DNA of 64,000 nucleotides. It comes from Candidatus Aramenus sulfurataquae (GTDB lineage: Archaea; Thermoproteota; Thermoprotei_A; Sulfolobales; Sulfolobaceae). The notes beneath the pieces were generated by a model, which saw only the letters and a list, made by a program, of their open reading frames with translations, was not told the origin of the DNA and searched no databases. Numbering within the stretch: the stretch's first letter is position 1; each line of letters starts with the position of its first letter. The position numbers were made by a program, and so were the translations under genes. Shown here piece after piece: positions 1 to 64,000 of this stretch. The DNA is taken from the NCBI GenBank assembly GCA_000565255.1, contig ASRH01000002.1:62001-126000 (forward strand). Direction: 5' to 3'.

Positions 1-1721
1 CCTTGGCCACGATAACCTATGAGTGCTTGACTAGGTTAGAGTACAGGGGGTACGACAGCGTCGGTGTAGCCGCCTTAGGGGAAAAGGGAATTGAGGTGAG
101 GAAGGCCAAGGGTTCAGTGGAGGAGTTCGCAAAGAAGTATAACGTCTTCAACATGAGAGGAGAGGTCTTCCTAGGCCACACAAGGTGGGCGACACACGGC
201 CAGCCTACGGACTACAACGCTCACCCTCACTTAGACTGTTCCGGCTCCATTGCTGTAATCCACAACGGCACCATAAGGAACTTCGTTGAGCTAAAAGAGG
301 AGCTCATCTCCTTAGGCCATAAGTTCAAGAGCGAGACAGACACAGAGGTAATCCCTCACTTGGTGGAGGAGTTCAAGAAGAGGGGCATGGACACCTTCAC
401 TGCATTTAAGACAGCCATAAGCTCTTTGAAGGGTACCTATGCCGTCCTCGCGGTGGTTAAGGGCGAGAAGAGGATATACTTCGCAAAGAACTTCAATCCC
501 CTAGTGATAGGCCTAGGAGAGAAGGCCATCTTTATATCGAGCGATATCCCCAGCTTCTTGCCCTACACTAAAACCATTGTGGCGGTACAGAACGGGGACG
601 TAGGTTACGTAAGCGAAAATCAGATATACATAGAGAACAACGGCGTGGCAGTGGACGTGAGGGAGAGGGTACACCAAGTTGACTGGGACGCGTCCTCTGC
701 GTCAAAGGAGGGCTACGAGCACTTCATGCTCAAGGAAATATACGAGAGCCCTGAAGCTGTCATGGACACTATATACGGTATGGACAGCGACAGGACAGTG
801 GAGGAGGTAGTAAAAAGGCTGGAGGAGTCAAAGAGGGTGATCGTAGTCGCGGCAGGAACTAGTTACCACGCTGGACTGTACTTCTCCATGTTGCTGCAGA
901 GGTACGGATACACCTCAATATCAGTGGTTGCGTCTGAGTTCTACAACGTTAAGACCAACCCAGACGACACGGTGATTGCCATAAGCCAGAGCGGCGAGAC
1001 CTTAGACGTGATATTGGCGATAAGGAGGTTCAAGGAGTACGGTAGCCTCGTTGTCTCATTAACCAACGTAATAGAGAGCGCAGTAGCTAGGGAGAGCGAC
1101 TTCAAGCTCTACACTAGGGCAGGCCCAGAAATAGGGGTGGCGGCGACCAAGACCTTCACCTCTCAGCTCGGGGCTTTAGTCTACCTCTGGGCAAAGCTTG
1201 TCGGAGAGAAGGTCAACTTGGAGAAGGTAGGGGAGGTCATAAGGGGCTCCCTGAACTTGAGCGGTGAGGCGAGGAAGGTGGGAGAGGAGCTCTCCAAGAA
1301 GGAGAACGCGTACTACTTGGGCAGGGGACTCGGAGTGCCGCTTGCCATGGAAGGGGCACTCAAGATAAAGGAGATAGCTTACATACACGCCGAGGCCTAC
1401 CCTGCTGGTGAGAGCAAGCACGGCCCAATAGCCCTCGTGAGTAAGGGGTTCCCGGTTGTCTTTGTGAACACTGGAGAGTTATTTGAGGAGCTCCAGAGCA
1501 ACGTTCAAGAAATGAAGGCAAGGGGTGCGGTGACCTTTGGGATCAGCGTTAACAGGAAGTTAAACACAGACAGGGAGATCTTGCTTAACGTGGAGGACGA
1601 GAGGCTGAACCCGTTTGCCGTCGCTCCCATAATTCAGTTAATAGCCTATTACGCTTCAGTTTCAAGGGGCCTCAACCCAGATAGGCCCAGGAACTTGGCC
1701 AAGACGGTGACCGTAGAGTGA
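1..1721 (+). CDS. glmS: Glutamine-fructose-6-phosphate aminotransferase (isomerizing), 5' end missing
   Basis: Makes glucosamine-6-phosphate from fructose-6-phosphate and glutamine, the first step toward UDP-GlcNAc for glycans. The reading frame is open at the left edge, so the first ~20 residues, including the catalytic N-terminal cysteine, lie outside the window. Visible motifs are EYRGYDS and HTRWATHGQP of the class II glutaminase domain. They are followed by two SIS sugar-isomerase domains (GTSYHAG, SQSGETLD) and the family C-terminus NLAKTVTVE. The 3' end is intact and overlaps the next gene by 4 bases, which suggests translational coupling with the GlmU-like gene. Confidence 0.95.
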   Translation, partial: LATITYECLTRLEYRGYDSVGVAALGEKGIEVRKAKGSVEEFAKKYNVFNMRGEVFLGHTRWATHGQPTDYNAHPHLDCSGSIAVIHNGTIRNFVELKEELISLGHKFKSETDTEVIPHLVEEFKKRGMDTFTAFKTAISSLKGTYAVLAVVKGEKRIYFAKNFNPLVIGLGEKAIFISSDIPSFLPYTKTIVAVQNGDVGYVSENQIYIENNGVAVDVRERVHQVDWDASSASKEGYEHFMLKEIYESPEAVMDTIYGMDSDRTVEEVVKRLEESKRVIVVAAGTSYHAGLYFSMLLQRYGYTSISVVASEFYNVKTNPDDTVIAISQSGETLDVILAIRRFKEYGSLVVSLTNVIESAVARESDFKLYTRAGPEIGVAATKTFTSQLGALVYLWAKLVGEKVNLEKVGEVIRGSLNLSGEARKVGEELSKKENAYYLGRGLGVPLAMEGALKIKEIAYIHAEAYPAGESKHGPIALVSKGFPVVFVNTGELFEELQSNVQEMKARGAVTFGISVNRKLNTDREILLNVEDERLNPFAVAPIIQLIAYYASVSRGLNPDRPRNLAKTVTVE

Positions 1722-2776
1722 AGGCAGTAGTCCTTGCAGCGGGGAAGGGAGAGGGACTCTTTCCCTTTACGCAGAAGGAACAAAAGGAGTCAATAACCGT
1801 TCTTGGGAAGTCAGTGATCTCCTACGTGTTAGAGGGGATAAAGAAGGCTGGAATAAGGGAGGCCGTGGTAGTTGTCAACGAGAACGGAAAACAAGTGCAG
1901 GAGAGCGTAAACGTCGACTTAAGCCTGGAATTCGTGGAACAAAAGAGACCCGGAATAACTGGGGCAGTTAAGGACGGCATGGAAAAGGTAGGGGAGGACT
2001 TCCTCCTTGCCTTTGGAGACGTAATAGCCGATCCAGAGTTCTACGTTAGCCTCATGAACATCTACGCCATGGGGGCAAGGGCAGTCTTCTCTCTCGTGCC
2101 CGTATACGAGGGGTTGCAAACGTACGGTTTGGCGAAGATTGTGGGGGACAGATTGGAGGTGGTAAAGGAGGGGTCTACCCTAGCCCTTGCTGGGGCTTAT
2201 ATACTACCCTATGGCGACTTTGACGATTTGTTGGAGTACTTCTCCAGGATATCGCCAATGGCTAAGTACTTTATCTGGTCGGGGAACTGGATAGACATAG
2301 GTTTCCCAGAGGACTTGATAAACGCCGTAGAGATGTTGCTGAAGTCGGCCAAGACCATCGTCTCAAACAACGCTACGGTTTCCAAGACTGCCTTGATAGG
2401 GAAAGGCGTCATAATAGAAGACGGTGCGGTGGTGGAGGACTACGCGGTAATTAAGGGCCCGGCCTACATTGGAAGGGACGCGTATGTAGGCTCCTATTCC
2501 TTGGTCAGGGACTACTCGTCCATAGAGGAAAAAGCCGTGGTGGGGGCTTACTGTGAGGTTGCCCACTCTCTCATAGAGCCCTACGCTGAGATTGGCTCTA
2601 AGTCCTACGTCACCTACTCGGTTATAGGAAAGGGGGCAAGGCTGGGCGCTTCAGTTATCACGTCCAACTACCCTGCGGTAATAGTGAGGGGTAAGGTGAA
2701 CAAGTTGGGGGCGTTAATCTCAAGCGGGGAGAACATATCTCACGGCTCCGTTCTCCCCCCAAACTTCAAGAAGTGA
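1718..2776 (+). CDS. GlmU-like sugar-phosphate nucleotidyltransferase with divergent active-site loop
   Basis: A 352-residue protein starting with GTG inside the glmS stop codon. Residues 1-~215 form a nucleotidyltransferase fold. From ~220 there are imperfect hexapeptide repeats of a left-handed beta-helix. Position after glmS suggests a role in UDP-GlcNAc synthesis (acetyl- or uridylyltransferase), as in archaeal bifunctional GlmU-like enzymes. The nucleotide-binding loop reads LAAGKGEGLFPFT, so the usual arginine of GxGxRLxPLT is glycine, and the following PK motif is replaced by QKES. The intact paralogue at 33554 keeps both. The uridylyl activity may therefore be weak or lost, leaving the beta-helix function; this is inference. 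Confidence 0.75.
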   Translation: MKAVVLAAGKGEGLFPFTQKEQKESITVLGKSVISYVLEGIKKAGIREAVVVVNENGKQVQESVNVDLSLEFVEQKRPGITGAVKDGMEKVGEDFLLAFGDVIADPEFYVSLMNIYAMGARAVFSLVPVYEGLQTYGLAKIVGDRLEVVKEGSTLALAGAYILPYGDFDDLLEYFSRISPMAKYFIWSGNWIDIGFPEDLINAVEMLLKSAKTIVSNNATVSKTALIGKGVIIEDGAVVEDYAVIKGPAYIGRDAYVGSYSLVRDYSSIEEKAVVGAYCEVAHSLIEPYAEIGSKSYVTYSVIGKGARLGASVITSNYPAVIVRGKVNKLGALISSGENISHGSVLPPNFKK

Positions 2777-2830
2777 GTTCTTGGTTTTTGCGGGGAAAAC
2801 ATTTAAAAAATTTCAATCATACCACTTCTA

Positions 2831-3415
2831 GTGTCAAAGGAGCAAGGGGGAAAAAAGCGACGTGACCCTAAGATTCTGTTTCCTTTGAGGGAGAGGACTG
2901 TAAAGCTACTAACAGAGGTCTTTGAGAAGAACAAGGACAAGATCTCTTCCCCCAATAAGTACGCCTTTGCGAGCGATCTGCTTGACGCCGTCCTGGAGCT
3001 AGTGAAGAACGGGGACGTTAGGACCTTGGAGGTCTACCTAAAGTTCATAAACGCCATGTTCAAGAAGGGCTACTTACCCGTTCCCTTTTCCGTGGTGTCC
3101 AAGGGCAAGATGGAGGCTTCTGAGATAAAGGAGAACTTTAGATCCATCTCGAGCTCGCTGATGAATGGAAAGGGTCCCCAAAGCTTGTTGCAGCTGTACT
3201 TCTTCACATTTCTCCATACTGACAACGTTAATTTAGTGAAGGATGGAGAATCCTGCTACAAGATGGACGCGATACTCGCCTTCCCTATAATGGATGAGGG
3301 AGCAATTAGGAACTTTTACCTGCCGTCCTTGGAGGGCCTAGTGGAGGGGATGGGTTACAAGTTAGTGAGCTCGGCCATGGAGAAGGACTATGTGGGGCTT
3401 AAGTTCTGTAAGTGA
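2831..3415 (+). CDS. Conserved hypothetical protein, basic N-terminus
   Basis: A 194-residue protein that I do not recognise. The GTG start lies about 25 bases after an AT-rich TATA-like stretch (cattTAAAAAA, ~2804-2812), as expected for a leaderless transcript with its own promoter. The first ~12 residues are strongly basic (GGKKRRD). The rest is predicted mixed helical and soluble, with no signal peptide or membrane segment. The only cysteines are in ESCYKMD and the extreme C-terminal KFCK. It stands alone between the glmS pair and the HxlR-type regulator. Even codon use matches the neighbours, so it is probably a real gene. Confidence 0.6.
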   Translation: MSKEQGGKKRRDPKILFPLRERTVKLLTEVFEKNKDKISSPNKYAFASDLLDAVLELVKNGDVRTLEVYLKFINAMFKKGYLPVPFSVVSKGKMEASEIKENFRSISSSLMNGKGPQSLLQLYFFTFLHTDNVNLVKDGESCYKMDAILAFPIMDEGAIRNFYLPSLEGLVEGMGYKLVSSAMEKDYVGLKFCK

Positions 3416-3467
3416 AGTTAACCTCACGAAATAGATTTATAACTACTAACTCTATAAAGTAAAGTTG

Positions 3468-3866
3468 ATGGCAGAGTTCAAGCAACAGGAGAAGAGCATT
3501 TGCCCCATTGTTGAGACAATACGGCTCATAGGCACCGAACCCAGGCTCATAGTGCTGAGGTACTTGTTTGAGGGGCCTAAGGGGTTTAACGCATTGCTAA
3601 AGCAAACAGGCCTCAGTTCCAAGACCCTCTCGTCTACTCTGAAGTTTTTAGAGGAGGCTGGGATAGTGGAGAGGAGGATTGTGAGCACGAGGCCCTTCAA
3701 GGTAGAGTACTCCTTGACCAAGATGGGCGAGGATTTGAAGGGCTTGTTTGACGTTATGAAAGACTGGGGGGAGAAGTGGGTAATAGGGAACTCCAATATT
3801 AAGAAAGGCAGTAGTGTAGTGGAGGCTGACGTTAAGGAAGTTAAGGCGGAGAAAAAGGAGGATTGA
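3468..3866 (+). CDS. HxlR/MarR-like winged-helix transcriptional regulator
   Basis: A 132-residue DNA-binding protein of the HxlR type. Residues ~12-95 carry the family layout: the entry helix (CPIVETIRLIGT), a segment matching helix-turn-helix with GFNALLKQTGLSSKTLSSTL, and a wing with RPFKVEYSLTKMG. HxlR proteins usually have an N-terminal cysteine before the helix, and SICPIV fits. The C-terminal ~25 residues are lysine- and glutamate-rich and look disordered. A TTG lies directly before the ATG; I chose the ATG. A TATA-like box (gatttataac) sits ~28 bases upstream. Its target is not apparent from the neighbours. Confidence 0.8.
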   Translation: MAEFKQQEKSICPIVETIRLIGTEPRLIVLRYLFEGPKGFNALLKQTGLSSKTLSSTLKFLEEAGIVERRIVSTRPFKVEYSLTKMGEDLKGLFDVMKDWGEKWVIGNSNIKKGSSVVEADVKEVKAEKKED

Positions 3867-4246
3867 GGGCATTGCCTCTAGGAGTTAAAGCCTTGTGTGA
3901 GCTATTGAGACGTTTATCAAGCTAATTACGCCGGGATGCTACGTATAAGCGATTCGTTCTTTAAACAGTATGCCGTAGGTGAGTGAATAGGGGATGCCAA
4001 CTTTTCCTTCTGGCCTTTCTGCTGGCTAATTCGCGTAAAGTAGGAAAAGGACTTTAACCAAATGCCGTTACACCTCTGGGGCACATGAAGGTAGCTATCG
4101 CATTTTCGTGAGGCCTAGAAGTTCATCTCAACGTCAAGGACTATAAAGGGCCTATAGAACGTAAACAGCTAACAGCCCGGTAAGTCTCAGACCTAGTTTG
4201 AGGTATCGTAAGCGTTTTAATCCCTTAAGAATACGTGAGACTTCGA
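3867..4246. other. Intergenic stretch without a supported gene
   Basis: About 380 bases between the converging HxlR-type and ATPase genes. Every frame is interrupted. A short run of plausible codons from 4085 to ~4175 on the plus strand (peptide ...LNVKDYKGPIERKQLTAR) is broken by in-frame stops on both sides, so it could be the remnant of a lost gene. I could not identify it and saw no tRNA, repeat array or clear hairpin. Confidence 0.4.
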
Positions 4247-5578
4247 TTACGAAGGGAAGATCTCTAACTCCCTTGCTATTGGGGTCTTTAACATCGCCAA
4301 GAACAGCGGAAGAGGTATCACGTTTTCGTCTATCGAATCCTTACTTAGGAAGTAGAACTCCTTTATCCTTCCTATTCTCATCTCTCTCCCCCTAACTCTG
4401 CCGTACTTTACCTCAAATCCAACTAGCCTTTCCCCTTTTCTGACAACTATGTCCACCTCTCCGTGGTTTGTCCTTAAGTAGTACACGTCAAATAGTCTAG
4501 CTAGGTGAGCGACAGCTACAGCCTCAGCGAGTTTAGTCTCGTCCGGTGCCTTTGTTATAGTCCACTTAGAGAAAGCGTAGTAGAGAAGGGGGTCAATAAA
4601 GTAAAACTTCTTTTCCTTCCTAAGTATTGGCTCTCCTAGGTTGGGGTCTACGGGCTCGACTACCTTTAGTAAGAAGAGCTTCTCAAGCAAATCGACGTAA
4701 CTTATTGCCGTCTTTACCGTGCCCACGCCAAAGTCCTTGGCGAGAGAGTGGAAGCTAAAAGCGCTTGAAGCCTTCTCCACAATCGCTTTAACGGTCATCT
4801 TGAAGAACCTCTCGCTCCTCCTCAACTTGTTGATGTCTCCTATGAGGGAACTTATTAAGTCAGAGATTGTAGTAAGGCTAACATTGCCAGTATAGATGAA
4901 GTCCTTTATCGCGTTAGGGAAACCGCCAGATGCCAAGTAGTTCTCAAATAGCTTACTCAGCTGCGGTAAGTAACCTACGTGCTTGTAGTATTCCTTGAGT
5001 ACGAAGTCCAGATCTCCTTGTGGTAGGTCTACTCCAAAGAGCCTCACGTACTCTGAGAAGGGCAAGGGGTACATAATCAACGTCTTACCCTTACCTCTCC
5101 TGCCCGGAAAGGTCTCGATCTCTCCCTTGGCCTTTATGGAGAGCGAGCCACTCAGTATTAGCACGTCGTCTTTGAAGTCGCCCTTGTCAATCCTAGACTT
5201 TATTGCCCTATACCATTCCTTTGGAAACGTCACCTCGTCGAGTATTATGTAAGAGGTATTTATCTTCTCCCTCCTCTTCAACTTCAGGTAGGCTGAAATC
5301 ACCTCGTCAAGTTCTTTGTAGTCTGCCAACCCATCGCAGGAGAAGTAGAAAACTGCCCTTGGGTTGTCCACCAAGTTCAACAGCTTCTTGACCAGCAGTA
5401 TGAGCGCTGTGGACTTTCCCACTTGCCTAGGACCAAACAAAAAGTTTAGAGAGAATGGCTCAAAGGAAAAGTTAAGGTCCACGTCCCACTTAATGGGAGA
5501 GGCTTCGTACTTCTTGTAATACTCGCTCTGATTAACGAGTTCTCTTGAGGTCCACCAAGGGTTATACTCTTCAATCAT
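4247..5578 (-). CDS. AAA_14/DUF4143-type ATPase with C-terminal nuclease-like fold
   Basis: A 443-residue ATPase. The Walker A motif GPRQVGKST is at 49-57, and Walker B IILDEVTF has Asp114/Glu115. The C-terminal third matches the DUF4143 domain and includes GEVDIVVRKG followed by FEVKYGR, the D...ExK pattern of the PD-(D/E)xK nuclease fold. Family members are common in archaea, often in mobile or accessory context, and their substrates are unknown. It is flanked by non-coding DNA on both sides, so it is a single-gene unit. Its start region carries two 13-base direct repeats bracketing a TATA-like box (5588-5634). The gene is full length with no frameshift. Confidence 0.8.
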   Translation of the reverse strand: MIEEYNPWWTSRELVNQSEYYKKYEASPIKWDVDLNFSFEPFSLNFLFGPRQVGKSTALILLVKKLLNLVDNPRAVFYFSCDGLADYKELDEVISAYLKLKRREKINTSYIILDEVTFPKEWYRAIKSRIDKGDFKDDVLILSGSLSIKAKGEIETFPGRRGKGKTLIMYPLPFSEYVRLFGVDLPQGDLDFVLKEYYKHVGYLPQLSKLFENYLASGGFPNAIKDFIYTGNVSLTTISDLISSLIGDINKLRRSERFFKMTVKAIVEKASSAFSFHSLAKDFGVGTVKTAISYVDLLEKLFLLKVVEPVDPNLGEPILRKEKKFYFIDPLLYYAFSKWTITKAPDETKLAEAVAVAHLARLFDVYYLRTNHGEVDIVVRKGERLVGFEVKYGRVRGREMRIGRIKEFYFLSKDSIDENVIPLPLFLAMLKTPIARELEIFPS

Positions 5579-5587
5579 TGTGTGTAA

Positions 5588-5634
5588 TGAGACTCCACAA
5601 CTACTTAAAAACTCTGTTTACTGAGACTCCACAA
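5588..5634 (-). repeat. Pair of 13-bp direct repeats bracketing the ATPase promoter
   Basis: On the minus strand TTGTGGAGTCTCA occurs at 5634-5622 and again at 5600-5588, spaced 34 bases. Between them lies TTTTTAAGTAG, a good TATA-like element. The proximal copy ends 9 bases before the ATG at 5578. Two identical sites flanking a TATA box are the usual geometry of a repressor operator; autoregulation is inference. Confidence 0.6.
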
Positions 5635-5810
5635 AGGTTTAAAAAGAGGTTCTTGTCGCCTCCGGCATTTCGTGAGTGACTAGCTCTCATCCCTCATCTT
5701 TAGTTCACCAGAAGAAAGTGCCGTAAAAGGTTGTTTTTATTTGAGAACTTACTCCGCCTTAGAAGGCGAAGTTTGCCTTCTTATTTGTCAAATTGAAAAA
5801 GCAACAGGGA

Positions 5811-5829
5811 TGTGGGGATGTTCCCCACA
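5811..5829 (-). other. Perfect 8-bp hairpin immediately 3' of tRNA-Gly
   Basis: TGTGGGGA, a 3-base loop (TGT), then TCCCCACA. On the transcribed (minus) strand it starts one base after the tRNA-Gly 3' end. It could act in tRNA 3' processing or termination, or mark an old integration site at the tRNA. A second, weaker stem, GAAGGC/GCCTTC, lies at ~5762-5780 within the same ~180-base gene-free stretch. Confidence 0.5.
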
Positions 5830-5830
5830 G

Positions 5831-5904
5831 TGCGACCGCCGGGATTTGAACCCGGGATCACTGGCTTGGAAGGCCAGCGTCCTACCAGGCTAGACTACGG
5901 CCGC
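5831..5904 (-). tRNA. tRNA-Gly (anticodon TCC)
   Basis: A 74-nt cloverleaf. The acceptor stem is GCGGCCG/CGGTCGC with discriminator A. The D stem is GTCT/GGAC, and the anticodon stem CTGGC/GCCAG encloses loop CTTCCAA, so the anticodon is TCC. The T arm is CCGGG-TTCAAAT-CCCGG. No intron and no encoded CCA. It stands alone, with a hairpin directly at its 3' side. Confidence 0.95.
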
Positions 5905-6348
5905 ACTTAGAGTTGTTATATACGTAAGGTTAAAAAGCTTACAGCATAATGAGGACCTCGCTATTTAGGACAGGGAGTCAGTAAATGAAGAAGTATCTCT
6001 GATAAAGCGCATTTTGCGTTAAAATGTGTAAACATATGAGATTGTAAACATAATTATAGATCTTTTCTATTTAATGTTAGAACTCGAGTTTCATAAGTAC
6101 TACGTTCACTGTTAGCGTGAGATTGGATACGATCTTTTCTGGGTTTTCATTTATTTTCTAAAAAGTTTTTAGGTAGATTATCGTTTCATCATGAAAAATC
6201 TAAATCTTATACTGTTAAACTCGATTTAACGTAACTGTAATTACGTCAGAACGAACAATCTTTGGCGTTAATTACTACCGTTCTAGTTTAAAGTTTGTTC
6301 ATTAACAGATAAATAAGAATATTTACAAGTTTAAGTCTACGGTCTATA
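5905..6348 (+). promoter_or_regulatory. 440-base AT-rich upstream region of the glutamate synthase pair, with tandem inverted repeats
   Basis: No supported gene. Two inverted repeats touch each other: GTTAAA-CTCGA-TTTAAC (6214-6230) and ACGTAA-CTGTAA-TTACGT (6229-6246). They lie ~105-135 bases before the ATG at 6349. Nearer the start, TATA-like candidates are gaatatttacaa (~6317-6328) and agtttaag (~6328-6335). The unusual length and symmetry suggest a regulated promoter, which fits a nitrogen-assimilation gene. Binding protein unknown. Confidence 0.5.
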
Positions 6349-8466
6349 ATGCTCATAATAAACAAGTACCTCCCCATACCCAAGCAAACGGACTCCGAGT
6401 TTTGGACGCCAGAGAGAATAGACCACATTAGGAACTTGGCCCTAACAAGCAAGCCCTATAAGGTGTTGGAGAGCAGGAGGAACTCGCTAAGGATACTGGA
6501 TAGGGTGGAGTTCTTAACGGACAGGAAGGACGTCTCTGAGTCTCCAAGGGCTGTGACGAGGATAAGCTTTTCCGGGATTGACATGGCAGTACCTCTTTAC
6601 TTGGGCGACATGTCTTACGGTGCTCTAAGCGGGAACCCCAACATAGCAATAGCTAGGGCTGCTGACATCACGGGGACTTTAGCAGGAACAGGCGAGGGAG
6701 GACTTCACCCAGAGGTAGCTAAGCACAAGAGGATATTTGTGCAATGGGCCTCGGCAAGGTTCGGAGTGGACATCGACGTCCTCAACGCTGGGATGGGGAT
6801 CGTCATAAAGATAGGACAGGGGGCTAAGCCCGGAATTGGAGGTCACCTCCCAGGGAGTAAGGTGACGGAGCCCATCTCTAAGACTAGGAGGATTCCCATA
6901 GGGATGGACGCGATATCGCCAGCCCCTCACCACGACATTTACTCCATAGAGGACTTGGGACAGAGGATAGAGGCGTTAAAGGAGGCCACTGGAAAGCCCG
7001 TGTTCGTGAAGGTAGCTGCAACTAACTATATACCTTACGTGGTGTCCGGGATAGCAAGAATGGGGGCAAACGGGGTAATAATAGACGGTCACGGGGCTGG
7101 AACCGGGGCAACTCCAGTGGTAATAAGGGACAACCTAGGCATACCCATAGAGCTAGCTGTGGCCTCAGCTGATTCCGTGCTCAGGGAGCAGGGGCTGAGG
7201 GAGAATTTCACAATTATCGCAGCTGGGAGGGTGGCCGACGCAACTGACGCCGCCAAGCTGTTCGCCCTAGGAGCAGACGTAGTTAGCGTGGGCACGGCGG
7301 CGCTAGTAGCTATGGGTTGTGTAATGGTGCATAAGTGCCACATTGGGTCTTGTCCCACTGCCCTCACCAACAAAATCGACGGCACCAGGGAAATGGACGT
7401 GGAGTTCGGGACTAAGGCGCTCGTCAACTTCATCAACGGCTTCAAGCTTGAATTGGCCAATGTATTAGACAACTTAGGCCTTAATGACATCAACGAATTA
7501 AAGGGAAGGAGGGACCTGCTTTACGGCTACGGCCTTTCCAGAGACGTGCTGGAGATCTTGGGCATTAAGGGAGAGAGCGAGGAGCTAAACCCCAAGCTGG
7601 GAGAGCTTTGGAACAAGAGGAGGAGATTTGAGCTCCACGAGCTCGTGAACAAGGGAGACCCAGTTATAACCAGCATGGGGAGCACTTCCCCTCCAGAGAT
7701 TGAGAAGCCAGCGAGAATAATAGACTGGCTCAGAACAGACGGAGCTCAAGTGACGAGGCCCTCTATAGACCCCTACAGGGAGGACATAGACACCAGTTTC
7801 CTCCTGGACAAGGGGAGGATCTACCTATCCCTTCCAGTAATAATAGACGTTACAGACGCACCAGAGGACGTTAAAAGGGCTTTCTCTTGGGCAGCTCTAG
7901 CCACGAGTACCTTGGTTTTCGACGAGCGCGCCATGTCGCCTTATGAGGAGGTCTACATGAGCTCTGACGGAAAAGGAATCGTCAAGTGGAGCAGGATCCC
8001 GGAAAGGGGGAGTTATTACCTTGGTAGTAAGCTCACTGAGGTCAAGGTATCAGGCTACATCCTAGACGAGGACAGCCTAGACGAGGACTTAGAGATAGTA
8101 GTCTCTGACGTAGACACCAAGTTAAAGGAAGCTGGGATAAGGAATCAATTCGACGTTATAGCCAAGGCATCAAGGATCAGGGGTGCAGGAGACGTGTTTA
8201 AGCTCGTCCTCTTAGGAGCAGACGCGGTCATAGTACCATATAAGCTCTTGGAAATCGCAATAGGGGAAGGCAACAGGGGGAACTTGAAGGAAAAGGCGTT
8301 TAACTTCATCATTGGCACAAGGAAGGAGATAGCCCTACTAGCAGGGGCGGCTGGGGTCTTCAGCGTCCAGTCAAGCGTCACCGGGAACAGGGAACTCCTG
8401 AGGGCAGTTAACTTGAACTCCTACATAGCAAGGAGGATAAGGGTAAGGCAGGCTGGTTCCCTATGA
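6349..8466 (+). CDS. gltB: Glutamate synthase FMN-domain subunit with duplicated, degenerate second half
   Basis: Synthase half of glutamate synthase, which makes glutamate from 2-oxoglutarate and ammonia delivered by the partner subunit. Residues ~1-385 are the FMN-binding TIM-barrel domain, with [18 protein letters not shown], and 3Fe-4S cysteines Cys324, Cys330 and Cys335 ([12 protein letters not shown]). Residues ~400-705 are an extension. At ~590-635 it reads [18 protein letters not shown] then LLGADAVIV, parallel to [17 protein letters not shown] then ALGADVVSV at ~280-320. It thus looks like a second, cofactor-less copy of the same barrel. It overlaps the next gene by 4 bases. No GltD-like NAD(P)H subunit is nearby, so ferredoxin may be the donor (inference). 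Confidence 0.85.
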
Positions 8467-10403
8467 TCTCTCCTTCTGGTTGTGGAGTATTTGGCGTCCT
8501 GAGGAAGCCGAACGCCCCCAAGGTAGAGGGCAAGAAAGTAGTGGAAGCAATAGACCTAGTGAGGTTCAGGGGTAGCGATAAGGGGGCTGGCTTTGCCGTC
8601 TTCAACCTCAGGGAAGGCAACACGTACGTGGTTAAGGTGTTTTACGATGGAGACAAGGAGGAGCTAAAGAGGATCTTGGAAGACAACGGGATTAAGGTTG
8701 TTGGAGAATCTGCCACCTATGGTGAGCTCTGCGACTGCAAGTTCGAGATAACCTTAGGGAACATAGTGCAGTTGAAGAAGCTAACGAGGAACTTGAACGA
8801 AACCCTTTGGGAAAAGAGGAAGGGAAGGGTCTACAGCGTCGGGAAGGGGTTGGATGTCTTCAAGGGAGTTGGGTACCCCAAGGACATAGCCAACGCGTAT
8901 GATGTGGAGAAGTACTCTGGGGATATGTGGTTAGCCCACACGAGGCAACCCACGAACTCCCCCGGTCACTTCCCCTACTGGTCTCACCCCTTCTCCACCT
9001 TTGACGTAGCCATCGTCCATAACGGTGACGTGAGCTCCTTCGGGGCCAACGTGGAGTTCCTGACCTCGAGGGGTTGGGGGGGCTTTGTGGGGACGGACAG
9101 CGAGGTAATGGCGTTCCTCTTTGAGGAACTAGTTTCAGAGGGTCTTTCCGTAGAAGAGGCAATGAAAGTGATGATGAACCCCTCTAGGAAGTCCGGACTA
9201 CTCTCGCCGGAGGAGGACTACATGTACCGCAACGCCAGACTTGACGGACCTTTTACCGCTATCATAGGCTACAACTCTGGGGACGACTTATACATGATAG
9301 GAATAGCAGACAGGTCGAAGTTTAGGCCAGTGATAATTGGAGAAGACGAGTACTATTACTACGTAGCGAGCGAGGAGAGCCAAATAAGGCTGTTGAGCAA
9401 GAACGCAAGGGTCTGGACCCTATCTCCCGGGTCTTACTTTATAGTATCACTGAAGAGGGGAGTTATAAGTTACGGGAGGACTGTGGAGGAGCTTGAGAGC
9501 TTCTCTCCTCCTCCCACATTTACGACGAGCGACTACGACATAGATGCTTCCAAGGTTGGATACAAGGACCTTAATAAGGAGATAATGAAAGTGGACAAGA
9601 AAGAGGTAAATGTGATAAACGTAATGTCGCACAGGTTCATAGGCATCTCCTTCCCTAGGACTGGGAAGATCGTGAGGCTCTATGGCGTTGTGGGAAACGT
9701 GTTGGCCAACTTAAACGAGAACAACGAGTTCTACGTCTACGGTAACGTGGCAGACGATTGTTGCGACACCATGCATGGAGGCAAAGTGGTCATCTTCGGG
9801 GACGCTAGGGACGTCCTAGGTCAAGCCCTCCAGGGCGGAAAGGTGTTCGTAAAGGGCAACGCGGGAAACAGGGTTGGGATACAGATGAGGGAGTACCAGA
9901 ACAAAAGACCTTACCTGCTCATTGGTGGCAGGGTGGACGACTACTTAGGCGAGTACATGGCTGGCGGAGTGATCGTGGTGTTCAACAACACCAAATCCTC
10001 GCCAACTGGGAACTACGTGGGTAGCGGAATGGTAGGAGGCAGGATATACGTCCGGGGGAGGCTAGACCCAGGGAGGCTAGGCCTACAGCCAAATAAGGTG
10101 GAAGTAATAAAGTTACTTAAGGCGTTAATGTTGGACAACTTGATAACAGAAAAAGAGATTGATGAGCTAAGAGACCTACCTTACATTGAACTAATGGATA
10201 GGCTCCAGGGCGATGCTAAGAGGTTTGCCAAGAAGATGTTCGAGGAAAAGGTCGGCATCCCCACCTACGAGTACAGGGAACTTACGGAGGAAGAAGTAAA
10301 GGAACTGCTGCCCGTGGTGTCTGAGTACGACAGAGACCTAGGGACGAAATACGTTGATTTCTTGGGCGAAAGGTTCACCGTAGTGAGGCCCAGGAAGGAC
10401 TAA
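8463..10403 (+). CDS. Glutamate synthase glutaminase (class II amidotransferase) fused to GXGXG domain
   Basis: Supplies ammonia from glutamine to the FMN subunit. Cys7, in [13 protein letters not shown], is the likely nucleophile, so a 6-residue propeptide must be removed for class II chemistry. Further glutaminase motifs are [13 protein letters not shown] and [12 protein letters not shown]. From ~residue 400 the GXGXG beta-helix domain follows, with repeated glycine patterns ([45 protein letters not shown]). In bacterial GltB the order is glutaminase, central, FMN, GXGXG in one chain. Here the central and FMN parts are in a separate upstream gene, with a 4-base overlap between the two. Confidence 0.9.
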
Positions 10404-10519
10404 GACTTTTTAGATACGTTAAATGAAGACACGCAGTTTTCCTTGAGTACCTAATAAGGAGGTTCGCTTTCTTGCGTTTCACGTCTTAAGAGAACTCAAC
10501 ATGTAGAATGAGAGTTTAG

Positions 10520-10539
10520 CCTCGCCCCAAAGGGCGAGG
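10520..10539. other. Perfect 8-bp GC-rich hairpin between gltB pair and tRNA-Arg
   Basis: CCTCGCCC, loop CAAA, GGGCGAGG. It lies 116 bases after the glutamate synthase stop and 18 bases beyond the 3' end of the minus-strand tRNA-Arg. It may be a bidirectional terminator. Similar GC hairpins also sit at the ends of IS200/IS605-family elements, but no transposase remnant is visible here. Confidence 0.5.
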
Positions 10540-10557
10540 ATTTGGCTGTCCAAAACA

Positions 10558-10644
10558 CGGACCCGCCGGGATTCGAACCCGGGACCCTCGGCTTTCTTCG
10601 CCGGTTAGAAGGCCGGCGCTCTGTCCTGGCTGAGCTACGGGTCC
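10558..10644 (-). tRNA. tRNA-Arg (anticodon TCT) with a 12-nt intron
   Basis: An 87-nt gene. The acceptor stem is GGACCCG/CGGGTCC with discriminator G. The D arm is GCTC...GAGC with the arginine identity base A20 (CCAGGACA). The anticodon stem begins CCGGC and is followed by C-T-TCT-A. The sequence only folds as a standard tRNA if 12 bases after position 37 (accggcgaagaa) are removed. That leaves 75 nt, with stem 3' side GCCGA and T arm CCGGG-TTCGAAT-CCCGG. Intron at 37/38 is the canonical archaeal position. The intron pairs with flanking exon (CGGC...GCCG), as expected for a bulge-helix-bulge. The outermost anticodon pair is C-A. Confidence 0.85.
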
Positions 10645-10694
10645 ACACAATATCATGGCTCCTAGCTAAAATAAGGTTAACTCTTTCCTAGTTT

Positions 10695-11027
10695 TCACTC
10701 GTACTCTCTCCAGACCTTTCCGCACTTAGTGCACTTGTAGAACCTTGTGGCAGGCTCGTCGGCGCTTCTCGTTTGCAGGATCCAAAAATACGCCTCATCG
10801 TTCTTGCAACTTGGACAAGAAACACCTCTAATTATCTGGGTTCCAGCGGGCATTGGTACGTCCTCTAGCACAAGTGTCTTTTCCTTTTCGCTGTGCTTTA
10901 TCTTGGTAGTTATCTTAGCCGTCTCCTTAGCCTCCTCCTCGTAACCGCATTTGACGCACTTGTACACGGATCTCCCGTTAGACTTACGGGGTACCATCAT
11001 GGAATTACACTTTGGGCAGAACTTCAT
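10695..11027 (-). CDS. tfs: Transcription cleavage factor TFS
   Basis: A 110-residue archaeal TFIIS/RPB9-like factor that stimulates RNA cleavage by backtracked RNA polymerase. The N-terminal zinc ribbon uses CPKC and CVKC. The C-terminal ribbon uses CPSC (~72) and CTKC (~100), and the catalytic acidic tip is SADEP in RSADEPATRFYKC. Length and both ribbons are complete, unlike the inactive paralogues some Sulfolobales carry. It ends the minus-strand block Dph2-Csl4-RpoL-unknown-TFS. Confidence 0.95.
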   Translation of the reverse strand: MKFCPKCNSMMVPRKSNGRSVYKCVKCGYEEEAKETAKITTKIKHSEKEKTLVLEDVPMPAGTQIIRGVSCPSCKNDEAYFWILQTRSADEPATRFYKCTKCGKVWREYE

Positions 11028-11054
11028 GAAAGGTCACCGGCACAATAGAGTAAC

Positions 11055-11312
11055 TTACGTCAAGGCTTTATTTATTTTTTCCGTTAGTTTGTCTAGAATC
11101 ATTTTGCACACTTCTTCCAGTTCTCCCTTGTACTCCACTCCAACTCCAAAGTTACTAGCATTTATTTCCTCCTTTAGCCTTCCTAGCCTACTTAACGCTT
11201 CTTGCACGTCCTTTCCCAGCACGAAGTGCTCCAGAAAGTGTCCCCTGAAGACGCAAATGCAGGAAAACTTGTCATTACTTAAAAGGATACCTATCCTTGT
11301 CTCCCTTTTCAT
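11055..11312 (-). CDS. Small conserved hypothetical protein in the rpoL-TFS operon
   Basis: An 85-residue protein with no motif I recognise. It starts inside the rpoL stop region (4-base overlap) and is followed 27 bases later by TFS, so it is co-transcribed and probably translated with them. Predicted pattern is beta-beta (residues 5-30) then two long helices rich in lysine and glutamate (EEINASN, LEEVCKMILDKLTEK). It has three cysteines, none in a metal-binding spacing. A role near RNA polymerase or RNA handling is only guilt by association. Confidence 0.65.
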   Translation of the reverse strand: MKRETRIGILLSNDKFSCICVFRGHFLEHFVLGKDVQEALSRLGRLKEEINASNFGVGVEYKGELEEVCKMILDKLTEKINKALT

Positions 11313-11581
11313 ATTGTCCTTATCTCTTGGTCAAACTTGGCTGAGGTTTCCTTGGCCTTCTCTATGGCGTTTATTATGGCTTCCTTGGGCTCTATTGAGC
11401 CATCAGTCATTACCTTTAGTATTATTGAGTCTACTAGTGGATGCGGCTGGTAATAGGAAGCAAAGGTAACTCCCCTTACTCTCCTCAAGTACCCCGCGAC
11501 CAAGTTGCCTAGAGTGTGATCCTCTCCCTTGATTTCAATCTCCATGTAGGTGTTTGAGGACTTAATTACCCTGATTTCCAA
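11309..11581 (-). CDS. rpoL: DNA-directed RNA polymerase subunit L (Rpo11)
   Basis: A 90-residue assembly subunit of archaeal RNA polymerase that pairs with subunit D. The family signature is present: [10 protein letters not shown] and [15 protein letters not shown], with the typical C-terminal helix. It overlaps the csl4 3' end by 20 bases and the downstream small gene by 4, forming a compact minus-strand operon. Confidence 0.95.
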
Positions 11582-12140
11582 CTTTCTTCACCATGTAGTT
11601 CCCGAGTTTCCTCCTCTCTATATTTCCACAGTTAGGACACCTTAAATGCTCATCGTCCTGCTTTACAAGAACTGTACCGCATATGGAGCACTGGGCGTAC
11701 ACTACCCCAAGGTCCTTTCCTTTTATGGTCAACGATAAGGGTATGTAGTAAGTCATGGGCTTTGCCCTTATGATGTCTCCAGCTTTCACGTAGTCGGTGA
11801 TCTTCTCTATGAACTTGTTGGAGATTTGGGAAACGTGGAGGAACCCAGACAGTGAGGGGCTAATGAACTTCTCCTCCACGCTGCTTATTGACACCATCAC
11901 TGAGTCCTCTCTTACCCCCATTACGACGCCGTACACGTACCTGGCCTTCTTTAGGGTAGAGAGGAGGGGTTTTTTCAGCGTTAGGACGTTGCTCCGCCTG
12001 TTTATCATGTCGTAGAACACCTTACCGAGGGCTGAGGACCTCACCTGTCCGTCGACCTCATAGGTATTCTCGCCAGGGGTGAACTCCTCGATTACAGCTA
12101 GCTCATCGCCTGGAAACACAAACTCGTTCTGCTTCCTCAT
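11562..12140 (-). CDS. csl4: Exosome subunit Csl4
   Basis: RNA-binding cap subunit of the archaeal exosome. The protein is 192 residues when started at the ATG at 12140 ([14 protein letters not shown]). Frame continues upstream to 12257 but that part lies inside dph2 and gives an unlikely N-terminus. It has an N-terminal Csl4 domain, an S1 domain in the middle ([26 protein letters not shown]), and a C-terminal zinc ribbon (CSICGTVL and CPNCGN). It starts 2 bases after the dph2 stop. Confidence 0.9.
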
Positions 12141-12142
12141 TT

Positions 12143-13138
12143 TCACCACGGAAATATATATGGTTCTAACTTGTTTAATATTATCATTTTCGCTTCCCCA
12201 GGAGTTAGGACGGGTTTCTCGTAATTGTACAAGTCGTCTATGGGCAGTCTGGGACACGAGGTGACTACGTATGCATCTATGTTGCTCCTGTCTATGTTCC
12301 TCAGCACATCCACGTTTAGTACCTTGTTGGTTACCACGTACACCGTGTTGCCCATCTCTCTGAGCCTCTTCTCAAGGTACTTCACCATTAAAGGTCTGTT
12401 TTGTCCCACCTTTACGCCTTGAATTATCACCCAGGTTCTAGCGTCCATTGCCTTCATTATCTTGGAATACCTCACCCTCAGGATCCTGTTTACCTCTTGG
12501 GTTAAGTCCTCGACCTTATTAGTATATGGGTCAAGCTTCAACGTGGGCTTTAAGGTTGAAAGACCAAGGCCTAAGGCGTGAAAAACGCCCCCGGAGACGT
12601 TTACGTAGACGTCTGCCTCTACGTTAGCGGCCTTGTAGTCACATCCTAGTATTTGTCCAGGGTGCATGAAAGGGCTTGAAGGGTTACCTATTACAACTTC
12701 AAATCCATCTAACTTGTGCCTTATTTTATCGAGGAGCTTATAGTGCTGTACGGTGGAGGTTAGGGAGACCTTTTTTGCCCCATATTCCCTAAGCTTGTTT
12801 TTCAACTGTTTTACAGCCTCCTCGTTAACGTCTAGGTTGCTTTCCGCCTCAACGAAAAGGGTGGGGAACTTCGGGTAGTACCACGTGTAGGGGGTGTGGC
12901 CAAAGTGTACTATTAAATCTACTCCAACTATCTTTGCTTCGTCTTCAGCTATATCACAAGCCCCCCAGCTTGGTTCTCCGGAGATAACGAACTCGACCTC
13001 TGGGAGCCTTCTATTTAAGGAGTCTACGACTTCAGTGGAGAAGGGCTTAAGGCCCTCCGGAAACTGAAGGAGTACCCTTTTGACATTTCTTTTCCGGATC
13101 TCTTGCACTATTCTCTCGTAGTCAAAAAAATAACTCAC
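12143..13138 (-). CDS. dph2: Diphthamide biosynthesis enzyme Dph2 (3-amino-3-carboxypropyl transferase)
   Basis: Non-canonical radical-SAM enzyme that transfers an aminocarboxypropyl group from S-adenosylmethionine to the target histidine of elongation factor 2. Three widely spaced cysteines hold the 4Fe-4S cluster and all are present: Cys61 (WGACDIAED), Cys166 (ILGCDYKAA) and Cys295 (TSCPRLPID). At 331 residues it has the archaeal homodimeric length. It starts within the last codons of L10e (4-base overlap), so the translation-factor modification gene is coupled to a ribosomal protein gene. Confidence 0.95.
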
Positions 13139-13680
13139 TGGGTTTGTGCACCCGTGTTTTGTTGAGCTTTTTGTATGGGCTCTACGACTATTTGAGTGTC
13201 AAGAGGGAGTTTAGACATGGCTACCTTGAACGCCTTCTTTGCGGCCTCTAAGTGTTCCTTTTTCACCTTGGCTAGCATTAATGTCTCTCCCAACTTCTCG
13301 ATCCTAACAGCTGTCCCAATGGGCTTTCCAAAGGACAGCCTCATGCCGTCCTGTAGCCTGTCCGCTCCTGCGAAGGCCATCATCTTGTTCTCCCTGATTA
13401 CATGATGTGGGTACTTAAGTACCCACACGAAGAAGTCGGTCTCGTTCCCTACTGCCTTGGAGATCTGCTTAAGCACAATTACCCTAGCCGCTTCCAGCGC
13501 GTTGTGCCTTATCTGGCCAACCTGCTTAGTCACGAGCTTTACCACGTAATCGTATTCCTTATTTGGGTCGCCCATTGTGAACTTGGTTATCTTTGGTCCA
13601 GGGACTCCGGGTATGTACTCCTTTCTAGTATAGGGCGGTCCAGAGAAGTGCCTATAGCACCTTCCAGGTCTTAGTGGCAT
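13135..13680 (-). CDS. rpl10e: Ribosomal protein L10e (uL16)
   Basis: A 181-residue large-subunit ribosomal protein. It starts with the family N-terminus [20 protein letters not shown] and contains [18 protein letters not shown]. The start ATG lies 27 bases from the centre of a TATA-like box on the minus strand (13702-13712), which indicates a leaderless transcript. The C-terminal ~15 residues ([12 protein letters not shown]) are a polar tail. First gene of the L10e-Dph2-Csl4-RpoL-TFS run. Confidence 0.97.
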
Positions 13681-13715
13681 AATGAAGTGTTAGTCCGGGA
13701 GTATTTAAAATTTGG

Positions 13716-13760
13716 TTGTCAGGGGACCTTAGTTCTAACTTGCGCGGGACTTTGTCAGGG
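13716..13760 (-). promoter_or_regulatory. 9-bp direct repeat upstream of the L10e TATA box
   Basis: CCCTGACAA occurs twice on the minus strand, at 13760-13752 and 13724-13716, spaced 36 bases. The proximal copy directly precedes the BRE/TATA region of the L10e gene. A partial 22-bp palindrome (GTTCAC...TAGCTA...GTGAAC) lies at 13783-13804 across the pcc1 stop. These are candidate activator sites only; the short repeats could be chance. Confidence 0.3.
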
Positions 13761-13793
13761 ACAACATAGTTTCGAGGCGAGCGTTCACTATAG

Positions 13794-14087
13794 CTACTGT
13801 GAACTCCCTTTTTGTTTTACTCCTTTGCCCAAAGCGCCAGAGGCTACCCCTCCAATTACTTTTTCGACTAGCTCCATGTGGGACATTATCTCGTCTGCAG
13901 TGTTCCTTAAAGTTAGCAGGTCTTTAGGGGCGTTCACGTCCATCTCTAGTTCCACGGTAACCTTTCCAGCACCTTCCTTTACGCTTATTTTCATGGAGTT
14001 AGGTAGGTCGACGTTGTCTGGTAAAATAGCCTTTGCTATCTCCGTGGAGTTAGGGGAGACGTATTCTATCCTAATCCTTGATATCAA
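13794..14087 (-). CDS. pcc1: KEOPS complex subunit Pcc1
   Basis: A 97-residue member of the CTAG/Pcc1 family, the dimerising subunit of KEOPS, which makes the universal t6A tRNA modification. Typical features are an alternating beta-strand start (RIRIEYVSPNSTEIAKAILPD), the central VTVELEMDVNAPKDLLTLRN, and the helix ADEIMSHMELVEKV. TTG start, overlapping the upstream RecJ-like gene by 17 bases. The other KEOPS subunits are not in this window. Confidence 0.85.
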   Translation of the reverse strand: MISRIRIEYVSPNSTEIAKAILPDNVDLPNSMKISVKEGAGKVTVELEMDVNAPKDLLTLRNTADEIMSHMELVEKVIGGVASGALGKGVKQKGSSQ

Positions 14088-15090
14088 CCCTAATCAGCCC
14101 CTCCTCTGCCGATTCCAGAAAGTATTTAGAAGAGTAATATTCGTTCCCCAGCTTAATTACTACCGGCTTAACGGGTTTGCCCTCTACTTGTTGTGCTACG
14201 ATAGAGAGGAGCATGGGCGAAGGAAGGCTGGTCTCCACGACGTAGAATTTTCCCTTCTGGTATACTTGGCCCACGGTGAACCCCTTTGCCAGCCTCTCCC
14301 TTGTCTTCTCAACCAAGATTTCCAAGACGGAAGGAGTTAGGGCTAGTTGTATAAGTGCCTTACTGCCCACGTTGTCTAGGAAGAACGAGACTGCCATGGC
14401 CACCTCAGTCAAGTCGTAACCCATGTAGAATACCTTATCTGAGATAACGTCGTCTCTAGTTGCCTTCGGGTTGAGCTTCGTAACTAACATCATTATCCTG
14501 TAGAGCAGAGTGTTTAAGTGGGACTCATCAAGCTCCCCGAGCTTAGTGGTCTCGTCGAGACCTATCTCTTTCACGAGACTTATGGAGTTCTCCCTGCTAC
14601 CTGTTAATCCCTGGAGGTAGGGATCAATTGAGAGCATTAGCGACAGGAAGAGGGGAAGTTCGTTGTAGGAGGGTATCTTGAGGTTTTTCTCGAGGCTTAC
14701 TCCAAAGTCCTTAGCCATCTCCACTACTCCCAACTCCCACTCCGTAAGCCTCCTCCTCTCCAGCATTACGCTAGAATATACTCCAGCCAATATTGATGTT
14801 AGGTCGTCCTTGCTCAAGGGCAAAGTTGACGAGAAAGAGGAGTTGCCTATGTATACTTCCGCACCCCTATGGGATATCCACCTGTCCTTGCCCCTCTGTA
14901 TAAGCTTTGTCTCGCAGTTTTCAGTAAAGGAAATGAAGAAGTCCCCCTTAAAGTACTTCATTATAACCCCCGAAAACAGTATGGCGTCGGGAGTGTAAGG
15001 GATGCTTAAACAGAGGTCGCGTTCAGCGTAAAGGGATTCGATGAGCTTAAGGGCGTCCTGTGGGCTAGGGTCCTTTATAAAGTTCTCCAT
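14071..15090 (-). CDS. Probable RecJ/Cdc45-like (RecJdbh) replication protein
   Basis: A 339-residue protein without intact DHH catalytic motifs. The N-terminal part (AILFSGVIMKYFKG) recalls a degenerate DHH fold, and the C-terminal ~100 residues (ERLAKGFTVGQVYQKGKF, KPVVIKLGNEYY) fit a DHHA1-like subdomain. In Sulfolobus the Cdc45/RecJ-like protein that binds GINS in the replicative helicase is encoded close to the L10e/Csl4/RpoL block, as I recall. The context therefore supports the call more strongly than the sequence does. If right, it is a structural, not nucleolytic, partner of MCM-GINS. It overlaps pcc1 and the upstream membrane-protein gene. Confidence 0.55.
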   Translation of the reverse strand: MENFIKDPSPQDALKLIESLYAERDLCLSIPYTPDAILFSGVIMKYFKGDFFISFTENCETKLIQRGKDRWISHRGAEVYIGNSSFSSTLPLSKDDLTSILAGVYSSVMLERRRLTEWELGVVEMAKDFGVSLEKNLKIPSYNELPLFLSLMLSIDPYLQGLTGSRENSISLVKEIGLDETTKLGELDESHLNTLLYRIMMLVTKLNPKATRDDVISDKVFYMGYDLTEVAMAVSFFLDNVGSKALIQLALTPSVLEILVEKTRERLAKGFTVGQVYQKGKFYVVETSLPSPMLLSIVAQQVEGKPVKPVVIKLGNEYYSSKYFLESAEEGLIRVDIKD

Positions 15091-15997
15091 ATTTCTTAAT
15101 TTTATCTAGTTCGTTTTTAAGCTCATCAAGGTTGACTTCACCTATGAAGATAAAGCCCATTAAGAACTCCACAAAGCCTAGAATTGCAACGTCAATGACG
15201 TAGTGGGAAGGAAGGTAAAAGGAAAGTGCTATCTCTGAGACTCCAGCTGCACCGGGTATGGGGAACAGGAACGCAATGAAAAGCGTCATGTTTATTATCA
15301 AGTCTTCAAGGACGTTCGGCCTTATAAGATAAAAGGGCGACGACTGGACCAAGTAGCCTAAGGCAGTCAAAAAGTAAAAATATATTGAGCTCGTGAAGTC
15401 CATCCTGTCCTTCATGGCTTTTTTCCCTATCTCAAGGATGAAATGATATTTCTCGAAGCCAGCCAGCTTAATTATTATCTGCTCTATTTTCACTGCCTTG
15501 TTTGCGGTGAAGAAGACATATGTGATGCCGGAAAGCCAGCCAATCAAGTTTCCTACAGCGTAAAGGACGTATATTATCTCTATATAGATGTATTTCACGG
15601 GGATGAAGTAAAGGAGGGCAAGGAACATAGCTGTTCCAGTGGTCACGTCAAAGTAGCCCTCCAAGATTGAAAGCGAAAAAGCCCTAACCAAGTCTACCCC
15701 TTGCTTGTTGTAAATCAACGCCCTAGTCAACTCCTGTCCAACCCACCCAGGAATAAGGAGGCTTACTGCGTTACCCAATAGCCTCGCCTTAAACGCGTTG
15801 GAAAAGGACACCCCTACTAGTTTCCTATCCCTCAAGGCTATTACGGCAACTTGCCCCAAGTAAGAAAGGAGGAAAGCCAAGATTAACTGTGGGGACATCG
15901 TCCTTGTTATTTCGAGGACGTTTACTTTGAGGACTACTGTGTAGACTACAATTGCAAGGACTGGAAGTAGGACCGCTACGATATATTTCAGTTTCAC
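15065..15997 (-). CDS. Flippase-like integral membrane protein (LPG synthase TM/UPF0104 type)
   Basis: A 310-residue polytopic protein with about eight hydrophobic segments. It has features of the flippase-like family (PF03706): GNAVSLLIPGWVGQELTRAL in the first third and LFPIPGAAGVSEIAL near the C-terminus. Members move or modify lipids or lipid-linked sugars; the substrate is unknown here. A C-terminal charged helix (NLDELKNELDKIKKYGE) overlaps the RecJ-like start by 26 bases, so the two are coupled. Confidence 0.8.
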   Translation of the reverse strand: MKLKYIVAVLLPVLAIVVYTVVLKVNVLEITRTMSPQLILAFLLSYLGQVAVIALRDRKLVGVSFSNAFKARLLGNAVSLLIPGWVGQELTRALIYNKQGVDLVRAFSLSILEGYFDVTTGTAMFLALLYFIPVKYIYIEIIYVLYAVGNLIGWLSGITYVFFTANKAVKIEQIIIKLAGFEKYHFILEIGKKAMKDRMDFTSSIYFYFLTALGYLVQSSPFYLIRPNVLEDLIINMTLFIAFLFPIPGAAGVSEIALSFYLPSHYVIDVAILGFVEFLMGFIFIGEVNLDELKNELDKIKKYGELYKGP

Positions 15998-16003
15998 AAT
16001 TAT

Positions 16004-16873
16004 TTACTTAGTGGTTTTCTTATAACACTTTTCTCCATAACAGAGGAGTACTCCATCGTTTACCTTGTAGACCTCCACCTCCCTTGAACTGTACGTCAAT
16101 GTGCCTTGAACTCTAGGATACCTGAAGAGTCCGCAAGAAGTGAACTTGTAGTTGAGGTATCTGTACTCGTGGAGGGAGCACGCCTCGCACTTGGGGTTCC
16201 TGCTCATCTTTACCCTCTCCATCGACAAGTTGGACATGTCAAGGATTATCATTTCGTCGTCCTCTTTTCCTCTTAAGTAGTTGATGAGGAGTTGTATTTG
16301 TACGGAAGCTATGGCATCTACAGTAGCTATGGTGGTGCCAATGGTCTCGCAGGCGTTGGGGGAGTCCACTGGCTCCAAGAAGCACGAGAGGCAGGCCGTT
16401 TTCCCAGGGACGACCAGCTTGGCAGAAGCGTACTCTCCTCCGACCCCTGCGTATATGAGGGGTACGTTGTTTTTAACGCACGCGTCGTTTAGGATCAGCC
16501 TGTAGTTTACGTTGTCTAACGCGTCGAATACTACGTCTTTGCCCCTGACCAGCTCCTCTACGTTCTCCGCGTCAACTACGTCTACTACCGCGTTTACCTT
16601 AACCTCCCTGTTTACCTTGGACAAGTAGTCCTTGCACGCTAAGGCCTTTGGTCTCATTACGTCCTCCTCGGTGAACATCCTTGTTCTGTGTAGATTAGAA
16701 AGCTCTACAACGTCTGCGTCAACCACAGTTATCTCCTTTATCCCAAGCCTTACCAACATGTCCGAGAGAGTACTGCCTAAAGCGCCGCATCCCACAACAA
16801 GGACCTTAAGGGACGAAATCCTCTGTTGCAATTCTAAACCAAGGGCCAGTAGCTGCCTAGAGTAACGTTCCAT
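16004..16873 (-). CDS. E1-like/MoeB-UbaA family adenylyltransferase
   Basis: ThiF-family enzyme that adenylates the C-terminal glycine of a small beta-grasp protein, for sulfur transfer (MoaD, Urm1-like) or archaeal protein conjugation. N-terminal nucleotide-binding motif [13 protein letters not shown] (~25-37), then [14 protein letters not shown] and DALDNVNYR. Two CxxC zinc pairs (CLSCF and CEACS), and Cys in SPNACETIG at the usual thioester-cysteine region. The final ~60 residues are an extra domain with CYGEKCYK. Divergent from the aromatic cluster, separated by 63 bases carrying an AT-rich TATA-like block (gcttaaaaaata). Confidence 0.85.
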
Positions 16874-16936
16874 GAGAAATAATGAAAGCTTAAAAAATAA
16901 GAGTTATTCTATACCTAGAAGTAGAGTGCAACACCA

Positions 16937-17752
16937 ATGGGTGGAAGTGATGGAACTCCAATATCAATAGAGGAATTAAACAAGTTAAGGGAAAAGGCAG
17001 AGAGGGCAAGGAAGAACGTCATTAGGATGCAGTTCTACGACCAATCTCTACATGTAGGTTCCTCGTTAAGTAGCATAGAGATACTCACTACCCTTCTCTT
17101 CAAGTACATAAGGGATGGGAAGGACCCAGTAAACAGGGACTGGTTAATACTTAGCAAGGGACACGCTGCTCCCGCCCTGTACGCTGTCCTCCACGAGAAG
17201 GGCTTAATCCCAGAGGAGGAGCTATGGAAGATACAGAGCATAAACGGCCTTCTCCAGGGGCACCCTGAGATCTTCATCCCTGGAGTGGACATGTCGACGG
17301 GTAGTTTAGGGCAAGGGCTAAGCTTCGGCGTTGGCGTCGCTACTGGTATAAAGATGGCTAAGGGCACTGGAAGAGTGTTCGTAATAATGGGGGACGGGGA
17401 GCAGGACGAAGGAGAGATCTGGGAGGCAATGACGCATGCAGTTGCGAGGAAGCTTGACAACATAGTTGCGTTCATAGAGCTAAACGGTTACCAGTTGGAC
17501 GCTTCGACGGAGGAAGTGAAGCCAAAGGGGTACCTCAAGGACGTATGGAAGGCAGTGGGGTGGGAGGTCTTCTCGTGCGATGGGCACGACATACTGAGCT
17601 TAGTGAACACAGTTGAAGAAGCTCTTAAGGCAAGGAAACCCGTGGTAATATTCGCCAAAACGCTTAGAGGTAAGGGCTTCACGCCCATAGAGAACACCAA
17701 GAAGCAGAGGGCGAGTCCTGATGTTGCAAGGGAGTTCCTTATCAATTCGTGA
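16937..17752 (+). CDS. Transketolase, N-terminal (thiamine diphosphate-binding) subunit
   Basis: First half of a split transketolase, which supplies erythrose-4-phosphate to the aromatic pathway encoded downstream. Motifs are [25 protein letters not shown], and the ThDP motif [13 protein letters not shown] with the closing N. At 271 residues it has the normal archaeal split-subunit length. First gene of a ten-gene run. The next gene starts 32 bases before its stop, so the two subunits are translated together. Confidence 0.95.
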
Positions 17753-18659
17753 GGCCTTCGGAAAGACGCTAGTAAAGCTAGGTGAAGAAGACCCAGAGCT
17801 AGTAGTGATAACTGGAGACGTTGGAGACTCGAGCAGGGCGTCCTACTTTAAGGAAAAGTTCCCAGACAGGTACTTTAACGTTGGTATATCGGAGCAAGAC
17901 ATGGTTAACTTCGCCGCTGGGCTATCGGCAGTAGGCAAAAACCCTGCTGTAGTGGACTTTGCGATGTTTATGATGAGGGCGTGGGAGCAGATAAGGAACA
18001 CCATAAGCAGGATGAACATGAACGTGAAGATCCTCGTGACCCACTCGGGCTACAGCGACAGTGGAGACGGCTCGAGTCACCAATCCCTTGAGGACATAGC
18101 GCTAATGAGGACGTTGCCCAACTTCAAGGTTATCGTGCCTGCAGACCCAGCAGACGTTATGAGGAGTTTGCCAGTGGTGATTAAGGAAAGAGGTCCTACC
18201 TACTACAGGATGGGAAGGGAGTACTCTCCTCCAATAACTAACGAGATTGACTACAAGTTCGAAATAGGGAAAGCCTACATGTTGAGGGACGGCGACGACT
18301 TAGCCATAATGGGAGCGGGAGTGGTGCTTTGGGACGCGCTCAGGGCTGCAGAGGAGCTAGAGAAGATGGGTATAAGTGCGGCTGTGATAAACCTAGAGAC
18401 GATCAAGCCAATCGACGAAGCTACCATAGAGTACTACGCTAGGAAGACAGGAAGGATTGTCACAATTGAGGAGCACATGATATATGGGGGCATAGGTTCA
18501 GCAGTGGCCGAGGTAGTAGTAAACAAGTACCCTGTTCCAATGAGATTCGTTGGGGCTACGACATTTGGAAGATCTGCAAGGAGTCAGAGGGAACTCCTTG
18601 ACTACTACGGCATAAACTCGCAGACCTTAGTCAAAAAAGCGCTAGAGTTGATGAAATGA
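17721..18659 (+). CDS. Transketolase, C-terminal (pyrimidine-binding) subunit
   Basis: Second half of the split transketolase. Carries the Pyr domain with [27 protein letters not shown] (catalytic glutamate), and [19 protein letters not shown]. The C-terminal transketolase domain follows ([24 protein letters not shown]). The ATG at 17721 overlaps the N-terminal subunit gene by 32 bases. It ends with a 4-base overlap into tyrA. Confidence 0.95.
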
Positions 18660-19690
18660 AGGAGCTAGAGGAACTCAGGAGGCAAATAGATTCTATAGAT
18701 GAGAAAATAGTGGAACTCTTAGCACAGAGAATGAGGATAGTTTCGCAAGTAGGGAACGTTAAAAGGCGTTTGAACCAGCCTCTGACCGACGAGAAGAGAG
18801 AAGAGCAAGTGAGGCTAAGGTGGATGTCGTTAGCACAGAAGAACGGTCTTCCTGAGACAATGGTAGACTCCTTATTGAATTTAATTTTCTTGTACTCTAA
18901 GATATTTGAGATAAATCCAAGTTTTTTAAAGAAGGTCGTGGTTGTGGGATACGGGGGAATGGCAAAGTCCCTTGTTTCCCTGTTTAAGCTTTCCTCCCAT
19001 GAGGTTATAGTCACCGGGAGGGACCCTTACAAGGCGGAAAAGCTCGCGAAGGAATTTGGCTATGCGTACATGGATCCAGCTCAAGCGTCTCGGTGGGGGG
19101 AATTCGTGATCTTGGCCCTTCCTCCTTCAGGAGTCCTATCGGACTTCGTGAAGGGGGTTTTTCCCCACTTTTCTGGGAAGGTGGTTATGGACATATCCTC
19201 CTCCAAGCAGGCCGTTTACGGCTACTTGGAGAAGGCGTCTTCGGAGCACGGGTTCAGCTACGTCTCAGTACACCCTCTGTTTGGTCCCTACCTATATCCA
19301 GTAGGGGAGAAAATAGCCGTGATTCCCTCCAAGACGACGAAGGACGTAGACGAGGTAATAGAGTTCTGGAGGAATTGCGGGCTAGTGCCGGTGAAGACTA
19401 CTTTGGAGGCTCACGAGAAGGCTATGGCCCTCGTCCAGGTCCTCCCCCACTTTTACATGTTGGGTTTAAGTAGGAGCTTGGAAAAGCTCAGAAAGGAGTT
19501 CGACGTTGACTTCACTCAGTTTGAGACCACAAACTTCAGGGAGATATACAAGGTGGTGAAGAGGGTGAACGAGCTGAAGAGCGTGATTCTGGAAATTCAG
19601 GAAATGAACCCCTTCTCACGTGAAGTGAGGAAGGCTGGAATGGGCGAGTTGGAGAACCTATTTCACGAGTTGGACGGTGAAAAGAAATGA
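18656..19690 (+). CDS. tyrA: Chorismate mutase-prephenate dehydrogenase fusion
   Basis: Two-domain tyrosine-branch enzyme. Residues 1-~85 are an AroQ-type chorismate mutase ([20 protein letters not shown], then the VGNVKRR segment). From ~90 an NAD(P)-binding prephenate dehydrogenase follows, with [13 protein letters not shown] and [10 protein letters not shown]. The same order is found in the E. coli T-protein. No prephenate dehydratase gene is seen in the window, so phenylalanine synthesis must be completed elsewhere. Overlaps both neighbours by 4 bases. Confidence 0.93.
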
Positions 19691-20682
19691 TCTTGTTTAT
19701 ATTAAAAGAAAGAAAAGACTACTCAACTTTAAAGGAAAAACTACAGGGGTCTTCTGCCTCCTACAAGTTCCTTAACCTCTACGGCAAGAACCTGTTACTT
19801 GCGTGGCCAGACAGCGAGGCGGAAAAGATAAGCGACGAGAGCGTTGAGATAGCCGTAAAGACCAAGAGGCCATATGTGCTGGCAAGCAACGAGTGGAAGA
19901 AGGAACCTACTAGGGTTAAGGTTAAGGACGTAGAGGTAGGGGGAGAGAAAGTAGTAGTAGCGGCAGGGCCTTGTGCAGTGGAGAGCGAGGAACAAGTGCT
20001 CACCGTAGCCAAGGCAGTAAAGAGGGCAGGAGCGTCGCTATTGAGGGGTGGAGCATACAAGCCCAGGACAAGTCCCTACTCTTTTCAAGGCTTGGGAGAG
20101 GAAGGCGTCAAGATACTAAGAAGGGCAGGGGACGAGGTAGGGCTACCAATAGTAACGGAGATCATGGACACAAAGGACTCCGAGGTGTTTAAGAAGTACG
20201 TGGACATGGTCCAAATAGGCGCCAGGAACGCCCAGAACTTCTCCTTACTAAAAGAAGTAGCATCCATTGGAAAGCCGGTTCTTCTAAAGAGAGGATTGGC
20301 CAACACAGTGGAGGAGTGGTTACAAGCTGCCGAGTACTTACTTTACGGAGGTAACGGCGACGTCGTACTGTGTGAGAGGGGCATAAGGACTTTCGAGAAG
20401 GCCACCAGGTTTACGCTAGACGTAGGAGGAATGGTAGCAGCCAAGACCATGACGCACCTCCCCATGTGCGCCGACCCCAGCCACCCAGCTGGAAAGAGGG
20501 AGCTAGTACACTCATTGGCTCTAGCCTCAGTGGCTGCTGGGGTTGACATGCTTCTTATCGAAGTCCATCCAAACCCAGAGAAGGCTTTAAGCGACTCAGA
20601 GCAACAGCTGACCCCTGAGTCCTTTGAGGTTTTAATGAACAGGATAAAGGCTCTCGCCTCTGCCCTAGGTAGGTCTGCATGA
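19687..20682 (+). CDS. aroF: DAHP synthase, type I-beta
   Basis: 3-Deoxy-7-phosphoheptulonate synthase, the first committed step of the shikimate pathway, using phosphoenolpyruvate and erythrose-4-phosphate. The first ~75 residues form the ferredoxin-like N-terminal domain typical of the I-beta type and linked to feedback control. The barrel follows, with [12 protein letters not shown] (the PEP/metal region), [15 protein letters not shown], and [11 protein letters not shown]. Symbol chosen by function; the subfamily differs from enterobacterial AroF. Overlaps 4 bases at both ends. Confidence 0.93.
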
Positions 20683-21722
20683 GGTCTTTCCAAGAACAGG
20701 TTTGCTGTTCCCAAGTAGACGTGGTAATAGGAAAGGATTATGTAGAGGAGCTAAACTCCATAAACGGCAGAAAAGCAGTAGTTTTTTCCAAGAACCTCAA
20801 GCTTGAAGGGTTAGAGGCAGACCTCCTTATTCCCTTAGACGATGGGGAACAAGCAAAGGACTTGAGCACGGTACTTTCGATAGCCAGGGAAATGTTCGAG
20901 AAGGGCTTTGACAGAGGCGATTACGTAATAGCAGTTGGCGGAGGCACCGTTCTTGACGTGGTTGGGTTCGCCTCCTCTATTTACTTAAGGGGCCTAAAGC
21001 TGGTCAACGTCCCCACGACGTTCCTAGGAATGGTCGACGCTGGGATAGGCGGAAAGACTGGAGTGAACTTCCAGGGGATAAAGAACGTCTTGGGCACCTT
21101 CTATCAGCCATCAAAGATAGTGATAGACCTTAAGTTCCTACGCACTCTTCCAATTGAGGAGCTAAAGAAGGGAATGGCGGAGGTAATAAAGTACTCCTTA
21201 ACCCTCGACAAAGAGCTCTATGACTACCTCTCTCTAAATAAGGATAGAGTGATGGCAAAGGATGAAGACGCCCTAGAGGAGGTAGTTTACCGTTCCGTCA
21301 AGGACAAGCTTGGCGTTGTGAAGCAGGATGAAAGAGAAGAGAAGGGGATAAGGATAGTACTAAACTTCGGCCATACCATAGGCCACGCAATAGAGGCCGG
21401 TTCTGATTTCAAGGTACCCCACGGCTATGCTATTTCAGTGGGCATGGTGTGTGAGGCTAAGATAGCAGAGGAGATGGGGTACTCCGAGGAGGGGGTAGTG
21501 GAGGACGTGCTATGGCTCCTACAGCTTTACAATCTCCCAATCTCAGTAGACCAGTTAGGGCAGAACGTTTCAGTAGAGAAGGCGCTAAAGGCCATAGGGA
21601 AGGACAAGAAGGTCAGGGGAGGCGCAGTGATGATGCCGTTCCCAACTAGGATAGGAGATTGGAAGAGGGTCGACGTTCCACTGGAGACCTTGAGGGGGTT
21701 CGCGGAGCAGTGCTTGAAGTAG
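20679..21722 (+). CDS. aroB: 3-Dehydroquinate synthase
   Basis: Converts DAHP to 3-dehydroquinate with NAD+ and a divalent metal. Recognised by [33 protein letters not shown], and the metal ligand regions ([30 protein letters not shown]). 347 residues, standard length. The classical AroB pathway is used here, not the aldol-based route of many euryarchaea, consistent with the DAHP synthase upstream. Confidence 0.96.
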
Positions 21723-22495
21723 ACTATAACACGAAGCTTTACGGCGTGATAGGGAGGAAGATAAGCTACACTCTCTCTCCAGCTATTCACAATTACTCCT
21801 TCAGCGTTATGGGCGTAAACGCGGTCTACCTGGCCTTTGATTTGGAAGAGGACAAAGTGAATAAAGTTATCCCTGGATTGCTGGAGGTAGGTGCGGGGTT
21901 TAACGTTACCATACCCTATAAGGAGAAAGTGATGGAGTTCCTAGATAAGCTGGACGACACAGCGGAAAAGGTCGGGGCAGTGAACACTATCAAGGGAAAG
22001 GTGGGATATAACACTGACTACTTAGCGTTAAAGGAGATACTCAGTAGGTACGGTTATTTCGACACCTTGGTCTTTGGGGCAGGAGGGGCCTCGAGGGCGA
22101 TAGCGGTGGCTATTGCAGAGGAAGGGGTTAATCTCTACATATACGACAGGACTAGGGAGAAGGGGGAAAGGCTAGCATCTTACTTAAGGGAAAATGGCTT
22201 CAAGGCCTCATATGTAGACCACTGCAACCTCAGTTACGAGATAGTAGTTAACGCCACTCCGGACCCGTCCTTCCCGCCTGACCAGTGCATCAAGGGTAAG
22301 CTAGCCATAGACTTTGTCTATACTCCCGTTATGACCTCTTTCCTCACTAGGGCTAAGGAAAAGGGAATGGTCACAGTGGACGGGCTAGAGATACTCGTGG
22401 GACAGGCGTTGGAGGCCCAGAAAATCTGGCTAGGCAAGAGCGCTAATAAGGACGAAGTGGTGAAATATCTATATGCCAGGAAACTCGTTCGGTAA
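21710..22495 (+). CDS. aroE: Shikimate dehydrogenase
   Basis: Reduces 3-dehydroshikimate with NADPH. Motifs are [13 protein letters not shown] (substrate site), [10 protein letters not shown] (catalytic lysine), NTDY, and [13 protein letters not shown] (cofactor-binding). I place the start at the GTG at 21710, giving [15 protein letters not shown], 13 bases inside aroB. The frame is open further upstream to 21659, but those codons lie in aroB and match no family N-terminus. It overlaps aroC by 23 bases. Confidence 0.93.
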
Positions 22496-23645
22496 ACTGT
22501 TTAGGGTTACCACCTTTGGGGAGAGCCACGGCCCCGCAGTGGGGGCAGTGATAGACGGGGTCCCCGCTGGCTTACCCTTAAGCAAGGAAGACATAGAGTT
22601 CGAGCTCTCGTTCAGGAGGCCCGGGAGGTTCTTGGTCTCAGGGAGGAGGGAGAAGGACGAGCCTGAGATAATTAGCGGGATATTTGAGGGGAGGACTACA
22701 GGGGCACCAATAGCAGTGATAGTGAGGAACACTGACGTTATCTCCTCCTTGTATGAGGAAATAAGGCACAAGCCCAGGCCAGGCCACGCCGACCTGCCGT
22801 TCATCATGAGGTACGGCTACGAGAACTGGGACTACAGGGGTGGGGGGAGGTCTAGCGCGAGGGAGACAGTGGGCAGGGTCATAGCCTCAGCCATAGCAAA
22901 GAAGCTGTTGATGTTGACTGACACGATAATAGCTGGGCACTTGAGGAGTATAGGGGAGGTGGAGCTTAATGAAGAGCCCACCTTTGAGGAGATACTTTGC
23001 TCCAAGTACAGCCCCGTTAGGGCGGCAAAGAAGAGCCTAGAGGAGAAGTTCACAGAGCTAGTAATGAGGGCCCACCAATCAGGGGACAGCTATGGCGGGG
23101 TAGCAGAAGTAGTGGTAAAGAACCCTCCTGCTGGGCTAGGAGAGCCCGTTTTCGACAAGATAAAGGCAGATTTAGCTAAAGCGATAATGTCTATCCCCGC
23201 GGCGGTAGGTTTTGAGTACGGCCTAGGCTTTAAGTTGGCCAGGATGAGGGGAAGCGAGGCTAATGACGAGATAGTAGTTAAGGAAGGTAAGTTAGGGTGG
23301 AAGAGGAATGTAGCCGGAGGTATCTTGGGCGGGATAACTAATGGCGAGCCAATAGTAGTTAGATGTGCTTTCAAGCCCACCAGCTCGATAAGGATACCCC
23401 AGAAGACAGTTGACCTTAACACAATGGAGGAGGCGGAAATCTCAGTGAAGGGGAGACACGATCCCGTAGTGGCCATAAGGGGGGTAGCAGTGGTTGAGGC
23501 GATGGTCTCCCTAGTCCTAGTAGACCACGCCATTAGATCTGGAGTAATACCCCCTGTTAAGCTTGACAAGGAACAAGCGAAGGTGATCCAAGAAAGGTGG
23601 GAGAGGTATAAGGCGCTATGCAGACCTACGGAGGAGTCTCAGTAG
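22473..23645 (+). CDS. aroC: Chorismate synthase
   Basis: Last step to chorismate, requiring reduced FMN. Signature motifs [39 protein letters not shown], and KPTSSI near the C-terminus. 390 residues, standard. It starts 23 bases before the aroE stop and ends 28 bases into the shikimate kinase gene, so the cluster order is not the order of the pathway. Confidence 0.96.
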
Positions 23646-24400
23646 TAAACGCAATACCCTCTTGGTACGGCTCCTCGATGGCAGTAGACCTCAAAGTAGA
23701 GGTCAAGGTAGAGGAGGGCGAGGAAATAGGGGAACAGAGCGCGCTCGTTAAGACTATCGTGGATTACTTTAGGCAGAAGTACAACTTACCTAGGCTAAGG
23801 GTAAAGATCACCTCCGAGATCCCTCAGATGAGCGGCTTAAAGAGCAGTAGTGCAGTTTCCACTGCCCTAATAGGCGAGATATCGAGGAAGTACGGCATAG
23901 ACGTAGACGTGCCCAAGCTTTCCGCCATACTTTCCATTAAGGCAGGGGTCTCAGTTACCGGAGCCCTTGACGACGCGGTGGCAGCATATTACGGCGGAGT
24001 GTCCTTCACGTACAACAAGGAGTTCAAGGTCATCAAGAAGCAAAGTCCCCCAGACGGGCTAGTTGTGCTTATCCTCGCCAGGGGCAATAGGCAAAGAGTT
24101 GACCTCAATTCCCTAAAAAGGTACAGCGCGTTGTTCCAGGAGATATTTAAGGTGGCCTTAAGCGATGTCATTACTGCAATGAGGTTGAACGGGGTGGCAG
24201 TGGCAGAGATCTTGGGCTACGAGAAGGAGCCCATACTTGAGGCCATGAGAACAGGCGCGTTGGCATACGGGGTCTCTGGAAACGGTCCATCGATGTTCGC
24301 CGTGACAAAGGAGGGAGAAGAGGGACCAGTCTACGAAAGGTTAAGTAAGTACGGGAAAGTAACTATAACTAGGGCTGTTGATCTTGAGAGCAGAGATTGA
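23618..24400 (+). CDS. aroK: Archaeal shikimate kinase (GHMP family)
   Basis: Phosphorylates shikimate. Archaea use a GHMP-fold enzyme unrelated to bacterial AroK. The glycine/serine-rich ATP loop is [16 protein letters not shown], with the preceding [21 protein letters not shown] (residues ~110-125) and [17 protein letters not shown] near the C-terminus complete the three GHMP motifs. 260 residues. Overlaps aroC by 28 bases and aroA by 23 bases. Confidence 0.93.
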
Positions 24401-25559
24401 GAGGTCGCTAATACAAGGGGAGGTTAAGGCTCCCCAGTCCAAGAGCTTTGCCATAAGACTGGCTTTTCTTTCCCTGCTTACTGAAGTCAAGACTAACTTC
24501 TGGGAGTCTGAGGACATAAAGATGGCGCTGGGCGCCGTTAACGCATTGAAGAGAGGAGAGGGGTACATTTACGTTGGAGGCTCTGCAACTACGCTCAGGA
24601 TGTTAATACCCATTGCCTTAGCCCTAAAGAGGAGGGTTACCATCGACGGCGACGAGACCCTGAGGAAAAGACCAATAAGTGCAATAGTTAAGGCGCTGAA
24701 AAGGGCTAGCTTCTCGTCCAATACATTGCCTGTGACAGTATACGGAGAGCTAGAGGAAGAGACAGTCATTGAGGGGAATGAAAGTAGCCAATATGTATCT
24801 GGGCTCATACTTGCATATGCCCTCCTAGGGAGGGGAAGGATCGTAGTATTGCCCCCCATTTCGTCTAAAAGCTACATACTCATGACTATAGACCTCGTAA
24901 ACAAGCTAGGGGGAAAGGTAAAGATGGAGGGTAACGTAATTGAGGTAGAGGCGGGCAAACTAAAGCCCTTTGAAGGAGAAGTCCCAGGGGATTACCTACT
25001 CGCCTCCTTTTACGGCATAGCTTCCCTTATAACTAGTGGTAAGTTAGTTATCTACAACTTGTACGAACCGCCTAAGTACTTTGGAGATCACTCAATATTG
25101 GACGTGCTAAGGAACATGGGAGCAAGGAGCTTTTATCAAGACGGCAAGTGGGTGTTGGAGGGCTCCGGGTCGTACTCGCCAATAGACCTTGAGCTCGACG
25201 ATTCCCCAGACATGGCCCCCTCTGTTGCAGCCTTAGCCTCAGTTGCAAACGGCGTCAGCGTTTTAAGGAAGGTGGAGAGGTTGAGGATAAAGGAGAGCGA
25301 TAGAGTCTCCACCATAATAGAGGGGCTACGGGCCTTCGGAGTAGAGGCCTACTACGCCGAAGGGAGTATATACATACGCGGCGCTAACCCGAGGAGGGGA
25401 TACGTGCTGTGCCCTAACGACCACAGGATAGCTATGATGGCAGCAGACATAGCTACGCGTTCAGGAGGGGTAATAGAGGGAGCAGAGTGCGTTAAGAAGA
25501 GCAATCCCTACTTCTGGGACGACTTAAGGGCACTAGGAGGGAAGGTGAGGCTTTCTTGA
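24378..25559 (+). CDS. aroA: EPSP synthase (3-phosphoshikimate 1-carboxyvinyltransferase)
   Basis: Joins shikimate-3-phosphate and phosphoenolpyruvate. N-terminal [22 protein letters not shown] (the GNAGT-equivalent region is GGSATTLR), [13 protein letters not shown], and [12 protein letters not shown] with the catalytic lysine/glutamate. Start is TTG at 24378; a second TTG at 24384 is equally possible. The GNAGT glycine loop differs from class I enzymes. 393 residues, slightly short but complete. Confidence 0.93.
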
Positions 25560-26176
25560 AGACTTACGTAGTTGCAGCCTTGCCTGTTTACAAGATGGAG
25601 GACGTGAAGATAGTAGAAGCTGTGGAGGCAGACTTTGTGGAGCTAAGGCTAGACTACATGGATAAACTGGAAGTAGACCTCGACTTCTTGGAGAGGTTTA
25701 AGGACAAGGTGATACTGACAATTAGGGACGTGAGAGAAGGAGGAGTAAAGGAGATTCCGGACGAGGAGAAGGAAGCCTTCCTGCGCGAGCTCCACAGGAG
25801 GGGATTCCTCTACGATGTCGAGGCGTCTTTCCTGGAAAGGAGAAGGGTAGAGTACAAAGGGAAGATAGTATCAGCTCACTACTTTAACTCAGTGCCCAGC
25901 GTTGACGAGCTGGAAAAGACGTACGAAAAGTACAAGGAAGCCTTCGTTGTCAAGTTCGCTGTGGTTGGAAGGGGAAACTACAAGGGCGTCTTGGCCTCGA
26001 TGCTCAAATACGATAACGTCGCCGTGATGCCCATGGGGGTGCCTCCGTTGGAGAGGATAGCCTTCAGTATCTTGGGCTCGAGGTTGGTATACGGTTACGT
26101 TAAGGAACCAACCGCCCCCGGCCAAATGCACTACAAGGCGCTTCTTGAGGTCTTGAAGATTCTACGAAATTATTAA
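25556..26176 (+). CDS. aroD: 3-Dehydroquinate dehydratase, type I
   Basis: Schiff-base dehydratase that makes 3-dehydroshikimate. Visible are ELRLDYMDK, ILTIRD, the catalytic region VSAHYFNSVPS, the lysine in VVKFAVVG, and PTAPGQMHYK. 206 residues with TTG start at 25556. Last gene of the aromatic operon. Its 3' end overlaps the converging Rieske gene by 15 bases. Confidence 0.93.
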   Translation: MKTYVVAALPVYKMEDVKIVEAVEADFVELRLDYMDKLEVDLDFLERFKDKVILTIRDVREGGVKEIPDEEKEAFLRELHRRGFLYDVEASFLERRRVEYKGKIVSAHYFNSVPSVDELEKTYEKYKEAFVVKFAVVGRGNYKGVLASMLKYDNVAVMPMGVPPLERIAFSILGSRLVYGYVKEPTAPGQMHYKALLEVLKILRNY

Positions 26177-26461
26177 ATACTCCCCATCATCTTTAACGCT
26201 GTAAACCTTTAGGGGCTCTTTAGCTGGTCCCTTCCTGGGCCTACCGTCCTTAACAGAAAAGTGGGAGAAGTGGCATTGGCACACGAGCTCTTCTCTAATC
26301 AAGACGCCGTATTTGTAGAGGTCACACTTCAAGTGGGGACACTTGTTATCGAAGGCTAGGTACCTGCCAGCCCCGAGGTAAATTAAAAGAATCTCTTGGC
26401 CTCCTTCTACTACCTTTACCTTCTCTCCCACCTTTACTTCAGGCTTTCTTATCCTTATCAT
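26162..26461 (-). CDS. Rieske-type [2Fe-2S] ferredoxin-like protein
   Basis: A 99-residue soluble Rieske protein. The cluster ligands are CPH (CxH, in DNKCPHLKC) and CQCH (CxxH, in [11 protein letters not shown]). No membrane anchor, so it is an electron carrier rather than a respiratory Rieske subunit. It overlaps the 3' end of thiC by 23 bases on the same strand, so it is probably co-transcribed with thiC. A role as electron donor to ThiC, whose iron-sulfur cluster must be reduced, is possible but is inference. Confidence 0.9.
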
Positions 26462-27749
26462 ATGCCTTTCTATTTAATGCTCTGGGCAACACTAAATAAA
26501 CGCATAAGTCGCCGCACATTGAGCACGACCCTCCCATGAAGTTCTTGTACTGGGAGTATATCTTGGTAGCCCTTTCCTTGTCGAAGGTGAGCTCGAACAT
26601 CTTGCCCCAATTGAGGGAAGCCCTAGCTCTGCTCATCTCTGTGTCCTTTTTCCTTGCCTTCTCTCCTAGCTTAACTACGTCCCCAGCGTGGGCAGCTATC
26701 TTAAAGGCTATCAGTCCTTCCTTTACCTGCTCGGGATTGGGAAGGGATAGATGCTCAGCAGGAGTCAAGTAGCACAACATGTCAGCCCCGCTCATTGCCG
26801 CTATGGCGCCTCCTATAGCCCCAGCTATGTGGTCGTACCCAGCTGCTACGTCAGTTGGGAGGATTCCCAACACGTAATAAGGTACACCCCCAGTTAGCTC
26901 CTTCTCCAGTTTTACGTCCATCGCTATGTGGTCCAAGGGCATGTGACCTGGACCCTCTATCATTACTTGAACTCCTCTCTCTATTGCCCTCTTTGCGAGC
27001 CTTGCGTTGACCAACAGTTCACCCACTTGAAGCTCGTCGTGAGCATCGTCTATGCCTCCTGGCCTAAGGGCGTCTCCGAGGCTCAAGGTTACGTCGTATT
27101 CCTTCGCCAACTCCAAAAGGTAATCAAAGTTTGCGTAGAGGGGGTTCTCCTTGTCGTTGTATACTGACCATGCAGCCATTATCGTCCCTCCCCTGCTCAC
27201 TACGCCAGCGGTCCTCTTCATTTCCGTAGCCCTTTTGGCCAGCTCAAGGGTGATCCCAGTGTGGACTGTCACGAAGTCTACGCCGTCCCTGAAGTGCTTC
27301 TCTATAACGTTAAACAAGTCGTCTTCCGTGAAGTCAATTATGTACTTTCTCTTGGTCACCATCTCGTAATACACTTGGTAAATTGGGACAGTCCCTACTG
27401 GCATCATGGCCCTCTTGAGCACGAGTCTCCTCATGTAGTCTATGTCTCCCTCGTCGGTCAAGTCCATGATGGCGTCTGCCCCGTACTTGTTTGCTATCTC
27501 CACCTTCTTCATCTCCTCCTCTACGTCGTAGTGGTCGGTGGAAGCCCCAATGTTCACGTTTACCTTAGTGGACAAGCCTTCTCCCAGCGCGGTGTACCTC
27601 TCCAGCTTCCTGACAACGTTTTTGAGTATTACCACCTTCCCCTTTGCCACCCTGTCCCTTATCTTGTTGGGGTCTTCGTCTTCTACCTTGGCTATTATTC
27701 TCATCTCATCTGTTACGTTACCGCTTCTCGCTTCTGTTACTTGAGTCAT
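26439..27749 (-). CDS. thiC: Phosphomethylpyrimidine synthase ThiC
   Basis: Radical-SAM enzyme that rearranges aminoimidazole ribotide to the thiamine pyrimidine. Family motifs [54 protein letters not shown]. The C-terminal 4Fe-4S motif is CSMCGDLC. 436 residues; the start ATG is at 27749. A 25-bp palindrome sits 5 bases upstream. Thiamine diphosphate made through this enzyme is the cofactor of the transketolase encoded nearby. Confidence 0.96.
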
Positions 27750-27753
27750 TATT

Positions 27754-27778
27754 ATAAGTCAGTTATAAACTGGCTTAT
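27754..27778 (-). promoter_or_regulatory. 25-bp near-perfect palindrome at the thiC start
   Basis: ATAAGTCAGTT, 3-base centre ATA, AACTGGCTTAT. The 11-base arms differ at one position, which is a G-T wobble if folded as RNA. On the minus strand the centre contains TTTATAAC, a TATA-like box, about 18 bases before the ATG. The palindrome would therefore cover the thiC core promoter. It is a candidate operator for a thiamine-sensing repressor such as archaeal ThiR-type regulators. Confidence 0.6.
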
Positions 27779-27867
27779 ATCCCTTGCTCTCTCGCCATGG
27801 TCCACGGAAGGAAAAGGTTTTATAATGTTAAAATAGTATATTATCTTTAGAAGAGGTGTAGCAGCGA

Positions 27868-28158
27868 ATGTCTAATGTAAGAGAAGTAACGAAGTCGAAA
27901 GTGGACTATAGGATAGTCCAGATAGCTGAAAACTCTCCAAGCACCGAGGTTAGGGCTACTGTAATTCTTGATGTACCCCCATCAGAGGAGGTAGTGAGGG
28001 AGATATCACAGCTTGCAAATGTCGAGAAGGTCTTCAACTTCATGTTCACCGTTAAGGTAAGGGGAAAGGCCAGGGAAGTTGTAAAGCTGTCAGAGAAGCC
28101 CTTCGTTAAGTATATAATGATGGACGAGATTGTTGTTAAGACAGAAGAGTGGATTTAA
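27868..28158 (+). CDS. Conserved hypothetical protein coupled to XPD
   Basis: A 96-residue small protein I do not recognise by family. It shows a beta-alpha-beta pattern (YRIVQIAEN, RATVILDVPPSEEVVREISQLANVEKVF in order, VKVRGKAREVVKL), with no cysteine and no membrane segment. It overlaps the XPD helicase start by 10 bases, so the two are translationally coupled. A promoter candidate, ttttataatg, lies ~45 bases upstream. Function may be connected to XPD, but only context says so. Confidence 0.65.
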   Translation: MSNVREVTKSKVDYRIVQIAENSPSTEVRATVILDVPPSEEVVREISQLANVEKVFNFMFTVKVRGKAREVVKLSEKPFVKYIMMDEIVVKTEEWI

Positions 28159-29774
28159 GGCACTGGCAGAGCGCGATCAAGGACAAGGTGGTCGAATACC
28201 TTAAAAACGGGTTTTTAGTAGCCCTTCAAGCTCCTACCGGGAGCGGAAAGACCCTATTTTCCCTTTTAGTTTCTTTTGAAGTCAAGCCCAGAGTTCTCTT
28301 CGTAGTAAGGACTCACAATGAGTTTTTCCCAGTGTACAGGGAGGCCAAAAGGCTTGGCAAGACGTTTTCCTTCTTAGTGGGAAAGAACACAGCTTGCCCC
28401 TTTTCAGATGGGAACGCGGATCCGGAGGATATTAAGTGTTCCTCATGCGACATATTCGCTCCAGCAAAGGTAGAGGTAAACGACACTCCCTTTAACTTCC
28501 TTAGAAGACTTAAGAAGGAAGGAGTGGAGAAGGGATTTTGCCCGTACTACTCGTTGCTGGAGAACTTGGGTGAATTCGAAGTAGTTGCAGTGACTTACCC
28601 GTACTTGTTTCTGCCGTACTTAAGGGAGGGGCTGGGGCTCGACTTGAGGGAGTTTGCAGTTGTAGTAGACGAGGCTCATAACTTGGATTACTTAAATGAC
28701 TTAGAGGAAAGGAGGCTGACCCAGAACGTAATTAACATGGCAAAGCGCGAGGTTACGTCAGAGGAGGCAAAGAAGGTCTTGGAGAAGGTGGAGGCTAATT
28801 TCAAGCAGGTGGTGAAGGCTGAGGAAAAGTACATCCTCGTGGAGGGGTTTTCTCCACTGGAGGACTGGGAGCTAGAGGTTCTAGAAGGGGAGTACGACAG
28901 AGTAAGGGAGGAGGCGATAAGGAGGAGGAAGGTGTCGAAGATACACTTGGGCTCAGTAATAAAGTTCTACAAGAGCACCAGGCTCAACAAGGTGTTTTCC
29001 TATAGGGGGAGCCTAGTGTCGAAGCCTCTTACACCTTCCCAGTACCTTTCAGTCCTAAACGAGGACACTGCCTTCCTCCTCATGTCTGGGACGCTTCAGC
29101 CCCTAGAGTACATGAGGAAAGTAATGGGGATTACGAGGAAGGTTCTTTACGTCGACGTAGAAAAGGAGGTAAAGGAGAGGCTAACGGGTAGAGTGAATTG
29201 TCTCTTGGCCACGGACGTCACTTCCTCCTATCCCCTCAGGACAAAGGAGATGTGGAAAAGGTACGCCAGCTATGTGCTCAAGGTTTTCTACTCCGCTAGG
29301 GGCAACGTCTTGGCGGTGTTTCCCAGCTATCAGGTGATGGGGGAGGTCATGGAATACGTCAAAGTGAGGAAGTTCGTGGAGGGGGATAACTCAACTTTGG
29401 AGGAGTTGGAGGAAAAGGTCAAGGAGGGGAAAACGGTAATAGCGGTGGTAGCTAGGGGAAAGTTCTCCGAGGGAATAGAGCTCACGGAGAACGGGAAGAG
29501 CTTGATCTCGGACGTTGTCATAGCTGGGGTACCCTATCCCCCTGTAGACGACTACCTCAGGCTGAGGGCCCAAGAGATTGCAAAGCAAGGTGACGGAAGG
29601 GTGGAGGAACTTCTAGTGAAGATACCGGCCTCGATATCCGTGAAACAGGCTATAGGCAGGGCCATCAGGAGCCCAGAGGACGAGGTAAACGTGTGGCTAC
29701 TGGACAAGAGGTTCGAAAACGTCTGGTGGAAGGCGAGGCTAAAGTGCTTTAACCCCGCTAAAGTTAAATTGTAG
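28149..29774 (+). CDS. xpd: XPD/Rad3 family DNA helicase with 4Fe-4S cluster
   Basis: Superfamily 2 5'-3' helicase. Walker A APTGSGKT at 28-35, DEAH box at 174-177. Four cluster cysteines Cys83, Cys97, Cys100 and Cys131 (TACPF, KCSSC, FCPYY) match the archaeal XPD arrangement. Later motifs: LLMSGTLQPLEYM, VFPSYQVM, GKFSEGIEL, and KQAIGRAIR. 541 residues, close to the crystallised Sulfolobales XPD proteins. It acts in DNA-damage processing; archaeal repair partners are not all known. GTG start. Confidence 0.96.
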   Translation: MDLRHWQSAIKDKVVEYLKNGFLVALQAPTGSGKTLFSLLVSFEVKPRVLFVVRTHNEFFPVYREAKRLGKTFSFLVGKNTACPFSDGNADPEDIKCSSCDIFAPAKVEVNDTPFNFLRRLKKEGVEKGFCPYYSLLENLGEFEVVAVTYPYLFLPYLREGLGLDLREFAVVVDEAHNLDYLNDLEERRLTQNVINMAKREVTSEEAKKVLEKVEANFKQVVKAEEKYILVEGFSPLEDWELEVLEGEYDRVREEAIRRRKVSKIHLGSVIKFYKSTRLNKVFSYRGSLVSKPLTPSQYLSVLNEDTAFLLMSGTLQPLEYMRKVMGITRKVLYVDVEKEVKERLTGRVNCLLATDVTSSYPLRTKEMWKRYASYVLKVFYSARGNVLAVFPSYQVMGEVMEYVKVRKFVEGDNSTLEELEEKVKEGKTVIAVVARGKFSEGIELTENGKSLISDVVIAGVPYPPVDDYLRLRAQEIAKQGDGRVEELLVKIPASISVKQAIGRAIRSPEDEVNVWLLDKRFENVWWKARLKCFNPAKVKL

Positions 29775-29794
29775 TTGTTTGAAATCTTGTGGAA

Positions 29795-30577
29795 ATGAAG
29801 GTAGAGATATTTACGCATAAAAGCTGTACTGAGTGCAATCTACTAATTGAGTTTCTTGATCAACGCAGTCTATTGGGTAAAGTCCAGCTGATCGACACAG
29901 AGCTCTACCCGTTCCTCGCAATTGAGAGAGGAGTAATATCGACCCCTTCGGTCTTCATAGATGGCAAACTCGTCTACGCGGGAACAGTAGACTTCGAGGA
30001 GCTCGCTAGGATACTGTCAGGGGAGCACGTGAAAAAAGAGGTAAACAAAGAAGAACTCGTCAACAAGCTCATGTACGGGATTGTGGATTCCTTCGCTGCT
30101 ACCGCGTGGCTATACGTCAACAGGGACTTCGACTCCTTTATGGCCCAGAAGGACTTCGTGATGGCGGTGACCGGGTTAGCCCTAAGCGATAACGCTGAGG
30201 AGGAATATAACTACTTGAGGAACGTCATGCTAAAGGAAGGCGAAAAGTACCTTGAGCAGTGGGAGGAAAAAATGATGAGGAACATCTCCAGCAACTTCGT
30301 GAGGGAACTTTACTGGCTGTATAGGAGCAAGTTGCCCTTGGAGAAGGTCAAGTCCCTTTACCCAATTGAGGTGTTTGCCCACTGGCTCATGATAAGGGGA
30401 GCTAGCGTTGGAAGAGTGGGAGTTAGGATATACCCACTGAGCGACGCTGAGGTAATGAAGAGAATACTTAAGGTCTACAACTTCATGTTAAGTAACTACG
30501 ACGCCTTATGGGAAAAAGTAGAGAAAGAACAGAAAAATTTAGAACAAAAGAATCTTGAGAGAAAATTGATTATCTAG
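29795..30577 (+). CDS. Thioredoxin/glutaredoxin-like domain fused to helical domain
   Basis: A 260-residue protein starting at ATG 29795 (a GTG lies 6 bases earlier). Residues 1-~75 form a glutaredoxin-like fold, with redox motif CTEC near residue 11 and cis-proline ISTPSVFIDGK. The rest (~80-262) is a charged all-helical domain with no hallmark I know, ending in a polar repeat (KNLEQKNLERK). Probably a cytosolic thiol-disulfide protein. It follows XPD by 20 bases and precedes a TusA-like protein, so sulfur-relay or redox work is a plausible shared role (inference). Confidence 0.7.
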   Translation: MKVEIFTHKSCTECNLLIEFLDQRSLLGKVQLIDTELYPFLAIERGVISTPSVFIDGKLVYAGTVDFEELARILSGEHVKKEVNKEELVNKLMYGIVDSFAATAWLYVNRDFDSFMAQKDFVMAVTGLALSDNAEEEYNYLRNVMLKEGEKYLEQWEEKMMRNISSNFVRELYWLYRSKLPLEKVKSLYPIEVFAHWLMIRGASVGRVGVRIYPLSDAEVMKRILKVYNFMLSNYDALWEKVEKEQKNLEQKNLERKLII

Positions 30578-30612
30578 TTAAGTTTAAATCTAAAAAATAG
30601 AAGTAAACTTTT

Positions 30613-30831
30613 ATGACTACATTAGATCTCAGAGGAAAATCCTGTGAGGAGTTTATCTTGGAGCTCTCAAAGTATCTTGTCACCCTTAAGCCAGGGGAGA
30701 GTATTCAAGTTATAGCGGACTCCGACAGGATCTTGTGCACTCACCAGCTACTTAAGAATGCCCCAAGGTACCTCTTCAAGGGCGATGTCGTAGAGGATCA
30801 CGCGGAAATAGCGATAAAAAGACTAAGATAA
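30613..30831 (+). CDS. TusA/SirA-like small protein without the CPxP motif
   Basis: A 72-residue protein with the TusA fold pattern: [33 protein letters not shown], and a final beta-strand. TusA sulfur carriers have Cys-Pro-x-Pro; here the sequence is SCEEF, so the cysteine is kept but both prolines are lost. Sulfur carriage is therefore uncertain. A second cysteine is in LCTHQLL. Its 3' end overlaps the converging membrane-protein gene by 9 bases. Confidence 0.7.
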
Positions 30832-32649
30832 GCAGATAGAGCTTTTTACCTTCCTTACATTTAGTCCCTTGCTTTGCAGCCAGTAAATAACATAAGGGGA
30901 GAACGACTCGTCAATCCCCATATCTGAAACGCTTATGCATGAATCCTTGCTTAACGTGCTTATGATCTGTTGGGAATTGCTTTCTATTAGGCCGAAGAGG
31001 TCCCTTAGTGCTTCCTTTTTAGACAAAATGTCCAAGACTTCGTTGACCTCGTCAATAGAAGCTAGGAACTCGCTGAACTTATCGTAAAGGCTCTTGGCGC
31101 TTTCTAGGCTTTTCTGTAGTTTATTTCTAGCATTCAAGATCTTTTCGACAAGGAAGGGAGGAAGAATCCCGTTTGTGCCTATGCTACTAATCTTCGTCAC
31201 TTCCGAGTCTATTACCTTGTTTATTTCCCTAGTTGCTGCCACTAGCTGGTTTACCTCGTAGAAGGTTACGTTATCTAGGTCTATTAAATTCAAGTCTCTT
31301 ACTAGCTTTAGCTTTAACTGAGTAATGGAGTTATCGTTAAGCTTGACTAGGATGTCTTTCTCTATCTCTATTAAGCACTTCATTCTATCAACTACTTCCC
31401 TATTTAGGAGAGCCTCGGAAGTCTCTAGCATCTTGTCTATGTTTTTGCTTAAAAGAAGGTTGAAATTTGTGCCAAATATTTGGTTTAAGCTTTTAGCTGT
31501 CTCGTTGAGACTCTTTACTGCGGAGTCAAGGCTTAAGCTTATCGAAGAGAATACACTATATACGTAGTCTACTCCACTGGAGTTGAGCGTGAACTTCCTC
31601 TCGCCTATAGATACCTCTCCTAAAGGCAAGTTAAGTTTCCTTAATTTCTTGGCCTTCTCGTTAAACTGTACGATGACTTTGAACAGCTCATCATCTATCT
31701 GCCTTTCTATTTCTTCTTTCTCCCTGCTGAACTTCAAGGATACTTCCTCAGTGCATTTCCTTTCGTTGCACTTGGATAGGTCGTTGTACAAAGAGGTTAA
31801 GAGGTCTAGGCTCTTTGAGGCTAATGAAGAAAGCCTCTCGTTGTCAACCTTGCTGAGCCTTTGCAGAGAAATAATGGCTTCCTCCATACTGCTGTTTAAA
31901 GAATTCCTCAACAGCTCAAACTCTGACCTTTCGATAGACCTTTTCTCTTGGAACTCCAGGATCATTGGTACTATGTTTATAGTTACAGCCAAGAAAGTGA
32001 CATCAATTACTTGGCTTACTGACAAGGAAGGCACAACGTAGTATAGGGCTACTGTAGGCAACGCGGCACCTATTGGGCTAAAGGCCTTCTTGAGCCCCAT
32101 TATTGCAGCTCCAGCTATGACAAGCGCTATCGCCAAGGAAATCCTGTAGATGGGAGGCTCTACGAAGTTTGGGTAGATCATCCAAATAACCAAGGGAAGC
32201 GACGATATTGAATTAATGAGTACGCTACGTTTCTCGGATATTCCAGCGAAAAGGAAAAGCGCCGACGCTGGAAAGGCTGTATATGCCACTATGCTATTTA
32301 TTCCTATGAAAGCTTGAAGGGACTTATACTTCAGCTCCACTATAACCGGTAACAAGATGCCAAGCACCACGAGGAGAAATACGTGCAAGTAACCTTGATA
32401 AAGGGCAAGTGCGTGCTGGGCAAGTGTGTTGTAAATCGTAGCGCTTACGTAGAGTACCGATATAAACGAGGTCATGAAGAACGGTATAACCACAGTTATT
32501 ATAACCGCGAAGGGCACTAGCGCATACTCGTACATCTGAGGGAGACCGAAATCCTTAACTAGTTCTATTGCCAAAAGGGAGTTCAATATAGCTAGGACTC
32601 CTCTCTCCAAATAGTCGTTGAACCTCTCGATGGTCACCTTAATTTTCAT
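30823..32649 (-). CDS. Large membrane protein with C-terminal coiled-coil cytoplasmic domain
   Basis: I start it at the internal ATG ([10 protein letters not shown], 32649); the frame extends to 32709. Residues ~15-235 hold about eight hydrophobic segments. From ~240 to the end the protein is soluble, strongly helical and coiled-coil-like ([33 protein letters not shown]). The layout resembles FUSC/aromatic-acid-exporter-type proteins, but I see no decisive motif, so the function is unknown. Monocistronic and divergent from superoxide dismutase. Confidence 0.65.
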
Positions 32650-32854
32650 TTCTTTATCTCTATAATATGCGATAAGGAGAATTATAGGATCATGTCGGTG
32701 TTTATTCATTATGGGTTATACGTGGTAATACGAGTTTCCTTTGTATTCATTAACTCGGAATAATTGGAAGAGAATTTCCCTATGCTATTTATACCTCGTT
32801 TTCCTTTAGAGAGCGCCCACGTCTAAAGTGATTGGGACTTCTAGCTAATGCGAA

Positions 32855-32887
32855 AGAGATAAAAGTGACTATCAATTAATTGTTGTT
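32855..32887 (+). promoter_or_regulatory. Core promoter of superoxide dismutase
   Basis: TATA-like gagataaaag lies ~27 bases before the ATG at 32888, which indicates a leaderless mRNA. The 10-bp palindrome CAATTAATTG (32873-32882) overlaps the expected start-site region. It may be an operator or simply AT-rich initiator DNA. Confidence 0.45.
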
Positions 32888-33523
32888 ATGAGTTCTTCCA
32901 TATCGTTCAGAAAGTACGAACTACCGCCCCTTCCATATAAGGTGGACGCATTAGAGCCGTACATAAGTAAGGATATAATAGACGTCCACTACAACGGACA
33001 CCATAAGGGATACGTGAACGGGGCTAACTCCTTCCTTGACAGGCTAAACAAGGTCATAAAGGGAGAAGTGCAGGCAGGGCAGTACGACATCCAGGGCATT
33101 CTTAGGGGCCTAGTGTTCAACATCAACGGTCATAAGTTGCACGCGCTTTACTGGGAAAACATGGCACCCAACGGAAAGGGTGGAGGGAAGCCAGGAGGAG
33201 CTCTTGCTGACTTAATAGACAAGCAGTTTGGCAGCTTCGACAAGTTCAAGGCCGTGTTTACTGAGGCAGCCAACTCCCTACCAGGGACAGGGTGGACCGT
33301 GCTATATTACGACACCGAGAGCGGCAACTTGGAGATAATGACCTTTGAGAACCACTTCCAGAACCATATAGCAGAGCTACCAATTATACTGATCTTGGAC
33401 GAGTTCGAGCACGCCTACTACTTGCAGTACAAGAACAAGAGGGCAGACTACGTAAACAACTGGTGGAACATAGTCAATTGGGACTGGGCGGACAAGAAGT
33501 TACAGAAATACCTCAACAAGTAA
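32888..33523 (+). CDS. sod: Iron/manganese superoxide dismutase
   Basis: Dismutates superoxide. Metal ligands are predicted as His34 (DVHYNGHH), His85 ([10 protein letters not shown]), Asp171 and His175 ([11 protein letters not shown]). The sequence closely matches the known Sulfolobus Fe-SOD type, including the KGGGKPGG loop. 211 residues, no signal peptide. Followed 30 bases later by a nucleotidyltransferase gene with its own context. Confidence 0.95.
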
Positions 33524-33553
33524 AGCTTTTTTCTGCAGCCCTCTTTTATTCTT

Positions 33554-34645
33554 ATGGTTTCTGCCATTGTCCTAGCTGGAGGCTATGCCACTAGGCTTAG
33601 GCCTCTCAGCCTTACCAAACCTAAGGCCCTCTTCCCCGTGTTGGGCAAGCCCATAATAGACTACATTTTGGACTCCATAGAGCTCGCAGGCATAAACGAC
33701 GTGTACCTTTCCCTGAGGGTGATGGCGGAAAAGATCATATCCCACTTGGAGGCAACAGGGAGGAGAGCAACGTTCGTGGTGGAAAAAGAACCCCTCGGCG
33801 ATGCAGGTCCCTTAAAGTACATCTCCTCCAACTACAAACTCGACGAGACCGTACTTGTAGTGTACGGGGACATATATAGCGAGATTGACGTAAGAGAACT
33901 GCTCAAGTTCCATGAGAAGTCCGGTTGCCCCGCCACGGTTGTGGGTAAGAGGGTTGAGAACCCGAGGAGGTACGGTGTCCTTGTTACTGAGGGCGACGTT
34001 CTAGCTCAGATCCAGGAGAAGCCAGAGAACCCCATTTCGAACTTAATCAACGCTGGGATTTACGTCTTCAACAAAAAGCTTTTCTCGCTCATAAGGAGGG
34101 ACGGGGCAAACGAGGCCTCAATTGCCAAGGACTTCTTGCCCAAGTTGCTCGGCACAACATGCGTCTCGGTTTACGAGTATAAGGGCGTTTGGGCAGACAT
34201 TGGAGTACCCAAGGACTACATGAAGCTCAACTTTAACTTGTTGGCCGAGAAGTACCCAAAGGGTTTCGTCTCCTCAGAGGCTAAGGTGAGTGAGAGATCA
34301 ACGCTCTCTCCTCCCTATTACGTCTCCCCTGGCGTTTCAGTAGGTGATGAGGTGGTGATATCCCAAAACTCGGTCATAGGCAAGGGCTCTGAGATAGGCA
34401 AGGGAGTCTTCCTGAAGAACTCAATACTAATGGACAACGTGAAAGTAGGGGATTACTCTTACTTAGTTGGGACCATTATAGCCGACAAGTCCAGGATAGG
34501 GAAGTGGAACCACCTAAGGGAGGACACAATAGTTGGAGAAGAAGTCCTTACAAGGGATGGAGTCCTCTTGAATAGGGAAACCATTATATTGCCCAACAAA
34601 GAAGTTACTGAGCCAATATACGAAAGGGGGAAGATAATTCTATGA
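33554..34645 (+). CDS. Sugar-1-phosphate nucleotidyltransferase with beta-helix C-terminus
   Basis: Activates a sugar-1-phosphate to an NDP-sugar. The nucleotide-binding loop is intact: LAGGYATRLRPLS with KPKALFPVLGKP, plus VVYGDIYSEI and EKPENPISNLINAG. From ~235 hexapeptide repeats form a left-handed beta-helix (SVGDEVVISQNSVIGKGSE region). Which base and sugar it uses cannot be read from sequence; glucose- or mannose-1-phosphate types are both possible. 4-base overlap with the DUF364-type gene. Confidence 0.85.
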   Translation: MVSAIVLAGGYATRLRPLSLTKPKALFPVLGKPIIDYILDSIELAGINDVYLSLRVMAEKIISHLEATGRRATFVVEKEPLGDAGPLKYISSNYKLDETVLVVYGDIYSEIDVRELLKFHEKSGCPATVVGKRVENPRRYGVLVTEGDVLAQIQEKPENPISNLINAGIYVFNKKLFSLIRRDGANEASIAKDFLPKLLGTTCVSVYEYKGVWADIGVPKDYMKLNFNLLAEKYPKGFVSSEAKVSERSTLSPPYYVSPGVSVGDEVVISQNSVIGKGSEIGKGVFLKNSILMDNVKVGDYSYLVGTIIADKSRIGKWNHLREDTIVGEEVLTRDGVLLNRETIILPNKEVTEPIYERGKIIL

Positions 34646-35319
34646 TCTTGGAGGAAGCAATAGAGGAGTTATCTTACGAGCTAAAGCAAAGAAAAGTAAT
34701 CAACTTGTGCGTTGGTGTTGCCTTCACTTCGGTGATCTTGGACAATCAGAGCGTGGGGCTTTCCCACACCGTGACGGAAGGGGAAGTCGAAAACGCGGGG
34801 GAAATAGTGGGAAAGAACGCGTATGACGTCGCCAAGGAAATAGACTCTCCAATAAAGAGGAGCATATCCCTCGCCATCTTAAACGCCCTAGGTAGCAGGA
34901 ACTTAGAGAAGGGGGACCCAATGACCTTGTTCACGGGGAACAAGCTCTGCGTCTTTGGGTACCAGCCCTACGTTAACTCCGCAGGGTTTAAGGAGGTCGT
35001 GGCCTACGACTTCTCGAATAGCCCCAACTTCAAGCCTTTCTCCGAGTACAAGGGAGAAGTGTGCGACACTGCAGTGATATTTGCCTCGTCCTTTGTCCTC
35101 AACGCAACGGAGAGTATATTGAAGGGACTGAGGGCAGATCACATAGTGCTCACAGGGGTGTCCTCCTTTGAGGCCCCACAGACTCTCAAGAAGTACGGTT
35201 TCGAGGTGGTTGGGAAGGTAATACCAACGGACAACTACAGGGTGTTTAGAATAATATGTGAAGGAGGAGGGGCGAGACAGCTAAACAAGTTCGTCACTAG
35301 GGGCTTCAGAAGACTTTAG
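34642..35319 (+). CDS. DUF364/DUF4213 putative heavy-metal chelation protein
   Basis: A 225-residue protein of the family with an N-terminal DUF4213 fold and a C-terminal Rossmann-like DUF364 domain (AVIFASSFVLNATESIL, IVLTGVSSFEAPQTLKKYG). These proteins are annotated as putative metal chelation proteins, with no established reaction. Cotranscribed with the nucleotidyltransferase (4-base overlap). Its 3' end overlaps the converging thioredoxin-domain gene by 14 bases. Confidence 0.7.
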   Translation: MILEEAIEELSYELKQRKVINLCVGVAFTSVILDNQSVGLSHTVTEGEVENAGEIVGKNAYDVAKEIDSPIKRSISLAILNALGSRNLEKGDPMTLFTGNKLCVFGYQPYVNSAGFKEVVAYDFSNSPNFKPFSEYKGEVCDTAVIFASSFVLNATESILKGLRADHIVLTGVSSFEAPQTLKKYGFEVVGKVIPTDNYRVFRIICEGGGARQLNKFVTRGFRRL

Positions 35320-36457
35320 GCCTTATCTCCTCCAATGAGTTAAAGCACGTTCCATCAAACTCAAACTTACAGTTAGTGTGCCCAAGGTAGACCCTATAAT
35401 CTAGTTCTGCCACCTTCTCGCTAGTTTTCACTCTCTCGTTGAGTACTACCATGGTAAGTGCAATCCTGGAGATCACTCTGATGTCCCTTGAGCCTGCGTA
35501 GGCGCACCTAATAGCCACCTCCGCTAACTTCTTTGCCTCCTCGTTCTCGGTCGCAGCCCACAGCCTCGCGAAGAATAGAGAAGCCTCTGCGTTAGCCAGG
35601 GGCTCCAAGAACAGGGAGGATGTTACCTTGTCCCTTGCTATTACGTCCCTGAAGCCCTTCTCCGTGGACAGGTTTTGTTTGACGAAGGAGAACACCTCCT
35701 CTGCGCTCTTCAAGTACTCGCTGTCCCCAGTCCTGTTGTAGAGCGTTATCAGAGCGTTCCCTACCACGCTCTGATCCACTAGGTAGCCGTAGCCCTCCTT
35801 CCTTTGACTCCTGTAAACTAGACCTCTCTCTCCAAAGAATCGATACAGCTCCTTGGGCTCAAGGAGACCGTAGGACACAAGAAACGCTGTGGTGAAGACG
35901 TATTTGGTCTCCAAGGGGGGTCTTTCTCCTGTTAGCACGAACTTGGCTAACTCGTTCTCGGGGTTCAACGTCTTCAACGCCTTCTGGTACTCCTTGTGTA
36001 CCGTGGACACGAGCTTGACGAACTCCGCACCCCTAAAGTCTATGGTCTCGCCAGACATCGCTCTGTTGAGCACTTCGTACAGTACGTCTAAGGAGGGATC
36101 CTCAGGGTCAGGGGAGAAGGAGGGTATTTCCTCTCCCTTGTAGCCTTGGGAGTATCTTTCGTGGATTCTCCTCAAACTCTTATCCACGAAGTCCACGTCG
36201 TTCGACTCCACAATCCCTAGGAGCTTTACCTCTGGGGACACTACTGCTATTGAGGGAACTAAACCCCTGGTGAGCCTAATGAAGTAATCGCTCCTCTCTA
36301 TGGCGTCCACTTCAAAGAGGTAGAACCTCTTGGAGATGCTCAGCTCCTTAACTTTCTCGAACAAGGGCTTGCACACGTCGCAGTCCTCAGTGTAGAACAG
36401 TAACGCTATAGGCTTGTTGTAGAACTTCGCGTCGGAGAGAACTTTGTCTGTGAGCAT
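35306..36457 (-). CDS. Short DUF255/YyaL-like protein with thioredoxin domain
   Basis: A 383-residue protein. Residues 1-~95 are a thioredoxin-like domain with redox motif CDVC (YTEDCDVCKPLF). The remainder resembles the alpha/alpha-barrel of YyaL/spermatogenesis-associated-20 proteins (LVDQSVVGNALITLYNRTGD, LEPLANAEASLFFARLW). Full-length family members have ~650-700 residues, so this is a condensed version. A pair of late cysteines (TNCKFEFDGTCFN) is unusual. Divergent from the DUF2175 gene with only 44 bases between starts. Confidence 0.65.
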   Translation of the reverse strand: MLTDKVLSDAKFYNKPIALLFYTEDCDVCKPLFEKVKELSISKRFYLFEVDAIERSDYFIRLTRGLVPSIAVVSPEVKLLGIVESNDVDFVDKSLRRIHERYSQGYKGEEIPSFSPDPEDPSLDVLYEVLNRAMSGETIDFRGAEFVKLVSTVHKEYQKALKTLNPENELAKFVLTGERPPLETKYVFTTAFLVSYGLLEPKELYRFFGERGLVYRSQRKEGYGYLVDQSVVGNALITLYNRTGDSEYLKSAEEVFSFVKQNLSTEKGFRDVIARDKVTSSLFLEPLANAEASLFFARLWAATENEEAKKLAEVAIRCAYAGSRDIRVISRIALTMVVLNERVKTSEKVAELDYRVYLGHTNCKFEFDGTCFNSLEEIRPKVF

Positions 36458-36501
36458 ATTTACCGTAATATTTATTTAGTATATAACACCTACTCTAGAC
36501 C

Positions 36502-36837
36502 ATGAGCCGTGCACCTACAAAGTGGACTTGCGATATATGTAAGAACACTATCTACTGGGACGAGTTGTTCACTTTTACTTCCAAGAAGACGGTGGTACAC
36601 TACACGTGCTTCAAGGACAAGGCCATGAAGACCGCTAAAGTCGACGAGTCGCAAATGAAGGCGGTGCTGGACTCGCTGGAGGACGAGCTGAGGTTAATAA
36701 CAGTATATAAGCAGAGGATGTCAGTTGTGAACAACGAGGAGGCAAAGAAGTACATGGAGCAGGCCGAGAAGGACGCAGAGAAAAACGCTGCTATGTTCAC
36801 TAGGGCTGTGGAGAAACTGAGTGGAGTTTTGGAGTGA
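36502..36837 (+). CDS. DUF2175 family protein
   Basis: A 111-residue archaeal protein. The N-terminal half has a zinc-binding look, with [18 protein letters not shown] and VVHYTCF (CxxC plus H/C). The C-terminal half is a charged helical hairpin ([11 protein letters not shown]). The family is found in Sulfolobales and relatives and has no known function. Its upstream 44 bases (atatttatttagtatataac) serve as promoter for this gene and for the divergent thioredoxin-domain gene. Confidence 0.75.
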
Positions 36838-36909
36838 TAGTAGGAGAGAAATATTAAGTTAGCTATCTTATAAACGATGATTTTTATATACTGAGTAAAT
36901 AAGGAAACA

Positions 36910-37677
36910 ATGCACGTTTCTCTGGTTTCCTATACTAAAGATGGCGAGCGCGTTGTAGCAATCGCGTCGAAGATGAGCAGGAGCAGGAAAGGTTGGAGGC
37001 ATCACGAGGAGACCATGACCGACGACGAGGTTGAGACGTGGATTCGCGACGCAATTCTTCACGGGTATTGGTCAGTCCTGGAACACAGTGTTTACACCTT
37101 CTCAATTGAGGGCATAAGTAGAGTAGCCTCTCACCAGCTCGTGAGGCATCGTATTGCTTCATACACTCAGATGAGCCATCGCTTCGCCAAGCCAGTTGAC
37201 GAGTACTATCAGCCTGTCACTCCGCCCTCTGCCGAGAAGAGGGAGAAGGAGCTTATAGAAAAGGCGTACAAAGAAGCTTATGAGCGTTACTACGAGCTGT
37301 TGTCTGCAGGCGTACCCGAGGAGGACGCCAGGTACGTGTTGCCCAACGGCGTCAACACAAACGTAGTAGTGACGATGAACGCTCGCGAGCTGTACAACTT
37401 TTTTGCGTTGAGAACCTGCTCCCGCGCTCAATGGGAGATTCGCGCAATTGCGTGGAAGATGCTCGAAGAAGTGCGGAAAGTTCACCCACGCCTTTTTAAG
37501 TACGCTGGACCCAACTGCGTCATACACGAGAACTTCGTACGCAACGACCCCGTCAGTTTGGACGACGTTATGTCTAGGAAGGTGGAGTTCATCTCGCAGA
37601 GGTGTATAGAAGGGGTACCAAGGGACGGAATTTCAAAGTGTGTAGTCAACTCGCGCTCGATACTTGAAAAAATATAA
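36910..37677 (+). CDS. thyX: Flavin-dependent thymidylate synthase ThyX
   Basis: Makes dTMP from dUMP with FAD and NADPH. The ThyX motif RHRxxSxxxxSxR is exact: Arg79-His80-Arg81, Ser84, Ser89, Arg91. A second signature is [19 protein letters not shown] near the C-terminal half. 255 residues. A TATA box (ttttatata) lies ~27 bases before the ATG. Codon use here is less AGG-rich than in neighbours, with many CGC/CGT arginines, which hints at a different history or expression. Confidence 0.96.
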
Positions 37678-37776
37678 CATACTTTTTTCTTTTAATCTAA
37701 AATTTTTAAATGGTATAAGCATTCTCAAACAACACTAAGAAAAATATTTAAGATTGTAGACGGCGTAATATTTCTG

Positions 37777-38166
37777 ATGTCCTACACACAGGCTATCGTG
37801 GCTTTTGGCTTACCGGCTGTACTCTTCCTGTTAGCAGGTTACGGTGGGTATAAGGTAATTTCGCTTATAGTCCCACACGAGCCGTCGCCTCTAAAGGTAA
37901 GCAGGTTTGAAGCTGGAAACATCCCCACTGGTGAGGGGAAGCTGTGGTTCCCTCTCCAGTACTACGGTTATCTCTTAGTGTACACCTCCCTTGAACCTAT
38001 AGTAGTTCTGCTCTTTTTGATCGCCTCAGCACCTTACTATACTTCCCTTACCTTGTTCAGGAACCTCATTGTGGTAGTGTCCTCAAGCGTCGTCGTCCTT
38101 TACCCAGTACTACTCTACGCAGTTAGGCAGATCGACATTGTGTTAAATTGGGAGCTGAGGAGATAG
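37777..38166 (+). CDS. nuoA: NADH-quinone oxidoreductase-like subunit A
   Basis: A 129-residue membrane subunit with three transmembrane segments and the loop motif [20 protein letters not shown], equivalent to the conserved subunit A loop at the quinone site. First gene of the respiratory complex I-like cluster. TATA-like aaatatttaag is ~27 bases before the ATG. Three bases separate it from nuoC. NuoB, which in most species follows here, is absent. Confidence 0.93.
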
Positions 38167-38169
38167 GAA

Positions 38170-38655
38170 ATGCAGAGGCCAATAGACAACGTATTAAACC
38201 TAGTTAAGTCAAAGTTTAACGCCCAAGTAAAGGCGGAAAGCGACGCTAGGGGGCAAATAGAGGTTGACAAGAAGGCAATAGTGGAGGTAGCGAAGCTCTT
38301 AAAGGAGCAAGGCTTTGACCACGTGAAGTCGGTCACTGGGATAGACTTTCCAGAGCAAGAGAAGATACAAATTGTTTACCACGTTTCCTCGTACTCAAAT
38401 CCGGAATTGGCTAAGGTTATCTTGGCTTTGAAGACCTACGTAACGTATAAGGAACCGAAGATGCAGAGCCTCTACGAGGTTTGGGAAAGCGCGTGGACTG
38501 GGGAGAGGGAGACGTACGAGATGCTCGGAGTGTACTTCGAGGGCCATCCTGACATGAGGAGGCTCTTCTTACCGGAGGACTTTGAGGGAGTCTATCCCTT
38601 AAGGAAGAGTTACAAGATAAAGTTGGAGGGGTTGTTCGTTGACAAACAGGCTTGA
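38170..38655 (+). CDS. nuoC: NADH-quinone oxidoreductase-like subunit C
   Basis: A 161-residue peripheral-arm subunit (30 kDa-subunit family). Contains [18 protein letters not shown], the [35 protein letters not shown] signature region, and YPLRKSY at the end. Separate from subunit D, not fused as in E. coli. It overlaps nuoD by 17 bases. Confidence 0.95.
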
Positions 38656-39856
38656 GGACGTACTTGAGAACTCTGGAATGGCGGTAGATATAGTCCCAGT
38701 TGAGGGAGAGCTAAACGTAGGGCCCCAGCATCCCGGTTCGGGGCACATGAGGATCTTAGTGAAGCTCAACGGCGATATCATAGAGGACGTTGACCTTGAC
38801 GTGGGTTACGTCCACAGGGCAGTTGAGAAGCTGGGGGAGAACAGGAACTACATGCACCTTATACCCTTAGTAGAGCGCCCTGCCATCCTCGACTCAATCC
38901 ACATGAACCTAGGATACGTCATGGCAGTAGAGAAGATAATTAACGTTGACGTTCCCGAAAGAGCTCAATACTTAAGGAGCTTCGCAGCTGAGGTAAACAG
39001 GATCGCTAGCCACTTGTACGGCCTAGGTATCCTGGGCATATTCCTAGGCCACTCGACTGCCTTCATGTGGGGCTTTGGAGACAGGGAAGTATGGGTTCAC
39101 ATCCTTGAGATGCTCACTGGGGCAAGGGTGACTAATTCCTACATTATCCCAGGCGGGGTCAGGAGGGATCTAACGCCAGCAATTATAGAGGAGACAAAGA
39201 AGGCCATAACCTACATGAGGAAAAAGCTGGAGGACTGGAAGAAGATATTCCTCTACAATCCCACCATTAGGGCTAGGCTGGAGAACGTGGGCGTAATGAC
39301 CAAGGAGAAGGCAATAGAGTGGGGAGCGGTGGGACCGAACTTGAGGGCCTCTGGCGTGTACTACGACGTGAGAAAGATCGAACCCTACGCCGCCTACCCC
39401 AAGTTGGACTTCGAGATCCCAGTGTACAAAGAGGGCGATGGCTACGCCAGGACCATGGTGAGGTTTGAGGAGGTCGAGCAGAGCTTGAGGATGCTCGAGC
39501 AGATAATCAAGGAGATCCCAGAGGGGAACATCTTGAGCGACAGGTTCTTCAAGCAGATCCCCCCAACTAGGCTGAAGAAGTGGTGGGAGGGCTACCGCAG
39601 GATAGTGCTTCCAGGCTATTACGCCTCATTTAGGCCCCCAAAGGGGGAGGCAGTAACTAGGGTAGAGGCAGCAAGGGGGGAACTCCTCTACTACTTAGTA
39701 AGCGACGGGTCAGCGAAGCCCTATAGGCTGAGGATGGTGACTCCCTCATATCGTCTAATAAACGTAATGAGGAACCTAGCAAAGGGGAGCAGGTTCGCAG
39801 ACCTGGTCTCGATTTACGGTAGCCTTGATTATTTCCCTCCGGAGGCTGATAGGTAA
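38639..39856 (+). CDS. nuoD: NADH-quinone oxidoreductase-like subunit D
   Basis: The 49 kDa-type subunit that shapes the quinone pocket. N-terminal [24 protein letters not shown] and ENRNYMHL are recognisable. The His loop has one residue fewer than the usual GPQHPSTHG. The RxDYL motif, which carries the quinone tyrosine in bacterial enzymes, reads RPAIL here. These changes may fit caldariella-type quinones or a different headgroup contact (inference). GTG or TTG start inside nuoC; 405 residues. Confidence 0.95.
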
Positions 39857-40914
39857 TGGACATATTAGGCCTTTTGAGGTTCTATATACTCTACCCCTCG
39901 TTTTTTGTTACTGTTATCTTCCCGGGGCTCGTATTCACCCTACTCTTATTGCTGGTGACGATTTGGTTTGAGAGAAAGGCTGCAGCCAGGGTGCAAATGA
40001 GGATAGGCCCCTATTACGCTTCCAAGCGCCTCGGCGGAATTCTGCAGCTAGTAGCTGATGCCGTGAAGTTCGTCTTCTCAGAGATAATCATACCCAACGA
40101 AGTTAATCCCACTCTCTACGCTCTCGCGCCGGTATTAATGGTGATAGCGTCATTCCTCCCCATAGCTGTTATTCCCCTCTCCGTTATACCGCCTTCCGGC
40201 TCGGTCTTCTCCATCTACTTTAAGGACTTCTACGACCCCGACATCAATGCTGGGGTAATAGCTGGGCTATTCGTCAACTACAACCTCCTGCTCGTCCTAG
40301 CGATAGAGTCCGTCTACCCAATATTTGTGGTTCTGTTGGCGTGGAGTACCAACAACAGGTTTGCTGTGGTTGGAGCAGTTAGAGAGACCTACCTTTCGGT
40401 GAGCTATGACGTAATACTACTTATGTCCACGCTGGCTATGGCGTTAGAGTACCACACCCTAGACATAGCCAAGATAGTAAGTTACGGCATCCCGGGAATA
40501 GTTGCTAACCCACTAGCAGCTTTCCTGTTCTTCGTAGCCATGCTTATGGGCTCTTCCAGGTTCCCGTTTGACATATCCGAGGCAGAGACGGAGCTTGTGA
40601 TAGGGCCCTACACCGAGTACAGCGGTTTCCTCTTCGTCTTGACCATGGCCGGATCTTACGTGGGCAATTTCATCTACGCGTTAGTGTTTGCAGACGTCTT
40701 CCTGTGGGGGTGGTACCCCTTGTCGGGTTTCCCAGGGTTAGTCCTCACAGTCTTGAAGGCCGTAATAGTCCTCTTTTTTGCGACCTTCATGAGGTCAGTA
40801 TACGCTAGGTACAGGGTAGACCAGGCCTTGAGGGGGAGCTGGAAGTACCTACTCCCCTTGGCCTTCGCGTCCTTAATTTTAGGTATGGTGGTGGGATACG
40901 TATGGATAAGGTGA
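39856..40914 (+). CDS. nuoH: NADH-quinone oxidoreductase-like subunit H
   Basis: A 352-residue polytopic subunit at the junction of the two arms, with about eight to nine membrane segments. Family motifs: [17 protein letters not shown] and [25 protein letters not shown]. The glutamates of the E-channel region are visible in EAETE. Starts on the last base of nuoD, overlaps nuoI by 13 bases. Confidence 0.96.
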
Positions 40915-41399
40915 AGGAGTACAAGAAGGCAAACCCGTTTAAGTTATTCGGAGATCACGTACAAGCAATAGGCACGGGGATAAAGTACTTTGTAAGACCT
41001 CAGAGGATAACGTTGAAGTACCCAGAAGAGGCCCTTTCTCTACCCAGCGGTTACAGGGGGCTTATAAGGCTTTACAAGGACGTCTGCATAGGGTGTACGC
41101 TGTGTGCCATGGTGTGTCCAGCAGACGCCATGAAGATGGTAACGCAGGAGGGCAAGAAGTTGCCTACCATAAACTACGGCAGATGCGTTTTCTGTGGTTT
41201 CTGCGTCGACATATGCCCAGTGGACGCCCTAAAGGAGACTGGGGTTCACGACGCTGCATTCACTAACAGGAGGGACCTAGTGTTCTACCCTGACAAGTTC
41301 AACAAGAGCTACGATGAACCTCCAACGGAAAGGGTAGTCAAGAAGGTTAAAGCAGTAGTGGACGAGAAAAGGGGGATAAAGTATGTCCCTGACGAGTGA
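40902..41399 (+). CDS. nuoI: NADH-quinone oxidoreductase-like subunit I
   Basis: A 165-residue ferredoxin-like subunit with two 4Fe-4S motifs, [12 protein letters not shown] and [12 protein letters not shown], each with all four cysteines. It passes electrons toward NuoB/N2. Because NuoEFG are missing, the input donor is not NADH dehydrogenase; a ferredoxin docking here is inference. Overlaps nuoJ by 17 bases. Confidence 0.96.
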
Positions 41400-41880
41400 C
41401 TTCCAGCTCGGGATATTCGCGTTCTTTTCAGTGGTAGCAATGGCGTCAGCGATATTCATAGTGAGGGCGAGGAACGTCTTCTACTCAGCAATAGCGTTGG
41501 CCTTTCTAGGAGTTAGCGTGGCAATACTGATTGCCGACATCTCCCCAGAGGCTTACTCTATTTACTCAGCCTTCCACTTGTTGTTGTATGTAGGAGCCAC
41601 AGTGGTATTCCTCTCCATATCCCTGGTCATGTTCAAGGGGATAGACGTCAAGGAAGGTAGGATACCTTGGTCTGGCCCCCTATCCGTCATAGCGACGGCT
41701 GTGATATTCATTGTGATCTTAGTCACAGTAGGTAACCTACCGTCTATCTCTCCCAAGACCGTGGATCTACAGAGCCTCGCTGTTGAGATACTTCAAGGTT
41801 ACTGGTTCCCTGCGATAATACTCGTCATAGGGCTGTTGACTACTGTGATAGAAGCCATCTCATTGGCCAGGAGGGAGTGA
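41383..41880 (+). CDS. nuoJ: NADH-quinone oxidoreductase-like subunit J
   Basis: A 165-residue membrane subunit with five hydrophobic segments and the subunit J pattern [22 protein letters not shown]. Small hydrophobic protein of the proton-pumping arm. Overlaps nuoI at the 5' side and nuoK by 4 bases at the 3' side. Confidence 0.92.
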
Positions 41881-42167
41881 AGGTGCTGGTGTCCTACTTT
41901 GGCGTTACCCTCGCCGTAATCCTCCTGGGGATAGGGATTTTTGGGCTCACAAACAGCAAGAACGTAATAAGGATACTCCTATCCTCGGAGGTGATACTCA
42001 ACGCCTCCATACTGTTCGTTTTTTCTCTCTCTAGCGTGTTGGGCAGAACTTACCTGCCCATTGTGTTCTCGATCTTCGCCGTTGGGATGGCGTTGACCGA
42101 GGTAGTGGTAGCCTTCGCTGCGATAATCCTTTATTTCAGACAGAAAGGTTCTCTAGAGGTAGACTAA
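41877..42167 (+). CDS. nuoK: NADH-quinone oxidoreductase-like subunit K
   Basis: A 96-residue subunit with three membrane helices. The two conserved glutamates of the MrpC/NuoK family appear to be present ([14 protein letters not shown] and [12 protein letters not shown]). GTG start. One base separates its stop from the next ATG. Confidence 0.93.
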
Positions 42168-42168
42168 G

Positions 42169-45100
42169 ATGATCTCCCTGTTCATATTCGCGGTAACATT
42201 TGCTCTCTCTTCCCTGGTTTTTGTAATAAGGGAAAAGAAGACTGCGTTTGCTCTCTCTATGGTAACCATTGCCCTAAACGCCTACTTCCTGTTTAAGAGA
42301 GGGCTGTTTGAGGAGTTCTACGTCGTCTCTTCCATTGGCTATTTTGGCTTCACCGTAAACGACCTGAACTTCGCCTTCCTAGTAACGATACTTGTAGTGT
42401 CTTTGTCCTCCGCAGTGTACTCACTGAGGTACATGGAGGAGAGGTTCGAGGAGCTGGGAGGTAACTGGGGACTTTACTTCGGCCTTTTCGACCTCTTTGC
42501 CATTTCCATGATATACGTTGTGCTTTCAGTGAACTTGCTGGAGCTCTACATCTTCCTGGAGGTCGCCCTTATCACGTCTTTTCTGCTCATAATGCTTTAT
42601 GGCTACGGGGACAGAAGGAGGATAAGCCTCCTCTACTTCATATGGACGCACGTGGGTACCATCCTGATGTTAGCATCCATAATCGTGATTGGAGTAGTCA
42701 CAGGGAAGATGGACATATACTCTTCATACGGTACCTTTGAGGACTACTCCTCAGTGAGCTACGCCCTCCTCCTCTTCCTCCTTGGAGTAGTAGGGATGAT
42801 GATGAAGAGCGCGCAGGCTGGCTTCAACATATGGCTCCCATACGCTCACGGTGAGGCTCCCACTCCAGTATCGGCGCTTTTGAGCCCTAACACTGTGGGG
42901 CTCGGGGTGTTTGTTGTTATCCTGTACTTCTACCTCTTTCCCTCCTTTAGCTACTTAGCAGGGGTATTCATAGGCTGGGCCCTCATAACCATGATATACG
43001 GTGGGGTCAACGCCATAGCTCAGAAAGACTTCAAGAGGTTCCTCGCCTACTCCTCAGTGTCCCAGATGGGCTACATGCTGCTCGGCGCCTCAATAGCTTA
43101 CTTGATGGGGCTTGGTAGCTCTGCCGACGTCCTACCCTTGGGAGTGTTGGCCTCAGTGCTAATATATGCCTCCCACGGCTTTGGGAAGGCCATCCTCTTC
43201 ATGAGCGCTGGAGCGTCAATTACAGAGCTCAAGGAGAGGAATATTTACAACCTTGGAGGGCTCTACTCGTCTTCGCCCCTCCATTCCACGCTCGCCTTCA
43301 TAGGAATGCTCAATATCTTAGGTCTGCCTCCCTCGCTGGGGCTAATTAGCGAGGCGCTACTCCTCTTCTCTTCTGGAGAGCTTGCAAGGGCATTGGGGAC
43401 AGCGTGGGTAATAGTTGCTTTGGCAGTTTTCGTGGGCATAGGTATTTCTTCAGCTTACATGACGTACTTGTACAAGAGGGTTTACGGCGGTACCTCTCAG
43501 AGGAAGTCCATAGACGGGGTCGTTGAGTACAGCCTGCCAATGGCAATATTGGCTTTAGTTAGCGTGATAACCTTCTTCTTCCCCCAGTACTTGACGGCTT
43601 CCCTTAACGACTTCCTGGCGTTACTGCAAAGCTCTGGCGACTTCTACCTCTTCCTCATAGTCTTCGCTCCTGCGTTAGGATCTCTAATTGCTTTGGTCAC
43701 TCCCAAGTCCCTCAACCAAGACGTGAGGGGCTCCATAGTAGTTTTGAGCATAGGCGTTTCAATGGTCCTATCTTACTTGAACCTGGCGTCGGCGGTGCAG
43801 TTAAACAGGGTCTTCTACGTTCCCACCCAGTACTACCAGCTCTTTGGCTACCTCCAGTTCAGCTCCTCCCTCCTCCAGGCTATCCTGGCCGCTTTCGTGT
43901 CCACGCTGTCCTTCTTCATAGCCCTCTACAGCATAGGCTACATGAAGGAGGACAACGTTCTCAGGAGGTACTGGGGGTTCTTCGGGTTCTTCGTCTCCTC
44001 AATGCTAGCAGTAGTCCTTTCCGACAACGCGCTTCTCTTCCTGGCAGGATGGGAAGGCACAAGCTTGGCTTCTTACGGGCTAATAGGTTACTGGCTCGAC
44101 GACAACGACAGGAACGTCGTAGGCGACTTCGGTAGGAAGGTTATTGGAGTTGAGTACTTGAGCAGGCCAACTACCAGCGCCATAAGGGCAATGATCTTCA
44201 CTAGGGTAGGCGACGTGGGGCTCTTCTTAGGCTTAGGCTACTTAGTGTACTTAACCACAAACTCTGTCTTCTACGGCAACACCCTACTCTACGAAGGAGT
44301 CCTACCCTACCTCCACCTCTTTTCCGTCCTACCGCTGGGGTTAGTACTCTTGGTGTTCACGTACCTGGGCGGCCTTTCTAAGAGCGCCCAATTCCCCTTC
44401 ACCCAGTGGCTTGTCACCGCCATGACAGGTCCCACGCCCGTGAGCGCATTGATCCACGCCGCCACCATGGTCAACCTGGGGGCAATATTCACCTTTATCA
44501 CTTATCCCTACTTGGTGCCCGGAGGTAACGGGGTCACCGTCACGTTCCTCTCCTTAGTCGCTGGCATAGCAATATTTACAGCTGCCTACACCAGCCTCAA
44601 CGCCCTCGTTTCCAACGAGCAGAAGGTAATACTGGCAAACTCCACCGCAGACCAGATATCGCTGATGATATTCTCCTCTTCCATGGGAGCTTTGCTCTCC
44701 TTGGTCTACGGCAATCCTCTTTTCCTGTACGCCGGAATAGGGATAGGGCTTGTGCAAATGGTGGCCCACGGGATATACAAGGCCTCTCTCTTCATGAACG
44801 TCGGCTCCGTAATCCACGCTACGGAGACTAGGTACGTAGGCGAGTACCCCAACCTATACAGGAAGCTTAAGGGCGTTTTCGCTCTCCAAACTCTCGCGGC
44901 GTTTAACTTGGCCAACGTTCCTCCCCTCATTGGGTTCTGGGCACACTCCTTCATCTCCAGCCTTACCTCAGGCTACTTGTCCTACCTCTACGTGGCACTA
45001 GAGTTCCTTGGCAGCGTGTACATAATAAGGTATTTAGCTAAGACCTTCCTCTGGGGTAAGGGAGAGAAGGAGTTGGAGGGGCACGTGAGCAAGGTGATGC

Positions 45101-45588
45101 TCGTGTCTCCACTTGTCTTGGTTCTAGCATCAATAGGGCTAGGGGCATTGATACCTCAAGTGGCTGCGTTCTTCTCCAAGGAGCTACTTGTTCCAAGCTT
45201 TGTGTTCCACTTCGACGTGGTCGACCTTGTTGCGTCCTTAGTGGGGATATTCATAGCCTTCGCTGTGTTCACTGGGAACGCCGACTTCGCTAGGTATTCA
45301 GCGCTTAGGCCCTTGATAGACTTCCTTTACTACGGCTGGTATGTCTACCCCCTCTTCGACCTGTGGGGGGCAACGTCTTTCAAGTTCTACAACGCTGTCT
45401 TTAAGTACGTGGAGACTGGAGTAATAGACCAAGGGTTGAACGTGAAGTTGCCGGCTGGAGTTCTAAAGTACGGAGCCGTTGCCTTCTCCAAGATACAGAC
45501 TGGCGTGCTTAGGGACTACTTGGCGTACTACGTTGGGGGAGTGGTTTTGTTGGTCTTGATATTCCTCATTATTCTTGGGGTGGTGTGA
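42169..45588 (+). CDS. Fused NuoM-NuoL proton-pumping subunit
   Basis: An 1139-residue protein, twice the length of any single antiporter-like subunit. Residues ~1-480 are NuoM-like: [19 protein letters not shown] with the TM5 glutamate, and [20 protein letters not shown]. Residues ~490-1139 are NuoL-like: [31 protein letters not shown] then [18 protein letters not shown], and a long C-terminal amphipathic helix with final membrane anchor. No stop, frameshift or internal start region separates the halves. The order M before L is the reverse of the usual L-M gene order. NuoN follows. Confidence 0.9.
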
Positions 45589-46982
45589 TGCTACTAGAGT
45601 ACCTTTCTATAGTAATTCCCTCAATTGTTCTTGTCTTCTCCTCATTAGCTGTGCTCTTCTTAGACGTTGGCACTGAGAAGTCTTACAAGACAAGCTATTA
45701 CTTAACCTTAGCCTCCTTGGTACTCGTAGTAGTGGCGCTAATGACGTTCTTCGGCATGGGAGTTAACAACTTCTACTTGTTTTCCTACACAATACGCGTA
45801 GACGTAGTGGGTTACTTCCTTTCTATAGCCACGGCTTTGGGGGCAATTGTATCGCTAATGGGAGCTGAGGAACACCTAGAATCTTGGAAAACTAGGTCGT
45901 CAATGCTTTCGCTTTCCCTGTTAACAGTCCTGGGCGTAATATACATGGCCTTCTCCAACAACGTAATAGTTATCTTAACTGGATGGGCCATAGCGTCTGC
46001 AGCTAGCTACGCTATTGCTATGCTAAGGAAGGACTACGGTTCAGTTGTAGCTGGAATAAAGTACCTAGTGATGGGGTTGATCTCTTCCTCTTTCATGATA
46101 GCCGGTTTCGCAGCATATTCCCTTGGCGCCGGTACCTTGCAATTTAACTTTACCTCAATTCCCTACCCGAGCCTGTTCTCCCTAGGTCTCGTACTTATCT
46201 CAGTGTCCTTCCTCTTTAAGATAGGCGCTTTCCCCTTCCAAGGTTGGTTGCCAGACGTGTACACAGGGGCAGACAGGATCTCAGTTTCCTTTATTTCCAG
46301 CGTGGGTAAAATGGTGGGAGTAGTGCCCTTGGTTAGGGTTCTTTTGGCTGCAGATCCAGTTCCCCTGGAGAGGACGCTAGCAGTGGTCGTGTTTTCCCTA
46401 GTATCTATACTTAGCATGACAATAGGCAACGTAATAGCCTTCTCAAGGAAGGACGTAGCTTCAATTCTGTCTTTCAGCAGCGTGTCGCAGATGGGATTCG
46501 TGATTATAGGCTTTGCAACGCTGTTGATCAACCAAGGGCTAGCCGTTGCCGGAATTATTGTGCAAATGATAGCCTACGTCATTGCTCAAGCTGGGCTCTT
46601 CAACTTCGTAAACCACGTGGAGAAGGTCTCTGGCACTTCAGAGCTTAGAGGGTTGAGGGGTTTGAGTTCAAAGGACAAGGGACTTGCAGTTTCCTCAACC
46701 ATTCTATTGCTAAGCCTTCTAGGAATACCGCCAATACTTGGCTTCTGGGGTAAATTGTTCTTGTTCCTCTCTGCCTTTAACTTGCCCTGGCTTGTGGTAA
46801 TTGCCGTAATTAACAGTGCCATTTCTGCAGGCTATTACATTCCAGTAATAAGGGAGATGTTCAGGGAAGGGGAGGAGTTCCGCCTAGTTAGGAGCTCAGA
46901 GAGAGACAGCGTTATATTTGCTTCCACCCTAAGTATAGCCTTGGGGCTAATCGCCCCATTGCTGTTGGTGGTGGTGTCTTGA
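45588..46982 (+). CDS. nuoN: NADH-quinone oxidoreductase-like subunit N
   Basis: A 464-residue antiporter-like subunit with about fourteen membrane segments. Motifs are [20 protein letters not shown] and [15 protein letters not shown]. The ATG at 45588 overlaps the last base of the fusion gene stop; a GTG one codon earlier is also possible. Last Nuo gene of the cluster, with ino1 starting 4 bases before its stop. Confidence 0.94.
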
Positions 46983-48025
46983 TAAAGGTTGCAATAGCTG
47001 GGGTTGGAAATTCGGCTTCAGCCCTTCTACAAGGATTGAGCTTAGCTAAAAAGGGGGAGGAAATTCCCGGCATCCTTAAGCTTCCCATTTCGCCTAGCGA
47101 AATAGAGGTTGTAGCTGCGTTCGACGTGGACAAAAGGAAGGTTGGCAAAAAGCTTTCCGAGGCAATTTTTGAGAAGCCAAACGTTGTGCCCAAATACGCG
47201 GAAGTGAAGAGCGACGTAATAGTGAAAAGGGGCCCTACCCTTGACGGTATCTATGGGAAATTATCGGAAGTTATAGAGGAATCTAGCGAACCTCCAATTG
47301 ACGTTGTATCGACGTTGAAGGAGGAGAAAGTTGACGTGCTGTTGAACCTTTTGCCCACTGGAGCAGAGCAAGCAACAATGTTTTACGCAAAATCGGCTTT
47401 GGAGGCTTCAGTCGCGTTTATCAACGCAACTCCCACGGAGGTGGTGAAGAATCTGGGAAAGGAGTTCGAAGAGAAAAGGGTACCGCTATTTGGAGACGAT
47501 TTAATGAGCCAAGTGGGGGGGACTGCTTTCCACACGGGGGTTATAGAGTTTTTAAAGAGCAGAGGGATTAAGGTGATAAGATCTTACCAAATTGACATTT
47601 CTGGCAACACGGAGACCTACGTGACTTTGGAGGATTGGAGAAAAGAGGTGAAGAAGGGGGTAAAGTCGAATTTCATTACCTCTAGGTCTGACGGGGAAGT
47701 AGTTGCTGGAACCTCCGACTACGTGGAGTTTCTAGGGGATAGAAGGGTAAGCTACATAGTAATTGAGGGAGAATACGCGCTTGGAGAAAAGGTGAGGGTT
47801 GACATTTCGTTGAAAACCAGGGATGGGGCAAACGCTGTCCAACCTTTAGTGGATTTAATAAGGCTCGCTAAGATTGTGAAGGATAGGGGAATTGGAGGGG
47901 CAATAAAGCCAATTTGCGGATATTACTTTAAGAACTCTTATAGGTATGGAAGCTTTGAAGAAGCTAGAAAAGATCTAGAGGAATTCTTGAGAAAAGTGAT
48001 GAGTGAACCCCGGACTGAGCAGTGA
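46979..48025 (+). CDS. ino1: Myo-inositol-1-phosphate synthase
   Basis: Converts glucose-6-phosphate to inositol-1-phosphate with NAD+, the headgroup precursor of archaeal inositol lipids. Rossmann start [17 protein letters not shown], catalytic-region motifs [16 protein letters not shown] and [13 protein letters not shown], and [18 protein letters not shown]. 348 residues. TTG start overlapping nuoN by 4 bases, so a lipid headgroup gene is coupled to the membrane respiratory complex. Confidence 0.95.
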
Positions 48026-48158
48026 TGCCACCGTGTGAGAGCTGAACTTTAGGCAATAACGGGGTGTTAGTTCAAGTTCAATCTCTTGTCGTTTTTTAAA
48101 TATAGCTGGAACAACCCAAATCGACGGGAAAATTTCTCTGCGAGATGTTACGGTAAAA

Positions 48159-48216
48159 TTTAAATAGAAAAACAGCCCGCTCTATTTTAGAGTATGCAAA
48201 CAATAATATCGGGCTG
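48159..48216 (+). promoter_or_regulatory. Promoter and inverted repeat upstream of the first pilin gene
   Basis: A TATA box TTTAAATA is at 48159-48166, which predicts a transcription start near 48188. An inverted repeat CAGCCCG (48173-48179) / CGGGCTG (48210-48216) spans that start point. Inside it lies a second one, CTCTA-ttt-TAGAG (~48180-48192). Together they suggest an operator at the start site or a structured leader of ~68 bases before the pilin ATG. Confidence 0.45.
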
Positions 48217-48265
48217 GTCTCTCCTGTACTTTGCACAATCTATTTCAGAGCGTACATGTCCCTAA
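48194..48265 (+). CDS. Possible 23-residue leader peptide overlapping the pilin start
   Basis: ATG at 48194, only ~6 bases after the predicted transcription start, opens MQTIISGWSLLYFAQSISER plus three codons and stops at 48265, ten bases into the pilin gene. Leaderless translation is common in Sulfolobales, so ribosomes could start here first and affect pilin translation. No family evidence; may be chance. Confidence 0.25.
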   Translation: MQTIISGWSLLYFAQSISERTCP

Positions 48266-48687
48266 AGACCAAGAAGTCTAAAAAGGGGATCTCAGGAGCA
48301 GTAACAGCTCTAATCCTAGTGATTGCTAGCGTAATCATAACCTTATCGGTAGTAGGATTTGCATTCGGTCTGTTCGGAGCGTTTGGTGGAACCCCACAAG
48401 TAACGCAAATAGGTACTGGGACAATAATCGTCAGCACTGGAGTAGCTACTTTCACTCTGCACAGCACCGGTAATGTGCAAATCGTTAGCGCTACTATAGT
48501 AGGAACTACTTACAGTGCTTCTTCGATAGTTGTTGGATCTAGTGGTAATACATTAACTGCTGGAGTCAATAGCGTTTCCATTACCTTTAGTGGCGCTGCT
48601 AATAATCTACAGCCAGGAGCCACTTACACAATAAGCTTAGGCTTATCTGATGGAACTACTGTTACAGTAGCTGTAGTAGCGCAGTAA
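48256..48687 (+). CDS. Type IV pilin with class III signal peptide
   Basis: A 143-residue prepilin. The basic leader KTKKSKKG ends at Gly11, and PibD-type cleavage is expected before Ile12-Ser13. A ~25-residue hydrophobic helix (VTALILVIASVIITLSVVGF) follows. The rest is a Ser/Thr/Gly-rich beta domain with no cysteine. This is the form of adhesive pilins (AapB-like) of Sulfolobales. No pilus ATPase or platform gene is adjacent, so assembly depends on machinery elsewhere. A T-rich stretch after the stop (ttccttttttaaataaattttt) is a likely terminator. Confidence 0.88.
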   Translation: MSLKTKKSKKGISGAVTALILVIASVIITLSVVGFAFGLFGAFGGTPQVTQIGTGTIIVSTGVATFTLHSTGNVQIVSATIVGTTYSASSIVVGSSGNTLTAGVNSVSITFSGAANNLQPGATYTISLGLSDGTTVTVAVVAQ

Positions 48688-48909
48688 TGATTAAAGTAAG
48701 TTCCTTTTTTAAATAAATTTTTCACATAGGGTTATTTTGATAATATTCTGTGTTTTCTTTTATTTGTTTATGATATATCTTAAAGCTAAATGACATTATA
48801 TTGCCTTTCCTAACCTAATTATTTATTTGCTCTTTAGTATCCGTACTAACTTAACCTTACTTCCAGTTTTAGTCAACTAAGATTATTACTCCTCTTAACT
48901 ACTCTACAT

Positions 48910-49600
48910 ATGTGCTATGATGTTAAATTTACAGCTAATGATCATTTATTTCTCACGCTGTATGTGGGGGTTTTTGTTGAATATCATGCCACAACCTACC
49001 TCTTATCCTCTAACGGCTCCGTAATTTCTAAATCTAATAATAGAAAAAGTTGTCAAGGTCTTCCCCAGTTCCACGTTTGCTTATAGCTTAACTGTTGTCT
49101 TTTTGAACTACTCAGAGATATCTCCTTCATCATACGTCTTAGACAATCTCTCTTGTCCTTCCACTTTCTTTTTCGTTAATTACCCCGGAGATAACGTGAT
49201 CCCTAGGAGTATAGTTCTTATGTTAGTTAACTACACCAATGGAACTTACGTTTATGAGGGATCTCAGAACATTCAAGGCGTTACATTAAAGTATTTCTAC
49301 TTCGTCAATTCGACGAGCGTTCCCTCTAAAATTGAGATCTTTCAATACTCTGTTACAGGAGAATTAGTGAGTAAGACTATGTATAAATTGATTTCCTCTA
49401 ATTTAATTAATCCAGATGTTACTTTGTATATCCCAAGTAACCTAACGCATGCTAAGACAATAAAGATAGTCTTTGAAGGCCCTGACTATTACCTTGGCGA
49501 ATACGTAGTTTCCTTTAATCTAATTGCAATTCCTACAATAATTTTCCTTAAGAGAAATTTTTTAGGTAAATTTTTACGCTTGACTTACATACATAGTTAA
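48910..49600 (+). pseudogene. Decayed exported glycoprotein gene (frameshift in an A5 run)
   Basis: Two overlapping frames together encode one secreted-type protein. Frame one, open from before 48910, reads ...VEYHATTYLLSSNGSVISKS. At 49044-49048 an AAAAA run shifts it into the frame ending at 49600 (VFPSSTFAYSLTVVFLNYSE onward). Removing one A joins them smoothly as SNNRKVVKVF. The product is rich in N-glycosylation sequons and ends with one membrane helix plus a basic tail (FLKRNFLGKFLR). No clean signal peptide remains at the 5' end. It resembles the intact gene at 52680 in layout and in the region around NGTYVYEG/YNGTEDGLYKY. Confidence 0.6.
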
Positions 49601-49603
49601 ATT

Positions 49604-51285
49604 ATGGAAAGAAGGACTTTACTGGAGATTCTTGTTGTTCTTTTGCTCTCAGCCATTACGCCTTTGATAGCTCTTCACAGCGTTTTCCTTCATGAAGGCT
49701 AGATCTTCCAAAGGAACTCTTACCCCGATTATTATCTAGACAACAAAACAGTGAACGCTTTCCTAACGTTTCCCGCAATAATAGATAACTCTTACGCCCC
49801 TCTCCTTCTCCTTCTTTAATTTAATTTCTCCTGAGACTTTTTATTGGCTTCAGTACCTTCTCTTTCCTTTCGCTCTAGCAGTTCCTTCTATGTATTGGGC
49901 TGTTAGACACTTTATTTACGAAATTCACAAGAAGGTAGACTACTGGAAAACGATGGCTATATCTTCAACCGCTGCCTTTCTCTACGCTGTTATGCCTACT
50001 GCCTACTATTTTAGTCGTTGGTCAAATTACGTTTTAGTCGTTGGTCAAATTACGCAGGTTTTTTACGTGTTTCTCCCAGCGCTAATAGCTGGAGTAGATT
50101 CCCTTGTGGCGTACAAGATTAACGTCAAGACTACCTTATTATTGGTATTCGTGGTTGCTGGCCAGCTCACTTTCTCTTTGCCTTACATTTTATCTGGAAA
50201 TTACCTAAGGTTACTACAACCCAATTCAGATACCTCAGAGCTACATAGAGGTAGCAAAGTTCCTAGAAAGTCACGCAATAGACAACGTGATTAATCTGGA
50301 TTTTCCACTTCTTTTGCCAAATCAATGCAATTCTCCTATTTCTTTCATCTCTCCAAAAACGAGGGCAAGTTGCTCAACACTCTGGGAGTTCAGTACGTAG
50401 TTGTTAACGCGGAAAACAAATCACTAATAAACTGCTTCACTGCTCAAGGGTTCTTAGTTGCTTTTAACGACTCCCAATACGTTATTTTTGAGAACCCAGA
50501 CTTTACGTATAATCTTACTTCTCCGTTCTATTTGCTTTTTGACTATCCTAACGCCAACCTCTCCTCCTTAAATACGTTCGTGAATTTGGCGCCAGCAGTT
50601 GTTAATATTAACAGCAGTTGGGTAGGAGGATACATAGGAAATTCCTACGCAGATTACCTAGTTTATAAAGCTATAAAGAGCGGATTAAAGCCTTTAACCT
50701 TTCATTTACAAAACCTCCCCTAAATCTACCAACTTTACTTATTCCTTTGTTGAAACGTCAAACAAAACAGAGATCTACTCGTTTTTCCCTGGAAGTGTTA
50801 TAAGCGTGGCAAGGCCGTCGTCTCTTCACTTAAGCTCCATTTACGGGGATTACGAAGTTGTCTTAGCGTTTATTTCCTATCCCGACAATAGAAGCTTTGT
50901 TGTAAGTAATGGGATCTACAACTTAAGCGTTAGCGCTTTTGGTCAAACTTCCCTAAAATTTGAATACTTAGGAAATATGTCATTCTCAGGCAATTTATTC
51001 TTGTATTATACTGTTAATTCCCCAGCTTACTTGTACCAGGTTTGGCTTATTCCTTTTAACTTAACGACGTTTTCTAATCGCTACCTAAACGTTACTACAG
51101 TGCCATCAAGCACGTCGCTTTTGGGCAGGGCAGTGCCAGTGAAGGGCGAAAATTACACCAACGAGGCAATAACCCTTAACGCTTTGAGCTTCTTCCTTGC
51201 CATGTTTGCAGAAAAGGGAGTAAGGGAATGGATTAGGAAAAGCGTTGGGCAAGTAAGGCTAAGGATAATAGGCAGGAACGTCTAA
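49604..51285 (+). pseudogene. Decayed large polytopic membrane protein (YfhO/GT-C-like layout)
   Basis: Pieces in several frames read in order as one protein. MERRTLLEILVVLLLSAIT starts at 49604 and is stopped by an in-frame TAG at 49700-49702 and a TAA at 49817. A frameshift near 49815 leads to FNLISPETFYWLQYLL and the 49890-50294 frame (four membrane helices). Another near 50205 leads to NPIQIPQSYIEVAKFLESH, another near 50320 to LLNTLGVQYVVVNAENKS, and another near 50700 to the last part, ending at 51285. The late LGVQYVVV...YVIFENP pattern is typical of YfhO-like and some GT-C membrane proteins. At least one nonsense and four frameshift changes make function unlikely. Confidence 0.7.
50009..50054 (+). 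repeat. 23-bp tandem duplication inside the decayed membrane-protein gene
   Basis: Two exact adjacent copies (50009-50031 and 50032-50054), each beginning TTTTAGTCGTTGG and ending AAATTACG. As 23 is not a multiple of three, the second copy is read in a different frame from the first (SRWSNY versus LVVGQIT). A recent slippage-type event. Confidence 0.9.
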
Positions 51286-51635
51286 GGTAATTCCATCGCT
51301 TGTTGCTAGTATCACGTAGTAGGTGTTGCCATGCGTGAATGACGCTCCAGAAGGTAGAGGAACTGTGACCTTGTTAAGCCCTGTCTTTAAAGGTATGTTT
51401 ACTGAAAGAGAGAGTCCTTCAACTTGTACAGAGGTTATGTTTGCTGGAACGTTGGGCATTATAGTAGCATTCAAGTAATATAAATTTCCCTCCTGAAAAA
51501 TTTGGCTTACTCCTCCGCTCACTTGAAACCTTTGTGCTAAAACTGCTCCAAAAGTCCAAAGAAATGCCCAACAATAACTAGCGTAATGACCACTGTGGCA
51601 ACAAAGATAATTAGCTCTATAGTCGGGTTATCCAT
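51259..51635 (-). pseudogene. Frameshifted pilin/archaellin-like gene
   Basis: The frame starting at ATG 51635 encodes MDNPTIELIIFVATVVITLV, a pilin-type N-terminal helix, but ends after 32 codons at 51537. One base inserted in the GGG run after codon VIV would restore GAFLWTFGAVLAQ. That joins the frame ending at 51259 (VSQIFQEGNLYYLNATIMPN...), which is a beta-rich domain like the C-terminus of the pilin at 48256. It lacks the usual basic leader before the cleavage site, so it could also be related to archaellum FlaF/FlaG proteins. Its 3' end overlaps the decayed membrane-protein gene by 27 bases, convergently. Confidence 0.6.
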
Positions 51636-51693
51636 GTCATCTTTTCTCGATTTCCTCAAAGAACATTATCGTAGCCTAATCTATAAAAGTTTG

Positions 51694-52005
51694 TTACATT
51701 ACTGCTTTCAGTTCCCTTTTTATCTCCTCCTCAAGCATTGTCTTTATTTCCTGCCTATGAACCCTTGTTAGATGTAAATAAAGTCCTTTCTTCGTGAAAG
51801 GACCCCTATTACACAACTTGCAGTAAAGCAGGCTATTTTGAGTTTCAGCCAACCAAAAGGCTACCCTGTCAACCGCCCTCTCTGCCATTTGTTTCGAAGA
51901 TATTCCAACTATTCTTTCTAGGTTCTCCTTGCTGGCTATCATTGAAGCCCTCTTGGCTGTATAGTCTATGAGTTTTTCAGCAGTTATTGAGATTCCGCTG
52001 TCCAT
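51694..52005 (-). CDS. Small protein with a C2H2-type zinc finger
   Basis: A 103-residue protein. Residues ~62-84 carry CKLCNRGPFTKKGLYLHLTR followed by VH, i.e. a Cys2-His2 finger with normal spacing. The N-terminal half is helical, and the C-terminal tail (IKTMLEEEIKRELKAVM) is a charged helix. Likely DNA- or RNA-binding. It overlaps the upstream 172-residue gene by 22 bases, so they form a pair of unknown role. Position beside the pilin remnants suggests a possible local regulator, which is speculation. Confidence 0.65.
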   Translation of the reverse strand: MDSGISITAEKLIDYTAKRASMIASKENLERIVGISSKQMAERAVDRVAFWLAETQNSLLYCKLCNRGPFTKKGLYLHLTRVHRQEIKTMLEEEIKRELKAVM

Positions 52006-52502
52006 GTCTTATCCCAGACCGAGGCAATTCCTATGGTTACAGTGAATATAGAAATTAGCCTAGAAAACTTTTCGTTGAGGTAGCTTACCTCAAGGAGATG
52101 TGAGAACGCGTTAAGGTCTATTCCCAAAGCTCTCATTACCCTTTCTATTCTAACTTCCACTTCGTCGTAGTTGTACAGAATTTCTCCGTTGTCCAATCCC
52201 TTCTTAAACTCAGCTACTACCTCAAGGGTTTCTCCCAATTCGTCTTCCGATATTTCGTCAAAGACTTCCGTTAACTTTCTCTTCAACCGGGAGGATATGA
52301 GTTCCGCCAATCCTGGAAAATACTTTATAGGCACAACTTCAGCTATCCACGCGTCCACGTACCTTCTCACCGTCTCTTTTACTTCCTCAGTCTCTCCCTC
52401 TATCGCTTCAACTATTGAGGCTGCAGCTAGAATGTGAGCAGTTGCCTCACCAATTTTTATTCCGAGGACGTCGCTCGTTCTACTTAACGAATCAACGCTC
52501 AC
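51984..52502 (-). CDS. Hypothetical helical protein paired with the zinc-finger gene
   Basis: A 172-residue mostly helical protein rich in glutamate (EGETEEVKETVRRYVDAW, EISEDELGETLEVVAEF). No cysteines, no signal peptide, no motif I recognise; one hydrophobic stretch near the C-terminus (SIFTVTIGIASVW) could pack inside. It precedes the zinc-finger gene with a 22-base overlap. An imperfect inverted repeat GAGTTC-aagggaa-GAACTC lies upstream in the 52503-52679 gap. Confidence 0.55.
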   Translation of the reverse strand: MSVDSLSRTSDVLGIKIGEATAHILAAASIVEAIEGETEEVKETVRRYVDAWIAEVVPIKYFPGLAELISSRLKRKLTEVFDEISEDELGETLEVVAEFKKGLDNGEILYNYDEVEVRIERVMRALGIDLNAFSHLLEVSYLNEKFSRLISIFTVTIGIASVWDKTWTAESQ

Positions 52503-52679
52503 CTTAAACCACTGAGTTTTCTCTTCGCGTGATATTAATTAAAGGGGAAAGGAAAATAATACTCGGAGTTCAAGGGAAGAACTCAGATAAAACGGGTTAG
52601 GTATTATTCATGAGGGAAACGGGAAAACGGTTAAAAGGGAATACGAGTTTCTTGCGGTTTACAAGATATCAAAATCGAA

Positions 52680-53396
52680 TTAACTATGTTTCCTGAACAG
52701 TAGTATAATCAAGATAGAAAAGAGGCCGACAAAGATTATTCCCTCTTCAATTTTCTTACCCAAATTGGAGTACAGGCTAGAGAGGTTAACCGAAATAGGC
52801 TTTATATGCACCACGTTAAGCTTAGGCAGCGTAGCGTTCGAAAAGAAGTTGCTTGTCCACAAACTTATTATTGATTTACTGAGGAGAGCGCCGTTGGCAA
52901 CGTCGTAGTCTACTTCCTTTACTACCACCCCAGAGGAGTTGAAGTAGAGTATTAACGTACTCTCTTCCTGTCCATTTAGCACAAGAGCTGATATACCTAC
53001 GTACTTGTAGAGCCCGTCTTCAGTGCCATTATATTGCAAGGAAGTGTTTCCATCCTTTATTGTCTTGCCCAACATTTCTGGATCTACGCGATATAGGAGG
53101 CCAAAGTCGGAAGGACTTTGTATCCCTACTGTCGAGGAAACAGTTGAGTTTTGAGTTGTGCTCACCACGGTTGAGTTCACTAAGTAGGAGCCGTTATTAT
53201 ACACTGCTAACACTTGCTGGATAATCACTATTTTATCTACCAGCGTTTTATTTTGATGGTAAATATATACAGTTTCGTTATATACTAAGAACTTCCCTGG
53301 CGTAACTGTATACGAAATAGACGCCGTGAAAAGTAAGGGAATTCCCAGAATTAAGGCAATCAACGCTGTGGCTAACTTTTTTCCCATCATTTCCAC
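52680..53396 (-). CDS. Exported glycoprotein with N- and C-terminal membrane helices
   Basis: A 238-residue surface protein. It has a basic start and signal helix (KKLATALIALILGIPLLFTA), an ectodomain rich in Asn-x-Ser/Thr sequons (NKT, NGS, NST, NSS, NAT), and a C-terminal membrane helix followed by FRKHS on the cytoplasmic side. No catalytic motif seen. It appears to be an intact relative of the decayed gene at 48910-49600 (same domain plan, similar YxNGxxxY...LVSK/LLSKS segments). Function unknown; membrane-anchored S-layer or pilus-associated protein is possible. Confidence 0.7.
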   Translation of the reverse strand: MEMMGKKLATALIALILGIPLLFTASISYTVTPGKFLVYNETVYIYHQNKTLVDKIVIIQQVLAVYNNGSYLVNSTVVSTTQNSTVSSTVGIQSPSDFGLLYRVDPEMLGKTIKDGNTSLQYNGTEDGLYKYVGISALVLNGQEESTLILYFNSSGVVVKEVDYDVANGALLSKSIISLWTSNFFSNATLPKLNVVHIKPISVNLSSLYSNLGKKIEEGIIFVGLFSILIILLFRKHS

Positions 53397-53494
53397 TTGT
53401 TTTTCTCTTCTAAATAACGTTTTTCAAAACTTCCTCTAGACTTATATACTTAGGAGCAGAGTAATCTTTAACAAATACGTGTGAGTCGAGACAG

Positions 53495-53947
53495 ATGGAA
53501 GAAAAGATAGGTAACCTAAAAGGTGGAATGGAAAACGTAAACGTAACCGCAAGAGTTCTCGAAGTAGGAGAACAAAAGACAATCCAGACGAAGAATGGTC
53601 CCCGAACCATTCGTGAGCTTGTTGTTGGGGACGAAACCGGTAGGGTCAAGCTCACGCTGTGGGGGACCAAGTTCGACGACGTTAAGCAAGGGCAGGCAAT
53701 AAGGGTTGAGAACGGCTGGACCACTGTCTTCAGAGGACAGGTACAACTAAACGCCGGCAGCAAGTCTACTGTGTCCGAAGTAGAGGACAACTCAGCCCCA
53801 AGCGAGGACCAGATCCCAGAGAATATGCCCACCGACAACTCCTTCCAGCCCAGAAGAAGTTTTAGAGGTAGAGGCGGAGGAGGAAGGAGATTCGGCAGAG
53901 GCCCTAGGAGACCTAGGGAAGAAGACGAAGGGGGAGAAGAGGAGTGA
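53495..53947 (+). CDS. ssb: Single-stranded DNA-binding protein (Sulfolobus SSB type)
   Basis: A 150-residue SSB with one OB fold (residues ~1-110: [46 protein letters not shown]) and a flexible Gly/Arg-rich and acidic C-terminal tail ([11 protein letters not shown] ... EEDEGGEEE). It closely matches the well-studied S. solfataricus SSB in length and tail. The TATA-like tagacttatatac is ~45-55 bases upstream, so this mRNA has a leader. The next gene starts 4 bases before its stop. Confidence 0.96.
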
Positions 53948-54225
53948 ACTTCGACGAAATAAAGGACGTAAAGCCGGTTAGGAACGGTGAGGTAATAGAC
54001 AAGTCTGAGGACGGTGAGAACTACATTATCAAGCTCTCAGAGGACAAGATCTACGAGGTAGCCCCCATAGCGTTTTACGTGTGGAACATGTGCGACGGAG
54101 AGAAGACCGTAAGCCAGATCATAGAGGAGATAAGCAAAGAGGCGAACATCGAGTCTTCTCAGATAAGGGACCCGATAGTAACCGTTTTAGAGCAGTTGAA
54201 GGAAGCGTCCCTTATCTCCATATAA
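53944..54225 (+). CDS. PqqD-like peptide-binding protein
   Basis: A 93-residue protein with the PqqD wHTH pattern: [24 protein letters not shown] and a C-terminal [12 protein letters not shown]. PqqD-type proteins chaperone precursor peptides for radical-SAM enzymes, but no such enzyme or peptide is adjacent. GTG start within the SSB stop codon. The coupling to SSB is unexplained; it could have been recruited to another role. Confidence 0.75.
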
Positions 54226-54255
54226 AAATAAATTTGTTTTTCCCGTTTTTCCCTT

Positions 54256-55851
54256 ATGAGGGCTATTCTTCCAGAAGATTCACTATTGTCTGCAGGCGAG
54301 GCACTTTCCATCTTCGAGGGCAGGCTCCCTCCGAGACCAGTGGTTACCTCTCTCCCAATTCTCGACGCCCTAGGCAAGGCATCTGCAGAAGACGTCTTCT
54401 CGCCCATTGACTTACCCCCATTCTCGCGGTCAACAGTTGACGGCTTTGCTTTGAGGGCAGAGGACACCCCTGGCACCTTGAAGGTTGTAGGGAAGGTGTC
54501 CATTGGCGAGTACAAGGAGCTCAAGGTCTCCAGGGGAGAGGCAGTTGAGGTAGACACGGGGTCCCTCCTCCCAGAGGGGGCAAACGCTGTAGTCAAGGTA
54601 GAGGAGGTAGAAGTCAAGGGAAACGAGGTCGTCGTTAAGGGAAAGGTAAGGTTTGGCCAAAACGTCGCGTGGGTCGGGAGCGACATACCTAGGGGGTTCC
54701 AGCTCCTTAAAATGGGCGAGGTAATAACCCCGGAGAAGGTGGCTGCCCTAGCCTCAGTCGGGGTGAAGGAGGTCAAGGTGTACTCTCCTAGAGTTTACGT
54801 GATAGTCACGGGGGACGAGCTCGTTGAGCCGGGAGAAAAGCTGGACAAGGGGAAGGTGTACGAGAGTAACGCATACTACCTCCTATCGAGGCTAAGGGAC
54901 TACGTTTCCGTTGGCTACTCCTTAGTTAGGGACGATAAGGAGGAAATAAGAAAGGCGTTGGAAAAAGCGCTCTCCATTGCCGACGTAGTAATCCTGACAG
55001 GCGGTACGAGCGCGGGGGAGAAGGACTACGTGCACCAAGTAATTAGGGAGATGGGGGAGATAGTTGTGCACGGCATAAAGTTCAAGCCCGGGAAGCCAAC
55101 GATTCTGGCAATAGTGAAGGGGAAGCCAGTGTTTGGCCTTCCAGGAAACGTTGTGTCAACCATTATGGTTTACGAACAAGTAATAAGGAAGTACCTTGAC
55201 AGGATGGCGTCCCTAGGGCAGAAGGAAGAGGTAAAGGTGAGGGCGAAAGCGCTGCTGCCAGCTGAGGGGGACAAGAAAAGGTTCACCTATTTACCGGTGT
55301 ACCTCCTCCACGGCAAGGACTCGCTCTACTTTCTTCCCATACCCTTTGACAGTCACATGGTGGGCACGTTCTCTTCAGCAGATGGCTACATAGCCCTCCC
55401 TCCTGGGGCAAGAGTTGAAGAAGACCAAGAGGCTGAAGTCGTGGTGAAGGTAAATGAAGTACCACCCACCCTGCTAGGGGAGGAGGACCCGTCATTCAAG
55501 GACGCGGAGCTGAGGAAGGTGTTCCTAGGCTCCTACCCCGCGTGCAAGGCGTTAGAGAAGGGGGTAGGGGAAGTCCTGGCCGTGAGCTCCCTCGTGTGTG
55601 AGCCAAAGGACTACTCGTACTCCTTTGACAGGGAAATACTTGTCAACGGAGAGGGAGAGGAGGTGGGATATCACGAGTGGGTGGGAATGAGCAGGCTGGT
55701 GAAGAACCCCTCAGTGAAGCTCAAGTCCCCTTCTACCGCCCCCTACTTCCTGGGGAGGGCCAAGGTGTACGCTCCTAGGGGATACATAGATGGCCAGAAG
55801 ATCTTTACCGAGAGGATTTACGTTGTGAGCAGGATAGGGAAATTCCAGTAA
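54256..55851 (+). CDS. moeA: Molybdopterin molybdenumtransferase MoeA with C-terminal extension
   Basis: Inserts molybdenum (or tungsten) into molybdopterin. Residues ~1-400 are standard MoeA: LPPFSRSTVDGFALR, DTGSLLPEGANAVV, VIVTGDEL, ILTGGTSAGEKDY, KPTILAIVKGKPVFGLPGN in consecutive segments. Residues ~405-531 are additional and are not the ~220-residue PBP-like domain often fused to archaeal MoeA; they may be a shortened relic of it. ATG start 30 bases after the PqqD-like gene. Confidence 0.92.
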   Translation: MRAILPEDSLLSAGEALSIFEGRLPPRPVVTSLPILDALGKASAEDVFSPIDLPPFSRSTVDGFALRAEDTPGTLKVVGKVSIGEYKELKVSRGEAVEVDTGSLLPEGANAVVKVEEVEVKGNEVVVKGKVRFGQNVAWVGSDIPRGFQLLKMGEVITPEKVAALASVGVKEVKVYSPRVYVIVTGDELVEPGEKLDKGKVYESNAYYLLSRLRDYVSVGYSLVRDDKEEIRKALEKALSIADVVILTGGTSAGEKDYVHQVIREMGEIVVHGIKFKPGKPTILAIVKGKPVFGLPGNVVSTIMVYEQVIRKYLDRMASLGQKEEVKVRAKALLPAEGDKKRFTYLPVYLLHGKDSLYFLPIPFDSHMVGTFSSADGYIALPPGARVEEDQEAEVVVKVNEVPPTLLGEEDPSFKDAELRKVFLGSYPACKALEKGVGEVLAVSSLVCEPKDYSYSFDREILVNGEGEEVGYHEWVGMSRLVKNPSVKLKSPSTAPYFLGRAKVYAPRGYIDGQKIFTERIYVVSRIGKFQ

Positions 55852-55913
55852 GGAATTTTTTAAAACTGTTCAATTCAATAAATCTTATATTTGAAAGAGG
55901 TAGATCACAAGGT

Positions 55914-56840
55914 ATGTCAGTTACTGCAACGGCGTTTTCAAGTTCAGCAAACTTGGGCTCCGGCTTTGACGTGCTTTCAATGGCCCATAAGGCCTTCTAC
56001 GACCAAGTGACCGCGGAGCTTAAGGGGAGGAGCGAACTAAAGGTTTCAGTTGTATCGTCAAACACGCCACAAGAAGTTGAAAAGAATTCTGCAGGCTACG
56101 CAGTGAAGAAATTGTTAGAAACACTTGGAATAAAGGCAGAAATTTCTTTATTAGTAAAAAAAGGCATACCTTACGGTCTTGGCCTCGGTAGCAGCGGCGC
56201 CTCTGCTTCCGCTGCTGTCGCGGCAGTTAACGAGCTCCTTGACCTTAGTTTAAGCCTCGAAGAGCAGGTAGAGTTTGCTAAGCTAGGAGAAATAGCCTCC
56301 TCAGGCTCTCCTCACCCCGACAACGTAGCTGCGAGCACGTTTGGCGGGATAGTGGCAGTGACCTCCACTTCTCCTACGAGGGTCGTGAGGATTCCAAATT
56401 CCCTTCACTTCAAGCTCCTCTTGATAGTGCCCGAGAAGGGAGGCGAGGGGAAGACGAAGAAGGCCAGGGAAATGTTGCCCTCATCTGTGTCCCTGGAGAA
56501 GTACGTGGTCAACGCAAGGTATTTGACCTCACTCATAGTTGGTCTGGCTAAGGGAGACAGAGATCTAGTGAGGAGTGGCCTAAACGACGACGTCTTTGAG
56601 GTGGCAAGGCTTCCCCTCTTTCCGCACTACAAGAAGGTGAAGGAGATCGCGTTGGAAAAGGACGCAGTTGGCGTCTGCGTCAGCGGTGCAGGTCCATCAA
56701 TCCTTGTCCTCTACGATGAGAGGACTGACGTAGAGGGAATTATGTCGTCCTCAAGGGAGATTTGCAAGTCCTTTGGGATTAACTGCAACTTCGTGAAGAC
56801 TGAGCTAGCGGAGGGGGTAAGGGTTGAGAGAAGGGACTAA
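55914..56840 (+). CDS. thrB: Homoserine kinase
   Basis: GHMP kinase that phosphorylates homoserine for threonine and methionine synthesis. N-terminal SSANLGSGFDVLSMA, ATP loop IPYGLGLGSSGASASAAVAA, SGSPHPDNVAASTFGG, and C-terminal SGAGPSILVLYD. 308 residues. It overlaps the next PLP-enzyme gene by 17 bases. The overlap fits O-phosphohomoserine as substrate of the following enzyme, as in archaeal and plant methionine pathways (inference). Confidence 0.94.
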   Translation: MSVTATAFSSSANLGSGFDVLSMAHKAFYDQVTAELKGRSELKVSVVSSNTPQEVEKNSAGYAVKKLLETLGIKAEISLLVKKGIPYGLGLGSSGASASAAVAAVNELLDLSLSLEEQVEFAKLGEIASSGSPHPDNVAASTFGGIVAVTSTSPTRVVRIPNSLHFKLLLIVPEKGGEGKTKKAREMLPSSVSLEKYVVNARYLTSLIVGLAKGDRDLVRSGLNDDVFEVARLPLFPHYKKVKEIALEKDAVGVCVSGAGPSILVLYDERTDVEGIMSSSREICKSFGINCNFVKTELAEGVRVERRD

Positions 56841-57948
56841 GATCTCCAGGGAGACATACGACGACGAAACAGGGGCAATTACTACCCCAATATTTCAGTC
56901 CACAGCCTTTAGGTTCCCCAAGGGCGAGAAGTACCGGTATTCGAGGGAGGTAAACCCTACAACGGCGGAACTCGCCAAGAAGTTCGCCGAGATAGAAGGC
57001 GGAGAGATGGGCGTAGCGTTTTCCTCGGGGATGGGGTCAATAACAACTACCCTCTTCTCCCTCCTCTCCCCTGGTTCCTCCCTCCTAGTGACCATGGACA
57101 TGTTCGGCAGGTCCTTGAGGTTAGCCAAGGACTTCCTTAGGAATTGGGGAGTGAAGGTTGACGTATCCCCGCCGGGAAACGGAAACCTCCTAGACATGGC
57201 TAAGAGGCCCCACACGGTAGTGTTCGTGGAGAGCATAACCAACCCGTTGCTCCGCGTAGTAGACGTGGAGAACTTGGCTAAGATATGCAAGGAAAACGGT
57301 AGTATCTTGGTGGTGGACTCCACCTTTGCGACCCCTGTGAACCAGAAGCCCTTGGAGTTGGGGGCGGACGTGGTCGTGGAAAGTGCTTCCAAGTTCTTAG
57401 CTGGGCACAACGACGTCATAGCTGGGCTCTCCGCAGGACCTGCGTCAATAATGACTAAGGTAGACCAGATGAGGAGGACCTTGGGCACGTCGTTAGAGCC
57501 TTTCCCAGCTTACTTGGTCTTGAGGGGGCTAAAGACTTTGAAGGTGAGGATGGACGTGATCAACAGGAACGCCATGCAAGTTGCTGAGTTCCTAGAGGAC
57601 CACCCCAAGGTGCAGAGAGTCTACTACCCAGGGCTAGAGTCTCACCCAGACCACTCCGTGGCGAGGAGGGTGCTGAAGGGCTACGGCGGGGTCGTGAGCT
57701 TTGACGTGAGAGGGACGGCAAACGACGCGTTAAAGGTGATGCAGTCCCTGAAGATAATAATCCCGGCCCAGAGCTTAGGAGGAGTTAACTCCCTGATCTC
57801 CCACCCTCCCACCATGAGTCACAGGACTCTCACGCCGGAGGAGAGGAAGGCAATAGGGCTAAACGAAGGGCTGTTGAGGCTGTCTGTGGGAATTGAGGAC
57901 GTAGAGGATCTAATAGAGGATCTTGACCAAGCGCTCAAGTCCATCTGA
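56824..57948 (+). CDS. Cystathionine gamma-synthase/lyase family PLP enzyme
   Basis: Cys/Met metabolism PLP-dependent enzyme of 374 residues. Visible: YSREVNPTTAELAKKFAEIE, FSSGMGSITTTLFSLLSPG, the PLP lysine in ESASKFLAGHNDVIAG, and the C-terminal RLSVGIEDVEDLIEDLDQAL. Whether it makes cystathionine (MetB), cleaves it (MetC/CGL) or sulfhydrylates homoserine esters cannot be decided by sequence alone. Coupling to thrB favours a synthase acting on O-phosphohomoserine. TTG start. Confidence 0.9.
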   Translation: MREGTKISRETYDDETGAITTPIFQSTAFRFPKGEKYRYSREVNPTTAELAKKFAEIEGGEMGVAFSSGMGSITTTLFSLLSPGSSLLVTMDMFGRSLRLAKDFLRNWGVKVDVSPPGNGNLLDMAKRPHTVVFVESITNPLLRVVDVENLAKICKENGSILVVDSTFATPVNQKPLELGADVVVESASKFLAGHNDVIAGLSAGPASIMTKVDQMRRTLGTSLEPFPAYLVLRGLKTLKVRMDVINRNAMQVAEFLEDHPKVQRVYYPGLESHPDHSVARRVLKGYGGVVSFDVRGTANDALKVMQSLKIIIPAQSLGGVNSLISHPPTMSHRTLTPEERKAIGLNEGLLRLSVGIEDVEDLIEDLDQALKSI

Positions 57949-57957
57949 CCCCTTCAT

Positions 57958-58033
57958 AGCCTAGGCTCCTTTAAGCTGGTTTATCGCAGTTATTCTCGGC
58001 ACATCGTCACTTTACAGCCTAGGCTCCTTTAAG
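57958..58033. repeat. Two 18-bp direct repeats with palindromic core before the second pilin gene
   Basis: AGCCTAGGCTCCTTTAAG at 57958-57975 and 58016-58033, identical, spaced 58 bases. Each starts with the perfect 10-bp palindrome AGCCTAGGCT. The second copy ends 42 bases before the pilin ATG at 58076, upstream of where a TATA box should be. They are candidate binding sites for a regulator of the pilin gene. Confidence 0.7.
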
Positions 58034-58075
58034 AGGAAGGTTTTTGTAGAAGATCTCCCTAAAATTTCAAGGAGT

Positions 58076-58501
58076 ATGGCGAAAGTAAAGCGTGGTCTAT
58101 CGAACGCCTTTTCCACCTTAATTCTGGCCATTACCTCGATAATTATAGCCATACTCCTGGTTGCGCTCTCCTTTGGCCTCTCAGGGGCAATATCCTCTAC
58201 CCCAGTAGTTACTCAGCTTGGTACAGCCTATATCTCTCCCACAGGGGATGGTCACTACGAACTAACGGTGACCTTCAAGGTTACGGGGGGAGGCGACCTC
58301 GTCTCCGTTTCCTTTGACAACCAGAACGTCACCTTTTACGAAAAGGGAAACGTCACTGCCCCTGTACTTTACACTGACGTGGACTCGCTTACCCTGTGCC
58401 TAGTTCCCACTACCGCTGTACCTCAAGGCATCTACGTGAACCTTGAGTTGGGCTTCAGCAACGGGGAGACGCTGCTCGTGACTGCAATTTATTTGAACTA
58501 G
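58076..58501 (+). CDS. Second type IV pilin-like protein with class III signal peptide
   Basis: A 141-residue prepilin: leader MAKVKRG with predicted cleavage after Gly7, then LSNAFSTLILAITSIIIAIL as the hydrophobic helix. The ectodomain is beta-rich, with two sequons (NVT) and one cysteine (LTLCLVP). It shares the helix plan and the STPVVTQLGTA segment with the 48256 pilin (GTPQVTQIGTG), so the two are paralogues. Preceded by two 18-bp direct repeats. No secretion ATPase nearby. Confidence 0.85.
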   Translation: MAKVKRGLSNAFSTLILAITSIIIAILLVALSFGLSGAISSTPVVTQLGTAYISPTGDGHYELTVTFKVTGGGDLVSVSFDNQNVTFYEKGNVTAPVLYTDVDSLTLCLVPTTAVPQGIYVNLELGFSNGETLLVTAIYLN

Positions 58502-58569
58502 TGAAAGATCTACGTCATCCTCTCCTCTTTTTAACCTTTGTTTATAAGCTAAAAAATGTATAAAATATA

Positions 58570-59727
58570 TTGTGGGAAGTAGTGGATAATAGGCTATTAG
58601 AACTACCTAAGAAATTCCTTGAGTCTCTGTCTTCGCCCTTCGTAGGTAGGGAGGAGGAGGCAAAGGTAATAACCCTTGCCCTAATAGCGAAGGAGCACGT
58701 TTCGCTAATAGGCGAGCCGGGTACAGCAAAGTCCGCCTTAGCCAGGAGGGCAGCCGAGCTCTTAAATGCCAAGTTCTTTATGTACCTGCTCACCAAGTAC
58801 ACTGAGCCAGCCGAGCTCTTTGGCGCACTCGACATAAATGCCCTCAAGCAGGGGGTGTACAAGAGGATAACCAAGGACAAGTTACCGGAGAGCGAGCTCG
58901 CCTTCCTCGACGAGATCTTCAACGCCAACTCCGCTATTCTCAACGCCCTCCTTTCCCTGTTGAACGAGAGGGTAATATACGACGGGTACAACGTGATCAA
59001 GGTACCCCTGAGAACGCTCATAAGCGCCTCCAACAGGGTCCCAGACGAGCCGGAGCTTGAAGCGCTTTATGATAGGCTGTTGTTAAGGCACTACGCTAGG
59101 CCAATAGGGGAAGACCTATGGAAGAACTTGCTGGACTCTGCGTGGGAGTTGGAGTTCAGCGACAAGTGGAAGGTAAGTACGCCAGTTATGTCCATACAAG
59201 ACCTAGACGCCATTTACTCTATGCTGCCGGAGGTTGACTTGAGCGCCGTGAAAAGCAAGTTACTGAAGCTGTTTGCTATGCTTGAGGAAAAGGGGATACA
59301 CTTAAGCGATAGGAGGAAGGGCAAGGTGCTAAAGCTAGTAGCGGCGCACTCACTACTTAACGGGAGGCTGAAAGCCAGCGAAGAAGACCTAATAGTGCTT
59401 AAGTACATAGCCCCAAAGGAGATAGACGACTTTGAGAAGGTGTCGGCACTCCTCTCAGAGGAGCTTAAGACCCCCATCAAGTACATGAGGGAGCTCAACG
59501 AGATATACAATAACATCAAGGAGGCGGGAAAGTACGTTGACTCCGCCTCAGAGAGCGATCCAAGGCTAATTGACTTAATCAGGACGTTGAGGGCAACTAG
59601 GGACAGGGTAATCGCCTTAGGTAAGGAGAGCGGGGAGGAGAAGGTGGAGCAGTTTTCTAGGGAAGTGAGCTCCGAAATAGACAAGCTCCTCGAGAAGGTG
59701 GCCAAAAAGCTGGGGATATACTCATGA
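58570..59727 (+). CDS. MoxR-family AAA+ ATPase
   Basis: A 385-residue AAA+ ATPase of the MoxR/RavA group. Walker A GEPGTAKS at 48-55, Walker B AFLDEIF with Asp114/Glu115, and sensor region [21 protein letters not shown]-terminal helical part (to 385) is not shared with short MoxR proteins and recalls RavA. It is coupled by a 4-base overlap to a VWA-domain protein, as MoxR ATPases usually are. Such pairs act as metal-insertion or complex-maturation chaperones. TTG start at 58570. Confidence 0.9.
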
Positions 59728-61088
59728 GCGGCCTTTTAGTTGGGGTTGATTACGAGGACCCCATAGTGAAGTACAGGGGAGAAAGGATCTCCTATACGCT
59801 TAAGAAGGTATCTGGAAGAGAATCTAGCGTAGACCCAGCTTTCTTAATAGACACCTATTACGTCCACTACCTACCTTTACCCCTACTGAAGCCTAGGTCA
59901 GACGTGGACTCTAAGGATGGCATAAAGTACTCCCTCCTTGACATGACCTTAGCCTCTGACGTTGTTAACAGGAACAGGAACTACTCGATAGCAAACTCGG
60001 CAGTGAGTATGGCGCTCTCCGTAAGCTACGTCCAGAACTTAATTGAGGAGCTGGAGAGGATTAGGAGGACTTCCCAATCCCAGGAGGAGAGGCAAGCAGC
60101 AGAACAGATCCTCAACGGGCTCATGAAGGGAAGTTCAGGGAAAGAGGGCGAAGAGAAACAGCAACAACAGCAGTCGCAGCAGTCCCAGGAGTCCCTCAAC
60201 AAGGTGATGAAGCAGGCACATGAAAAAGCTATCTCCAAGGCAGCAGAGGATGCCAGCGCAGTGAGAAGTATGCAGAGGATAGTAGGAGGTAACGGCGCTG
60301 GGACAGGGAGCATGTTGAACTTTGAGGGGGAGATCCACGAGGTCCTGAGGCTAGCTAGGAACACCGAGATAAAGAAAATTCTCGAGTTCCTCAACGGAAT
60401 ACCCAACCTGGGGAGCATAACAAAGAGGAGGACGACTAGGTACACTAAGGGAGAGCTATACGGCTACGAGGAGGGTTCCGATCTAGAGAGGCTTGTTCCA
60501 TCTGAGCTGGCAATGCCAGAGGAGCTCTTCTACGTGAAGTTAGCTGAGAACGAGCTGTTACTGTACCAGAAACAGATAAAAGAGACCTTGGGCCCCATTT
60601 ACCTTTTGCTGGACAAGTCGGGCAGTATGGACGGGGAGAAGATACTTTGGGCAAAGGCGGTTGCCCTTGCCCTCTACAGTAGGGCTAAGAGGGAGAACAG
60701 GGACTTCTACTTGAGGTTCTTCGACAACATACCCTATCCCCTGATTAAGGTCATAAAGAACGCAAAGAGCAAGGACGTGATAAAGATGGTAGAGTACATT
60801 GGCAAGATAAGGGGAGGGGGAGGGACAGATATAAGCAGGTCGATAATCTCGGCGTGTGAGGACATAAAGGAGGGCCACGTAAAGGGTGTGAGCGACGTCA
60901 TAATTCTTACCGACGGTGAGGACAAGATAGCTGAGACTACAGTAAGGAGGTACTTAAAAGATGCAAATGCCACTTTGATCAGCGTCATGATAAGGGGCGA
61001 TAATGCGGACTTGAGAAGGATTTCAGACAACTACTTCGTGGTGTACAAGCTAGACCAAAACGACTTGTTGAAAGTCGTAGAGGCGTAG
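59724..61088 (+). CDS. VWA-domain protein (ViaA-like partner of the MoxR ATPase)
   Basis: A 454-residue cytosolic protein. The C-terminal von Willebrand A domain carries an intact MIDAS: Asp297-x-Ser299-x-Ser301 in [10 protein letters not shown], the threonine in [10 protein letters not shown] and ILTDGEDK. The N-terminal ~280 residues are helical and include a glutamine/serine linker ([15 protein letters not shown], ~150-164). Followed closely by the sdh genes on the other strand. Work on bacterial RavA-ViaA links it to respiratory complexes; both Nuo and Sdh are in this window (inference). Confidence 0.88.
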
Positions 61089-61197
61089 GGGTTTAGAAAA
61101 GCTTTTTTTGTAGAGTTCCAACTTTTATCTTGGCCATACCCAGCCAACGTTCCACGCAACCGTGGCAGAATGAGGCTGGGGCCTCCTCTCCTTTTCT

Positions 61198-61548
61198 TCA
61201 CTTCTTCAACTTGAATAGATAGTCCCTCAAAAACTCAAGGTCCTTTAGCAAGTCAGTTGGGCTCTGCTCTTGTAACCACATTAGCCCTCCAGCAGCGTCC
61301 ACTACTTCGCCCGAGAGCTTAAGCTCCTTGAGTCTGTCCTTCCAGTTGAAGGGTAACTTAGAGATCACGTGCACATAGATTTCCCCAGTTAGCCTTAGGT
61401 GTACTTTTCCCCACATGAGGTCTTGAACCTTGTACTCCAGTTCCTTGGCGAAGGGTGCCCTTCCTGGCCTTTCTGACACTTCCTTCCATTGGCCTACCTC
61501 CGCTCCAGCACTCTTTAACGCGTTCACGATCTCCTCCTCTATACTCAT
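61198..61548 (-). CDS. sdhD: Succinate dehydrogenase small subunit SdhD (Sulfolobales type)
   Basis: A 116-residue protein starting at the ATG 61548 (the frame has earlier TTG/GTG starts to 61566). No membrane helix is evident, unlike classical SdhD. The call rests on position: it follows sdhA-B-C, as in the sdhABCD operon described for Sulfolobus. It probably contributes to amphipathic membrane binding of the complex. Contains [17 protein letters not shown] and a helical C-terminus. Confidence 0.7.
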
Positions 61549-61558
61549 TCTCACCACC

Positions 61559-62443
61559 TCATGCAAACCCCTTTTCCTTGAGTACCTTCTGAGCTAATTT
61601 ACTTATCCCTAGCTCTTCTGGTGAGAAGCCAAACGCCAGCCCTAGGAGTTGGGTTACGTAAATTGCTGGAAGCGTCCAGTTTACGTTGAACTCGTTCTTC
61701 ACCTTTAGTTGGATCACGTCTAGTTGTAGGTGGCAGAGGCTGCACGGGTGGACTAGAATGTCAGCTCCAGAGCTCTTAGCAGAGTCGAGCACGTTGTAGG
61801 CCAGCCTTAGACCACCCTTAGGGTTGCTCCCCATAAGGGGGAAGCCACAGCACGCTGTTCTCATGGGGAAAGTTACTGGGGTAGCACCAGTAGCAGAGAT
61901 TAAGTCCTCTAAGCTATGTGGCTTAAAAGCTGATTCGAATCCCATCACCTGCTCTGGTCTAAGCATCTGGCATCCGTAGTATGCTCCTACCTTCAGCCCA
62001 GTTAAGGGCCTCTTGACGAATGACTTTATCTTCTCCAATCCTACGTCTCTCACTAGAACCCACACTATGTGCTCCGCAGTTGCCTTCCCTGAGTACTCAA
62101 CTTTTGCCTCCTTGAGCCTCTTGTCTACTTCTTTCCTCAAGTCCCTGTTCTCGTGGTACTTGTTTGAGGCAAGTCTGTGGCTCTGAAGGCACACGCTACA
62201 TGGTGTAACCATCTTCTGTAACCCCATCTTCTCCACGTTGGATAAGTTCCTCAAGTTGAGGGCAGTGTGGGTTACCTCATCCCTTTCGTCCAGGAAGCCC
62301 CCACCACAGCAGTTCCAGTCCTCCACCTCCACCAGTTCTATCCCCAACACCTCTGCTACTTTTTTGGTCGCTATGTCCACGTCCTTTGAGAGGCCGTGGG
62401 TAGCACACCCTGGGTAATAGGCTATCTTGACGTTGTTTGTCAT
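61559..62443 (-). CDS. sdhC: Succinate dehydrogenase subunit SdhC, CCG-domain (HdrB-like) type
   Basis: A 294-residue subunit with two cysteine-rich CCG domains: first Cys in [20 protein letters not shown]; second GCQML, CCGFPL, PCSLC. The domains are homologous to heterodisulfide reductase HdrB and replace the membrane-anchor subunits of classical SdhC. They likely bind an atypical iron-sulfur cluster. Found in the archaeal type-E complex II. ATG at 62443 follows the sdhB stop directly; a GTG at 62452 is also possible. Confidence 0.9.
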
Positions 62444-62444
62444 C

Positions 62445-63389
62445 TCACTCACCCATCAACTTCTTGACCTGCTCAATGTTCTTAACCTTCTCTTCCTTAA
62501 TAAGCGCGTACTTTAGCTTTCCGTTCTGGAACGCGTAGATGAGGTCGATCAGGGAGCCTAGGACGCCGTAGGTCTTCAAGTAGACCGAGGCCTCCTGAAT
62601 CTTCCCAGTCTCCCTTATTGACTCCTCTATTGCCTCGATGTGCCTCTCACCAGTTTCGGCAACGGGCGTCCTTTCCTTCAAGAACTTTGTGTGGGCCCTC
62701 GTCTTCTTTATTGTCGTCACTGGTTCTACATCCCTTGGGCAGACGTTAAAGCACATGTAACAGTACGTGCACCTCCACGCGCTGTCCACTAGGATCTTGA
62801 GCCTCTCCTCGTATATTGTGTCCCTGGGATCTGCCAGGAACCTGTAGCCCTTTGCATGTGCAGCGGGGCCTAGGAACTGTGGGTCGATCTTTACTGCAGG
62901 ACACGCGGAGACGCATAATCCACACCAAATACACTGCTCGAACTTCCATAGCTCCCTCTGGTCTTCAGGCTTTAGCCTGTGCTCCGCCTTCCCTTCTAGT
63001 ACCTCCTTTGATGGGTAGAGCCTCGGCTTCACCTTGAACATCCTGGAGTAGAAGTCCTCCATGTCCACTATGAGGTCCTTTTCCCTCTCGAAGAAGTCCA
63101 TGGGCTCTACTGTTATTACGTTGGAGCCATATTTCTTCACCATGTCCAATGCCAAGGTCTTGCAGGCTAGCCTCGGTTCGCCGTTTATCTTCATTGCGCA
63201 GCTACCGCACACGGCCATGTGGCAGGACGCTCTGTAAGCCAGGGTTGGGTCCTGCTCGGTCTTTATCCGCCTAAGCACTTCGGTCATCTGTGTAAATCTG
63301 TCTACCTTCAGTTTGTACTCCTGCCACCATTCTCCCTTCTCTTGGTTGAACCTCTTTACCCTTACAACGATCTCCTGCTCGTTCTCCAT
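62445..63389 (-). CDS. sdhB: Succinate dehydrogenase iron-sulfur subunit SdhB
   Basis: A 314-residue iron-sulfur subunit. N-terminal [2Fe-2S] domain with [21 protein letters not shown]. The C-terminal ferredoxin domain carries [12 protein letters not shown] and [12 protein letters not shown]. The second of these has four cysteines, so it should hold a 4Fe-4S cluster where mitochondrial-type enzymes have 3Fe-4S. This is a known trait of Sulfolobus complex II. The ATG is one base from the sdhA stop. Confidence 0.94.
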
Positions 63390-63390
63390 T

Positions 63391-64000
63391 TCAGTACACC
63401 CTCGCCTCTGGCTGGAACCTGGTTATCTTAACTGGCTTGTAATCTATTTCCACTGTGCTCCCCTTTAAGTAGGCAACCGTGTGCTTTAGCCAGTTCTTGT
63501 CGTCTCTCTCTGGGTAGTCGGTTCTGTAGTGGGCACCCCTAGATTCCTTTCTGTTCAAGGCCGCTGTGGCTATCACTATAGCCAAGTCTAGCATGTTCCT
63601 CAGCTCTAAAGCGTTGAAGAACTCGGTGTTGTAGGTCTTGCTCTTGTCCATCACGTACATCCTCTTTGCCTCCTCCCTCAGCTTCAGCACGTCTGAGATA
63701 GCGGTCTTCAGACCGTTTTCGTCCCTGAATATCCCCACGTTGTCCCACATGGTCTTCCTTAGGTTGTTTAGGATAACGCCAAAGTGTTCTCCGCTCTCGC
63801 TCTTGACGAAGGAGTAGGCATCGTCCACCACCTTCTCCGCCTCCTTGTCTACGCTAGCCGAGGACTCGGTTGCCTCCTTCAAGAAAGAGGCCACTGTTCT
63901 CCCAGTCTCCCTGCCAAAGACCAAGGTTTCGAGTAGGGAGTTAGACCCCAGTCTATTGGCCCCGTGTACGGACACGCAAGCGGCCTCTCCAGCGGCAAAG
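63391..64000 (-). CDS. sdhA: Succinate dehydrogenase flavoprotein subunit SdhA, 5' end missing
   Basis: C-terminal ~200 residues of the FAD subunit; the gene continues past the right edge, since the frame is open there ([17 protein letters not shown]). Contains [16 protein letters not shown] and the substrate-domain segment [19 protein letters not shown]. First gene of the sdhA-B-C-D minus-strand operon. Confidence 0.94.

Follow-up and report, generated by a model that had tools for sequence, protein, structure and literature searches.

In the acidophilic archaeon Candidatus Aramenus sulfurataquae, fragments of a large membrane-protein gene lie beside pilin genes, which raises the question of whether this gene is truly broken, what its intact form does and why it was lost. 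We examined a stretch of 64,000 nucleotides (the window; G000:C2:62001-126000) of a 1.8-Mb draft genome in 46 contigs, using a sister genome of the same genus (G001) as the reference. Gene order is shared between the two, with most proteins being 93-99% identical, and the sister carries an intact 757-aa gene at exactly the syntenic spot where the window has fragments. Both flanking genes are broken too, so the decayed tract spans about 48.9-51.66 kb of the window and takes in three adjoining genes. The features of the locus are as follows:

48256..48687, plus strand: intact adhesive-pilus (Aap/PilA-type) pilin of 143 aa, assigned by phmmer to solved pili
48920..49600, plus strand: broken gene for a secreted single-anchor protein of ~215 aa (the partner family), intact in the sister
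49604..51285, plus strand: broken member of the 757-aa family of polytopic membrane proteins, from its lesions relative to the intact sister gene
51259..51662, minus strand: broken convergent pilin gene (132 aa in the sister), from DNA alignment to the sister
52680..53396, minus strand: intact 238-aa paralogue of the 215-aa partner, with no lesion and a dN/dS of 0.17
58076..58501, plus strand: further intact pilin of 141 aa

An earlier note, made from the DNA letters alone, had placed the gene at 49604-51285, and its start, end and strand (plus) proved correct. Upon DNA alignment of the window copy to the intact 757-aa sister gene, we observe the following lesions:

49700..49702, plus strand: nonsense TAG, where the sister has TGG (W33, codon 33)
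49715..49717, plus strand: D38 changed to N, at an acidic site otherwise invariant (10 homologues)
after 49742/49745: in-frame deletion of 3 bp
after 49813: frameshifting deletion of 5 bp
50009..50054, plus strand: both copies of a frameshifting 23-bp tandem duplication, the added 23 bp being 50009-50031
50059: +1 bp frameshift
50098..50099, plus strand: deletion junction, with 612 bp lost (sister codons ~160-364)
50206: +1 bp frameshift
after 50350: -1 bp frameshift
50717: +1 bp frameshift
50721-50723: TAA stop, a result of the change of frame after 50717
51064-51066: in-frame insertion of 3 bp

In total, 49604-51285 holds six frameshifting indels, one nonsense substitution, two in-frame 3-bp indels and the 612-bp deletion, which agrees with the one TAG, one TAA and at least four frameshifts read previously. 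The six pieces that had been joined into one polytopic protein do belong to one membrane-protein gene, but they fall short of the whole protein because the internal deletion removes the codons listed above. No second functional copy was found elsewhere in the G000 genome. Given an intact syntenic orthologue in the sister and several independent disabling lesions, we are practically certain that 49604-51285 is a genuine pseudogene belonging to the 757-aa family of Sulfolobaceae.

We next considered the family to which it belonged. Intact homologues (n = 16, ~757-809 aa) were found in 16 of 31 Sulfolobaceae genomes, all in single copy, whereas the search of 166 further genomes from the same order gave none; across this set the family is confined to Sulfolobaceae. 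An Aap/PilA pilin lies within about 5 kb of the family gene in 16/16 intact genomes, and the ~215-220-aa partner was detected in all of them; within the family Sulfolobaceae, the window genome and G002, the latter 79% complete, are the only ones that have the partner without an intact large gene. Intact orthologues beside pilins, proposed in the earlier note as a check, are thus present in the sister and 15 other genomes, and this linkage supports its suggestion that the gene was the lost partner of the adjoining pilin system. Neither Pfam nor NCBIfam matched the family, a PDB sequence/profile search gave no relevant match, and a search for related loci returned the HS-7 homologue only, with nothing in viral contigs. 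The 757-aa family is undescribed and unannotated in databases. The neighbouring pilin at 48256, by contrast with these blank searches, has a class III signal peptide and is homologous to solved Aap pilins (phmmer, 8TIB at 2e-23; also 8FJS, 6NAV, 6W8X and 8Q30), making it a clear member of the Aap/PilA adhesive pilus system of Sulfolobaceae (8TIB, 6NAV, 6W8X, 8Q30). Solved pili of this pilin family come from S. islandicus, S. solfataricus and S. acidocaldarius. PMC11178815 names aapX, aapE, aapF, aapA and aapB as genes of the Aap machinery, and neither the 757-aa nor the 215-aa family is among them.

Pilus glycosylation differs among these three species. The pili of S. islandicus and S. solfataricus carry O-glycans, and the S. 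islandicus pilin showed no N-glycans (PMC7347861, PMC11178852), whereas the Aap pilus of S. acidocaldarius is N-glycosylated, with no evidence of O-glycans (PMC11178815). The family gene lies beside the S. solfataricus-type pilin of G014, which is near-identical to the S. solfataricus pilin (the 8FJS/6W8X sequence), and is absent from G015, which is S. acidocaldarius (AapB 100% identical). We know of no enzyme that O-glycosylates the S. solfataricus pilus. Where the family gene is present, pilin heads are high in Ser/Thr and contain 0-1 N-sequons (16/16), whereas most genomes without it have 2-5 N-sequons in their pilin heads; G003, G008 and G002 are exceptions, with few sequons and no family gene. 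Family presence is associated with both properties in genome-level tests (sequons, p-value = 3e-5; Ser/Thr, p-value = 6e-4), but lineage-level tests of the same correlation are not significant (sequons, p-value = 0.18; Ser/Thr, p-value = 0.11). As an observation in its own right, Sulfolobaceae adhesive pilins seem to be of two kinds, one rich in N-sequons (G015, G007) and one Ser/Thr-rich and sequon-poor (the 16 family genomes).

In bacterial type IV pili, the membrane transferases TfpO/PilO and TfpW are encoded beside the pilin that they modify. The likeness of the 757-aa family to these is a function-level analogy only, based on genomic linkage and the sequon and Ser/Thr correlation, and the family differs in being archaeal, restricted to Sulfolobaceae and accompanied by a dedicated ~220-aa partner. 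With AglB/STT3 (GT-C) it shares a similar size and order of parts, namely a polytopic N-terminal half, an acidic first outer loop and an outer C-terminal domain, but it is anchored in the membrane at its C-terminus, its outer domain differs, and its consensus lacks the WWDYG present in AglB. In its number of helices, too, the family resembles GT-C oligosaccharyltransferases. The invariant features of the family are RDxxP after the first helix, TDPRGF, QLW.NY and a PTY..E motif. D38, in an RD.YP-type motif of the first outer loop, is invariant in 10/10 homologues and aligns to the DPW of AglB, supplying the conserved acidic first-loop residue of GT-C enzymes, and we infer from the sequence that it is catalytic.

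A local HMM-HMM comparison of the family with AglB gave a weak match (score 39, P = 0.0016, probability 16%) that depends on the AglB set chosen and vanishes with a Sulfolobaceae-only set. The match is colinear, placing RDSYP on DPW and TTTDPRGF on WdWGGY, and all controls (12 block-shuffled nulls, reversed alignments and an amino-acid permease) scored at most 30.2. A Pfam scan of the family gave no STT3 hit, and the same profile also misses the true AglB of the genus; the loss of AglB in the genus that the Pfam STT3 search had suggested is false, since G000 and G001 each have an intact AglB gene, separate from the family gene. Members of the YfhO family are polytopic, proposed to be GT-C-like, and have an outer domain. 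The earlier note had likened the protein to YfhO/GT-C proteins, and of this pairing the GT-C part is plausible and suggestive given the AglB match, whereas YfhO (PF09586), although likewise polytopic with an outer domain, was rejected: four intact homologues had no Pfam match at E <= 1, and a search of the genome itself found none at the locus. A single-sequence AlphaFold model of the HS-7 homologue (low confidence, pLDDT 36) has a large beta-rich outer domain and a C-terminal anchor; a four-row model of the ~220-aa partner reached pLDDT 39, and neither model was good enough to judge a fold. Architecture and the weak AglB profile match together suggest that the intact protein is a GT-C-type pilus glycosyltransferase or oligosaccharyltransferase, the best single explanation and one that we hold with moderate confidence.

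Under such a function, about 11-13 membrane helices of the 757-aa protein would form a sugar-lipid site, and the first outer loop would supply the acidic catalytic residue (RD38SYP); the beta-rich outer domain, with its single anchor at the C-terminus, would engage the pilin together with the secreted ~220-aa partner, and O-glycans would be attached to the Ser/Thr-rich pilin head before or during assembly of the pilus. Having lost the module, with one divergent pilin left at the site, the window species would be expected to make a pilus without this coat. More tentatively, the family, acting together with the ~220-aa partner, could be the O-glycosyltransferase still missing for archaeal pili, in which case the window lineage would be its natural knockout. 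A pilin-linked, single-copy, database-unannotated family is a specific candidate gene for pilus glycosylation, and the sister pair, one genome intact and one naturally broken, offers a ready comparison.

A gene that is broken as found, but whose intact family serves pilus assembly, anchoring or quality control without any glycosyl transfer, for example as a platform at the pilus base or a partner in export, would also suit the strict linkage with pilins and the secreted partner, the large beta-rich outer domain with its C-terminal anchor (in a low-confidence model) and the weakness of the GT-C similarity. We consider this possible but rather unlikely. S. acidocaldarius assembles Aap-type pilins without the family gene, pilins are present in other genomes that lack it, and the conserved acidic first loop and the TTTDPRGF motif look enzymatic. 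Additionally, S. islandicus pilins alone restored pili in a region-deleted strain (PMC7217056), a deletion that may or may not include the 757-aa gene.

Turning to the loss itself, the genes on either side of the glycosyltransferase candidate are also pseudogenes, and thus the whole module is gone. In the window copy of the 215-aa gene the reading frame runs 0 to 2 to 0 and the 3' end is shifted, and the convergent pilin at 51662-51259, whose sister counterpart matches archaeal pilins, has a 1-bp deletion, a changed ATG start codon and GG replaced by DD at the presumed prepilin-peptidase site. The three-gene module was lost in the window lineage after its split from the sister. The broken genes have dN/dS values of 0.24, 0.27 and 0.46 and an ordinary dS of 0.14-0.33, which points to late breakage: they were probably functional through much of the period after the split and failed later. 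Their pooled nonsynonymous/synonymous count ratio is 0.96 as compared to 0.35 in other genes (p-value = 1.6e-13), but does not differ from that of other fast surface genes (p-value = 0.56); the lesions, not the rates, therefore carry the pseudogene call.

The cause of the loss may be a relaxed need after the second pilin was lost, or selection by pilus-binding viruses, and the two are inseparable here. On the viral view, pili and their glycans are receptors, so breaking a pilin and its coat enzyme would give resistance, and loss driven by viruses, with the second pilin and the coat enzyme broken and the remaining pilin allele swapped, is compatible with either function of the family. S. islandicus has repeatedly evolved SSV resistance by deletion of the pilA1/pilA2 region (PMC7217056), and pilin glycans have been proposed to set virus host range (PMC7347861). 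The surviving pilin at 48256 is also unusually divergent, with a dS of 0.85 against about 0.2-0.3 in nearby genes, and is 67-68% identical to the sister pilin and 78% to a G005 pilin. Relaxed constraint accounts for the same lesions, however, and the sister keeps the module intact, leaving selection by viruses a doubtful explanation. Across 48050-48900, divergence from the sister is far greater in the intact pilin and in both of its flanks than in the adjacent genes, making a replacement of the pilin allele possible from the sequence, although the pilin tree is poorly resolved and does not establish it.

That the frameshifts are sequencing or assembly errors, as several 1-bp indels beside short homopolymers and a 46-contig draft could suggest, is highly improbable, since the 612-bp deletion, 23-bp duplication, 5-bp deletion and nonsense substitution are unlike homopolymer errors, conserved residues are changed in the window copy alone at 5 positions and in the sister copy alone at 1, and none of the 27 other window genes compared (10,514 codons, 31.5 kb of coding sequence) is frameshifted. 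The intact pilin at 48256 was left out of this indel scoring, its DNA alignment to the sister being too poor. The earlier reading of local decay rather than poor sequencing is thereby upheld, and its statement that the rest of the window has almost no lesions applies to these 27 genes but not to the two flanking genes.

Several minor observations were made beyond the module. An intact partner paralogue (52680-53396) survives near the broken 215-aa gene on the other strand. Paralogues of the ~220-aa partner also appear truncated or split at 5845-6351 of L045 (G017) and 9728-10401 of L042 (G021), a hint that proteins of this type have decayed more than once. Decay of a ThyX-like gene at 36877-37674 of the window was rejected, as the stop precedes an internal ATG. 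Finally, a 608-aa gene at 30826-32649 is 81% identical to its sister counterpart, far more diverged than its neighbours.
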